This document shows, one piece after another, positions 1-64,000 of a DNA stretch of 64,000 bases. The position numbers were made by a program, and so were the translations under genes. Numbering within the stretch: the stretch's first letter is position 1; every line of letters begins with the position of its first letter. Below the pieces are notes generated by a model that had not been told where the DNA came from, searched no databases, and saw nothing but the letters and a program-made list of their open reading frames with translations. Origin of the DNA: Lytechinus variegatus. Lineage: Eukaryota; Echinodermata; Echinoidea; Temnopleuroida; Toxopneustidae. The stretch covers positions 18,376,225 through 18,440,224 of the forward strand of contig NC_054748.1 of NCBI RefSeq assembly GCF_018143015.1, in the 5' to 3' direction.

Positions 1-3000
1 GAACTTAAAGGTAGTGTCCACACTGTAAATTATGAATTTACATGAAAGGTGCTCTGAATTGACATGGCAGTGTGGAAGGTGAAGGGTTGATGAGACTGGG
101 GGCAAAACATGTTCAAGAATATAAACAAAAGTTTGGTTAGTTTTTCATTATCATGTTCAGCTTTAAATAGGAGCATCTGTCTTACACTTTGTGTGAAATT
201 TTATGAAAAAATTGAAATTATTAGTAGATTTTGACACTTTTAGATAAAGGAAAAGCTTCTTATGGCCTTGCCCATCTCATCTCCAATGTATCTACCTAAT
301 CATAGTAGTATGTGACAAAGCACTAATATTCCTCCTGGTATTTGGTCTATTAGCCAACCTTGCTAAGATGTATTACTCAGAGATGATTGTAATTTTGTCA
401 TGCTTGGTTTTCAGGTACACAAACCCAAAGACACTGCTTTTTGTGAAATTTCTCAATCTATTCACTCAGTAAGAGCAGTGTACATGATCTATTTGAACCT
501 TGGGGGCATGCACCTACGCACATAGAAATTAAATTATTAGCGCTTCCAATTGGGTTAGGTTGCTATGGCGATTGTTCTGAATTTTTCACTCTCGGCACTT
601 AGGTAGTACCTGGTGTAGGTTTCTAGAATAAGATGCCGGTTTCATTCCGAAGGTGAATGTGATTTAGAGTGTCTTTTTGCCTCTACGCATCCCACTCTGA
701 CTTTCCTTTTATGCTATTGGAGTTCCTTTGTGGACATTAGTGTGGGTGAATTGTGTACATGACATTTAAATGGCAATCATACTAGAGAGCAGGATAAAGG
801 TGAATCTCTTTTAATTAGATTAATCACGCACTGTAAATAGCTTTCAGCAAGCATTTCATGGAAATTTCTCAAGTTTTATTGTTTGAAGGAAAAAAGGGGC
901 ACTATTTGTAAGGGAAAAAAATTAGTTTTCTTTAAAAGAGTAGAGTAATCTGTAGCAGTCTAATTCCACTACAAAGTAATGCATTAGGATGGATAGCAAT
1001 GTAAAATGTTGGGAAGAAATTTTGTTTTAATCATCCGTCATTCTTTTTTGTGCAGTGAACTTTATGCATACAAGTTTTAATGCAGCATAAATTGAGTATA
1101 AAGCATAAATTGAACAGTCAGTTATTTTTGTAAGCTCTCAGTGATGTTATCTTTATATGTATTCACTATAAGATGCTATAAAAAATCACCAAAATAGCAT
1201 AATGTTATGAGGTTTTTATAGCATTGATAAAATATATTACCCAACTAAGCCAAGAATCTTGATAACTGAAAAGGCAATTTGTTATATTTGTGAATGTACA
1301 CAGCCTACTGCTGTCACCATACATCATATTACATAGTAGGTCTATATTTCAAAGAAAATGTTGGGTAATATATTAATTCATCATTTAAAAAGAATTACAT
1401 CCCGCTGCTGCAACATCAAAGGGAACTAGAACTTCGGAATGGCAGAAAATCTCAAAGAAGATTTTAAATGAAGACATTCTTCAGTTTGCCAAATTTACAT
1501 CCCACTGCTGCCACAAAAAGACTTTCTCAAAAGAAAAGGCCTACACAGAAGTATGCCAATTTGAAAATATTACATTCCAGCATATGTCAAAGAAAAAGGT
1601 TTATTAATTTGCCACTGCTGCTTAAAGTTTGCCTCACAGAGTGTATTGCTCCAGAAATCTAACAAAAAAAAGTAAGTAATCAAGAAAATGTTTAATTTTG
1701 TGACATTTACAATGTCCCTCATTTTGCAGAGAAGAGGGGAAGTATTCAAGAAAAAGATTAATTTTGTGAAACATAAAAAGGGGTCAGAATATTCTATGAT
1801 GATATTTATTTTATCAATTCTGTCAGCACTTTTAACATCTTTAAAACATACTCCTTTTTTAATTTTAAGAAGTAAAATCAAAGGTTCTTCCACTGGCTTG
1901 TCCAAATGGCCATTGACTTATTGGTAACGCATGGAAAAATAGCTTGTTGACAGGAACTACTTCCAAATGACTGATTGATGAAAATTCTTTCTTGTTTGTA
2001 TGTTCAGATACCAATCATGCTAATGAACATTTCCTGAAAGGAATGAACCAATGCCCTGTTAAGGGAAGACCTTTCAAGTAATAATTACACAAGAACCTCT
2101 TCTTTCATCCATCTGTAGGTCTTGATTAGCAAACCATCCTTTAGTGATAATGTACTAGCAGAACATGAACTCCAAATTGAAAGGATCCCCTTTTTCATTA
2201 TCTTTCCCCTGCTGATCGATGAACACCACAAAGAGAAGGATTTGGGGATGATATGTATTCCATACTGACACCAAATCATAATATTCTCACGTTACCGTTT
2301 CTGTGACGTCTGTAGAATCCCTTTTAAATTGGCAATCTAATTTGAGTCTAAAGTAAAGGAGCTGTGAATCTCTTGGGATTATGAATCAGATCTCCGTCAG
2401 TATCATCTTTGTCCCATATAATAGTCATATTCAGACCGACCCAATCACCAGAATTTCTGTGAAATTACTAGAACTTGTTCAGGCTTAAAAATACCCCATA
2501 ATCATTTCCCGCATTCACAACAAACCAAAGCAGACCTTTTTCGGGTAAGATCTCAAAAAACTATGAGAATGTGCAGTATGATATGATTAGAAGAGACCTG
2601 TGCACAATTCAAAACTGTTTGCTGAGGAGCCCAGGGCTCACTGGGTTGAGAAAATTTCTTATAATTTGCTTTCAGACTGCACAAAACTCTGTGGTCTTGA
2701 AAAGATTCATTGAAATGTTTTTCGTAATTTTGACAAGTACCTTCTATTTAGGAGGTATTTCCTTTTAGGAATGTCAGAAGTAATTTGCTTTTACACTGAT
2801 CAAAATACCTGGTATAATATAATCTGATAAATCAGGGTAAATTTCCTGATCAGAGAATACTTGGTATTCTTGAACTATGAGTTGGTCTGAATACACCTTT
2901 TGTCCCAGTTGTTGGTTGTTTGGTTCACCCTCAGACCGATGATGAAGAAAGAATCAATCCAATCCACCAAGTGATTCCTCCTCGCATTTCAACTTGGACT

Positions 3001-5242
3001 TTTGTGAACCTGTTAAATGAGATGATTCTACCCATGGGTTTCCTTAGAGGCCTTAGCCTTTTCATGAACCTTTGGAATTAGGACAGTGGGTTATTTGATT
3101 TGGATGCTTTCTTGAGATAATGATCTCATTTCTAGTAGGAGGATGAAGATAATTATAATTTTTTGAGCAGTCATAACATCATTGAAATTGATTTTGTTTT
3201 CAATCTGAATGCGCAATGTGATTGAATATCAAGAAGATATAAGATATACATCATTTATTTTATTTTTAATGTGTACAATTTAAAAAATAGATTTTAATTG
3301 AAAATCACAAAACTTTATCGAGTAAAACACATTTTTATTTAGGGCATACACATTCATAAGATCTAATAATGAATTGGAATGGTCAAACTCACATCCACTT
3401 TGGGGGAATTACCAAAACTAAAAATAGGATATAAGAACCATCAGTAGTTTAGATATAACTGTAGAAACAACATGCATTTTTATGTACTGATCATGGGTAA
3501 AGTGATACTCACAAGGAGGGTGAATGTCTTGCTTTGTGTGTGTTCGAGTTTGCTATTATTTATTTCTGGGGACATTTTTTTACATTTTCCCATCAACTGG
3601 GATGTCTTACTACTGTGAATGCATGTCCCCAGTCTAGATAACCATGCCAATCAATTCCTCATCTTATTCCAAGCTCAAACCATTTCATATAGTAAAAGTA
3701 TGATTTGTAAAAAAAAACTTATCCATTTTGGCATTTCAAATCTCAAGTTGTGTGTTTAGGGGGTATATAGGCTCCATCTCTGGTTAGTGGACTGTGCTAG
3801 TGTTTTATTTGAACCATGTTTGAAAATGAGCCTGGTTAGTGGATTGAATTCAAAATTTGAGTTTATGAAACACACTGTCCCCATTTTGGCGATTAATTAT
3901 ATGTGAGTCCCCAATTACGGGACTGTTTGTGAGTGTGTGTGTGTACCATATAAACTAGTGGCAGCAGTGGGACGAAAATTACATGTTTATTTGTCATTCA
4001 TCTATGCATTGTAATGTATGTGTTTCCTTGCTTCTTTCTTCTAGATGCCTTTCAATGGATGCAGTACCATGGCTGGAATTAACGAGGACTCTCTTTCCTG
4101 GAATAAGCTTTGATATATTCTTGAATATATCAGTAGTATCTACTACCTGACATGTGACCAAGCTTGATTGTGAGTCCGAGTGAACACTGATTTACGGTTT
4201 GATGCACTTGTACCTAAGGAGCTTAGACCGGATTCGTCTGTGGCTCCAGGCAACGCTGTCATCGCTGCAGCTGAATTTCTGGAGAGGGAGTGAAGTGTCA
4301 AAAGGAGATATGTGCAGCAGAGCTCACCGACATAAATGGAATGATCGATGTATTATGATTACCAACTAGCATGCTTGAGATGAAGGCAAAATAACTACAC
4401 AGCCACTGGCACAACCACTGTTACATGTATCTCCAATGAACACATTCTTGTATTGGCGATAGGAGCAGTTTACACTAGCAATACCACCAAGAAAGCTTCA
4501 ACAATCAGACAAAACAACACTTAACATGTGTCTGGAGCACTTAATTCAAGTCTTTTGCAACTGGGAAAGCAAAATTATGTGATAAATATATTATTTTGCA
4601 TGTTACAGAAAAAAGTTAAACTTTGTCCAAGCAACTGATATAACTTTGTAAAAGTAGTGAAAGTATTCCCAAACCACCAAAAAAACCAATTCTTATAAAC
4701 GAACACAAAATTATTTGTCACTATACCTGAAATTTTAAGCAATATAAACCCCAAAACTTATCTAATTCGAAAAAATGTAAATGATGTTATATGAACATTG
4801 TGGCAGATAACATTGAGGATTTCATCTGCATCGTTACCACCTTTTTGTGCCACCACCACAACTGCAACAAAACAATTAGAAACTACTTGATTCAAAGCAG
4901 GGAAATGACTGCAACATAAACTACTTGTTTTTAAACACACAAATTAATTGCAGTAAGTAAATACAACCACATCAACAAAGTCGCTTCTTCTGAGCTAAGA
5001 AACTAATCATCTACCAGCTTTTTTCAAGTTCAACTTTTTAAAGTTGTTTTATTGTCTCCACCTTGCGCTGGGGGAAATGCTGCTTTGTGGGTATTAAATG
5101 CAACTTCTTCAGCATCAAAAGTCACATCCTCATTGCTTGAAAGGAGACTATCACTGCCAGAAATTCTGTTTTCTACAAGCCTTTTCTTGCAACCTGCCAT
5201 CGTGTTGCTGCTATATTTTGTCGTGAATCACAGCTTGTTGTC
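1..5242. other. Non-coding upstream region
   Basis: No coding exon is recognisable here. The sequence is AT-rich with short chance open frames on both strands. Around 1381-1660 a loose repeat (about 100 bp apart) carries versions of TTTACATCCCACTGCTGC. A possible splice acceptor (ttcttctag) lies at about 4044, followed by an ATG with a short open frame; it could belong to a 5' leader exon of the phosphatase gene downstream, but nothing else supports that. Confidence 0.5.
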
Positions 5243-8200
5243 ATGGTGGTCAAAACAGCAGGATTAGAACCACAACAACAGCCATATCCAGCAATGTCTC
5301 AGGGAACAGGACCAAGTGTGGTAAGTTGCATGAAACTTTCCAACCAACTTGGTTTGGTTTAGTTTTACTCACGGTATAAGAATAAACAATACATTCTACA
5401 AATATGGAAACTAACTACAAACAATTGTCATGATGTAAATACTTTAAAAGATACAATTGGATCACTCTAACCATATGTACAACTTTTAGAACAAACTTTA
5501 CAGGAAGTCTTTTTTTTTTTGGGGGGGGGTATTCAATTTATTGATTAATGATTTTCCAATGAGACTTGAATTTTTTTTTGCTTTTCTAGAAGATATACAC
5601 TTAACTACATTTGCGTAAAAATTTGCACCTAATTTCAACATTCATGACTTGCTTTACAATCATGCTAATTCGAAATTTGTTTAAGTAGCCCTGAAAATGC
5701 ATACAATTTAGCTCCCTAATTAGCTACAGGATGTGAACAATTTTATTATTTAATTTTTAATAAACCTTAAAATGAAACAGAGATGCAAAGAGCTTGGACA
5801 GTCCAGTGTGCAGTGAAACAAAGCCTTATTGTGGGGATGATTTCTATGAGTGACTGAATTGATAATTGTGTAGGATCAATTGTAAAATCTGCTCCACGAT
5901 CAATCACTACGCTGTATGTTACAGAGTCCAGGGTTGAAGACACATGACCCTGTCTTAATGGAGAAACTTACATCAGGGGACCCGTAACATAAAGCTTAGA
6001 GATTGATCATGGGACTAATAATAATAATGTGACTTTATAAAGTGCCAAATCCACTCTGTAGAGTGCTCAAAGTGCATGAAGAGATGAGAGTTTAATAAAA
6101 AAAGTTTTTTTAAGATTTGTTAAAGTCTCGACAGAGGTACATTTTTGTGTCTTCAGGAAAGCTTTTCCACAAAGTTGGGCATGCAAAAGCAAATAATTTT
6201 TCCCCCAAAGTTTTTTAAACTTTTGTAATAACAAGGTGGCCAAAAGTGGATGAGTGCAAAGACCTACTTGGTCTGTAGTAATAAATAAATGAAAGACTGT
6301 ATTGTGGTGTTGATCCAAGAACACTATGAAAAGCAAGCAGCAAAATCGTAAAGATAATCCTATTTTTGATCGAGAGCCAATGATTTCTACGATTGATTGC
6401 ATTGATAATTGTGTATGATCAATCGTAAAACTCAGCCCAGCAATCAATCCCTATGCTTTGTGATACAGGGTCCAGCATTTCTTTCCTTCCTGTGATTTTT
6501 GTTTTCTTCTTTTCAATGTAGTCCACATCATACCCACATGAAGTTATTGAGAGTGAACAGGGCTTTTGGCAGCACTCCTATGCACCTTATGCAGTAGGCT
6601 TCGGCTGTGCAGTATTTGTTATATTACTAGCAATTGTAAGTAGTCTCATGGACTTGGTCCTTATGCAGTCATTAATATTAAGAGGAGATAGTGAAGTCAT
6701 TGAAACTCCCTGCAAACTCAAAAGTTACACTTATGACATGAAGTATTTCCTTACTATTAAATTATTAATTAATTTATTTATATATATATGTATTTATTCA
6801 CTCATTCATTTACTTATTCATTTATTTATTTATTCATTTATCCATTCGTTTTTTTAATCAATTTATTCATTTATTTAGTCATATGAACATAAATAGCAAG
6901 GTTAGTAATTGTACAAAAATAAACTGTAAAAAGCATGATATCAAGAAAGAAATGCATAATTAGATGAAGAGAATCCTAAAGTGCAGATAGAGCTCATATG
7001 TAAGGAGCACAATCCTGCCATAATGAATTAAATGGGGAGCTGCTCAAGTAAATTATGTTCATGTTTCCCCTGAAAACTTTCTCACACATTGTTATCTTCA
7101 CCCAGGAGTAGTTCAAATATGCTTTGTCAATAATCTTCTGTGTAATCTTTCTTTATAGATATGCTACTGTTGCTGCAAAGCATGGCGCGCCAAGCATTTA
7201 CGGGACGAGGAGAAACGAATATGTATGTATCCACCCATCAAACCAGAAACTCAAGAGGGTCAATTAATCCAACCAGAGTCCGGCTATACGTATGCATCGC
7301 TTGCTCGTAGTGAACCTATTAAGATAAAGACCAAAGGACTACAAGAAAGGTTGGTAGATTCAAAATTTGAAATGATCGAGACCAAAAAACTTTATGCATC
7401 CCTAGAGTTTAATTGAGGGATTTGTACAGTTACTAACTAGTTCAATTTACACAATACGTATTATTTGCCCTGGATTTTTTAAATCATTTGTTTTCTGTTT
7501 ATTAATTTGTTATGTCTCTTGTATTTATCTTCATTATGTTTTATACCTCATTTGGAACTTTCTTCCCAGTCTTTTCAGTTTTTTGTCTATTCTCTTTAAA
7601 ATATCTTTGGTTCACTTGCTAAAAGCTGTGCTTTCAGAGTTGTCTTCTCCACAAAATAACCAATACAAATTTACTTACTTGGATTTACTTGGCTGTTGTG
7701 ACATAACGTAAGGCAATATGCTTATGTTCCCCCTCATTGCTTTTCTTATCTATGGTAAGGTTTGTGAACAATAATATAAATGATGTGGAAGAGGTTCATC
7801 GTGGTGAAGGATTGAGTAGAAGAAATAACCAGTTGTCTCACGATGTAGCAAACGTAGTAGGAAAGCGACGTTTCGTCTGCAAGCTGCTAGACTTCGTCAG
7901 GCAATGAGCAAAGACGCTGCTGCACACGGGTTATATAGCGTCGGGAGCTATTGTCTGGCTCCACTCGGGCGTGAGCCGCGCTGTGATTGGCCGGAGCCGC
8001 TGGCCAATATAAATCATTTTATAGCAAGTTCAATCCTCTCCTTGGTGCTTTTGACCTTAATTTTTGTCACCATGTGTTTAACATTTTGTATTTGTTTAAT
8101 AGGAGAAGCTCTTCTCAGTCTCTAACACTTGACATCAATGCTCCAACAGAAACAGTCAGATGGGTAGCCTCACCTCCAAGAGAAAGGTATGTGATAGTAG

Positions 8201-11200
8201 CTCAAACTATTTCTTTTTAATGTATATTTAATAGCTTAAATAATGATTTATAAAACAAAATTTAATACTATAATTTGAGAATATTTATACTGCTCTTTAA
8301 TTTCTCAAAAAATACATCAATGTAAAATAATATGAGCAATATTCGATTTTAAGGTATGAAGTCTCTTGCCATGTAACACAAATCATTGCAGTTTACCGTA
8401 GATTTTGTTTTACAAATGATTGCATTGGTTACAATGTACAATTAATAATTTGTAATATTGGACCTTGATATTTAATCCTGTTTTGTTTTATACGCAGCTC
8501 TGTACAAGAATACTTAGAGTCAGCAGGCAACAGAATGACGAGAAAACAACTCAGAAATTCAATTAAAAATTTCCGTGCCCTCCATGAAGAATTCTGGGTA
8601 AGTCAATGAAACAAATGATGCACAGCTGTGTCAGTGACAATGGAGCCCACCCTGGGGTATTACAGTGACCCTCACCACTAACTTAAATTCAGATTTGTGC
8701 ATTATTTGTTTTATGGGTCTCATGTATGAGTTGTAGATGTCAAATCCCCTCCGGACTTCCTCATTCCAAACTTTCCACTGAATAATGAAGAAATAACTAC
8801 ATCTTCCTTTCTATTATGGCATCCTCAGTGTATAAAAAGCCTTGCTAGACTGCCTTCTTATTGTAAGAACCTATATTTTTTTATTTTAAATTTTATTTTA
8901 AATTTCATTTGTTCTAAAAGTTTAAATCTTGATATTGTCCTGATTTTATCCCATAGGACATTCCAATGAACCATCCAGAGAGTGTTGAGGTCCCAGGTTC
9001 AGCGGCGAAAAACAGGTATAGCACCATACTACCAAATCCACAGACTAGAGTCTCACTTCCACCGATCAGCGGCGATCCACTCTCTGATTACATCAATGCA
9101 AATATCATCAGGGTAAGATGATAGATGATGATGATGATGGTGATGATGATGATGATGATGATGATATGATGAATTGATGATGATGATGATATGATGAATT
9201 GATGACGGTGATTATAATGATGATGATGATGATGATAATGATGATAATAACAATAGTGGTGGTGAGGATGATGATGATGAGTGTATGATTGTGTAAATCA
9301 TGCCATCAACATACCCATATTAGTCATGCAATCAGTAATTCATCTTGCCATCAATTCTCTCATATGCTATCACCATTATGTCCAAGGAATCTGATATCAA
9401 GTATATATCCATTAACCAATCAAACAATCAATAATAACATCAATGATGCAATTGATGAAATTATTACATCATCATTCATTTGATTACCCAGATATCTGCT
9501 TTCCTGATATCCAGTTGATCTTTAATGCAATCAATGAGGTTATTATGTCTTCATTTATTTGATTACCCTAACATCAGTTATGCTCATATCCAGTTGATCA
9601 TCAATAGAACAGACTCTCCCTAAAAATAAGTACATCTAGAAACCTCTATGTCATATTCATGAAGTGCTTTATTTTTCTTGCAGGGGTATGATAGAGAGCC
9701 CAATGCTTTCATTGCCACCCAAGGCCCAATGGCTCACACTCTTGCAGACTTCTGGAGGATGATCTGGTTTACCAATGCACCAGTTATCGTCATGGTAACC
9801 AAAATCAAAGAGAGGAAAAGAGTGAGTATTCCTCAAAGCTGTCAAACATCTCATACAATAACACAAATATCACTTACTGTGTAATGTACAGTGAAGACCT
9901 AAAAGAAAAATAAAATTGATTCAAATGCCAACCAGGAGTTTTGACATATTTTTCAATGTTTTAAATGTTTATTGATAAATACAAGTTAAAGTTTTTGGCC
10001 CTTATATATACTACTACTTCAGTTAAATCTTGCAGATTTTTTTATAATGTAAAAAACCCCTAAAGATTTCATTAGCTTAACTATTTAGGCACTTGTGGAT
10101 ATCACTTTATTCAGTATGTCAAAATTTCTCTCTTCATGTAGAGTACAATTTTTAAAATTCATATAAATTGCAATTTTTTGTTGTTATGATGTTTTATGTT
10201 TTTTAGTCCTTGAATGGAATGTTAAGAACCCACTGCACTATTCATATAAGAGTAGGGAGAAACCCTGGTGTAGTGGTCCACCTGCATTCCCCCCAATCAG
10301 TTATATGAAGAGGAGAGACCTGTGGGTCATTGTGATTCAGTTCGCTTTTCGCCTTCCAGGCACAGTTGACGCCAAACAAATAATAATAACATGAAAAATT
10401 TATAATAAAATATGTTAATCTCTTTTTCAGAGTAAATGTGAGATGTATTGGCCTCAAGGTCAAGGTTTCTATGGTGATATTGATGTGACGGTGGAAGAAA
10501 CAGTTCCCAAAGATGATTATATACTTAAAATATTTACATTGAAGGTAAGCTCTGCTTTTAATAAGGGTTTTCATAGTCAAAGTTTATTGGCTCATTTTCT
10601 AGCATCTATCTAAAGCAGCTTAAAACTGTGTACACTAGAGCAGTAACAGACTATTCCATATATTACTTATTCTTACATAAGAATTTTTTATTAAAAAATA
10701 TTTCTATCTCTGTTATGGCCCTTGGTATGAATATTTTTTTACCGTGTCCTGTGTTGTGGCCTCCAGTTTGCACTTCTGTATTTGGTTTTTTGCTTGGAAT
10801 TTAGTTGTATATTTCTATGATGTCATCCCTGAACTCTTCTGTATGCTCCGTTCTCATTAACTGACCCACAAAGAAAATATTTTGGCCTCCTCTGATATTG
10901 AAGGTTGATGACTTAGGCATTGTTAAACGATCAAATTGTGAACAAATTTCACATCACAGTATTTTCAATTTCTTACACTGACCTTGTTTGTGCACAGTAC
11001 TTAAATGAATGTCGTCAGGTATTGCATTACTGGTACACTGCATGGCCAGACAATAAACCTCCCGAGAACCCAGTGACCCTGCTGGAAATGATACGTGAAG
11101 TGGAATTCAGCAGGATAGACCCTACGCTTCCAAGAGGACCAGTCATAGTCCATTGCAGGTATGTAGACCTGGTCTTGCTGCTTAATATGGTCTTGGTTCA

Positions 11201-13072
11201 GTAATAAATATTGCATATAAATAGATAGACATTAAGATGATGTGATAAATAGATATTAATCAAAATAATGATGTGTAGGTTAGAATAGGATTTGTTTATA
11301 TAAAAAAATCTTGTAAACCAGGGCATTATAAAACCAAGTTTATTATGGGTAATTACATAAATAATAATTATATGCAATCAATCATAGAAATCAAGTGTAT
11401 GATCAATCACTAAGCTTTGTGTTATGGGCTCGTACGTGGGATTCCAACCCATGTCACAGGCATGACCAGCTTTGTGGTGGCAGCGGTGGGATCATTATCA
11501 TACCATTGGAGTAAACCTTATGCATTAATTGACATCATCTTTGCTGTTGTAACACCAAACTTAGCCATCGATCAGGGAGCTGATAATAATGATTAATTAC
11601 ATTAATAATCATGTGCAATCAATAATTTGATTTAAGCTTATGATCACTAAGCTTTGTGTTATGGGATCTTATAAGTGCTTAGTGGTGGCAGCGGTGGGAT
11701 GAATATCATACCCCTGGAATAAACCTTATGCATGGATATCATTGTGCCTCCATCTTAGACACTCAATCCATTGCCTTGCATGCATAGGTGATCTGCAGCT
11801 GGCACATCTCTGACTACTCTCATTACTGTATATGTAGGCTGAGGGAGGTCGCACGCTTATGATATCACATGCGAAAGATTTATGACCAACAATAGAAACC
11901 AGAGTCTCTCTCCATTGTAACTAATATGAAACATTGTTGATGTTTTACTTTTCAGTGCTGGACTAGGTCGGACAGGGTGTTACATTGCAATCACTATTGG
12001 TATGAGACAAATGGATGAGGAGAGCATGGTTGATATACTAGGCATTGTATGCCAGATCAGACAAGATAGGTAAGAACTGTGTTATTACTATTTATCTACC
12101 TCTAAAATTATTATGGATGGGGAAAAAGAAGGAGGAGCAAGATGAGGGTGTGCAGAAATAAGGAGGTGGAGGAAGAGGGAGGAAGTTGGAAAGAATGAGG
12201 AAGAAGGAGAAGGCTAGGAGATAGGAGGTGATTAATATAAGTTTAATACGAGGGATTATTTGCCAGATCACAGGATAGGTGAGAAGGTACCATCACATAA
12301 TGTACCAGTTATCCTGGTAAAAGAAGAATAGGTAGGAGGAGAGGAGGAGGAGAAGAATTAGGAGAGGAGAAGGAGGAGGAGAGAAGGAGAAGAAGGAGGA
12401 GGAGAATAAGAAGGAGGACAAAAAGAGGGAAGGAGAGAAGAAGGGGTAGTGGAGGAGGAAAAAGATAGAGGGTAATGAAGAATAATGAGATTGAGATAAG
12501 TTAATGTACTTGACATTGTCCATCAGATCAGATGAGAAAGGTGCTAATTATTTAACTTGATGTATCACATGAACATCCTGATGGAAAAAATAGGAGGAAA
12601 AAGAGGAAGGAAGAGAAGGAGACAGGATGAGTGGGAAAGGGCATGAGTCCAGGATTATAAATTGAAACCTAGCTATCCAATGTATCTTCCTTCTCAAACA
12701 GTTTGATTAATTACTTAAGTTGTTCTAGTATTATATTTTCTTATTCAATTGCTTTCTGATGATTTATTTATGTTGATAACATAAGTTTTGTAGTATCATA
12801 ATTTTCCTCTATTTATCTATTTATGTTAACACACATTGTAGTAGGATTAGAATTTTCTCTATGTTTTTATGTTAATGTAGAAGTATCTTAATTTTTCTTT
12901 ATTTAACTGTTGTGTTAATTACTAATGGATGAATAATATAATTTTTTTCTATTTATCTGTTTACAGAGGAGGAATGATCCAAACGAACGAGCAGTATGAA
13001 TTCATTCATCAAGCTCTTTGCCTCTATGAAAAATGTCTGCCACGAAGAGAATCTATCACAGGGACAGAGTGA
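5243..13072 (+). CDS. PTPRR-like: KIM-type receptor-like protein tyrosine phosphatase (PTPRR/PTPN5/PTPN7 family), 11 coding exons
   Basis: Coding exons: 5243-5320, 6522-6635, 7159-7349, 8103-8186, 8498-8597, 8957-9112, 9684-9821, 10431-10544, 10998-11158, 11956-12069, 12967-13072. All junctions are GT-AG and all phases fit, giving about 451 aa ending in TGA. The enzyme removes phosphate from tyrosines, and the family acts on MAP kinases. Residues about 47-67 form one membrane segment, followed by a Cys cluster (CYCCCK). Residues 124-139 read [16 protein letters not shown], a near match to the kinase interaction motif of STEP and PTPRR, with an RRxS site (Ser131) where PKA acts in relatives. 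The catalytic domain covers about 190-445: pTyr loop KNRY (Tyr210), WPD loop (Asp343), P-loop [10 protein letters not shown] (Cys378), Q-loop Gln422 and Gln426. The ATG has G at -3 and +4. No signal peptide is seen, so a short N-terminus is inferred; extra 5' exons are possible. Which vertebrate paralog is closest cannot be told by eye. Confidence 0.93.
5810..6480. repeat. Degenerate repeat with paired GATCAATCG-type segments
   Basis: Two similar segments, at about 5835-5935 and 6378-6475, share TTGATAATTGTGTA, GATCAAT and a final CAGRGTCCAG. They lie in intron 1 of the phosphatase gene. Related wording recurs at 11340-11690. It looks like the remains of an inverted-repeat element. Confidence 0.4.
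6765..6885. repeat. ATTTATTC-type microsatellite
   Basis: Low-complexity stretch of ATTTATT/CATTTATT words in intron 2 of the phosphatase gene. Open frames across it are artefacts of the repeat. Confidence 0.85.
7866..7901 (-). ncRNA. Hammerhead-ribozyme-like motif of Penelope-like element type
   Basis: Read on the minus strand, CTGACGA is followed by a short hairpin (GTCT paired with AGAC) and then GAAACGTC. This is the CUGANGA-stem II-GAAAC core order of hammerhead ribozymes, which Penelope-like retroelements are known to carry in their terminal repeats. It sits in the intron that splits the phosphatase KIM. No element body was found, so it is probably a solo remnant. Activity is not claimed. 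Confidence 0.5.
9122..9262. repeat. GAT trinucleotide microsatellite
   Basis: Nearly pure GATGAT repeats begin right after the splice donor at 9113 of phosphatase exon 6. Interruptions include GATGAATTGATGAT. Confidence 0.9.
11335..11760. repeat. Two diverged direct copies of a dispersed repeat
   Basis: Two segments about 240 bp apart share AATTACAT, TGCAATCAAT, ACTAAGCTTTGTGTTATGGG, GGTGGCAGCGGTGGGAT and AAACCTTATGCAT. They lie in the intron between phosphatase exons 9 and 10. The shared words also appear near 5900 and 3960, so this is a dispersed family. Its class is not determined. Confidence 0.55.
12118..12640. repeat. Purine-rich GGA/GAA tract
   Basis: Imperfect AGG/GAA-rich sequence in the last intron of the phosphatase gene. 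Fragments resembling CCAGATCA and GATAGGTGAGAA recur three times, suggesting local duplication of the nearby exon-10 end and donor (CAGATCAGACAAGATAG then GTAAGA). Confidence 0.6.
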
Positions 13073-14000
13073 GGGCGCCCTTCACCCGGCAAGCGAGGTC
13101 TTCGTATTCAATCCATTCAACACAGAACCAACAGCATTATAATGCTCTACTATTATTTATTTACTTAAGCATTTCATCATTGTTATGATCCATATTCATT
13201 ATATTTTGGAGAGTAAACAAAATCATGAAGAAATTAAGTCTTATTGGCCATTTTTTTTGCATCATTGATTCAAGATAGATTTTTAATCTTTCCAGGGCTG
13301 TGATACATTGAAGATATAATTAATTTTACAATGGATTGAGATTGTAGGTCTATGACAGACTTTTTACTAGAAATTACAATCAATTGTAATAATTGTTTCT
13401 CTTAATATCACTATGCCCAGAAATAGACATCACTGTTGTCATGGAAACCTACCAATGAAGGCAATTTATGAGTACCTGAAAGTGAAAAGTAATTTTTACT
13501 TACTACCAGATTTTGGAGGAGAATTTTTCTATAAAACAAAATTCAGGTTAGACATTTTTAAAGGCTATGTTGATCAGTATTTCATCATCATTTTTGCAAA
13601 TATTTTTAGCATATCTCTTTAAAGTTAAATTGAATTGTGTCAGGAAAATATCATTTTAAACCTCAATGGAATCTCAACACATATTGAGATATGTGAAAAG
13701 AAATATAATGCAATTTTCTGAAGGAAATTGTAAATTATTAGTGTTTGGCACATCACAGTTGTTCTTAGTATAATGTTAATTTATCTTTTCATTGAAATTT
13801 CCAGCCTTGATAAGAATTATAACATGAAGCGTTAGAAGAGTTTTCATTTGAATTTTTGTTTCACTGTTTAATCTGTATTATTATTTTAACCTATATAGTT
13901 TGTAACAGATATCTATTTTTTGAATCATATATGAAAATAATATCAATCTTAATATATTGAAGTACATACATTATAAGAATATCATTCCTAGCAGTATAGC
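13073..14000 (+). other. Likely 3' UTR of the phosphatase gene
   Basis: AT-rich sequence after the TGA at 13070-13072 with no further coding exon. No single convincing polyadenylation site could be picked, so the transcript end is not assigned. Confidence 0.4.
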
Positions 14001-14001
14001 A

Positions 14002-14178
14002 GGTGGGTGTTTCATAAAGCTGTTCATAAGAGCGACTTTAAGGACGACTGGTGATCCTTTCTTGCGGTAATGGTATATACCCAAATGTTCGTTGGCGATG
14101 GTTTAGCGCATAAGAACAGATCACCAGTCGTTCTTAAAGTCGCTCTTAACTTACGAACAGCTTTATGAAACACCCACC
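14002..14178. mobile_element. Short inverted-repeat element (MITE), GGTGGGTGTTTCATAAAG family
   Basis: The ends are near-perfect inverted repeats: GGTGGGTGTTTCATAAAGC at the left and its complement ending in CACCCACC at the right. Inner arms also pair around GACTTTAAG and CTTAAAGTC. No coding capacity. A diverged copy lies at 31418-31593. Confidence 0.85.
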
Positions 14179-17100
14179 AGTATTTGATTTGATTTATGCT
14201 TGTCAGAACTTTACTCATTTATTAAAAGTAGCTAATATACCTTGCTTATATAAATATGATTTTGTAAACTTGATGTATAATTATGTTTTATCCATGGATT
14301 GGAAATGTTAACTTTACAAATTAAATTATGAAATATTTTATTTTCTAAATCAGTTATTAGGTCATGTAAAGCTTGAGTATAGCTTTGTAAAGATGGCTCT
14401 TATGTTATTTACATCTTATTTTTAATATTGGTATTTCTCATCTATTCTTGCTGCACTTCTTTTGCCATTTAGAGCAAAAGATACCTAATTCACCTTTCCT
14501 TACAATGAGTTACTAGGTTAATCGAAATAGGTAGAGAACTTTTTATTTCTTGGCTTTTACCCCTTGACTTTTCTTCTTTTTTATATAATACTAATTATTT
14601 TAGAGAAGATCAGTTCTCTCTCAAATTGGCAACAACCATCATTATTGTTTCCTCTCATACACTTAGTAAACTATGGGTTAGATCAGCCATCATTCCTTAA
14701 ATTGGCAATGTCTGCTTGTTCCCTATCTCAAATACATGGTGAGTTTTTAGTTAGATGAATGCATGTAATAATGCATAATGACTCAAACTTAAGATTTGTC
14801 CTCACATCCTTTATGATTATATTGTCAAATTTACAAATAATGAGGAGAGAAATGGATTTAATCGTTTTAATTTAGTATTAAAACAATGCCTTTACTGTTA
14901 GTGATGGTGATGGGCAAACTATCTTATTTTGCGGGAAATTAAATTGTTGAGGAATGATAGCAAATATAACAAGGAAGGGATAGTTTCAACATGTCCGTGC
15001 AAGAACGCCTGTAGCAGAACACTTTCGGGCACCACATTTTTGCTGAAACGCCCTTTCACAATGCACTTATGCACAAAGTTTTGTTAAGGGCGTACTGCAC
15101 CGACGCAACGGTTTGCCTCGTCATGTGAAAATGAGATGACTATAATGCTAGTTTTGCAGTTGGTTGATTGATTCATGTCTTACTACATGTATAAGCTATG
15201 CGGTTGTATTTTCATAGCCTTGGCATGTCAGAGATGACCCATTATAGAGAACCCATATTCACATTATCGCTAAGTACAGATTGTTATAATCTCGCAGCGA
15301 AAGATGCAGAATAATTTCCATGAACTGAAAAGAGAAAGATAACAGGATGAAATTATTGTTAATGAGATATTCATCAGGCCTACCTTAAAATTTGCCATGA
15401 ATATTGAATAATTTAGATGAAACCTGACATTACAAAGACGAAAATTCTTTCTAAGAAGTTTAGTCATTGAGTACAATATGTTATCAACTAGACATTGTTT
15501 ACAAGCAGAAGGGCATTAATTGAGTCGATATTTCATTAAATGATAGTTTGATTCATGATTGTAAATTTGTAGTGACTTACTAATATTCCTCCAAAGTGGA
15601 CTAATATCGATAATGTATTATTTGTATTCTTTGAAAGGATCCAATTTATATTTTATGGGTGTCAATACAACAATCGTAAATGATTGGCAAGTCTAAATCT
15701 GCAATTAATATCAAGATTGTAATGTTTTACCTGGTTATCAGTATTCATTAATTTGGTTTTAAAAGTGGAAATTTTTTTTGAAAATTCAAAATTATATATT
15801 CAGTGTTTGAATAATACTATCAATTTAATATATTATGTGACATAAAGGTGATATTCCCTTCAATTGAATCCAAGTATGAGAATAATTCCTAGAATTTTAT
15901 GGTTTTATTCATAATTTGCTGCTTTGCTTTGACTTGAATAACATTAGTATTATTTTTCTAAGCTTAACAATGGTTTCCATTAATGGGCATGGTTGAAATT
16001 ATGGTTTGACCAATGAAGTCATGATCATGGCCAACTCCATACTTTCAATGGAAAATGTACTCCTTGCTTAAATCCTGATTTGAAAGAAAGTCATGTTGTA
16101 AACCGTGGTTTAATATCAGTTATTTAAAGAGAAATTCCAGTAGTTGCAGTAAACACTGATTTCATGAGAAAGTCTGTAAAACAAGGCTTAATTGTCAGTA
16201 TATCATCGAGGATCTAGATCTGGTACAGTTACATTAACTGAACTTTGTGAAATCTTGAAATCTACACTGAAAAATGTTCACACCGAAGATCCCCAACACA
16301 GATAAACGCACGTGGGACAATGTATAATTATTGCTTAGGGCGTCGGGCCCGACGCCCTACCCGATTCCTGTGCTTATTTGCTGCTTTCTCAACAATTACA
16401 CAATTTCTTCCAGAATTCTTTGGCACATGCGTTTTATTTATACAAACAGACACTTTGGTGGTCATTTCATTGGATTCTGTACGAACTCATTTTGATATCG
16501 TTACCAAAACTAGCATTTACCTTTAAACCTGGGTATGAGCCAGGTTGTTACACTATAGATTAAGATATTCCATAGTGTTGACTAAACTGTGGTTTAAATT
16601 TAGTCCACTTTGATTTAAAAATGCTGGTTTTCAGTGCAAACGGATGGTGACTTTGTACATTGTATGAGAAATTTACCTAGAGAACACAAAAAGCAGCTGT
16701 AATATTATATATATTAACTTCATTTATATGTACTAATGTGTAGTTTTATGTATTTGTGACTAGAAAAAGAATATAGACTATATTGACTTATTTATCTGTG
16801 AATGTACATAAATGTATGTAAACTTTTTAAGTACAAATATCTTTAGTACAGGACTCCATAGCAGCACAAAATATTTGAATGTGCTGTATGCAATATACTG
16901 ACCAATGTAATATATGTTATCTATATATTTATAAGAATTAGCGAGATGCGCCATGGATCGATGATAGGGGGTCGTGCATTATTGATTGCAATCATGTTGA
17001 AGAAATTTTGTAAATAAGATGAATTTATATATGAAAATGATTGAATTTTGTGTATACTCCGTGCTATATGTATCATTGTAAATTAAGTAGGAAGTGGTAG

Positions 17101-18313
17101 GCATTTGCAACTCAGAATGGCAAACGTGGCACTCGCAAAAACAAAGAATTTAGAGAGTTCGTTGAAATGTTTTTTTCTTGGTTTATTTCGCAGTTGATCA
17201 TACTTATATTTCACAAAAAATATTTATCAGTAAAAAATTTCATCAATAGAAAGTTTTTACCTATAAAAAGAATGTCATCATCAAAAGAAAGAAAGTATTC
17301 ATCAATAAATGGAAAGTTTTCATCAAATAGAAAGTTTTCATAAATCTAAAAAATATCAATATTAAGAAAATTGTCAAAAGAATTTTTTATCAATAGAAAG
17401 AAAGTTATCATCACTAGGAAGAAAAAAGAAAGAATGAAAAATATCATCATTAGTGATCAATCAATCTGAAGAAAGTTTTATGAGTAACAAAATTAACACA
17501 AGACAATATAACCAATCAAAAGAAAATTACTGCTGCTAAGTACAAAAAAAAAACATTGGATTTGCTTGCCGCAAATGCTTATTGTCCAGTGATTGTTATT
17601 TCTTGTGTTGTCAGTTGAAGGTATAAACAGAGACTATGATCTTTCCTCAATCTGGCACTTTACCCTTATTCATCAATGGTTCAAGCACATTTTCAGACAT
17701 TTTTACCTGTTTTGTACAAAATCTGTAAAAGTTAGCCTATGAAAATTTCCTCTTGTTCACATTCTAGTTACACCGGCACTACACCAGGCGCAGAACCAGC
17801 CAAATTAGACATAATAGTCTTGAGAAGCAGACCATTGTGCAAAAACAATTTAGCCCCTGAAATGATAGTGTCTAATAAAGCTGGATCCGCACCTGCTAAA
17901 CTACCCCATTTTTTGCAATTTTGAATACACACTTTTATTTTGCTAAATCAAATACAGAAAGTTGCAAACTAGTAGGTAAGGACAAATCTGTTTGATATGG
18001 CAAAAAACTTGTGCAATAGTTTGTTGGAATGAAATAATACAATGTGCAATAGTAATATGAATTAAATATGAAGCATTGTGTGATCATGAATCAGAAGGAT
18101 TAATTTACAAATTAGTAAAGGATTCTCCAATGTTTTAAATTTGTATTTCACATGTATCCTTTATCATGTTTCCTAGGTTTAATGACCAAATAGCCGGTGC
18201 CCTAGGTAACTCCTTTCTGATTTATACGAGTTAAAGAACACAGATAAGCTGGTCAAATGGCACATTAGTGAGTTGTACATAATGCTTGTGTGACACAACA
18301 TCTATGTTTCTCT
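14179..18313. other. Gene-free AT-rich stretch
   Basis: No exon, RNA gene or complete mobile element recognised. It contains the GC-rich palindrome at 16336-16359, listed separately, and a loose repeat of roughly 25 bp built on CATCAATAGAAAG at 17265-17470. Confidence 0.5.
16336..16359. repeat. Perfect 24-bp GC-rich palindrome
   Basis: The sequence TAGGGCGTCGGG is followed directly by its exact reverse complement CCCGACGCCCTA with no spacer. It stands out against AT-rich surroundings. It may be the centre of a foldback element; outer arms were not found. Confidence 0.8.
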
Positions 18314-18657
18314 AAAGGCCACCGCACACCTTACGACCCGACTGGTCTATGACTGGCTTGCGACTGAGTGAGGGGAGATCAATCGCAAGGTAGTCATAAG
18401 CCTCAACGCCCTACACCTTGCGATCCGACTACCATGCTGTCTGCAACTCACGCATATGCTTTTTATAGCAACCGAGAAAATGGCACTTACTGCAGTGTAT
18501 GCGCTTTGTATATCATATACGCATCGTGCAACTCTGCTGTCTAATTGGCTAGAAGTTGGATTGAGCTTGCGATTCAGTCATAAGGATTTGATATGTCAAA
18601 TCCTTATGATTTTCCTTGCAACTAGACCAGTTGGGTCGTAAGGTGTGCGATGCCCTT
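18314..18657. mobile_element. MITE, CCGCACACCTTACGACC family, copy 1
   Basis: Terminal inverted repeats begin AAAGGCCACCGCACACC and end with a complementary GGTCGTAAGGTGTGCGATGC-type arm. The interior matches a second copy at 23040-23437 almost end to end. No protein is encoded, so it is a non-autonomous DNA element. Confidence 0.82.
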
Positions 18658-19464
18658 CTTGGGGTGTGACATGAAAATATGTATGACACAACACATTTTA
18701 GTTTGACATGGCGATTATGTTTCCCCATGACATACTTGTATGTGACACGGCATGTACAGTGGTACTCAAGTTAGTGAATCCTACCAGATTATGAATATAT
18801 TTAAAAGTGCTCAAGTTCTGCCATGTTTTAGATATCTAATAGTGACGTCAGGTGATAAAATAGTACAATCAATAGTTTGTTTCTCTGGGCTCACTGAACA
18901 TTATAGTGTTGTTGTCTACATTCAAGACTTCAGCATAAAGAAGTACACTTTGTGGTGTGGTTCACTATCTTTCTAGTCCCACTGTATATATCACGACACA
19001 CGTGTGTATGTCACACAAGGGTAATTAAAACAAAACCTTGATCCTATCTCAAATTAAAAAAAGATATTGAGAAATGTAAAAAAAAGTTTTATTTTATAAT
19101 TATAACATAAATGGTAACCTTGTCTTTTCTAAGGGTTCTCTTCAAGAATTAAGAGACCGTTTTATAACAATATGTGGTTGCCATAATTCTAAAATACATC
19201 TTTTCCAGAGCAGTCCGACATCTATAATTGTTGAAGTTTTTGACTCACATTTATTGTAAAGGGGTCAACTGAGGGTCAAATTAGAACTCAGACCTAGCAA
19301 AGTTTCCCGAGCTTATTTTGAATGGCTGCATTCTATCACCTTTACATTCCATGTATGGTAAAGTCACCTTTATCAGTTATGTATTAATCTTGAACATTGA
19401 GTATATTTTATTTTGAGGACTTAGTCAATATCATTGTATTGTAAAATGTGATAGTTCGGTCTGG

Positions 19465-19850
19465 CTAGAAAGAACAGTGTGTACATAGTGTGTCCACAGT
19501 TAGTTCATAGTGTGAACACAGTATGTTCATAGTGTATTCAGTGTGAACATAGTACATTCTTTGTGGGTTAATAGTGTGTTCACAGTTATGTTCATAGTGT
19601 GTTCACAGTATGTTCATAGTGTGTTCACAGTATGTTTATAGTGTGTTCACAGTATGTTCATAGTGTGAACATAGTACCGGTATGTTCATAGTGTGTTCAC
19701 AGTATGTTCATAGTGTCTTCAGTGTGAACATAGTACATTCTTTGTGGGTGAATAGTGTGTCCACAGTATGTTCATAGTGTGTCCACAGTATGTTTATAGT
19801 GTTTTCAGTGTGAACATAATATGTTCACATTGTGAAACGTGATGCAAATA
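19465..19850. repeat. About 22-bp minisatellite (TGTTCATAGTGTGTTCACAG)
   Basis: Tandem variants of TATGTTCATAGTGTGTTCACAG run for almost 400 bp, with a higher-order unit including GTGAACATAGTACATTCTTTG seen twice. TGTTCAC and GTGAACA words let neighbouring units pair. Non-coding. Confidence 0.85.
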
Positions 19851-20051
19851 CCATCTCTACACAGTTAACATGTACAAACCCTCATATTTACAGAGTTCAC
19901 TGTGTAAAAACTATGTAAACACACTTTAAGAGGTGTCCAAAGTGTGAAATATTATTCCTCTTGTTAAATTTGAGCATTTCAACACTACGGACCACATCAT
20001 CACTGAATCCATGCGCTGTGTCCACTATGTGTGCACCGTTTGTGACATAGG

Positions 20052-20352
20052 CTGGTATTCTGAAGTCAGGTTTAACTTAGACCATGGTCTACCTCTGTGC
20101 TAAAATTATGGAAAGCCAAACATGTCAAAAATTTTCCTTACATCACATGTTTCTATGCTTACTGTGCTCTTTCCTAACTCATGAATGGTGATGAAAGTTA
20201 TCTTATTTATCTTTCCGAAACAGAATGATTTTAGTGAAAAATGGGCTGATACATTTATATTATATTGTTAGAGATTTATGCAACTATTGGCTGTCCATAG
20301 TTAAACCACAACTTTAAACCAGAGTTTAAATTTAACTGGACTTCAGAATACG
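20052..20352. mobile_element. MITE, GTATTCTGAAGTC family, copy 1
   Basis: Inverted ends read GTATTCTGAAGTCAGGTTTA at the left and TAACTGGACTTCAGAATAC at the right. The interior shares CTTAGACCATGGTCTA and AATTATGGAAAGCC with copies at 49581-49916 and 27514-28053. Confidence 0.82.
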
Positions 20353-20457
20353 GGCCACTGTATTCTGGCAGGATACATTCTTGAATTTTGTTGATTTGTT
20401 TTGTGTTGATATCAATTACAGAGATTTTCTCATCTAAAAGATCTTCATGTAGTGCTG

Positions 20458-20724
20458 GGCCCCGTCTTACAAAGAATTACAATTGATCCGATCATTCTCA
20501 ACTATGGACGGCCAGCAACGTCAACATTTAAAAATGCAAATTTGTTCAAAATATTTTCTAGATATGACATACATTCATACATTTATCATTCTCTTAAAGA
20601 TTCAGTGTGATTCTCTGTTTTAAGGAGATTGTGCAAATTCCCTGTAGAAAAAATTATGACACTGATGGATTTCCATAGTCACGATGGATTGGATCAATCG
20701 TACTCTTTGTAAGACGAGGGCCCT
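20458..20724. mobile_element. MITE, GATTGATCCGATCAATCG family, copy 1
   Basis: Ends are inverted repeats, GGGCCCCGTCTTACAAAG at the left and CTTTGTAAGACGAGGGCCC at the right. The interior contains GGACGGCCAGCAACGTCAAC and GACACTGATGGATTTCCAT, also present in the copy at 60795-61042. Confidence 0.82.
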
Positions 20725-20947
20725 GATTGTGAAAATGAAATAATTTGGAAATACTGATGATAATGATACTACTTGGAACCTATATATCTGGTTCATGCAT
20801 TTATAAAAAAGAGTTGTTAAATAAGATCCTAGATCATCTTATTTGCATTTTCATATAAATTCCTTTAAATATCATTATAGATCAAATCATTCAGAAAAAT
20901 TTGTGATATTTAAAGTGTATTTTCATTGATCATTACACAGTACTCGG

Positions 20948-21513
20948 CGTGTTCAAGTCCACCCGAAGAAATAAGTTGATTTGAATGAAAAGGGGGAAAA
21001 TCCAACAAGCATAATGCTGAAAATTTCATAAAAATCGCATATAAAATATGAAAGTTATCATATTTTAAAGTTTCACTTAATTTCATAAAATAGTCATATG
21101 CATATACCAGTTGGTATGCAAATGAAGGAACTGATGTCATCACTCACTATTTCTTTTGCATTTTATTATGTGAAATATAAAATATAATTTTCTCCCCACT
21201 GTCCTGTGATATAAAGTTTTATTCCTCCCTGAACACGTGGAATTAATGATTATTTAATATTTTATAGTACAGTCAAGATGGTCCTATTTGTCAAATCTGT
21301 AAAAAAAATGAAATATTGTTTAATTCAAACTATAAAAAAAAAATGAGATACATCATAGATTCTCTCTTTTGCATGTCATTAAATTGTGAAAAATAAGCGA
21401 AACTGTCATAACTTTCGTATTTTACATCTGATTTGATAAAATTTTCAGCATTATGCTTGCCTGATTTTTCTCTATTGATTCAAATAAACATTTATCTGAT
21501 GTGGACTTGACCA
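20948..21513. mobile_element. Degenerate inverted-repeat element (CAAGTCCAC ends)
   Basis: Left arm with CAAGTCCACCCGAAGAAATA and an inner AGCATAATGCTGAAAATTTC; right arm with the complement GAAAATTTTCAGCATTATGC and GATGTGGACTTGACC. Related but diverged wording is seen near 36000-36110 and 48000-48720. Boundaries are approximate. Confidence 0.55.
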
Positions 21514-22189
21514 TAATCTGCCAAAACCTGTCATGTGTTATTTCAATTCAATGCATTAAAAACATCAAAATGATGTTTTAGAGTAAAATTTCTGAAAGAC
21601 GAATCCTCTGTGAAACACTCCCCAAATCAGCTGACCTTTGAAGATTGAGTGATTTCAAGTTAAGTGTTGACCTTTTGGTGTTGGTGTAAGGTCAATTTTT
21701 ACACGATTTTAACACAGAACATAAAATGAAGATGGTCCTGAAAAGTCACTCACTCGTTGTTGAGATGTCATAAATGTGATCTGGATCAGATTTTACAAAC
21801 TCTGAATAAGTTTTGGAGCTGGGGGAAGCAATCCAAATTTCAACACCAACGCCAACACCGGACTTGAATTTGAAATCACTCATTGTTAAATACTTGCAAA
21901 CATGTCATTTGATGACAATAAAATTCATATCAAATATTGCTATGACATTTAAACTTTGTATGCATTCCCATATAAGTAGGCATATTGATTTATGATGACC
22001 ATGTATTATTTATAAGTAGAAATTAGACTGTATACCAAAATATTTATTTTTGTGTCATGTACGGATACAAGAAAAAAGAAGTTGCAAGATCAATAAAATA
22101 GAGAGACAAACTTTGCTTGTTTGATTTGTAATACTTGTGATACATAACCTCTATCCCCTCTTCTTTGTACACTTATTTTCCTGATTTGG

Positions 22190-22466
22190 TGTATATTATC
22201 AGTATTTTCAAGATTTCCTTCCTGGCTAATTTGATTTATTGATATTTGATTATACGTCAAACGAGTGCCCGTCTGCGTTTTGTTTGCTGCTAATTTTGTT
22301 AATATTTCGTATTACATTCAAATCATAATGTGAATCTTAATGCTGTAACATTCTGTACATACGTTATGCACTTTGTAAATATGTTTATTGTTATTCAGGG
22401 CCCCATGGAAGACCACTACTTATTGGTGAATGGGCTACCCTGTCAAAATAAAATAAATAAATAAAA
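22190..22466 (+). mobile_element. 3' end of a non-LTR retrotransposon (LINE), 5'-truncated
   Basis: The segment ends in GGGCTACCCTGTCAAAATAA and then AAATAAATAAATAAA, the type of 3' tail seen in CR1-like LINEs of marine invertebrates. No reverse transcriptase frame remains. The start is estimated. Confidence 0.6.
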
Positions 22467-23039
22467 ATCCCCCTTTTTTTCTTCGTTCCCCCCTTGCCTT
22501 CACTAGATATAATCTCCCTAAAAGGACTGTCTCTATCCCCCTCTCCCCTTTGAATCCATTATCGCTATGTTAGGCAAGCCATCAGTATCAACAACCTCTC
22601 ACTTCAAATTAATTGTGCAGTTTTCCATATTGGTGAACCATTTAGTTCATACATCAGTGACAACAGGATGAAAGCAAAGATTTTTCTTTATGAAAAGATA
22701 ATTACAAGAATGCTGATCACATGTTTGTTGAGTGTTTAATAAACATTTGTCATCTGACAAACTGTAAGACGACAACTTTCCCTGGTTTTGATGGGCAGAG
22801 AAACGAAAGTGACTGACTTTTACTACTGTATAATATAATAAATGTTGGATACAACATCTGACAAGTCAAGTTCTATTATGAAATGCTCCCAAAAGCATAA
22901 ACTTTATCATGTTGACTAAAGACAACATCCAAGTACAAGGCTATCATAAAATGGCCTCACTTATCAGTAATAGAAGCTCTATATGTCGTGTATCTATGCA
23001 CAAACGTGAACAAATATGAAATCAAGGATTTGTATGAAT

Positions 23040-23437
23040 AAAGGCAACCGCACACCTTACGACCCGACTGGTCTATGTCTGGCTTGCGACGGAGTGAGTA
23101 GAGATGAATCGCAAGTTAGTCATAAGCCTCTACACCGCACACCTTGCGATCCGACTACCATGCTGTAGTAGCAACTGAGAAATGGCGCTTACTGCAGCGT
23201 ACGCGCATTGTATATCATATACGCGTCGTGCAACTCTGCTTTCTGATTTGCTTGAAGTTGGATTGAGCTTGCGATTCAGTCACAAGGATTCGACATTTCA
23301 AATCCTTACGATTTCTTTGCGTCTTGTCAGACCGGTCTGCAACTCTCAAGCTGACAAGAGCTGTGACGTCACATCTTCCCTCACTCAGTCGTAAGCCAAT
23401 CCTAGACCAGTCAGGTCGTAAGGTGCACGGTGGCTTT
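23040..23437. mobile_element. MITE, CCGCACACCTTACGACC family, copy 2
   Basis: Ends AAGGCAACCGCACACCTTAC and, inverted, GGTCGTAAGGTGCACGGTGG. Longer than copy 1 because it keeps a right-hand part (CTCACTCAGTCGTAAGCC) complementary to the left-hand TGGCTTGCGACGGAGTGAG, giving longer pairing arms. Confidence 0.85.
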
Positions 23438-23736
23438 AAGTTGTGATAAATAGAGAATAAAAAAAAACATATTTTATGCTTCTGAAGAGTTTAACAGTTT
23501 AGTTAAGCACTTTGTCCAAATGCTCAAATATGTGCTGAACCTATCATTGCATCATTACTTTCCAGAAAACCCTGTCAAAGCCCAAAGCTACCACAAAATG
23601 TTGATGAAAAGAGACCCTCACTTGATTTAATTATTTGGGTACTCTCATCATTGTCATCCTAGATATATAGTAACTTTGCGATCCTAGAACCAAGAATTCT
23701 AGTTGGTGTTTCATACAGGAATTCACAATTGCTGAT

Positions 23737-24110
23737 GTGGTTTACGGTACACCATGTGGAGTGTTATAGGAACAGTGGATAGAAGAAGAGAAGTGGATAG
23801 GCGAGAAAGTGGAGATTTGAGAGTAGAGTATTCTTTCTTGAAAATAGTCTTGAAAAGGACTGTAAACCAGAAGGAATGTTGAGTGAGAACAGCTTGAGTA
23901 GTAGAGCTGATGAGGAGATGCTGGGTTAAGTCGGCGAGTAGAGATGATGAGTAGTAGAGAGACTCGACGTTTCGGACAGGTCGACTGTCCGTCTTCAGGA
24001 GTGAAAGAATACTCTACTCTCAAATGTCCACTTTCTCACCTATCCACTTCTCTTCTTCTATCCACTGTTCCTATAACACTCCACATGGTGTACCGTAAAC
24101 CACATCAGCG
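23737..24110. repeat. Inverted repeat flanking a Penelope-type ribozyme motif
   Basis: About 105 bp at 23737-23840 (with TTTACGGTACACCATGTGG) recurs as a reverse complement at 24004-24110. The 160-bp core holds the hammerhead-like motif at 23966-23998. Penelope-like elements often have terminal repeats in unusual orientations, so this is a plausible remnant; no reverse transcriptase or endonuclease frame is seen. Confidence 0.6.
23966..23998 (-). ncRNA. Hammerhead-ribozyme-like motif of Penelope-like element type
   Basis: Minus-strand order is CTGAAGA, then a strong hairpin (GGACAG paired with CTGTCC around TCGAC), then GAAACGTC. This matches the hammerhead core order CUGANGA-stem II-GAAAC. 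The partner strand of the outer stem was not located, so completeness is uncertain. Confidence 0.5.
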
Positions 24111-24519
24111 ATTGTACATGCCACCATGCAAACCTTCAAACAACATCAGGAATTCACAAGTATGATTTGCCATTATGAATGAAGAGAAGAATTAATTGTG
24201 CTAGATGACATGCCCATTGATATGATTATTTATGTCTGGGACCGACCTTTAACATCACCATCCTCTGTATCACATAGCTTGGATTTACAGGCAAACATCA
24301 CAATTCTTCAAACTGCTGCAAGTTCTTTCAAGTTAGGTAGATATTTTGTGACAGTTTTTTTTCACCAAAGACGATCTAAGTCCCTCAAAATGCTGTTGCT
24401 TGATATTGTTCTTACAAGATCTAGAGTATTCTCAGCTACAGATAATAATAATTATAATATGGGCACATTTACCTAGGGAAACCGCTTCAGTTCTGAAACT
24501 TCTCCCAGCGGCCATGCTA

Positions 24520-24668
24520 TTATTATTACCCAGCTTCAGCTGGGCTTCCTAGGTGCTCAAGCATTCAAGGAATTTCTTCCTACCGGGTACCCATTCACCT
24601 CACCTGGGTCAAGTGCAGCACAATGTTGATAAATTTCTTGCTGAAGGAAATTACACCATGGCTAGAAT
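24520..24668 (-). mobile_element. Truncated tRNA-derived SINE
   Basis: Shares GCATTCAAGGAAT, CATTCACCTCACCTGGGT, AGTGCAGCACAATGT and AAATTTCTTGCTGAAGGAAA with the longer copy at 25262-25478, but lacks the tRNA-like head. Confidence 0.7.
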
Positions 24669-24852
24669 AAAGGTAAAGGCTGTAGATCTTTTTGCACTGT
24701 AATCAAACCTCAAATATATTAGATCTATTGAAAATACTGGATTCCTCATGAATTCCTCCTTCCATTTTCCTCAAGCCTCTATGTGTATTGAGGTTACATC
24801 AGCTTGTCCTCTATGGCAATGTCAGAAGTCTAGAGAATACAACTGCGGTTAT

Positions 24853-27800
24853 TCAACTAAATAAGGCTCTAGTCCTCTTGAAATGTGCTGTGCCGCCCTC
24901 ACTTGACATTCTCCTTACAGCTTCCCGTATGTGTTTAGGCTGTAGAGGGGGTACATCACCCCACTGTTCCATGACGTCCAGAGCATGTTCAACGATCTCT
25001 CCGACATACACCTTGGCAATACCTGACATAGCAATCACAACGTTCTGCGACACAGAGCTTCCTGTGATGGACTGCATGAAGCGTTTGATGGCAGCTTTCG
25101 GAAACGACGATCGTCGGAACATCTCGTAACGGTTGAGTTGTTCCTCTGAGAAGGCCGAGACAAGAATTCTGTAAAATTAAAATCAAAGATATAATAATAT
25201 GGTCCATTTACATAGCGCAGCTACTATAATTGCATATACTCTACTGTGCTTAATACTTGGTATCATATTATTACCACGGCTGTAGCTGAGCCGCCATATA
25301 GGCGCTAAAGCATTCAAGGAATAAAACCTACCAGGTATCCATTCACCTCACCTGGGTTGAGTGCAGCACAATGTGGATAAATTTCTTGCTGAAGGAAATT
25401 ATGCCGTGGCAGTGATTCGAACCCAAGTCCCTCTGACTGAAAGATAAGAGTCGTAACCACTAGACCACGACGCCTCCATATCAATATTAGCGGTAAAATA
25501 AAACACTCGCTGCCTTTAAGACTTCACAGACTTCACAAATCAGCTTATTGATTCAAATCAGAATTCTTTTAACCTTTACTGAATATGCTTTGTACAGAGA
25601 TCATCTGGTACCAGTAGGCACTAAGTTAAAGCTTGGCACGAGAACAATGGGCTGATATGATTATAAACATTGATCATAACATGCAATCAATCTTACAAAT
25701 CAACTATGCTGTTTTGTTACGGGGCCCTGAAAAGCATTAAAACATACAATCTATTGCAGAGGAGGAGTGGGAAAATACTTATCACTCAAGTCTTTTAAAT
25801 GATTTGGTTTACCTTATGTGAAGCACTACATTTACTAGAATTTATATTAAATTTTGTTACATACATTGTTTGCTTGCCTCTCTTATTCCTATTCCAGGGT
25901 TCCCAGCTTTTCAAAATTAGAAAACAAAAAACAAAATTCCCTGATTTTTCCCTGATGAAGTTTAAAAATTTCCTTATAATCATTTAAACCCATTCCCAGT
26001 ATTGCTAGTTTTCGAAGTTGTTGCAGTGAATTACATCAGTATAAGAACAATAATGTAAAACTAATTAGCATCACCATAACCATTTATTCAATGGGTGTTG
26101 TTTTGATATGCAACAAAATATAACAGAGTCTGACTGACTACCATGCTTTCGACTTTTTGGCTGATCAAAATTCCCTGAATTTTCCGTCATTTGAGGTATT
26201 TAAAAAAAATTCCCTGATTTTTCCCTGACAGGAAAAAAGTAAAATAATTTTTCCTGATGGGCTGGGAACCCTGTATACTTCATCAGAATGAAACCTATTT
26301 ATCCTTTTATCATTACATCATGTTCATTTATGTATTATACACACTGAACAGCAAGGATAGCCTTATACCTTGAAACCTATTTATCCTTTTATCATTACAT
26401 CATGTTCATTTATGTATTATACACACTGAACAGCAAGGATAGCCTTATACCTTGGTCACATTTGATCTACGGCGGCCGTACGGCGAGTCGACAACAACCG
26501 TTTTATAAACTTTATTTCAAACCACCTATATAATTGGTACAAGAAAATGTTGAAACGGCTGTTTTCGACTCGCCGTACGGCCGCCGTAGATCAAATGTGA
26601 CCAAGGTATAAAATGAATTGGCTCAATGAATACAGGTATTGGTCAGTGCTGAGGTGATGAATACCCTTTTTATATTCTTTGCATCCACCTTGATCTTTGT
26701 TAACCTTTTTATTCTCCCCTTTGTCATGGATTTGAACAAAAGTATTCATATGATAAAGAATTTAGCGACAGATATATCCATGTCTCAATATTCGCATTAA
26801 ATGTTACATTTTATTCCAAAATCAGGTCGCAGATCAATCGTAAGGAGTGCAGAGGTGGTTGAAGGCCAAGCATATTAGAAGTACACATTTCAGTGACATT
26901 TGTTTTGGAGTTATAACCCTCAATAACTTTCATCTTTATTATTGTGTTGTTTGCAAAATATTTCATTTATTCATGTAAATACAGGAAAATCAGACCCACT
27001 TTTGCTCATTTTATGCTTGATTTGGAAAAAATCGAAACAATGGAGAGAATTATTGCTTTTAAACGTAATTTGATGAACGTGCATAAAAAATTGAATATTT
27101 TGTTTCCAAAATGAACCATTTATTTGAATTTGTTTGAAATGTATGATATTTTTAAAATTATGATGTATCTGTGCATGTGGTACTTGTGTATAGAATGAGT
27201 TGAGAAAAAAATCTTGAAAAAAAAAAGAAAATGTGCAGACAACCTGAGAAGTAAACAATATGCTAGTAGACCATGTGGATACAAACAACTGCACTTACTG
27301 CATTTTTTGTCTTTCTTCTGCATCAAGTCTTGCTTTCTTGCGGTAGGCCTCCTTGACTGGATCAACTGGAGCCGCTGGAGTCTCTTCTGAGGGATCCTTG
27401 GAGCCTCCTGGAGCATCTTTCTCCTTGTCTCCTGTATCTCTACCGAGGCTCCCTGATTCTCCTTGCTCTCCTTCTGTATTGATTACAAAGGTCACATGTT
27501 GGAGACGTTAGTCGCTATTCTGAAGTCGGGTTTAGTTTAAAATCTTGTTAAAAATAAAAAAAATTTGTTCAAAGATGGAGAGCAAAATGTTGCACAACCA
27601 TATAATAACATTACACATTTAATTCATCAGTTAGTTCGTTTTACAATAAGATCAATTATAACTTTCTGGGAATAATAACTGAATTAGTTTATTCACCATG
27701 GATTACATAATGAAAGAGCATGATGAACACGAGAATGATTCAATGTTAATAAATTGTTAATATTTTTGGCTTCCCATAATTTTAAAAGAGTGAGAATAAG

Positions 27801-30800
27801 TTAAACTATGGGTAGCCAGATGTGACACAATTTTCAGCGGATTTTCAGTTTATCGGCACATTTATCAAAAACTGTCTGGGAATGATAACAACAGTAGTTA
27901 TCCTGTAATTCAAATCATGAGAAAAGAGCTAAGTAATGTTAGGAAATATAATACATAAAATATTTGTTTACATCATAACCAATGGCTTTCCAATAATTTC
28001 AGTATTGACTTATACCATGGCCTAAGTTAAATCAGAGTGCAGATCCTAAGCCACTCTCTATCATTTCACAAGGAAAGATACTCTACTTACTATCCCATTG
28101 ACTTATTAACTGTTTAGTTGTAGGGCAAAAACACTGGTTATTTAAACACAAAATAATATTCTAAATGGTAGAATTCAGGAGAGGGGGAGTTCAGGAAAAT
28201 GTTATCACTTTTGGTGGTCAAAATCTACATATTTTTTCCTTGTCAGATTTTTGAAAAAAAAAAATTGACCCTTTTTTCCATTCTACCTCTATGGTCGACT
28301 GTTCTTGTCAACAAGAACCACCTGTTTACAAAGAAAGTTCCCCTAAAATACCCCTTTGTGCTTTGTAAACAGCGATTTAAGTCAATTACAGTCTTTATGC
28401 AACTACCGTTATAATGGTAGAAATAATAAGACTGAACGCCATAAAAAAAATACAACCAAGCAGATTACCAGAGCTTCTTCCTTGAAAGATTCTAGAATAA
28501 CCATATCACATCACTTACCAGCACTACCCCCTGACACGCCTTCACCAGCATCTGGTTGCCGTGATGACCCTACATCCTCATGAAGTCTAGGTCTACTAAT
28601 GGAATCCTCTAGACTACCCCCTATACCACTAAAGAGGGGTAATTGTACACCCCCTGTCTCTTCCTCTCCTTCCTCTTTTCCCTCGTTCAATCCATCTTTG
28701 GGTGTTTCTTCTCTCTCCTTTTCATCCTCTTCTTCTTCCTTTCCACTTTCATCATCCAATGTCTCCTAAGATCAGTCATCATGTTAAAAGGAAATTATTA
28801 ATTTCAATGTAAAAATTTAGAGCTGTCAAGTTGTCAACCTTGTGCAACCACAAAAAAAATCATTGTTATAAAAAAGAATTTCCAAGAAAAAGTTTCCTTT
28901 TTTTTATTATGATGTTTATGTAATGCCTCAGCAACTTTGTAAACTCATCGCAATTCGGCTTTGGCTCTATCTATATATTAATCTATCTATTTTTCTATCT
29001 ATCTATCTATTTATATATCTACATGTATGTATGTATCTTTCTGTCTAATCTATCTATCTATATATTTATATATCTACATGTATGTATGTATCTTTCTGTC
29101 TAATCTATCTATCTATATATTTATATATCTACATGTATGTATGTATCTTTCTGTCTAATCTATCTATCTAGGTAATTTGTAAACACAAACCTTAACACAA
29201 GACAAATGCCACTTGTGGTAAAAAAATATCAAATGTGTTTAACAGGATGCAATATAACTGCTACCAAAGACAGTGTTTGAATTATATGATATGTGCAAAA
29301 TGATTCTGGTAGATTTTGGTGATCCAACATTACTTCAAATTTGACTGCAAGACCTACGCTAGTGATTATTAAGATGATGGCAATAACGATAATGATGATC
29401 ATTATGGTAATGATGGTGATGATAATGGGGATGATGATGATGATGCACAACATTTGTACAGTGCGTCCCAGAATAAACGAAACCGAGATTTAGCGATCAT
29501 TTATCATAACTTAATCATAAATAGAATAGACAAATGACCTACCAATTGAAAGCTTAGAATCTCCTCTTTCATCTGATATTACTTAGGTTATTTCTTATTC
29601 ACGCATGAGTGAGCAAAAACAATTTGAAGAAAGGATACCAAAAACTCATTTGGCGGGGGTATCTGGGTTTCAAAAAGAAAACCACATTTCTGAAAAGTTC
29701 AATATCTGCTCTTTAATTTGGTACCTAAATTACAGAAAATGGTCAAGAAATAAAAAAGTTCTGGGGTGGTATTCTGAGATCCATTTTATCTCAGATAAAA
29801 TATTTCATCTCCGTTAAAATCAGTGAGATAAAATGCCCATAAAATCTCTCCAAGTTGGTATTCTGAGAACCATTTTATCTTCATTTTATCTCTGTAAGAC
29901 ACACCTACTTTTTAATCAATATCCAATTAGAAACACGCTTTTATAGCTCTTTCGTGTCAGTCAACCAATGGAAATCCATTCCACAAAGAGGTGTGGCAAA
30001 GGGGTGAGATTGCGTCAATTTTTGACTTCAAATACGCTTGCACTATACGCTCGCACGTCTTTACAGAGATTTCTTTTTAACAAAAAGGACAATGCTCTCA
30101 TCTTTTTTTCGAGGTCTGTATCGCATCTTTTCAAGCATCATTTCAAAGACAAGTCTTATGAAATACTTTCTTATTGTACAGGAATAACGTTAAGGTGTTA
30201 TTCTTAATAAATGTATAATTTTTCTTCATTTTCATGTCAACATTTGGGGTTAATTCACCAAGAAATATTGGTGAAATCAACGTCGCGGAAATAAAATAGC
30301 CCCTTCCCTCTTTTAAGTTTATTTTTTTCTTCAAACTATCTTGGGCGCAAGCACATCATCTGCGTTGCAATACCCAGATACGCGATGCCTTTGTCTACGC
30401 AGGCACTGTTTTGTTGCGTATCATTAAAAGTTACGCAAGATAAAATTGTAAATATTATCTGAGAGATAAAATGTCATCTCAGAATACAAATTTCATTTTG
30501 AGAGATAAAATAAAATATTTTAAAGATAAAATGACCTCAGAATACCACCCCTGGTCATTTGAAATAAGGCTTGTATTTCCATAATTTCATGAGATAAACG
30601 TGTTTTCACCGGTTTCCCAAAGAAGCTTTTGCATGGTGAACAAAAGATTTAATGCATGGCTGATCGTCAACAAAACAGAGTGTCGAGTGAGTTTGAAAGC
30701 CAGCCTGGAGAACCTCTTCATTTTATGAAATTATTGAAATTCAAGCCTTATTTCAAATGACCAGAACTTTGTTATTTCTCGACCATTTTCTGTAATTTAG

Positions 30801-32981
30801 GTATAATAATCTAAGTAATCTAAGTAATATCAAATGAAAGAGAAGATTCTAAGCTTTAAATTGGTAGGTCATTTGTCTATTTTATTTATGATTAAGTAAT
30901 GATAAATGATCGCTAAATTTTCTGGGACGCACTGTATAATGCCATATATCTGTCAAAGACATTCAAAGGCGCAGTTTGGAGGAGCCAGCCAATCTGGGTC
31001 TTGATTTAATTTAAGTTGATAATGACGGTGTAAAAGATAATGATGAACATGAAAATGATGATGATGATGTTAACGAAGATGATGATGATGAAGATGATAA
31101 TAACAGTGAGAGAAATAGTATCAAGCAATCATAAAAAATCCCCCCCTAGATGTAAAGAGTGTATCTGACCTGTTCTTGCATCTTTGGAGTTGAAGGGCTG
31201 GTAGTATTCTCCTGTGAGATCCCATCCACTGATACACTACTAGCAGGAGACAATGGTGGGGAGGATGAGATAGAAAGATTCTCATCATCATCATTGGTCT
31301 TAGAACGTTTTACTGGTGGTTCATCATCCTCTTCATCTTGTTCCTCTGTAACAGGTGATGGGAGGAGGGCAAATCATCAAACAATAGTATAACAGACAGC
31401 CCACGTTTTATACACCTGGGGGCATTTCATATAAAGTTAATAGTGACTTTCAGAACTGGTGATCCTTTCTTGTAGTAAATGATATTCAACATTAAATTTT
31501 CATAAATTAGTGATTATTTAGCACAAAAGAAAGGTTCACCAGCCATTCTTAAAGTCACCCTTAGCTTACAAACAACTTTCTGAAACACCCACCTGCACTG
31601 CAATAAAACTTCATATATAACCTAACAGTATGTGACAGTTCCACACATACATAGACAACCAGTGCCGCACAGAATCATTGTTAGCCTAACAGAGCACTAA
31701 CTGGAAGCCTAGTCCCATCTTTCGGATTGTGAAGTTAAAACATTTATTTCAATGTGTAAGTAATGCACTGTTGTAACATAAGACATCGCTGCCACATTAC
31801 CAGTTGTAAAAGGGCCTCTGTTAACGCATTGTTAGCGCTAACAGCGTTTCTGTGCGGTCAGTACAGTACGTTTATCTTCAGCATCTTCTTGAAGCAGCAC
31901 TTGCACTGAAAGGGGCCATCAAACAATAAAACAGTCAGCAAATAGTATAACAGTATGTATTTGGGAGTCACAGTCATTTAAAAAAATATGATTTTGCATA
32001 AGTTTTCCTTTATGAGGAAGACAAAGAAACATGGATAAAACCTCCAGCTCAACAAAGTAAGATTTAGAATGTAAATAATGTTTTGTCGATTTCTCAGCAG
32101 GATATTAGAGCATTTTAGATTAAATGCCTTGCTCACGGGCATAGGTGCCGCGGCCGGAATTGAACCCCAGAATGTCAATGTGTAGCCAGGCGTCTTAGAC
32201 CACTCAGCCACGTCACCTCCATAGTTATTTTCAATAACTATCCGAGTTGATTTTTGTTCAAAGTTTGATTTAATAGGGCCATGGGGAAATGCACTCCCTG
32301 CCTTACGGGCCTGGAAGCTCTTGTTTCACTCTGGTGTAATCTAAGCCCTATTTTTTGCAGTACTTGACATATTAAAGATAAAACGTTTCCTAGAAAAGGT
32401 AACCAGATATATGTTAACTTATATCTTAACTTAATTAACAGCTTTCATACAAAACTTCTTAGCACCTAAGAATATATTTCGGTCGTGGTATTTCTGACTA
32501 ACCTGTATCTTTAGAATCTTGTCGTTTCTGACTAACCTGTATCTTTAGAATCTTGTCCTTTCTGACTAACCTGTATCTTTAGAATCTTGTCCTTTCTGAC
32601 TAACCTGTATCTTTAGAATCTTGTCCTTTCTAACCTGTATCTTTAGAATCTTGTCCTTTCTGACTAACCTGTATCTTTATAATCTTGTCGTTTCTGACTA
32701 ACCTGTATCTTTAGAATCCTGTCGTTTCTGACTAACCTGTATCTTTAGAATCTTGTCATTTCTGACTAACCTGTATCTTTAGAATCTTGTCGTTCTCCAG
32801 GGGATGTTGCAGCAATCGCTTCACCATCATCATCTGAAGATGACAGGTCACTAGATGATAGATAGAGGTCATCATAATGTTCCATCTTGGCTGGTGGAGC
32901 TGGAGGCTTTATCTCTTCTTCTTCCTCCTCCTCATCATCATCATCCTTTGTCCATTCATAGTCGTCATCTCGGCTGGCCAT
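24853..32981 (-). CDS. TAF11: Transcription initiation factor TFIID subunit 11 (TAF11), 5 coding exons
   Basis: Exons in transcript order: 32981-32771, 31345-31170, 28765-28519, 27473-27299, 25168-24853; all GT-AG with matching phases; 374 aa, stop TGA. TAF11 pairs with TAF13 through a histone fold inside TFIID, which binds core promoters for RNA polymerase II. The last exon holds the family signature: [54 protein letters not shown] and [14 protein letters not shown] (residues about 271-360). Residues 1-269 are acidic and low in complexity, with Asp/Glu runs in exon 1, a PPVKRSKTN stretch in exon 2, and Glu-rich sequence in exon 3. Human TAF11 is about 211 aa, so the N-terminus here is longer. 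Exons 2-4 rest on phase agreement and composition. The donor of exon 1 lies in a tandem array of copies of itself (32491-32796). Confidence 0.92.
25262..25478 (-). mobile_element. tRNA-derived SINE
   Basis: On the minus strand a tRNA-like head at 25478-25398 has an A-box-like TGGTCTAGTGG and a B-box GGTTCGAATC, the internal promoter of RNA polymerase III. A body shared with 24520-24668 follows. It lies just upstream of TAF11's last exon, inside intron 4. It is not a tRNA gene because the stems do not close and the body continues past it. Confidence 0.78.
25895..26273. mobile_element. MITE, CAGGGTTCCCAGC family, copy 1
   Basis: Ends CAGGGTTCCCAGC and GCTGGGAACCCTG are inverted. Inside are AATTCCCTGATTTTTCCCTG and TTTTGATATGCAACAAAATA, shared with copy 2 at 33057-33421. 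Flanks TATTC and TATAC suggest a 5-bp target duplication with one mismatch. It lies in TAF11 intron 4. Confidence 0.85.
26289..26455. repeat. 82-bp tandem duplication
   Basis: Two head-to-tail copies starting at 26291 and 26373, each running from AAACCTATTTATCC to CCTTATACCTTG. The repeat end overlaps the first bases of the inverted-repeat element that follows. Confidence 0.9.
26446..26610. mobile_element. 165-bp MITE with perfect 46-bp inverted repeats
   Basis: The left end, TATACCTTGGTCACATTTGA onward through CGGCGGCCGTACGGCGAG, is matched base for base by its complement at the right end (46 bp). The spacer is about 70 bp. Perfect arms imply a recent insertion or a gene-conversion event. 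TATA at both edges is consistent with a TA-type target. Confidence 0.88.
27514..28053. mobile_element. MITE, GTATTCTGAAGTC family, diverged copy 3
   Basis: Left end CTATTCTGAAGTCGGGTTTA. The right half, read in reverse, has ATTTAACTTAGGCCATGGTA and AATTATTGGAAAGCCA as in the other copies. It lies in TAF11 intron 3. Confidence 0.6.
28970..29172. repeat. TCTA microsatellite with a 55-bp higher-order repeat
   Basis: TATC/TCTA repeats contain a 55-bp unit including TATCTACATGTATGTATGTA present three times, at 29011, 29066 and 29121. It is in TAF11 intron 2. Confidence 0.9.
29459..30934. mobile_element. Tc1/mariner-like MITE (CAGTGCGTCCCAGAA ends) split by another element
   Basis: Long inverted arms start CAGTGCGTCCCAGAA and end TTCTGGGACGCACTG, with TA on both outer sides (29457-29458 and 30935-30936), the target used by Tc1/mariner elements. 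The arms extend for several hundred bases (for example CAAATGACCTACCAATTGAA and its complement). It carries no transposase and is interrupted at 29764-30550. It lies in TAF11 intron 2. Confidence 0.85.
29764..30550. mobile_element. MITE with GGGTGGTATTCTGAG ends, nested in another element
   Basis: Inverted ends GGGTGGTATTCTGAG and CTCAGAATACCACCC, flanked by a 3-bp duplication CTG (29761-29763 and 30551-30553). Removing it restores TTCTGGTCATTTGAAATAAG, which matches the other arm of the host element. The end sequence resembles the GTATTCTGAAGTC family, so they may share a transposase source. Confidence 0.85.
31418..31593. mobile_element. MITE, GGTGGGTGTTTCATAAAG family, diverged copy
   Basis: Shares AACTGGTGATCCTTTCTTG and the right end TTCTGAAACACCCACC with 14002-14178. 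It lies in TAF11 intron 1. Confidence 0.7.
31980..32221 (-). mobile_element. tRNA-Leu-like SINE
   Basis: On the minus strand a head starting at 32221 reads GACGTGGCTGAGTGGTCTAA (A-box) and later GGGGTTCAATTCC (B-box), resembling tRNA-Leu. A non-tRNA body down to about 31980 follows. It lies in TAF11 intron 1. Confidence 0.75.
32491..32796 (-). repeat. 34-bp tandem array duplicating the exon-1 end and 5' splice site of TAF11
   Basis: Nine units start at 32494, 32528, 32562, 32596, about 32630 (short, 30 bp), 32660, 32694, 32728 and 32762. On the minus strand each unit holds GACAAGATTCTAAAGATACA, then G|GTTAGTCAGAAA, meaning the last 21 bases of exon 1 plus the donor and the start of the intron. 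The exon-proximal unit carries the donor used in the gene model (32770-32769). The others lie in the intron as identical potential donors. Confidence 0.93.
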
Positions 32982-33056
32982 CTTTACAATCCCAATCTAC
33001 ATTTCAATGAAATCATTACAAGATGCAAAGTGGCATTAGATTAGAGTTTACCTAGA

Positions 33057-33421
33057 CAGGGTACCCAGCTTGTCAAGAAAACTAAATTCCCTGATGAAGT
33101 TGAAAAATTCCCTGATAATCATTCAAACCCATTCCCATTTTCACATGTTTTATAAGTTTTTGCAGTGAATTGGATGTATTTTCAGTATAAAAACAATAAT
33201 GTAAAACTAATTAGTACCACCATAACCAGACATTCCATGGATGTTTTTTTGATATGCAACAAAATATAACAGAGGCTGACTGACTACTGTGCTTTTGACT
33301 TTTGGGCCAACCAAAATTCCCTGATTTTTCTCACATTTGAGTAATATTTCCCTGATTTAAGGTATTTTTAAAATCATAATCCATGATTTTTTCCCTGACT
33401 GGAAAAAAGATGGAAACCCTG
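33057..33421. mobile_element. MITE, CAGGGTTCCCAGC family, copy 2
   Basis: Left end CAGGGTACCCAGC, right end GGAAACCCTG, and an interior like copy 1. A perfect 5-bp duplication CTAGA flanks it on both sides. It lies just upstream of TAF11 exon 1. Confidence 0.85.
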
Positions 33422-33989
33422 CTAGATCTAATTCAAAGTCTCAATATTCTTCTAATTATCCTAAATTCTTGTTAACACTTTCCATACATCAAATTGGATT
33501 CAGATCTAAAAAAAGAACACTAGCAGTGCAAACTCTCACCTTAAACCTCATCTTCAATATACTGACTATTTTAATTCAAAATAACTACTCTAGATCAAGT
33601 TGTATTCCCACTAAATATGAATGTCTATATACATACACTGGAATTCACTAAGCAAAATGCTGAAATTTTTTTCAAAATCTAATTACAAATAATAGACTTA
33701 AATTGAATAAAGTTAAGCAATATTTAATGAAAACAGTTATATGCATGTCATCAATATTCATTAGGCGGGCTAATACTAGTTTAACATTACCACTTTCTTT
33801 TTTCTTATCTTATTTCATGAAATCATAATTATTAATTTTTTCATACTTGTGTGAATGAACGTCTTCCTTATAATATCATAAAATAAGTTGCTGCATTGAA
33901 AATTTAGACCTAGACTATATGTATTAAATCAGTTGTCAATCCAATTTGTTTAGTTCTTAGAAGACAAAAATTGAATCAACATAATTATT

Positions 33990-35909
33990 AGGTGATCTGT
34001 CAAATTTGACAGATCACCTCTTATGTTTCTACGAATTTTCTTTTTTATTTATTTCTTTATTCTTTTTATTTATTTTTCTTTTTCCACCCTTTTCTTGTTC
34101 CACCAAAATCATCAAAACTATTCAATCAATTTTCATCAAAATATTATCAAATGAGGACAATTATCATGCAATGTGTACGAAACAAGTTTACCGTCAAACG
34201 GTCATCGTGACGTCATCTACGCGCCATTTTGTAAAATCACATTATCAACAATATCTCAATTATCAATCATCAAAAATTAACAATATTAACATCAAATTAA
34301 CTTCAGATCAAGAGTCAACTGTCCGTGTCATCAAAGGTCATTTTACAGGTCACGACGCGCATGTACGCGCGCGTCAAAATTTTAAAATGCTCAAAATCAC
34401 TTTTTGATCAAAGTAGAGTACGAATCAGGTCATTCTAAGCATTTCAGGAATTTGCGCGCTCACAGGTTTTCGCGCGCGTTTACGCGCGTAACGTCCTTAC
34501 GCAACGCACAACTGCACTTTATTTTACATCAATGCATTCTTTATGAAATTTCCAATAATTTGATATCTTAACCGACCTTCTACGACCAGTAATAAAGGAA
34601 TGCGCATCCGTCAAAGTTTGAATTACGCGCGCAAGCGCGCGTTCACAATAGGCCAAAAATGTGCAAAAACATGCTTTTACAAAATTCTGTATAACTCTTC
34701 ATATAGTCCGTTGACCCCCAAATTTTCTTTTATATTTGGATAGAGTAGGACTTGTAGATGTGATTTCATGTCACATTTGACAATACATTTTATCATAACG
34801 TCTTCAAATTGGCGTCAAAACTAACATTTTCAATTTTTGTTTTATGACGTTTCAATAATTTTGCAAATATGACTATAACTCCGTAATCATTGGTCGTTTT
34901 TCGCCCGGTTTTCGACATATTGTAGTTGGTTATGTATTCTTCCATATTATGTACATTTTTTATCAATTTGAGCAGGAGATCATCATGAATATTAGCAATG
35001 TATAGAAGTATATTATTATGATAAAACTTTCACTTGAAAAATTCAATTTGAGGTTATATTTTATCGTTGCCTTGCAAGTGTATGGCAGTTACTATGGTCT
35101 GATGGTAAGTGCTCTGCCTTCTAATGCAAGGGACCCTGGTTCGAAACCCATCAGGATCTATTTTTTTTATTTATGAATTTTTTTCTCATATTGCGTGTAA
35201 CCCTTACAAGCCAGTTCAGATTTCCATTCTGTGCATGATAAGAAGAAGTTCATTCGTACTAAAATGACATGATTGTTTTATATTTAATGAGACATTAGTA
35301 ACAACCCTGATGTCTTGATTATTCTTTTGAATTGTGTGTTTCATTACATACATGCAAACAACAATGCGTGCACTAGCAACTGGCATGTCACAGTTGGCCA
35401 AGTATTGTTAAATGAACATGCTAACGCATTCCAAGAAGAAATGCAACTAATACCTCCTTCAGTGTTCATTGCTTTGCGATTCTATTCACCTGGTCTATGC
35501 AATTTCTCAATCCTACTATGTAAGGTATTCTGGCATATCTTGCAATGAAATCTACCTATCATTATATAAGAAATGAAAAGTCCTTTGGATCTTGATTTAA
35601 ATTTTTCAAAACTGGATTCAACATTTATTTCTAGCGTTTCGTCAACACTGTGCTCACTAATTCGTGTCGTCACTTGCAAAATTGGAATTTACATTTCTTA
35701 GAATAAGAAGATCTGTTTATACAACCTTCTTTTTCAGTGTCGTTCAACAGTATTCAACATGTCTTTTCATGAATAAAACTACCCTATCATCATTATGGTC
35801 ATATTGATCTGCATTGACATATCATGATAACAAAATTAGATCGTGATCATGATCATAAGATTCACAGACAGATCACCTAATTCGTCCGTAAGACGAATTA
35901 AAATTCTAG
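33990..35909 (+). mobile_element. Candidate non-autonomous Helitron-like element
   Basis: It starts with a perfect 30-bp palindrome (AGGTGATCTGTCAAA and its complement, 33990-34019). A third copy of the arm, GACAGATCACCT, lies near the other end (35867-35878). Next comes a hairpin (AATTCGTC, loop CGTAA, GACGAATT; 35879-35899), then CTAG at 35906-35909 followed by T. A 3' hairpin shortly before CTRR is the mark of Helitrons, and subterminal inverted repeats occur in the Helentron branch. No Rep/helicase frame is present. CG-rich words such as ACGCGCGC cluster at 34355-34640. Confidence 0.45.
35090..35157 (+). repeat. tRNA-like SINE head
   Basis: TGGTCTGATGGTAAGTGC (A-box-like) and GGTTCGAAACCC (B-box) are spaced as in a tRNA, but the acceptor stem does not close. 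It lies within the Helitron-like candidate. Confidence 0.5.
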
Positions 35910-36139
35910 TTTTGTAATTAAAATACAAAAGAAAGGTGGGGATCATAGGGGATGTGACATCATATTGCTCATTGAATATTCATGAAGACATGCATAGAAC
36001 TGTTTCACCAGATTAATGTACATCTTTAAAATGTTATAACTTTTTTATTATTTGTTCGATTTTGATCAAATTTTCAGTGTTTTTTTTTCTCTGATTTTTA
36101 TCTATCTGGGGAGCGTTTCATAAACAAGTGGAATGCCTC

Positions 36140-37217
36140 TGGCCGTCTCACCTGCATCACGCGGTTCAATATAGCAGCAGTGCACACTTTGAATACTACT
36201 CTAACTCGCACAAGATGTTCAGTGATACATGGTTACTCTTATTTCCCTTTTTTATGAACTAGACCAATAAACTTACAGAGATATGATGGTTATTCAACAA
36301 AAAACCCCAACATGGCCAAAGTTCATTGACCTTACATGACCTTTGACCTTGATCATGTGACCTGAAACTCGAACAGGATGTTCAGTGATACTTGATTACT
36401 CTTATGTACAAGTTTCATGAATCAGATCCATAAACTTTCAAAGTTATGATGGTAATTCAACAGATACACCCAATTCGGCCAAAGTTCATTGACCTTGGTC
36501 ATGTGACCTGAAACGCGCACAGGATGTTCAGTGATACTTGATTACTCTAATGTCCAAGTTTAACGAACTAGACCAATAAACTTTCAAAGTTATGTTGGTA
36601 ATTCAACAGATACCCCCGATTCGGCCAAAGTTCATTGACCCTAAATGACCTTTGACCTTAATCATGAGACCTGAAACTTGCACAAAATTTTCAGTGATGC
36701 TTGATTACTATTATGTCCAAGTTTCATGAATCAGATCCATAAACTTTCAAAGTTATGATGGGAATTCAACAGATATCCCCAATTCGGCCAAAGTTCATTG
36801 ACCCTAAATGACCTTTGACCTTGGTCATGGGACGTGAAACTCATGCAGGATGTTCAGTGATACATGTACTTGATTAACCTTGTGTCCAAGTTTCATGAAC
36901 TAGGTCCATATATTTTCAAAGTTATGATGACATTTCAAACTTAACCTCAGGTTAAGATTTTGATGTTGATTCCTCCAACATGGTCTAAGTTCATTGACCC
37001 TAAATGACCTTTGACCTTGATCATGTGACATGAAACTCTAATAGGATGTTCAGTAATACTTGATTAACCTTATGGCCAAGTTTTATTAACAAGGTCCATA
37101 TACTTTCTAAGTTATGACGTCATTTCAAAAAATTAACCTCAGGTTAAGATTTGATGTTGACGCCGCTGCAGTCGGAAAAGCGGCGCCTATAGTCTCACTC
37201 TGCTTCGCAGGTGAGAC
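36140..37217. mobile_element. Inverted-ended element with about six internal tandem repeats (146-196 bp) bearing DR1 motifs
   Basis: Outer ends GTCTCACCTGC and GCAGGTGAGAC are inverted. Inside, units begin near GATGTTCAGTGATACTTGAT at 36214, 36377, 36523, about 36687, 36849 and 37045. Four units contain TGACCTTTGACCT (36337, 36646, 36809, 37005), a perfect reverse-strand DR1 (AGGTCA, one base, AGGTCA), the site type bound by RXR/HNF4 nuclear receptors. Whether it acts as an enhancer is unknown. Confidence 0.75.
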
Positions 37218-37374
37218 AAAAATGTTTGATAGACAAATTGTCAGATCTGACATCTTTACTTGATTTTGATTGGCTAAGAGGCACGGTCCTATGGTAACTG
37301 TCAGATAAAACATGACTTGTTGGATAAAACCTCCAACAAGTCCTTAATTTCCATGACACACTCCTCAGTACCAA

Positions 37375-38425
37375 CCGCGTACCTAGGATTTAATTTTGGA
37401 GGGGGCGGTAATTGCACATGAAGCATGCTTACACTTACAGAGCGCACAAAGCATGCTCTCTAGGGGGGGGATGCAGGGATGGGGGAGTTTCCCCCCTCCC
37501 TTACGAAGCGCGAAGTTTTTGATATCTCATCAAATTCAAATCAAAAGTCATCTCTTGCATCTTTAAGTCTTTAACACCCTATCAACTCGAATTCAATTGA
37601 TTTGCTGTGATAAAAAACTTGTTTTCAAAAAAAAATTATGAGCCCCCATAAATGGGAAAAGATTGACGAATTTGAAATACATGTAATTCAAGCTAAACCT
37701 TTAGAAAAATTGAGAACGAGAGGTATAAAATACCTTCTTTTGTCACATCAGATATATTATAGCCACATTAAATTTCTTCAACTTGCAAAAACCAGAATAG
37801 AAGACGAGTATTTGCAGGGAGAAAATATTCCTTCCCGAGAATGGCGCTGAAGCTCTGAATTTTACAAATTTCTCTGAAACCTTAACCTGCTCTAATTTGT
37901 TATATTTCTTAGAATACATGTATAAATATGAATCGATTACAGAGATGATGCAAGCTAGAAGACAGACTTTTCCTTTCCCAAGCACACAAAGCATGGAAAC
38001 CTTTTGATTTATTTTGGAAGAACTGGCGCAAAACAAGAGAGATGGATGTGCAGCAATATAGAAAAGAAGCTTCATCGTACAAACTTTTGCATAGAGCACG
38101 GCACGAATTTAATGCCTCCCGATTTATGCAGATACTTTGACAAAAAATGCTTGCTGAAAAGCTGAAGAAATAGCATTTGGGGACTCGATCGGAGAGAGTG
38201 ACGGTAACAGTTTACAGAAGAGCCGAAGTTTTGTGGAATGACATATGTCTCATTTAGTTTTTTACTCTTTTGACACAAAAAATAAAGAAAAAACAACAAA
38301 ATCATACCCTTCTTCTTTTTTCGTAATTTCCCCTTTCTTTTAGTTTTCATTTGGTGGGCATTTTTTTTCTTAGGGGTGGAATGACCGCCGCAATCACCTC
38401 CCCCCCAGGCTACGCCTACGCGCCT
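37375..38425. mobile_element. Possible degenerate inverted-repeat element
   Basis: Left part CGCGTACCTAGGATTT with GGAGGGGGCGGTAATTGC, right part GACCGCCGCAATCACCTCC with CAGGCTACGCCTACGCG in opposite orientation. The interior is AT-rich with chance open frames only. Ends are imprecise. Confidence 0.4.
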
Positions 38426-38794
38426 GCCGCACGAACATGAAACATCGCGTAAACAAATTACCTTAATTCTTATCTTCACTAATTAACTCAAGAAGGAGTT
38501 TTCCCATCTAACATGTAGACTTCATTGGGTACGCTAGACAGCTGGCAGCCGTCTGTTTCGAGTTTTTTAACATTTTTTTTTTATTTCTCCTCGTACACAG
38601 ACGGCTCGCTATCGTGCACGCACCATTAGGGGACTTGCAATGCAAAATCCCCCCGTCGGGGCTCAATTTTTGTCTAAATGAATAAAAAAATTGACAATTA
38701 TTGTGACCAAAATGCAAATTAATATTCCCTCTTGGCATTAACTGCCAAAAAACGGAGAAAAATCAACTTAAAAGGAACAAAAACAGTGACTTAC

Positions 38795-39530
38795 CTCGGT
38801 TGTCACGCAAATTCACTTCCCCGTTTTGTCCGATCGCGATCTTAAGTACATAAACATATGGCCATTGTCATTGAGTCCCTGTACGGATCGCGCTAGAACT
38901 TCGGTCTCTGTATTTGGTGAGTGAAGCCAACGGAGTTCAGCTGAACAACCAACATAACAGAGACCGAAGCTTTTGGTCTATGGTATGGGTACGCAAGCTT
39001 CACCCAGGAAGTGAGGAACCAGCTCCAGCGCGGCCAGCGCAGATGCAGAGCACCCAGTTGCGCTTGCCTGAAAGTCCAACAAAAAACTCGCTTCGCTACG
39101 GTCCCACACCTTGCAATTCACGTCACTGATGAGTCTTCATTCAACTTCTACACAATTGCATATGATAAAAACATATTAATATGCATGACTTATGGCACTG
39201 ATATGGAAGAGTAAAATAATCGACACGATACTATTGTATATCATCAATTCAAATCAATAACATTACATGTACAATGATAACAGTGAATGGGTAAAAAATT
39301 AAAATGAACCTACATTTCACGTCCGCTGTCAACTCAGTAGATCAGTCACAAAGCGCCAGGGCCAGGGAGCCGCACTGTGATATATCCGCGCCGCGCCCGC
39401 AGCGCGCTAGCATAGCGGGCGAGTCGGAGCTCCTATAGGCCCTAGCCCTGGGTTAACCCGATCGATTATGCACCGCAGCAGGGGGCGGGCGGCAGCCAGG
39501 GGAGTTGCCGGGGGGGGGGGGGTTAACGAA
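38795..39530 (-). promoter_or_regulatory. Possible TAF11 promoter and non-coding first exon in a CpG-containing region
   Basis: On the minus strand an exon-like end CAACCGAG is followed by a strong donor GTAAGT (38794 downward), and an acceptor TAG sits at 32998-32997, 15 bases before the TAF11 ATG. Sequence up to 39530 is richer in GC and CpG than its surroundings (for example 39370-39500). This would make a 5.8-kb first intron. A short inverted repeat (ACTTCGGTCTCTGT and ACAGAGACCGAAG) lies at 38896-38980. Confidence 0.35.
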
Positions 39531-40049
39531 TGATCATATATTGTTTTTATTGTTACTTTTCTCAACAAGCTTCATACGGTATCACTATTTCTTTAGTAGT
39601 CTGATTAATTATGAAATTATACTGTGTCATTGTTGGCATTGTTCCTCATCATTTTCATCATCAAATTTTGGTTGTTTTGAATTTAATACGATTAACTAAT
39701 TTCTGCTTATTTCCGAATTCCGAGTCTTGAAATTGAAAAATATTTGCCCTTTGCAGCCTTTATATTATTTAGGGATGGGTTGGGGGGCAGGCTGCATCGC
39801 AGACTCTTCTTACCACCTGTGCATGATAATTATCCTCATTTTGAGGGTTTGAGCCCCGGGTTTGAGCCTATAGTATATAATTTTATATATTTAAAAATCG
39901 TGTATAGTAAATAATTTTACCTATGCTATAAGAGGTCAGTTATTTATTTGAATATGTATCAAATATGTTTTAGGATTCAACATATTATAGCTGTTAACGA
40001 TAATTTTTCAAGAATGTGACCCCCGGATGTGACTTAGTATTCTATATCT

Positions 40050-40180
40050 GCAAGGGCGGCCCATCTTTCTCTCTGTATTTCGTATTTATATTTATTTATA
40101 TATTACATATTGGATTTGAATTTACAGTTTTTCACTGTAATTGTCCATATGTTGATCAATAAATTTTGAAACTTGAAACT
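40050..40180 (+). mobile_element. Possible LINE 3' tail
   Basis: Ends ATCAATAAATTTTGAAACTT with short repeats (TTGAAAC twice), the style of a non-LTR retroelement 3' end. No coding part remains. Confidence 0.35.
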
Positions 40181-40520
40181 ATATCAAAAGGATGAATGAA
40201 TGAATAGATGAATGATTATATATGAATTATAGGTAAGAGGCCAGTACGTCCAATAAAACTGGAAAAATGTATTTATCAATTCATAATATTAATTTCATAA
40301 TTATGCTGCAATCATGCCAACTAATTCATTCTTCATATTGGCAATATAGGTGTCTGCATGTAATAAAAGAATTCATACACATGTATATAGGCCTATATAT
40401 ATATATACATATATATATATACACCCCCCCCCCACCACCACTTCAAGTTCACATTTCTTTCCACAGTATACCATAATACAATACATGTATTCGCAGTATC
40501 AACAAGAGTCAGAACAAAAC

Positions 40521-41649
40521 CCCGGGGGGGGGGGGCCACTTACATTGACGAGTGGATACCATGCGCGACCAAAAAATCACGTAAAAAGGATGTCTTTTTC
40601 ACGATAGGGCACGTTACGTACGTAACGTGATAAGGGTGTCAAAAACACAAAAATATTGAAAAAAGGGTATCTATTTTGCTAGGAAAATTACGTGTTTAGG
40701 GTTGAATTTGCGGGAATGATAAAACAAATTTAAAATATTTTATAAAGGATGTCCATTTTGCCCCAACACTTCGTGTTTAGAGCCCGGGGGGGGGGGGCAC
40801 TTACATTGACGAGTGGATACCATGCGCGACCAAAAAAACACGTAAAAAGGATGTCCTTTTCACGATAGGGCACGTTACGTACGTAACGTGAAAAGGGTGT
40901 CAAAAACACAAAAATAATGAAAAAAGGGTATCTATTTCGCTAGGAAAATTACGTGTTTAGGGTCGAATTTACGGAGATGATAAAACAAAATTAAAATGTT
41001 TTATAAAGGATGTCATTTTTGCCCCAACACTACGTGTTTAGAGTCCTATTTGCGGGAGGTGTAGAAGGTGGGGTCGTACTAAACCAAATAAGGTAAAGCC
41101 GACAACCAAAGGACCCGTAACAATAAAACATTCCTGTACTTGTTTAGGGGTTCATTTCAGGGAATATTTGCCAAGAGTATCGTTTTTGTCTCCAATACTT
41201 GTTAAGGGTAGGGTTTCACACGCCAATACTTGTTAAGGGGTGCATTTTCAGAATATGGAAATTACGTGTTTAGGGTACAAGTTTTCGAGACCCCATGGTC
41301 GCGCATGGTATCCACTCGTGAATGGAAGTGGCCCCCCCCCCGGGGTTTAGAGTCCGATTTGCACGAGATGTAGAAGGTGGGGTCGTACTAAACCAAATAT
41401 GGTAAAGCCGACGACCGAAGGACCCGTAACAATAAAACATTCCTGTACTTGTTTAGGGGTTCATTTCAGGGAATATTTGCCAAGAGTATCGTTTTGTTTA
41501 ATTCCAATACTTGTTAAGGGTAGGGTTTCACACGCCAATACTTGTTAAGGGGTGCATTTTCAGAATATGGAAATTACGTGTTTAGGGTGCTTTTCGAGAC
41601 CCCATGGTCGCGCATGGTATCCACTCGTGAATGGAAGTGGCCCCCCGGG
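40521..41649. mobile_element. hAT-like MITE with CCCGGGGG ends, interrupted by a copy of itself
   Basis: Ends CCCGGGGGGG and CCCCCCGGG. The next parts, GAGTGGATACCATGCGCGAC and its complement GTCGCGCATGGTATCCACTC, pair as inner arms. The interior contains the palindrome GGCACGTTACGTACGTAACG. It is interrupted at 40783-41344 by a second copy. Flanks AACAAAAC and ACAAAAAC are a near-match for an 8-bp duplication. Confidence 0.85.
40783..41344. mobile_element. hAT-like MITE, nested copy
   Basis: Full-length copy of the same family, inserted in the outer copy with a perfect 8-bp target duplication GTTTAGAG (40775-40782 and 41345-41352). Eight-base duplications are typical of hAT transposons. No transposase is encoded. 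Confidence 0.88.
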
Positions 41650-43080
41650 ACAAAAACTTATCAAATATCAGATATATGGGCCCGTATATGGGAAAGAGAC
41701 TGTCTGTATAAAGACAAAGCTAGTCAAACCTAGATGATCTGCATATGTAACAAAAATGTATACCGGTTGGCAACTCGGCAGAAAAACAGCCAGACTTACA
41801 GATAAAACACAAATAGTCACTATTTTGTCAATATCCACTCCTAGTTTTTCATTATTTGTTTCTGTCTTTTCATAGTCATTAAAAAATCTAACCACTCAGA
41901 ATGCGTTTCCCTCCTCCTCTTCCTCACAAAGGAAGAAGAGGAACGGTCATCAATGACAACGAGCGAGATATCAAGATGATATCACTCGAAGTCCGCTTCG
42001 CGCTCAGAGGGAAACGCTTCGACTCTTCATCGTGGTTAGGTGTGGGGACACTAGTGTGTCGTAAGAGAACGATACATACTATAGAAATGATCCCTAAAAG
42101 TATGATCTTAATTCACGATTTGAGTTATGCAATTTATAAATAATAAATACTACTAATGAAAAACAGTTACTATTTCCGCAAATCCACATTTTAATGAGCA
42201 TAAATTTCGCTTTAGACAGTCATTTCAAACGCTAAACTATGTTGGAGATACACATAAATACTAAGATATATTCATTATAAATAGTGTTTAGGGAAATGAT
42301 AAGTGTTTGGGTGAAATTATTTGACAAAAAGGGGTAAAAATCTTTTGGAAATCGCCATAGGGCTGCTACCTTGGCTGTCTCATGAATATTCATTTTGTAG
42401 TGTAAAGATTCAGACCGCTTTTATTTTTTACCACTGTTGATAAATTTTTAGATGCCTTAATTTTCAGAGCAAATTGTCATAATTTTTTATTTCCTAAAAT
42501 AGAAAAATGCTAATCGAACGAAATATTTCAGGATTTGAAGATAGAATTATTTTAATGAAAAATTTTAAAATGTATAGAAAACTGAGATAAATTGGGGATA
42601 ATCCCGGGATAATCCTTTGATGCTGATCGATTTTATTATTAGGAATTCCTTTAGAATCTTGATCCTAGGTAATGAAAATAGTTGAATTGGGAAAATTCAT
42701 AGAAAAAAAATGATTGCTTTGAATCACAACGATGAACGATTTTATACTCGAAATATATTGCAATACGATACAAACGTTGTTGACATAAAATATGGTCTGA
42801 GGTCAAAGACTACAAAGAAACGTCACGGGCTATAAATAATCATATGATGCAATCGATTGGAAATAAATACGGAAGTAAACACGTTGACCATATTCCTCGC
42901 TGTGTATACAGCACGATCTCAATGCATGCATGTACATGTTGCATTGCCATAGACGAGATGGTGCAATACTCGATTCGACATTCCAGGGACAGGGTTTTTC
43001 TCTGTTTTGATGGCAGTGGCAGTTCTGGACAGGAGCATGTATATAGTCGCTTGTTTCACTAACTGAAAATCATTTAGATG
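41650..43080. other. Gene-free AT-rich stretch
   Basis: No exon or complete repeat recognised. An inverted pair of CGCTTC-type words (ACTCGAAGTCCGCTTCGCGC and GGAAACGCTTCGAC) lies at 41985-42020. Confidence 0.45.
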
Positions 43081-43422
43081 TACGAGAATCCTCAGTTTTG
43101 ACGTCTTGTTTGTTTCCTAGCTGCCATGATCTAACTCAACATGAACGACATTCGATAATTATTTAGCAACTGTTTTCTGCACGCAATCATGACAATGCAG
43201 CAGTAAATATGAATTGATATGATTATGAGATAGCCTTCGCTTTGCCTTTTTGTAGCAACATGCAGTGAAGGGATTCATCCACTTGCCTTGTTCAAGTTGT
43301 CAAGATCTAACGTCAACGTTGAACATTAATTTCCTAAACTCTTCATTCTTGACTATCTTGAGCCTGTTATTGAGGTGAATATTCTTTAAGGAGTTTGCCG
43401 AGTTTAGTAGAGCAAATCCAAG

Positions 43423-44883
43423 ATGGCATCTCCAGAAAGAACTATCGCTAAAGATTTCATGGCCTTGATGAAGAACATCAAGAGCTTTTCAAATGGCCAG
43501 GCTGTTGTCACAAAGTGGGATGATAAAAATCTGGGAAATTTTGAAGTCACTATCTCTCCCAACGATGGATGCTACAAGGAAGGGGAGTTTGTATTTGAGG
43601 TAAGTTAATATATTATAAATAATAACTTGTTAAACTTTGTCAGGGTTTCAAACGATAATGGCAACACTCTCTAGCATTTCCAGTTGATTGTATAATTCCC
43701 CCAACTTAATAATTCACCCTAATAATTGTTATTTCAGTGATAGTGATACAATTTTCATGAGAATGCACTTCACAGCTGAAAAATCTCAATCTTTAGTATA
43801 CTGGCTGGTAATGGTATACTTGTAAATTTTATTGTTTTGCCTTTACCAATCAGAACGTCTTTTATTCATTCCATTTTCTAGATTTCCATGGAATCCTGCG
43901 ACGATCTCCCAAGACTGAACTGCAAGACTGCCATCTACCATCCCAACATCGACACCATCCAGGATCCTGACGGGGAAATATGCATCAATCTCTTTGACCT
44001 TGATATGTGGAACACGAACTGCAGCATGCAGGATGTCGTCCAAGGTCTGCTCTTCTTGATGTACAATCCTAACCTTGAGGACCCTCTATGCGGCGCAGTG
44101 AACTGTTCTTCCATGGAAGAATTCGAAGAGGATGTTCAGACGGCTATAGCTGGTGGAAGGGTCGGGGACTATCTGTTTCCGGTGAACCCCCGATATGCAA
44201 GACTGCATCCTGCTGCGGATGAGGAGAAGAAGGAGGAGGAAGATGAGAAGGTGGGGAAGAATGAAACAGTTAATGGAGAGGATGAAAGACCAAAGGATGG
44301 AGAGAGGACTGGATTGATAGAAGAAGAGAAGAATGGAGATAAAGATGAAAGGACAGGAGCGAATGGATGTAAGGAAGACCTTGAAAAGAAGTCAGAGGGC
44401 AATGCTTTCCTTGAGGAGAGATACTTCGGCATCAAAGAATACATCCATGATGATGAAGATGATTATTGTGAAAATGAAGAGGAGGATGAGGAGGAGACTG
44501 ATGATTCCTCTGTGTTAACTGATCTTGATGATCCCGACAATGACGACACTGACGTCGTTCACGATGAGGAGCTCTTTGAACTCTTTGACAAGGTTGATGA
44601 AAGCATTGATGATGAAAACCGCAAGAACCTGGACAGCACCGACGTTGTCAGCTGGAGCAAAATGGTGTACGGGGCTGCAAACAAATCACACGTTGACAAA
44701 GTCGGAATACTAATCGAGGACGTGCCTGCTGTTGAAAACTCTTCTGAAGTGGCTAGTAAAGAAGCTGGAAATGCTGCTGGTTCAGCATTGACCAGAATTC
44801 CTTCAGGGATACAGAGACCCACCGTTACATCAAGGTTCTACTGTGCCCTACAAACACGTGCCTTCAGACGATGGTTGGTTTGA
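43423..44883 (+). CDS. UBE2M-like E2 conjugating enzyme with long acidic C-terminal tail, 2 exons
   Basis: Exons 43423-43599 and 43882-44883, GT-AG, phase 0; 392 aa, TGA stop. The start has A at -3 and G at +4. Residues about 6-168 form a UBC fold. NFEVTISPNDGCYKEGEFVFE and YHPNID match UBE2M (NEDD8 E2, UBC12) most closely, as does the end GGRVGDYLF. HPN is at 79-81 and the likely catalytic Cys is Cys93 (GEIC), so thioester transfer looks possible. N81 to C93 is 12 residues apart, about four more than in UBE2M. The N-terminal docking peptide of UBE2M is absent. WNTN after the Cys and a later DVVSW in an acidic tail recall UBE2U, so it may be a UBE2U-type relative. Residues about 172-300 are Glu/Asp-rich, and the last 30 turn basic. 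The substrate modifier (NEDD8 or ubiquitin) is not decided. Confidence 0.85.
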
Positions 44884-46350
44884 TGATAATGATTTGCATT
44901 CATACTCCAATTTTCAGGGCAAATATGAATGCTATTTGGAACATATAGAAAAAATACAATAAGTATTTATAAATGCTTGGTTTTTTTATAGGCTCAAGCA
45001 AGATAAAACTCTAGAAAGCCTTATATCATGGAACATAATATAGAAAATAGTTAACAAGAAGTACTTATGCTTATTGACTCAAGCGAGCTAAAAGTCAAGA
45101 AAGCCGCATATTTTTTCATGAATTACTCTTCTGCAGTGTATACAAACCCAGAAACATTATCTTGTTGATTAAAAGTCAATCTTAAATCTCTTTTTTTGTG
45201 TATTGTTCATGTTTAAGAGCACCATTTAACAATGGGTAAGGATGCATTAAAAAATGCCTTTTGGGGGCCTAAAAAGGTTGGAGTCAAACAGATCTGTACC
45301 TTATCATGTTTGTGATAATTCTTAGACTTACCTTGGTGGGAAACCAGGGCCATTAAAGTGATAAAATTAAATGATTGTAATGCATAGTGATCATAAAAAT
45401 ATGATTTCATGTTACTCTGTTTTGATAGTATGACAACAGTGTTTACATACATGTACATTACCTTATTTGTCTTCCATTCACATCGATTGTCGTGAGGCTA
45501 AACATCCAATTTTGCAGAAGTTACATTGAAGAGGGGTTGTTTTTGTCTTTCAGATGGATGGTATATCCATAATGATCTTTATCTGTATTGTGCTGAAAAG
45601 TACAAGTATTATCTTATTTGTGTACTTTATAAAGAAAAATGCAGTTGAAATGTGATTGTGCAGCTTTCATTTCAGGGTTGATTCTTGTTATAACGTTGAT
45701 GAATGAGTTATCATTGTGTATTTATAATACAATTATTTAGGGTGCAATAATGCCTTTCATGTGATCATTTTTTTTCCAACTTATGCAAGGCTGACTCCTG
45801 ACTTGACATTTCCAACGATTATTTTAAAAACATACCAACTGTGTAAAAAATTACAGAAAGGAATCTTTACCATTGGGATATTTCTTAAACCAACTAACAT
45901 AAGTTTGTATTTTGAATTAATCATGATGTTGCCAATTTGTGGAGTGGTTGTTTTCAGAACTTTATTAAGAAAAACATTTCTTAAAAGAATTATAAATCAT
46001 ATGGTGAATTTTTTATCTACTTTTGCCATTATTCTTGTGTTTTTTAAAACAGCACATTTTTAATCATAAATTTTTGGTCTATATTGTTTTCACTTATTCT
46101 AAACCTCTTATTATATACGCATGTGAAATGGGACTAAATTTATATCCATGGAACATTGTAAAAGAAAATATGCAAAGTAATTTGTTTGTTGTCATACTGG
46201 CAACTTCAAAAGATTATGTATTAAAAATACAAAAAGTTACTTGTTTGTATTATGCTTTTATTTTATTTTTGTACTGTTGTTTATTTACCCATTTTGTCTT
46301 GCCAGCATTTCAGAAGGATGACACTTTTCTGATCATCAGAATCTGATGGC
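44884..46350 (+). other. Likely 3' UTR and downstream AT-rich sequence of the E2 gene
   Basis: No coding feature. AT-rich, with chance open frames. The polyadenylation site is not assigned. Confidence 0.4.
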
Positions 46351-46364
46351 AGTGACCTTTTTCC

Positions 46365-46605
46365 CAGGGCTCGACATTACCAGTGGCTTGTTTGCCCGGG
46401 GCAAACTCAATTGAGAGTTGGGCCACCAAAATTCTGTAAAAGCCAACTCTTGGTGGTCTGGTCGGGCTACCAAAGTTTTGATCAATAATACTTTCTATAG
46501 TTTGAGGGCCACCAAATTTGCTTTGCGGGCCCCCCAAAATATGAAATTGATGATTTTGGAGGACCGATAGAGCCACCAAGTAAAACAGTTACTGTGGAGC
46601 CTTGC
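46365..46605. repeat. Dispersed repeat, GGGCTCGACATT type
   Basis: Begins CAGGGCTCGACATTACCAG and contains repeated GGCCACCAAA words in a style seen in many animal genomes. Partial copy; no inverted end found. Confidence 0.45.
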
Positions 46606-46761
46606 TGCTTTCCCCATTCATACACCTTCTCTGCCATATATACTAAAAACCAGGTACTTGCATAAAAATATTTTTTAATTAAAATTATTCTAGATTATAA
46701 TTTATTTTCATTTCTTTCAAGAAAATACTATTGCCTGTATTTTATGAATCCAATACCTACT

Positions 46762-46930
46762 GTGCCTCTTCTCCCCCCTCTTTTTCTCTCTCCCTCCCAT
46801 TCTCTTTCTTTCCCCCTCCCATTTATTCCTTCTCTCTTCCTCTCTTTCCAATTCATTCTTTCTCCCTTTTTTCTTTCTCTTTTTTTTCATTCTTTCTCTA
46901 TTTCTTCAATTATGATTCATTCATTCAGTG
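46762..46930. repeat. Pyrimidine-rich CT tract
   Basis: Runs of CTTTCTCTCCCTCCC-like sequence; open frames here are repeat artefacts. Confidence 0.8.
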
Positions 46931-46999
46931 ACTTGTTTTTCTATTCTTTGATTTTTCAAATGTCTCTTTGATCATTTATCTGGCCATGATGGTGTGGTA

Positions 47000-47415
47000 A
47001 ATTGCCAATTCATCCACTCACCACATGGTCTACCTTCATTTAGTCTTATGCCATTCCTTCCATCAACATTTCATCCAACAACCATTTTATAGTCCAATAA
47101 CCATTTGGTCCTATCATCACTTCGTCTAATCACCAGTTCATCTATGACCATTTCATCTCATAACCAGTTGGTCTAATATTCATTTTATTGTCATTCATTT
47201 TGCCCAATTAACACTTAATCTAATTAGACCAAATGGTATATGGACTAAATGGCTATTGGATCAACTGGTTATCAGACGAAATAGTGAGTTGACTACATGG
47301 CAATTAGACCATGTGGATAGTGGACTAACTGACGGTAGACCAAATGAGTAGATGGGTTGGCAATTGGATGTATTGGCATTGGACCAAATGAAAGTAAACC
47401 GATGGTGTCAGCTGA
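47000..47415. repeat. Degenerate foldback repeat of CCATTTGGTC words
   Basis: The first half carries CCATTTGGTCCTATCATCAC, GACCATTTCATC and CCAGTTGGTCTAAT. The second half carries complements such as GACTAAATGGCTATTGG and GACCAAATGAG. The halves meet near 47220, making an imperfect hairpin of about 400 bp. Confidence 0.65.
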
Positions 47416-47461
47416 TGTCAGAATCAGACCTCCTGGTACATGTTGGCCAAGCAGCGTAGTA

Positions 47462-47625
47462 TCAACAAAAATGTAAGGTCATTTTAACCCAAACAAAATT
47501 GGACAAGCAAAAAAAAGAAAACAAAACAAAAAAAGGTTTTCACCCAAAATGTAAGGTCATTTTAACCCAAACAAAACTGGACAAGCAAAAAAAAAGGTTT
47601 TCACCCAAAATGTAACGTCATTTAT
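47462..47625. repeat. Tandem duplication (about 90 bp)
   Basis: Two copies of AATGTAAGGTCATTTTAACC, followed by CAAACAAAA, GGACAAGCAAAAAAAA and GGTTTTCACCCAAAATGTAA. Confidence 0.85.
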
Positions 47626-47884
47626 TCCAAATACATGTATTATTTCGATTGTGAAGTTATGTATTTTTCTCAATCATAAAAGGACCCAAAAATAGTAGGG
47701 GGAATTTGATATTGTGTCCCCCCAACTATTTTTGGTATTAAAGGGGGACACTTCCCCCCTGGGATTTCCGCCCATGCCAAGTAGTGGTAACTAAATAATT
47801 ATTTAACTTCAGAGGACCAGAAGTTGATGCACTATTTGTTCAGGAAGTGATTGGCACACAGAAGCTTTTAGTTACCAAGATATT

Positions 47885-48300
47885 TGTCAAAAAGGTTATT
47901 TCCCCTTATTCAGTGATTACTATGAAATTTACAATGTAGGGATGACCACAGTTATATCTCCATGGAAATTACCTTAATGGCAACATATACAATGCAGGTC
48001 ATGTGATGAGGATGTCAAAAGTTCACCCATCGACAAGTTGATTTGGACGAATAGAGAAAAATCAGACAACGGTAGAACATATAAAACTTAGATACAACAT
48101 AAAGTTGCCTATTTTGTTATTTCCCTTATTCAGTGATTACTATGAAATTGACAATGAAGGGATGACCACAGTTACATATCAATGGAAATGACCTTAATAG
48201 TGACAAATACAACACAGGTCATGTGATGAAGATTTCAAAATTTCACCCATCGACAAGTTGATTTGGACGAATAGAGAAAAATCAGGCAAGGGTAGGACCG
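47885..48300. repeat. Tandem duplication (about 222 bp)
   Basis: TTATTCAGTGATTACTATGA, GGGATGACCACAGTTA, GGTCATGTGATGA and CCATCGACAAGTTGATTTGG occur twice at a constant offset. Confidence 0.85.
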
Positions 48301-49580
48301 GAACATATCAAACTTCGCCTATTTGCACAAAACATTTATGTACATGCATGTCCTAATAAGTATGCAAATGAGAGGTGATGACGTCGCTATTTCTTTTATA
48401 CTTCAAGTGACTTCATCATAATTCTGAAAACTAGGATTTTACATTTTGAGGAATGAAACTACAGTTTGTTCTTTTTAGGATAAAGTGATATATTTCATTT
48501 AATCAAATATGGAATAAACGAGTGTTCAACATAATCTATTCCATTTTATGACATGATGAGCATATTCTTTATTTTTGCAAAGAAGTGAATCTTCTAAATG
48601 TCATAAATTTCTGATTTTACATCTGGTTTTGATAAAGATTTCCAATGTTTCGCTTGTTTGATTTTTTCTCTATTTTTTTTCAAATTTAACTTTTTGTTTG
48701 GGTTGACTTGACCTTTGACATGGTTACTATTGGGCCCATTGCAGAAAGGATTGCATTTGAATTCAACTTATCACTTGCAAGTCCAGAATGTACTCTTCTG
48801 ATCGGATGGAATCAAGTTGTAATAGACCAGTTCGGTATTACCTCTCAGCAATTTTGGTCAAATGGCCTTTAATTTTCATATTAGGATAGGCAGATTTCAA
48901 AGCAAGATATTATGCAAGTTTGCCTTACATAGCAGGATGCAGAAATTGTTTAGACCAGATGACTAGAATTCACACCAATGAACATTCTATGAAAGTATAT
49001 AACAAGTTGCTATAACAAAGTACTTTGCTAACTTTGAAATACCAGTCGCTAGTGGACACATTGTTTTTTAATCTAATATATGACTAATCAAGACATCAAA
49101 GTTGATGCTTATCTCATTAGATTTTAAACCACAATGTCACTTTTATTACGAATGACCTTTTGATCATGTGCAGGATGGGACTCTGAACTGGCTTATTGAT
49201 TTGGGGAGTTGCGATTGAGTGCAATTGTGTCTGCAACTGGAAATTCCAAGTTTATTTACATGTAGTTCTTTGGTGCTTTAATGTTTTTTGGTTATGACCT
49301 TTGACCTGGTTATCAGGGCCTGTTGCACAAATTGTTGCAATTGAACTCAACAAAGTAAAATAAAGCACAATTCAATAGTACATGCATTTGACTGGTTGAA
49401 AACCAATTGGCATTTTCTTTTGCATTCAATTGCAATGCTTTCTGCCAAATGCCCCCATGAAATAGTCTGTCAATACTTTAACAGACACTGTTATAAGCTA
49501 CCGAAATCCTTGCATCTGATTGGCTGAAAGCAGATGGTTGGTGAAAATCACTAAGACTCTTCTCTCCAAGTATACACTCT

Positions 49581-49916
49581 GGCCCGTATTCTGAAGTCAG
49601 GTTTAACTTAGACCATGGTCTAACTCTCTGCTATAATTATGGGAAGCCATAAGTGTCAACATATCAATAAAATTATAGGGGTAATTACAAAGCCGAGACC
49701 ACTCCTTTTTTATTTTCACTCTGCTCTTTCCTGGTTCTTTGATTGTGAAGACAATTATCTATGCATAATTATTGGACAATTGAGAATGATTTGAGAGCCA
49801 AATGAGTTGAAATATCATATCTCTACTGTTAGTGTTTATGTCACAACTGGCTTTCCATACTTACACCACAACTTTAAACCCCAGTTTAAATTAAACCCAA
49901 CTTCAGAATATGGGCC
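49581..49916. mobile_element. MITE, GTATTCTGAAGTC family, copy 2
   Basis: Ends GGCCCGTATTCTGAAGTC and ACTTCAGAATATGGGCC, with TCT on both sides as a possible 3-bp target duplication. The interior matches copy 1. Confidence 0.85.
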
Positions 49917-49919
49917 TCT

Positions 49920-52130
49920 GGCTCAGAAACAAATGGTCAAATAACACAAGTCCATTACAACATATCTTATGAAATGATTCACTTCAAACACGATTAGTTT
50001 ATTCTCGATATTTATGTTACATGCTTGAGTTGATATTAGCACAGAGATTATAGCAAAGTAACTCCCTAATCAAATATCAGTATACTCCCCCCCCCCATTC
50101 CTTCCCCTTCTACATGTATGTCCAATAATGTATAGCACCCGTAAAATTGAACATCACTAAAATAATGGATAAGATTAATGAAGTTCGTCTTCATTCTTTA
50201 AAATAATTTAAGAAAAATAAAAATCTTTCGTTCAATCCCATGTATGAAAGTATATGCATAAATTAATACATAGTTCATTTTTTTCAGCATGGACCTCTCT
50301 AATAATTTCTAGTGGTAAGCATACCAGTACATATGAATAGAGTATTTTTTTATGGTTCTCTTACTTCTCACAACAGGAAAGAATGCTGTCCCCTATACAT
50401 TTATTAGTAAAAAAACAGTAACCTACATGCAGTAAACTCTACATCATAATATCAATTACATGATTTTCTACATGATTAGCTCACACGTCATAAATCACCA
50501 ATATTTTAACAAAATAAAAACACAATTACACCATCTTGCATATTGTAATATGATAACATTGACAAGTCAACAATAAGATAGAAATGAAATATTTTGTTTG
50601 TGACGGAGACAATTTCCAGACCTGAAATTATATTTCCTGTTGACTCTTTCCCTTCATTGAACATATCACAAAAGAAAATTGAACTATATGTCATTTATAG
50701 TAACTTTAACATGTGAAACAGCACCTAAAATCAATTTTATGATATATGGTTTGAGATTGCTGTTAGACTACCAATTTTACAGGGCCCTTTTATGTAAAGA
50801 AATATGATTGATATTTACAATCAATCTTAATACATGATTTTCCATTATACAATCGATCATACGATTGATCTTATCTTTCGCATCACAAGGCCTTGGTCTG
50901 AAAATGGTTCCAATAGCGGTGCCTATGTACAAAAAAATATGAAGAATATTTTGGCAAGTTTTTTGCATAGAAATGTTTTATGTCCAATCAAAAATAAAAA
51001 CAAAAAGCTGTCATTTACATAATTTCTTCATATATTTTTCCTTTTGCCCGCATGGACTGGCGAGCAACTGATATTTTCTTGCTTTTTAGGTGATCAGGCC
51101 AGATTCATATTGTTTGGAATTTGCTGGGGCAGTTACACAAAAGACAAAAAAATAAAAATGTTGGACGGACATATTCTTGTCAAGTACTTGTAAATTAAAT
51201 TCTATTAACATATCTCAGAAAAGAGGAACGGCAGTGCTAATCTTCAGGGGTAACATGAGAATGAAATTGTGAACAAAGTTAGTAAGATAAATTTTAAAAA
51301 CAAATACATTTTTCTAAGCACAATGAGTAAGTTTCAATGCAAACTATATAGGATTCATTCCTGATTGTCAAATGCTCTAGTTCACTTATGTCGTCCAAAA
51401 GAGAGAGAAAAAATGCATCATGAAAAACAAAAGTTCCATAAATAAATCTAAATACATCAAAATAACAAAACACAGTTTCATGAAAGAGTGCAAAATAAAC
51501 ATGTATATTAAGAAAATGTGATAACAAAAGGAACATAAAATATAAGTCTCAGTTTGTACAGAGAGCAAACAAATATGCACACGGGTAATTTGCATCAACA
51601 GTTACAAAAAAATAAAACAAATCATGCAAGCTCATGATCATAAAAGATAAAAATAAATAGGTTACCAAAAAATGTGTTTTGAATCTTTGTAATACATGAC
51701 GCAGTGATGGCGATTTCTGGCGATCAAAAATGAGTAGAGATCTATGTAATTTCTAAATGATCACAATCATCATAAGACTTGAGTTTTCTATTGCTATGGG
51801 AATTAAAATGTAAAATAGTATTTACTCAGGTTGATCACAAAGATGTGCAAGATGCTACCTGTCAATTTTTTTCTGAAAAATGGCAACAATCTACACCTCT
51901 ATTACTAATCATCACAAGCACAAATCTGATAAATTTTGACACGAAATTTACATTTCTGTAATTAGTATTTCCTAAAAAATACAAATCTGTATTATCTACA
52001 TGATTATCTATTAACTACTTGAAAGATTCCAGAGATAACTTCTCTTCCTAATTTGTCATCAAGTTTTTTCAAGGCAAAAGGGATATTGAACTCTTGTGCA
52101 GCTTCCTACCAAGATATATCTTACAATAAC
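49920..52130. other. Gene-free AT-rich stretch
   Basis: No exon or RNA gene seen. A partial inverted repeat around AATCGATCATACGATTGATC lies at 50790-50875. A C-run is at about 50088. Confidence 0.45.
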
Positions 52131-52133
52131 CAT

Positions 52134-52852
52134 AAAAAGACTGGGGGGGGGCTGATTCAGCCCCCCCCCTCGACATTTTTCGCGATAAATCTGCTGCGCA
52201 AAATTTTTTGACCGTGTCGCTCACTGACTTTTTACTTTCAAGTTTTGCGCAACTTTTGAGACCAAAATTGTGACCCCCGGGTATGCGGTTCCGAAATAAC
52301 GCAACATTTCGTAAGTGCATGCAGACCCAAAATTACTCAAAAACGTGAATTTGTGTACAAATCCAATGCAAATAGTGTTCTTAGCCAAAATTCATAAATG
52401 TATCATTATTTTTCCTTTTACTGCGCAAAATCAATTAATTTTATCTTGTTTATGGTCAAAATAAAGTCCCCGACAATTTCCATTGAAAAAACAATAAAAA
52501 ACAAAAAGTCAAAAAACAAAGAAATACATAAGAAATTTAGAAAACAATAGAATACATAAGAAAATAAATTTGATTTTGAAATTTTTTAAATATCAATTTG
52601 ATCAGATGCCTATCTAGAGTATGTGACACAAAAATTAGCATTTCAGGGGCATTATTTTATTAATTAGAGCAAACTTATGATTTTATGCATAAATTAGCAT
52701 AATTAATGAGACATGAGATTTTTTGCCAAATTTGATGTTATAGTTTTGTAGATAATGCCATGGGTAACACATGTGCCAATTTTCGTCGCGATCGCGCGAT
52801 CAACAGCCGAGATCATAAGGGGGGGCTGAATCAGCCCCCCCCCCAGTCTTTT
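52134..52852. mobile_element. MITE with G-run arms and palindromic ends
   Basis: Left end AAAAGACTGGGGGGGG then GGCTGATTCAGCC and a C-run; right end G-run, GGCTGAATCAGCC, C-run and CAGTCTTTT. Each end is itself a G/C-run hairpin, and the two ends are also inverted copies of each other. No protein. Confidence 0.82.
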
Positions 52853-52885
52853 CAGGCGTCGAAATAGCCCAGTCTATTTAGGGTC

Positions 52886-53459
52886 GAAGGAGAATGAAAC
52901 GTTTGGAACAAGATAGCTTGTGTGAAAACAGAAAAATCAAAGAAACAGATCAACGAAAGTTGAGAAAAAATAATGAGAAAGTATATTGCGATCACTAATG
53001 CTATGGAGATCCTGAAATTGGCAATGCGACGAAGATGTGTGATGTCACTTGTGAACAACTCTCCCCATTACTTTAGTATATATTTCACTTAAACTGCCTC
53101 TTTTTTCACATCTATCAGTAGATCATATATTCTTTCTATAGGAGGGCATGTAATACAGATATTTAAAGAATACATCATGGATAAAGGGTTTGTAACTTTG
53201 TAATGATAAGAAAAAGCAAAAATAGACATTTTGAGGGTATTTTATAGTCCACCAAAGGGAAAGTTGTTCACATGTGACATCACACATCCTTGTCGCATTG
53301 CCAATGGGAGGATCTCCATAGCATTAGTGATTGCAATATTCAAATGCTCATAACTTTCTCATTATTTGTCAGATTTTTCTCAAACTTTCTTTGTTCTTAT
53401 TCTTTGATTTTCTGATTCGGCACAAGCCTACTTGTTTCAAGGCTTACATTCCCCTTTAA
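52886..53459. mobile_element. MITE, GGAGAATGAAAC family, copy 1
   Basis: Left arm GGAGAATGAAACGTTTGGAA and right arm ending TTACATTCCCCTTTAA. Inner arms include ATTGCGATCACTAATGCTAT and its complement. Matches 55997-56584 throughout. Starts within 40 bp of the G-run element. Confidence 0.82.
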
Positions 53460-54170
53460 CCAACAAAGCAAATCAAATACAATTGCAGCTAACACATCCT
53501 TATCACCAATTCAATGAAGACAGCCAAATTTGACAACCTTCAAATCTTACCTTCTTGGGAAACACCTCGATCCACTTCATTTTTGTTTAATCCAGAGACA
53601 TTGATTATTGTGAATGTTTAATCATAAGAATAAACCTTATAATTGATAACTAAGCCTTAGTTATGTTACAGAGACCTTGTAGTGTCATTCTGTGATTTTT
53701 CATATTTGCTGCATTTAAGTAGAACTAATTGAAAACACACATTTTTTTGAAGTAGAATGGATGAATGCTCTAAATCAGATGGTGCACAAGTCTGTATATC
53801 TCCAACCTGAAAATGTGAAAACTGAGCATATTCTACTTGCTTCCTTATGTCTGCAACATGTGGATTATTACAGCAACTTGCAATGCATTCCATGGCTGTC
53901 ACAAAAAGGGCATAATTCCATAATATGAAGAGATGTGCATCCATACAGAAGTTTTCTCCAAGCAATCATTTAAAGGGCATAACTTTCAAATGTCACTTGC
54001 TACCTTTCACCAATAACCAACCATAGCACTGTAGTCATCTCTATTCACTTTGATATTTCTGGCAGAAGGGCATACATGTACATTTTGAGGAGTTAATACC
54101 TCTGGTTTCTTTCATTGTTTTCTTTGACATGCATAGACTAGTCTTGGAGGAAGGCAAGATGGAGCAAAAA

Positions 54171-57100
54171 TTAAAACTCGTCATGTCTGGTCAGAGCTTC
54201 GCCGAAGTCTGTTGCCTGGCTTCCCACGAAGAGGTCATATTTATCAAGGATTTCAGCTTTTGTCAGCCTCTTGTCCTAAATATAATGGAGAAAAGAAATA
54301 TTTGAAGGATTTGTTTAATTTCATAAATACAATATTTTGTTTCTCATGCAGCTCTTGCTGTAATCATAGTTTGTAAACCTTTAGGTCACACACAAAAGCA
54401 CCTGAATTTCTTTAAGCTAAGTGGTTGCTTAATACTGATGCCTATAAGCGTCCCAAGGTATGCTCAATTTAACATTGAAAGCTATGGAGTGAAAACAATC
54501 ACCTCTTTGTCTCATTGATGTGCAAGTAATGATGATTATGCAATACAATGTCAGGTCTTTTTTAAGCAATAATAATACTCTGTCCTACATGTGCTTCTCT
54601 GAGTTGTTTAGCGATCAAGTGTGATAGTTTTTGTTTTTGCCAATTTCATGATTTCAGTCGTACAGCAGGCCCAGATCTAGATCTCTCTCCCTCTATCTAT
54701 ATATATATATAAACATGTATACAGTATATAAGCCATCAAATATCTATTTTGCTGAGGAGGACACAAAAATGCATGGACCCAGATGACCATTCTGAGGTGC
54801 TTAAAGGGATGGTCTGGGCTAAAAATATTAATATCTAAATAAATAGAGTAAAATTCACAGAGCAAAATTCTGAAAATTTCATCAAAATCGGATAACAGAT
54901 AACAAAGTTATTGAATTTTAAAGTTTATAAATATTTTGTGAAAATAGTTATGCACATCGTCATGGATATTCATTAGGTGGGCTGATGATGTCACATCCCC
55001 ACTTTTCTTTTTCTTACGTTATTACATGAAATCATTGTTTCGATTTTTTTATACATGTGTAAATGATGTGTCTCCATTATGATGAAATAAGTTGCGGCAA
55101 TAAATAACTAATGCACTTAATCAGTTGTCAATCCAATTGTTTTAGTTCTTGGTAGAAAATTTTTGAATAAACCTAATTTCATATAATAAAGTGCAAAAGA
55201 ACAAGTGTGAGTATGACATCATCAGCCCACCTTACGAATATTCATGAATACATGCCTCAAACTCTTTAACCGGAATAATGCAAATCCTTGAAATACAATA
55301 ACTTTGTGATTTGTTATCCGATTTTGATCTAATTTTCAACATTTTTCTTTGTGAATTATTTTCTATTTATTGGGATAAATATCTCCAGCCTGGACCAAGA
55401 GGTGGAGTCAAAATTCTTTTGACTCCACCTCTTCTTGCTAGACGGTGGATAGCAGGCTTCGTGATACCTTGGACCATCCCTATAATTACTGTTTTAGTGG
55501 CCCAAACATGGAGTAGTGTGTGAGTGCAGTGCTTTGTAACCGAAAGGAAAAGGCGCTATATCAAATGACCTTTAGATTGTATTATACCAACATTTAGCAT
55601 CAAATGGTTTTAAAGACTTTCTCATGAAATCAGTGTTTACAACATTCATTCCTCTTGAAATAACTTACGTGATCAGCATCTGATTCCATTACTAAATGTT
55701 GAGCTTCGGCTTGGGCGTGGTCATAGTCTTGCGGGAGGATCCACTGACCTATCTCTTCTTTGTCCATCTTATGATCGCCATCTTTGTCGCGGAAAGCAAA
55801 GAACTGCTCACGCTCAGTCTGCACCCAATCAGGCTCTGCACCGCCCTTCTCGCGCTCACTCTTGGGCCACATGTCACCTGTCAAGATGAAATGATTAATA
55901 AACGTGTGACATTTCTTTATGTTTAAAGGCAAATAGGTTCATTGATTTGACTTATAAAAATCTGAGCAGCAAGTCCAACTCATAATCTGTTTGAATTTAA
56001 AGGAGAATGAAACCACTGGAACAAGATTGCTTGTGTGAAAACAGAAAAATCAAAGAAACAGATCAACAAAAGTTTGAGAATAATCGGACAAATAATGAGA
56101 AAGTTATGAGCATTTGAATATTGCGATCACTAATGCTATGGAGATAGCAAATTGGCAATGCGACAAAGATGTGTGATGTCACTTGAACAACTCTCCCCAT
56201 TACTTTAGTATATATTTCACTTGAATTGCCTCTTTTATCACATCTATCCATAGATCATGTGTTCTTTCTACATGAGGGCATGTAATACATATTTTTAAGA
56301 ATACATCTTGGATAAAGAGTTTGTATCATCATAAGAAAAAGTAAGAGACATTTTGAGGGTATTTTATAGTCCATCAAAGGGAAAGTTGTTCATCAGTGAC
56401 ATCACACATCCTTGTCGCATTGCCAATGGGAGGATCTCCATAGCATTAGTGATTGCAATATTCAAATGCTCATAACTTTCTCATTATTTGTCCGATTTTT
56501 CTCAAACTTTCTTTATTCTTATTCTTTGATTTTTTCTGTTTCTACACAAGCCTCTTCGTTCCAAAGGTTTCATTCCCCTTTAAAAATTATAACTATGCCT
56601 AACTTTAAGTTAAATGTGCAATGCATAATTTCCCCCTCCATTTGCAAAACATTACATTCCATCAACAATATTGTTAACCATGATGAAACAAATCACAACA
56701 TAAGCATTTATAGGATTATAAAACCAAATTTTGCAGGGAAATCAATAGGTAAATAAAGTTTAAACTCATGGTAAGAATAGATTTCATGTGATGCCGAGGA
56801 ACTGAACAAATAGGCCTTTATAGAATTGAAGGGGATGTTAACCCTGAAGAAAAGTTTGTTGCAAAAATAGCAGAAAAAAAAATAATTAAAAATATTGGTG
56901 AACGTTTGAGGAAAATCCATTTAAGATCAAAGAAAGTTGTAAGAATTTTAATTTTTGGATTTGTGACATCATAAACAAGCAGTTGCCCCATATGTTATGT
57001 AATATAAAATACATATTTTTTAATGGTTCGTGATGATTTAGTTTAGTTTACTTTTTAGTAACGGGTTTGAAATGATCTGTTTATTGATATATTGAAGGTA

Positions 57101-60100
57101 CTGTAAAAAATAATTTAAATTTTCTGAGAAAATTACATTTCACTGATTTTTTATTACCATACGATATGTAGGAATGCTGCTCGCATATGTCACAAATTAA
57201 ATAATTTAAATTATAATAACTTTTTTTATTCTTTAATGGATTTTTCTCAAACCATGGACAATATTTTTAATTTTTTCTGCTACATTTAACAATAAACTTT
57301 CTATCAGGGTAAACTTCCCCAATTAATCATTCTTAGGTGATTAAAGTGAACAGTGCACATCAATCTTACCAATGTATTCATCAATGTCAACAAAACCATC
57401 TCCATTCTGATCAATATCCTCCATGGTTTCCTCGACGACGATTTCCCTCATGTGAGCCTTCTCCTCGGGATGTAGAAATCCGACAAACTCTTCGTAGGTC
57501 AGGTCACCGTCACCGTCAATATCAGCGACCTTCCATCTCTTCTTGTCACGTCGGATCATAGTGCTGAAGTCCATGTGTTCATTCTCTTGCATTCTTGAAA
57601 GCTCTTCCTCTGTATGGCCAAAGAATACAAGATTATCAATGAATAGTTTTCTAAGCTCAGAATCAATCTACTGTAGCTCCTCCAATTGGTAACAATAACA
57701 AATTTTCAATTAATTTCATAAATTATTTAAAGTAATGATTAAAGCAAGATTATAAAAGTTATGAAGTTACAAAATATATAAGTTTCCGATTTGAATTTTC
57801 AAACAGAAATTACAGAAGATCAAAAAAATACTTAAGCTCTTGAAATTGGCAAGTTGTAGATTTCATACCCTTAAAAGATAATATAGATTTAATTTACAAC
57901 ACAAGTCAAAATGAATGATAAAAGTGATTTTGTAGCAAAAGGGTGATTATATTGTTTTTATTTAGAGTATTTAATGATTAGCTCTCTCTAAATGATAAAA
58001 AACAGAAGTCAACTAAAATAAACAATCTTGTTTTGTCCAATAAGGGCATAGAGTATTTGATCTTGGAGTCCGTCAGAATATTCACTGTGAAGAAAAGGGT
58101 TTAGAGAAATAATATTTTCATCGAATAACGCAAAAATCCATTATTTCTTCCTTCCATCTATCTTTCCATCCATCCATCTATCCACCATTGTTCATCTTTC
58201 CATCCATCCAAATCATCCATAGACCCACCCATCATTTCATCCATCCAGTCATCCTTTCATTTATCTATCCATCCATCCATCATTAAATTCATCCACCCAT
58301 CCTTACATTCATCCACCCATCCATCCATCTATCTATCCATCCATCCATCCATCCACCCATCCATCCATCCTTCCACCCATCCATTCATTCACCCATCCAT
58401 CCATCCACCCATCCATTCATTCACCCATCTATCTACCCATCCATCCATCCACCCATTCATCCACCCATCCATCTATCTATCCATTCACTCATCTATCTAT
58501 CTATCTATCAATCCATCCAAACAAATGTTTCTTCAGACTTTCCTCTATCAATCTTTCAATTAATTTATCTATCCATCCATGAAACTCTAACCTAATTGTT
58601 GTTCATCTGCTCCATAAGTCCCTCGCATGAATTCATTCCACTCCACCTTTTTGTCCTTATTTGAGTCGACAGAAACCCAGCGCTCTGTAACATCCCTGTC
58701 GATGGCTTGCCTCTGCAAATTGGACACATTTTCCATAACTAGTCTTGTTCAAAGACCACTTGATTTAAGTAATGACAAAATGCAACCATTATTAATATGT
58801 CTTTTGTGCATTCATGAATTTTGAGACAGAATTGTCATTAACATGAAAATAATTGTTTGAAGAATCCACAAAAAAATTGAATGTTTATTTTGGGGTACCA
58901 GTATGCAACAGAAGAATTCTACGAGTAATTTGTTGTCAACGTAAAGAAAAATATTCGGTCTGGAATTTCCAATTCCATTCAAATCACAGCAGTTGCACAA
59001 GAGAATATCAAAACGGTTGCATTTCAACATTTAAGTATCACAGAAATCAGAAATTTCCCATGATAACTTCTTCAGTCCCGCGCCTAGTATTAGATGTTAG
59101 TAACAAACACCAAGCAAAGTGAATGTTAGTGTTAAAAAGAGCTATTTGTGGTGTGTGTCTCACCAGATAAACTGCTGTATGTGGTCTGATTATATTCTTG
59201 CCATGTTATTTTGGGATCTCCATCTACATTGTGACCCTTCCATTGTCTGTCTACGTCCTCGTAAATATATCGGCTCTGTTTGCAAACAAAAAAGAAAGGG
59301 ACAAAACAAATGGAGTAAGTAATGTTTTTATTGATGTCCAAGGACCAAAAGAGAGCCAAAAATCAAAGTCTAATTGATCCTGGTCATTTTATTCCTACCA
59401 GAATATTTTTTTTTAATTTCAAACATAATTTTCTTCTCAAGCAAATATTGAAATTCTATTAACAAAGCCTCTTCAAAACAGTGCATAAGCCTGATTTTTT
59501 TATTTTTCATTTCCCAAATTTCTTTTCCAGAAAAAAAAAAAAATCATTGGGCACTGTTTTAAATTTCTATGATTTAGAAGATTTAAATTGGCATTGTATT
59601 CTGTTGACTGAAGTATAATTGTCTATAGATAACTTTTTAGAGGGAAAACATCCATAATACAGATTTATCTAACATATTGACAGAACTTTACCATCATGTA
59701 TGAAAGAGTATTCAAATCAATAACGATGAATCTAAACAAATTATTCTTCCATTTTTGTTTTTTTAATATTGATAAATGGCAAGAAAATACAGAACAGACA
59801 CTTTACAAATGGCTTGATTGAGTTGTTAGTAAAACCATGCAGAAATATTCACAAACATGTAGGCTACTTTGTAATAAATTGAAGCAAAGAAAATATCAAG
59901 CTGAAGAAACCATCTTGTAATCTTTAAAGGCTTTCAAATAATTAAATAGAATGAGGGTTGATTACTATTATGGGATTTTTTCTTGCTTAAATTTGAATTA
60001 TCTTCAAATTGACAATTTGATTTGCTTGATAGTGTCAAATACTCAGATGCATAGTTTTTTTATATCATGCACTGTTTTCACATGAACCTTGGTTGTTGTG

Positions 60101-61327
60101 TTGCTGACTTGCGAATTGTTTTATTATTTCAGTCTGTCAAAGAGGTATTCAATTACTTAGGATGAATTTCAAAAGCCACCTGGTTGCAAGACTAATAACC
60201 TTTATAATCTCATGTTATTACTCCCAGACGAACTTCCTGTGTTGCAGTGCTTTTGTTTTCCTTTTATATTTTCAGCTGACCACATCATTTCCTTTGTTCT
60301 CAACCATCCCAGCTTGCAGGTAATGAATATACATGATTAGCCACATCAACAAAGAGTACATTATATATAATTAAAGTGTTCCTTCTTTAGATAAATCTAC
60401 TATTTAGAACCACGCTGTATGGCAGTAGGCCCAGTATTATACAGGATCTTGCATCCTATAAAGATTATATAATTTTCAGGGAGAGTGGGTTGTTAAAAAG
60501 GGGGGCATTCTTTGAAAGAAAAATTAAGCAGAATAAACAAAATATATTGTAAGTCAAGCAAAACGTTTAAATGCCCTCATGTTATCATGGAAATTACAAA
60601 ATTCATGCAATGTGAACTCATACCTCATGCAAGTTGAATTAAATAGTTTGCATAAAATATGTAGATTATTTTCTTCTATAAGATCATATCTCAAAAATAC
60701 ATACTTTATAATATCCAGTCTATATTATATGTTGCTATATGGAGAAATTCTTGTTATTAAAACTTTATTAAAAGTATCACAAACACCTTATTGTTCATCT
60801 TATAAAGAGTTGCGATTGATCCGATCAATCGCAACTATGGGTGACCAGCAATGTCAACATCTATTATGCGTGTTTGTTCAAAACATTTTCCAGCAAGAAG
60901 CCATGAGGTATATGCTTCTCTTTGTTTTCAAAGGACATTGTGCAAATTTCCTGAAGAAAAAATTGTGACACTGATGGATTTCCATGATTACGATTGATTG
61001 GATCAATCGTAACTCTTTGTAATTTCTCATTGTAAAACAGGGTCACCATCCAATAAAAAAGATTTTAGTACCAGTATTCCATGATACAACTGGTTATCTT
61101 TTATTCATCTCTTAATATTCTTTGTTTTAACACTCTTTTTTATTTGAAATATTTTCCATCTTACTTTGCAATTTTTTATTTAATTTGATACTTTTCATTG
61201 TGTTTTCTATTCATGGCACTATTCATTTGGCAGTATTTTACTTACCTGTTGTAAAACGATCCAATCTTTCAATTCTTCTTCCGTGACAAATCCATCCTTG
61301 TCTGCATCAATCTTCTCAACAATTTTC
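54171..61327 (-). CDS. CALU: Calumenin (CREC family EF-hand protein), 3' part with two alternative EF-hand-2 exons
   Basis: Exons in transcript order: 61327-61246 (EF1), 59275-59164 or 58712-58592 (EF2 alternatives), 57609-57370 (EF3, EF4), 55877-55669 (EF5), 54275-54171 (EF6 and C-terminus). All GT-AG with phases that fit; 248 or 251 aa after the first split codon. Calumenin is a calcium-binding protein of the ER and secretory pathway. The end [18 protein letters not shown] is almost identical to vertebrate calumenin, and HDEF is an ER-retrieval signal. Loops: [48 protein letters not shown] and [12 protein letters not shown] all keep acidic residues at 1, 3 or 5, and 12. The first exon starts inside a codon, so the signal peptide and N-terminus lie further upstream. 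No such exon was found up to 64000, where LINE remains and microsatellites occur. Confidence 0.92.
54804..55491. mobile_element. MITE, GGGATGGTCTGGGC family
   Basis: Left end AGGGATGGTCTGGGCTAAAA with AATTCTGAAAATTTCATCA; right end has matching complements and TTGGACCATCCCT. The middle shows ATTCATTAGGTGGGCTGATG and its inverted partner. It lies in calumenin's last intron and contains the hairpin at 55397-55433. Related fragments are at 33640-33800 and 36000-36110. Confidence 0.78.
55397..55433. repeat. Perfect hairpin, 17-bp arms with 3-base loop
   Basis: AAGAGGTGGAGTCAAAA, loop TTC, then TTTTGACTCCACCTCTT, with no mismatch. It sits near the right end of the surrounding element, between CTGGACC and CTTGGACC. 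Confidence 0.9.
55997..56584. mobile_element. MITE, GGAGAATGAAAC family, copy 2
   Basis: Ends TTAAAGGAGAATGAAACC and GGTTTCATTCCCCTTTAA are inverted, with arms about 200 bp long. It lies in the calumenin intron between the EF3/4 and EF5 exons. TTAA at each edge may be part of the end or the target. Confidence 0.85.
58141..58580. repeat. CATC/CCAT tetranucleotide microsatellite
   Basis: About 440 bp of CATCCATC with CACC and TATC variants. It ends just before the donor of calumenin alternative exon B (58592), on the intron side. Confidence 0.95.
58592..58712 (-). other. Calumenin alternative EF-hand-2 exon B
   Basis: 121 nt, starts phase 0 after TTTGCAG and ends phase 1 before GTTAGA. Encodes [28 protein letters not shown] and [12 protein letters not shown]. 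The loop is [12 protein letters not shown], with Asp at 1 and 5, Asn at 3 and Glu at 12. It aligns to the same region as exon A. Confidence 0.85.
59164..59275 (-). other. Calumenin alternative EF-hand-2 exon A
   Basis: 112 nt, starts phase 0 after GCAAACAG and ends phase 1 before GTGAGA. Encodes [20 protein letters not shown] and [17 protein letters not shown]. This is the closer match to vertebrate calumenin (RWIYEDVERQWKGHD). The loop is [12 protein letters not shown], with Asn at position 1 and Pro at position 6. Confidence 0.88.
60795..61042. mobile_element. MITE, GATTGATCCGATCAATCG family, copy 2
   Basis: Left arm GAGTTGCGATTGATCCGATC, right arm GATTGATTGGATCAATCGTA. The interior (ACCAGCAATGTCAAC, ACACTGATGGATTTCCAT) matches copy 1. 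It lies in the intron between the EF1 exon and exon A. Confidence 0.8.
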
Positions 61328-61481
61328 CTGCAGGAAACAATATTTTGAACATTTATAAATTGCAGAACTTTCAGCTAAATACAAACTGAAGAGTTAAGTT
61401 TGGTAACTGTAAGTTAATTATTCAATCCTTTCAAGAAACTGATAGCAACTTAAAATTAACTAAAATTCAAAAATTCAGAGG

Positions 61482-61715
61482 TTGTTGAACCAAGCAGGCA
61501 AACTAGTTGGGGATAAGTTCATACTGGATGATATCTGCTGTGCCCGTATTGTTAAGAAGAGTGAGAATATCATGAAAGACCACCAGCATCCACTTAATCA
61601 ATATTTCTGTTGGATGCGATCAGGGAAAAGACTTCAGTCTGTAAGATGTAGAACAAATCGATATCTGAATAGTTTTATACCATTTGCGATTAGGTCATTT
61701 AACAAGTTACGTTAA
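61482..61715 (+). mobile_element. LINE reverse-transcriptase C-terminal remnant (CR1/jockey-like)
   Basis: Open frame with HPLNQYFCWMRSGKRLQSVR and CRTNRYLNSFIPFAIRSFN, the typical last segment of CR1/jockey-type LINE ORF2 proteins, ending in TAA. It is 5'-truncated, so only about 77 aa remain. Confidence 0.8.
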
Positions 61716-61804
61716 ACTGTCTCAGTAATTCCTGTATGCAGTCAATCTGTAATATAAGGTTTTCGCAATTTTATCTGTATCTCTTCTTTGTTTCAAGTAA
61801 TTCC

Positions 61805-62165
61805 CCCTTTATTTTTTTTTCCTTCTCTCTTCCTTCGTGTTCTTTTCCCTCTCTCCTTCTTTTTGGGGTTTCTTCCTTTCTTCTTTTTATTCTTATATTC
61901 TTCTTTTTCTCTACTATTCTTCCTTCTCCTCTTCTTATTCTTCTTCTTTTCTTCTTTTTCTTGTCCTCCTCCTTTTTTTTTCTTCTTCTTCTTCTTCTCC
62001 TCTGCTTCTTCTTTTCTTTTCTCCTCCTCCTCCTCCTTCTTCTTCTTCTGCTTCTTCTTCTTTCTCCTCCTCTTTTTCTTCTTCTTCTTCTTCCTTCTCT
62101 TCTTCTTCTTCTTCATCTTCTTCTTTACCTCTTCTCCTTATTATTCTTCTTCCTCTTTTTCTTTG
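61805..62165. repeat. CTT/TTC microsatellite
   Basis: Long pyrimidine-rich TTC repeats. Several overlapping open frames of Ser, Phe and Leu (or Lys and Glu on the other strand) are artefacts of the repeat. Confidence 0.95.
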
Positions 62166-63060
62166 TTTTTAATTCTCCTCACAGGGTCAGGGTATTGCTT
62201 TTTTGCATATGACTGTACAACGTAATTAATTTGTAAAGTTTGCTGGAATGTGAGTGTAAAATAACTTGCAGGTAATATGCATGTATAATTAATTTATCCT
62301 ATGCCATGTATATAATCATATGTGTAAGGAAGCACGTGTTCATCCTTCGCTCATACGTCACTCATGCTTTGTATTGTGTTCGTGATCAGTGCATGGATCT
62401 CGCGATCGGTAGAGATCTGATCTCAGTGGGCGTGGCCGCTGCAAGGTTGGGCGGACTTTAAAGCCGCCTAACCTATGCGCGGTTTTTCCCGGATGGTTCA
62501 TAGTTGTTGTCGTCATCCTACACAGGTGATGAAGTCATTCGAGCATGTACCAGCGCTGGGGGGGGGGGGGGGTGACAGTACGTGGGAGAGGGGTTGTGGG
62601 GGTGGGGTGTATACACACTCGCTCTTGATTGTCGTGAAGCTTGTTCCTGCTTTTATTTTCTGGTGTTCCCCTAAGGAATTAAATTTGTGACTGGCGACTT
62701 GGGTGGATATAGGGTGGGTTATTGTTCATTATTCCTAAATTCTCACCGACTCATAGAGACACATTGCTTGCATTTTCTATGATAATATTTTACACACATG
62801 CACGTGCAATATCCATTTATCCCAATGCAATATGTAATATTATCTTGAATACGTGTTATTTTTCTTCCCCTTCCCATTGCCTGCCCTTCACCCTCTCTCT
62901 CCCTCTCTCTCCATTTCTCCCTCTTTTCCCTCTTACTCTTCACACAGAATCCCTTGCTTTCTCTTCCTTAGGGCATGCACGGGAAGGGTAAATACAAATA
63001 TGTTTTATTGTTTATATCATGTTGTAGATGTTTATATTATAATGATACATTATTTTGCTA
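62166..63060. other. Gene-free stretch with G-run and CT-rich tract
   Basis: A near-palindrome GGGCGGACTTTAAAGCCGCC lies at 62451-62470, a G-run at 62559-62572, and CT-rich sequence at 62880-62945. No coding exon was found. Confidence 0.45.
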
Positions 63061-63203
63061 TATTATTATTTCTAATTTAGATGTCTGTCATTTATGTATT
63101 TTTAAACAATTGTTATCATGTCATCCATGGATGCTTTTAATATGTAAATCCCAAGACAAATTTCCTTTATGGACGAAAATAAATTGAATTGAATTAAATT
63201 AAT
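63061..63203 (+). mobile_element. Possible LINE 3' tail
   Basis: ATGGACGAAAATAAATTGAA, then TTGAATTAAATTAA, resembles the short-repeat 3' end of CR1-like LINEs. It may be the end of the element whose coding remnant is at 61482-61715, or a separate insertion. Confidence 0.5.
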
Positions 63204-64000
63204 GACACATTAGCCTGATAATGAGTTGTGTAGGGGGTCCACATATTGAGGGGAAAAAGAATAAGTTAATGCTGATTATGCTGTAGTGTATTTCATTGAT
63301 GAGTCATCCATCAGTCACTTGTGAGGTCCCCAAGCGAAATTTGTTCCCCTCTTTTCAATCATGGCTCAAAAATTAATTTCTCTACCCCACCTTCACTTAA
63401 CTGTAATTTCAAACTTTTGTTGTACTAGTAGATGATTTAAACTTTGAGGATCCCCGAATTGGGAAGTATATCATGGCACTTTGGGTACTGATCATTTATT
63501 CTTCAGGAAGTTTAGGCTGAATTAAGATTAAGCACACTACACTAGCTGCAGCAAAGCCAAAGGCAAGCCTTTTGTTTGGTAGGAAGCTAGGGTTAGGCTG
63601 AACTTCCTTTGCCTTTTAATATATCATTTCATTTGGACTCTGAGATTTATACATTAAAATAACAATATCAGGTTCAGTTTTAATTCCAAAATCATGATTT
63701 TTGTTTTAAACACCAATAAACTTTAAGGATGAAAGGTTATTAAATCCACCTACATGACCAGCCAACAACATGACATAACTTCAACACTCCACATCTCCAA
63801 AGAAATGTAGAAAATGAAGAGCTCTACACAACATACATCATTCATAATCATGTTGATGAAACTGCATTTACAGTTCAGATTGTTTTCTTCATCTAAAACT
63901 TCAATTATGCAAATGAGTTAAAACTATTAAAGTTTAGAAAAAATGCTTAATGATCTGTATAAAATTCTGTTTAATTTAACTAAATATTTTCATCTATTCT
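63204..64000. other. Gene-free AT-rich end of the window
   Basis: No calumenin 5' exon or other gene recognised. TTAGGCTGAA occurs twice at 63509-63602, flanked by AGGAAGTT and AACTTCCT, forming a loose inverted pair. Confidence 0.4.

Follow-up and report, generated by a model that had tools for sequence, protein, structure and literature searches.

Two tandem EF2 exons, probably used one at a time, in a calumenin gene of the sea urchin Lytechinus variegatus

The window analyzed here is a stretch of 64,000 nucleotides from the sea urchin Lytechinus variegatus (C9:18376225-18440224 of an 869.6-Mb genome in 33 contigs). A calumenin gene occupies positions 54171-61327 on its minus strand, and everything from EF1 through the HDEF end lies inside the window. 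Several other features can be recognized in the same stretch, including a full-length match to U3 snoRNA (41891-42109, minus strand; Rfam RF00012, 169 bits), a TAFII28 (TAF11-like) histone-fold open frame (24856-25176, minus strand; Pfam E 7.3e-40), a 333-aa open frame (43882-44883, plus strand) in which a ubiquitin-conjugating fold, represented by its C-terminal part (Pfam E 1.8e-11), is followed by what by eye is a long acidic stretch, and a partial protein-tyrosine phosphatase domain in an exon-like open frame (10917-11204, plus strand; Pfam E 3.8e-09).

All of the calumenin exons are on the minus strand. The first coding exon (L003:230-4) lies from 4 bases past the window edge; it encodes the N-terminal part, MKSSLIVCMYLALLIAVTLAKP...SPEESRNRL, and a split Gly codon, and judged by eye its start looks like a signal peptide. 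The EF1 exon (61246-61327, 82 nt), placed by its AG/GT borders and frame, begins with the last base of the split Gly codon and ends in phase 0 at the donor CAG/GTAAGT, directly upstream of either exon A or exon B in the transcript. Exon A (59164-59275, 112 nt) is the canonical EF2 exon and carries a calcium loop and the N-glycosylation sequon NQT; exon B (58592-58712, 121 nt) is an alternative EF2 exon that has a loop, lacks the sequon and has the weakest splice sites in the gene. Both run from phase 0 to phase 1, and they are separated by an intron of 451 nt (58713-59163). Exon C (57370-57609, 240 nt) begins inside a split codon, follows A or B in the transcript and encodes EF3 and EF4. As read from the exon translations, exon D (55669-55877, 209 nt) encodes EF5 and the start of EF6, and the last coding exon (54171-54275) ends in RHDEF and TAA. 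HDEF is given as the calumenin ending in one paper (PMC10044922). The count of six EF-hands was made by eye from the exon translations; Pfam EF-hand_1 passes at four stretches, both in the A form (E 2.4e-18) and in the B form (E 9.6e-21).

Two features of the introns deserve mention. A degenerate (TCCA)n microsatellite (58149-58519), UGGA-type on the transcript, lies downstream of exon B, from which 72 nt of intron separate it, and an influence of this array on splicing is possible but unproven. In addition, the intron between EF1 and A contains an inverted repeat (60800-60865 and 60957-61022) with 66-nt arms that are 76% complementary, which may be the remnant of a small mobile element.

A second calumenin gene with the same exon plan and the RHDEF ending lies 5' of the window gene, also on the minus strand, at about 69.4-76.1 kb when the window numbering is continued past its edge (L003 and L004; approximately G000:C9:18445.6-18452.3 kb). 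About half of its residues are identical to those of the window gene (N-terminal part 40/75, EF1 8/27, EF2 against A 18/37, C 42/80, D 31/65, last exon 20/32). Its EF2 exon of 112 nt is A-type, sharing 18 of 37 residues with A and six with B, and it has a sequon, NIT, at the place of A's NQT. The intron after its exon D contains partial repeats of the end of that exon and its donor region (L003:6187-6231 and 6047-6094, minus strand), one of them frame-shifted. Two calumenin copies on one scaffold are reported for Strongylocentrotus purpuratus (PMC3034685), so a tandem calumenin pair is probably common to urchins.

The preliminary description of this DNA had placed exons A and B at the positions given above and had regarded them as duplicates of the EF2 region; the positions, lengths, phases and AG/GT borders are as it reported them, and the duplication stands as well. 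In an ungapped alignment, A and B are identical at 10 of 37 residues and 43 of 111 bases. The Smith-Waterman score of B against A is 56, and against EF1, EF3, EF4, EF5 and EF6 it is 22, 34, 31, 21 and 22, respectively. None of 5000 shuffles reached B's score against A, and 2118, 57, 207, 2986 and 1053 of 5000 did so for the other five in the same order. The idea that B is a copy of another EF-hand was rejected, EF2 being its best fit. Exon A scores 52 with EF3, nearly its 56 with B, so it is B's nearest neighbor that is decisive and not A's own.

The same pairing emerges from a scan of exon candidates. Mechanical candidates, that is, open stretches of 90-150 nt with AG/GT borders that run from phase 0 to phase 1, number 380 on the plus and 432 on the minus strand of the window. 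Among them, B ranks highest against A after A itself and its overlaps, followed at 52 by a part of exon C that encodes EF3. When the 3636-nt interval spanning EF1 to C was dinucleotide-shuffled 300 times, no candidate scored above 37 (mean 20.5, SD 4.8). A third EF2 copy was considered and rejected, the best other candidate in the intron between EF1 and A scoring 29, within the shuffle range (maximum 37). No second EF1 was found in the introns when the window was searched with the spliced protein at E up to 10.

The same approach was applied to the paralogue, and no B-like exon was found in either intron around its EF2: the 12 mechanical candidates between EF1 and EF2 had a best score of 22, and the single candidate between EF2 and C scored 21. 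With B as a query, tblastn at E up to 1 returned nothing in the paralogue and two weak plus-strand matches beyond its 5' end. Exon B would have been gained by one of the two genes or lost by the other, and its divergence from the A-type exons of both suggests that it is fairly old or has changed quickly. A search of the genome with B returned a single place, B itself, with one candidate scored, which was taken to reject the idea that B strayed in from some other gene; the search also missed exon A, so distant copies would escape it. Other EF-hand loci on C14 and C19 held no clear EF2 relative and hence no outgroup, and none of the stretches that matched a pattern in viral and prokaryote contigs (4 and 24, respectively) was confirmed as a relative.

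The reading frame sets the terms on which the two exons can be used. When EF1 is joined through A to C, or through B to C, the frame stays open across D and the final exon until the stop that follows HDEF. When A and B are joined, translation of the visible part would run into a stop after 82 codons, which lies 514 nt upstream of the last exon junction; when both are skipped, the stop comes after 44 codons and 395 nt upstream of that junction. By the usual rule, early stops at such distances should lead to nonsense-mediated decay. As far as the frame goes, this agrees with the earlier claim that an intact protein can contain one of the two exons only. One scheme for recognizing mutually exclusive duplicated exons, as set out in PMC3228551, asks for similar length, matching splice-site type and frame, homology, and one and only one exon per mature transcript. 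A and B have 37 and 40 codons (the default allows a difference of 20 aa), both have AG/GT borders and run from phase 0 to 1, and the score of 56 is 27% of A's self score of 209 (the minimum is 15%, in a scoring scheme that is not identical to ours); on the number of exons per transcript, the frame argument is what bears. The sequence thus supports A and B as tandem EF2 duplicates of which an intact protein could contain just one.

Is B merely a chance survivor? B keeps an open frame, AG and GT, the loop ligands, both Trp residues and Thr-Tyr at 10/37 identity to A. Neutral change was simulated by letting A mutate free of selection down to 10 or fewer of its 37 residues, in 4000 runs and with no insertions or deletions, which makes the model lenient. 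A stop-free frame was left in 388 of the runs, AG and GT in 496 and the loop ligands in 25, and all three together in none, so B is probably used. We infer that B has been under selection. GC content is weak as a coding sign here, as the EF1 exon (0.37) is below the highest intron window sampled (0.40), the sampling having excluded most of the TCCA array.

The splice sites of the two exons are of unequal strength. On a crude scale that uses approximate donor frequencies, the donors of EF1, A, B, C and D score 12.7, 8.8, 5.4, 7.3 and 8.3, and the 17 bases before the acceptors of EF1, A, B, C, D and the last exon contain 10, 12, 8, 11, 11 and 14 pyrimidines. Of the 64 GT sites scored between A and C, three with no known use rank above the donor of B. 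Exon A thus has stronger splice sites than B, and its sequence is nearer the EF2 of the paralogue and of human calumenin; for these reasons A looks like the default exon, and B looks like an exon that needs help.

Three ways in which the exons might exclude each other were considered and set aside. The first is RNA pairing of the flanking introns: for the three flank pairs, pairing equalled or exceeded that of the real sequence in 24, 39 and 40 of 40 shuffles. The second is steric exclusion, for which an intron of 451 nt between A and B is too long. The third is a distant branch point of the OGDH type, of which the AG-free stretch before the B acceptor, only 24 nt, gives no hint. With no flank pairing and so long an intron, exclusivity would have to rest on regulated choice and on removal of the double and skipped products.

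The switch between A and B would change two things in the protein, the calcium loop and a glycosylation site. The loop of A has Asn1, Asp3, Asp5, Pro6, Thr9 and Glu12, and that of B has Asp1, Asn3, Asp5, Lys6, Glu9 and Glu12, which includes the residues at positions 1 and 6 that had been pointed out before; Gly6 is absent from both. The B form scores higher than the A form with Pfam PF00036 (72.2 vs 64.7 bits) and with PF13499 (77.1 vs 65 bits), and exon B alone gives weak EF-hand matches (E 0.015 and 0.036, neither reaching the curated cut-offs) and exon A alone gives none. B thus has the more ordinary calcium loop and probably the better one, and a change in calcium affinity between the forms is plausible. 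AlphaFold has little confidence in its models of the isolated exon peptides (mean pLDDT 57.5 for B and 69.3 for A); each has two helices, and in the low-confidence B model the second helix passes through the expected calcium loop. As to solved structures of the CREC family, none labelled calumenin or reticulocalbin was among the 60 listed of 180 matching PDB sequences, which were calmodulins, troponins and other EF-hand proteins.

From EF1 onward the A form has 248 residues and a single sequon, NQT in exon A, and the B form has none in that part. A further possible sequon, NLS followed by Pro, is present in exon 1 of both forms, so the choice of B does not remove every sequon, although NLS then Pro is usually a poor glycosylation site. 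A's NQT is one residue from the probable place of human Asn131. In human calumenin, Asn131 is described as a predicted glycosylation site that is needed for stability, its loss leading to extensive degradation (PMC3325945). The absence of the sequon in B, which the preliminary description did not remark on, may matter as much as the change in the calcium loop.

The explanation that we consider probable is that the EF2 exon was duplicated in tandem and gave two exons used singly, A as the default and B as a regulated alternative, with forms that differ in calcium loop and sequon. In this scheme, a tandem duplication within the calumenin gene would have produced A and B, with one in each transcript. 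A would be spliced in by default, B would be chosen under regulation from its weak 5' and 3' splice sites, and double inclusion or skipping would send the transcript to nonsense-mediated decay. Choosing B would replace the Asn1/Pro6 loop with the Asp1/Glu9 loop and would remove the N-glycosylation sequon beside EF2. The result would be two calumenins of the secretory pathway with different calcium responses and different stability or traffic.

Similar arrangements are known from other genes. For example, PMC9741552 describes tandem duplicated, mutually exclusive exons in ACTN1 and ACTN4 that alter an EF-hand, one version alone keeping calcium binding; however, these are unrelated genes (alpha-actinins), and neither calumenin loop is plainly dead. 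Likewise, exons 4a and 4b of OGDH are mutually exclusive and switch a calcium site (PMC9177970 and PMC7969005), but there distant branch points enforce the exclusivity, for which calumenin B gives no such indication.

The closest parallel is vertebrate calumenin itself. The preliminary description stated that it has mutually exclusive exons (the products are calumenin-1 and -2), and this finds support in PMC5877393, PMC5577920, PMC7969005 and PMC4465641. Single-molecule FISH in MCF-7 cells found human CALU exons 4 and 5 to be mutually exclusive, with about 50 mRNAs per cell containing exon 4, 10 containing exon 5 and about 9 containing neither, so that human CALU is not strictly one-or-the-other on the figures given there; the common probes end at 1188 and restart at 1383, which implies an exon of 194 nt (PMC5877393). 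For mouse Calu, 194 stands beside 'Mutually exclusive' in a table (PMC5577920). The exon pair is drawn in a supplementary figure (PMC4465641), and the human exons are listed as 73 nt apart (PMC7969005). A review describes the human case differently, as two gene copies with a different exon 2 (PMC12516920). The vertebrate and urchin genes belong to the same family, swap the same EF2 region and have one exon per intact protein. They differ in that the vertebrate unit apparently covers 194 nt, EF1 as well as EF2, whereas in the urchin gene EF2 alone is doubled (112 and 121 nt) and EF1 is a separate exon; in the intervening intron, 73 nt in human and 451 nt here; and in the sequon, which both human versions keep and urchin B lacks.

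These comparisons bear on where the pair came from. A and B could descend from the same ancient event as the vertebrate CALU pair, if an intron between EF1 and EF2 was later gained or lost and B was lost from the paralogue. The shared family and EF2 region would suit this, as would the lengths, since the EF1 exon and A together (82+112) make the 194 nt of the vertebrate exon. Moreover, B is slightly nearer to one human EF2 (13/37, on a provisional human sequence) than to A (10/37), which would fit an old split of A and B or the retention of ancestral residues in B. However, the vertebrate unit seems to have included EF1, of which no second copy was found in the introns of the window gene; the human EF2 versions, again on provisional sequences, are closer to each other (21/37) than to A (18 and 13) or to B (13 and 11); and the different intron lengths and the lack of B in the paralogue also speak against a common event, which we regard as unlikely. 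The preliminary description had left the choice between a conserved and a separately evolved pair unsettled; the joint EF1 and EF2 unit, the intron lengths and the paralogue lean toward separate origins, while the human resemblance of B leaves room for an old duplication.

Two separate duplications are the simplest reading, favored but not firmly, of a small and partly provisional sample of sequences. Convergence of this kind has precedent, as PMC9741552 counts 27 orthologous gene families in which the human and fly exon-duplication events are unrelated. We would put forward, tentatively and as somewhat less than an even prospect, that the calumenin EF2 switch arose at least twice: vertebrates would have doubled a joined EF1 and EF2 exon, and the urchin lineage EF2 alone in one of two tandem copies. 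The urchin version would then be a double switch, changing the calcium loop and turning off one N-glycosylation site, and would give secreted or ER calumenins of differing stability.

Whatever its origin, B might serve another end than making protein. It could be a poison exon that is mostly included together with A, the frameshift and decay of the mRNA tuning the level of calumenin and the protein product being rare. The early stop in the joined form is far enough upstream for this, and the weak splice sites of B suit low inclusion. Yet with B as its sole EF2 exon the transcript stays in frame as far as HDEF and the protein scores higher with the Pfam EF-hand profiles, and a poison exon has no need of loop ligands, which together with frame and splice sites survived in no neutral run; we therefore think this role quite improbable. 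Equally improbable, in our estimate, is that B is a relic, a duplicate once used and no longer spliced in. It does have the weakest donor and acceptor of the gene, and no second copy came from the paralogue or from the genome search, whose sensitivity is limited; against this stands everything that B has retained and that the lenient simulation failed to retain. It is very improbable indeed that B is an alternative last exon giving a short EF1 and EF2 calumenin, as GGT TAG in frame after B and the poly(A) signals (AATAAA/ATTAAA) at 57975, 57962 and 57893 would allow, because 2.8 such signals would be expected by chance in 982 nt of this window, against the three seen, and the phase of the B donor fits a join to exon C.

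If B is indeed a regulated alternative to A and arose apart from the vertebrate pair, a single small region of a calcium protein of the secretory pathway became switchable in two animal groups independently. This would point to EF2 as the region worth tuning, and nature would have supplied a clean test in two proteins that differ in 37-40 residues. Convergent exon duplication has been described for many families; six of the 12 common to human, fly and worm are ion transporters, and CALU is not named in the main text (PMC9741552). A luminal calcium buffer would widen that list. Among the literature matches listed, no title or abstract opening describes duplicated calumenin exons in an echinoderm, and the sea urchin gene models of RefSeq or Ensembl may already list both isoforms. 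The coupled loss of the sequon would provide a simple readout for the two forms, a gel shift after PNGase F.
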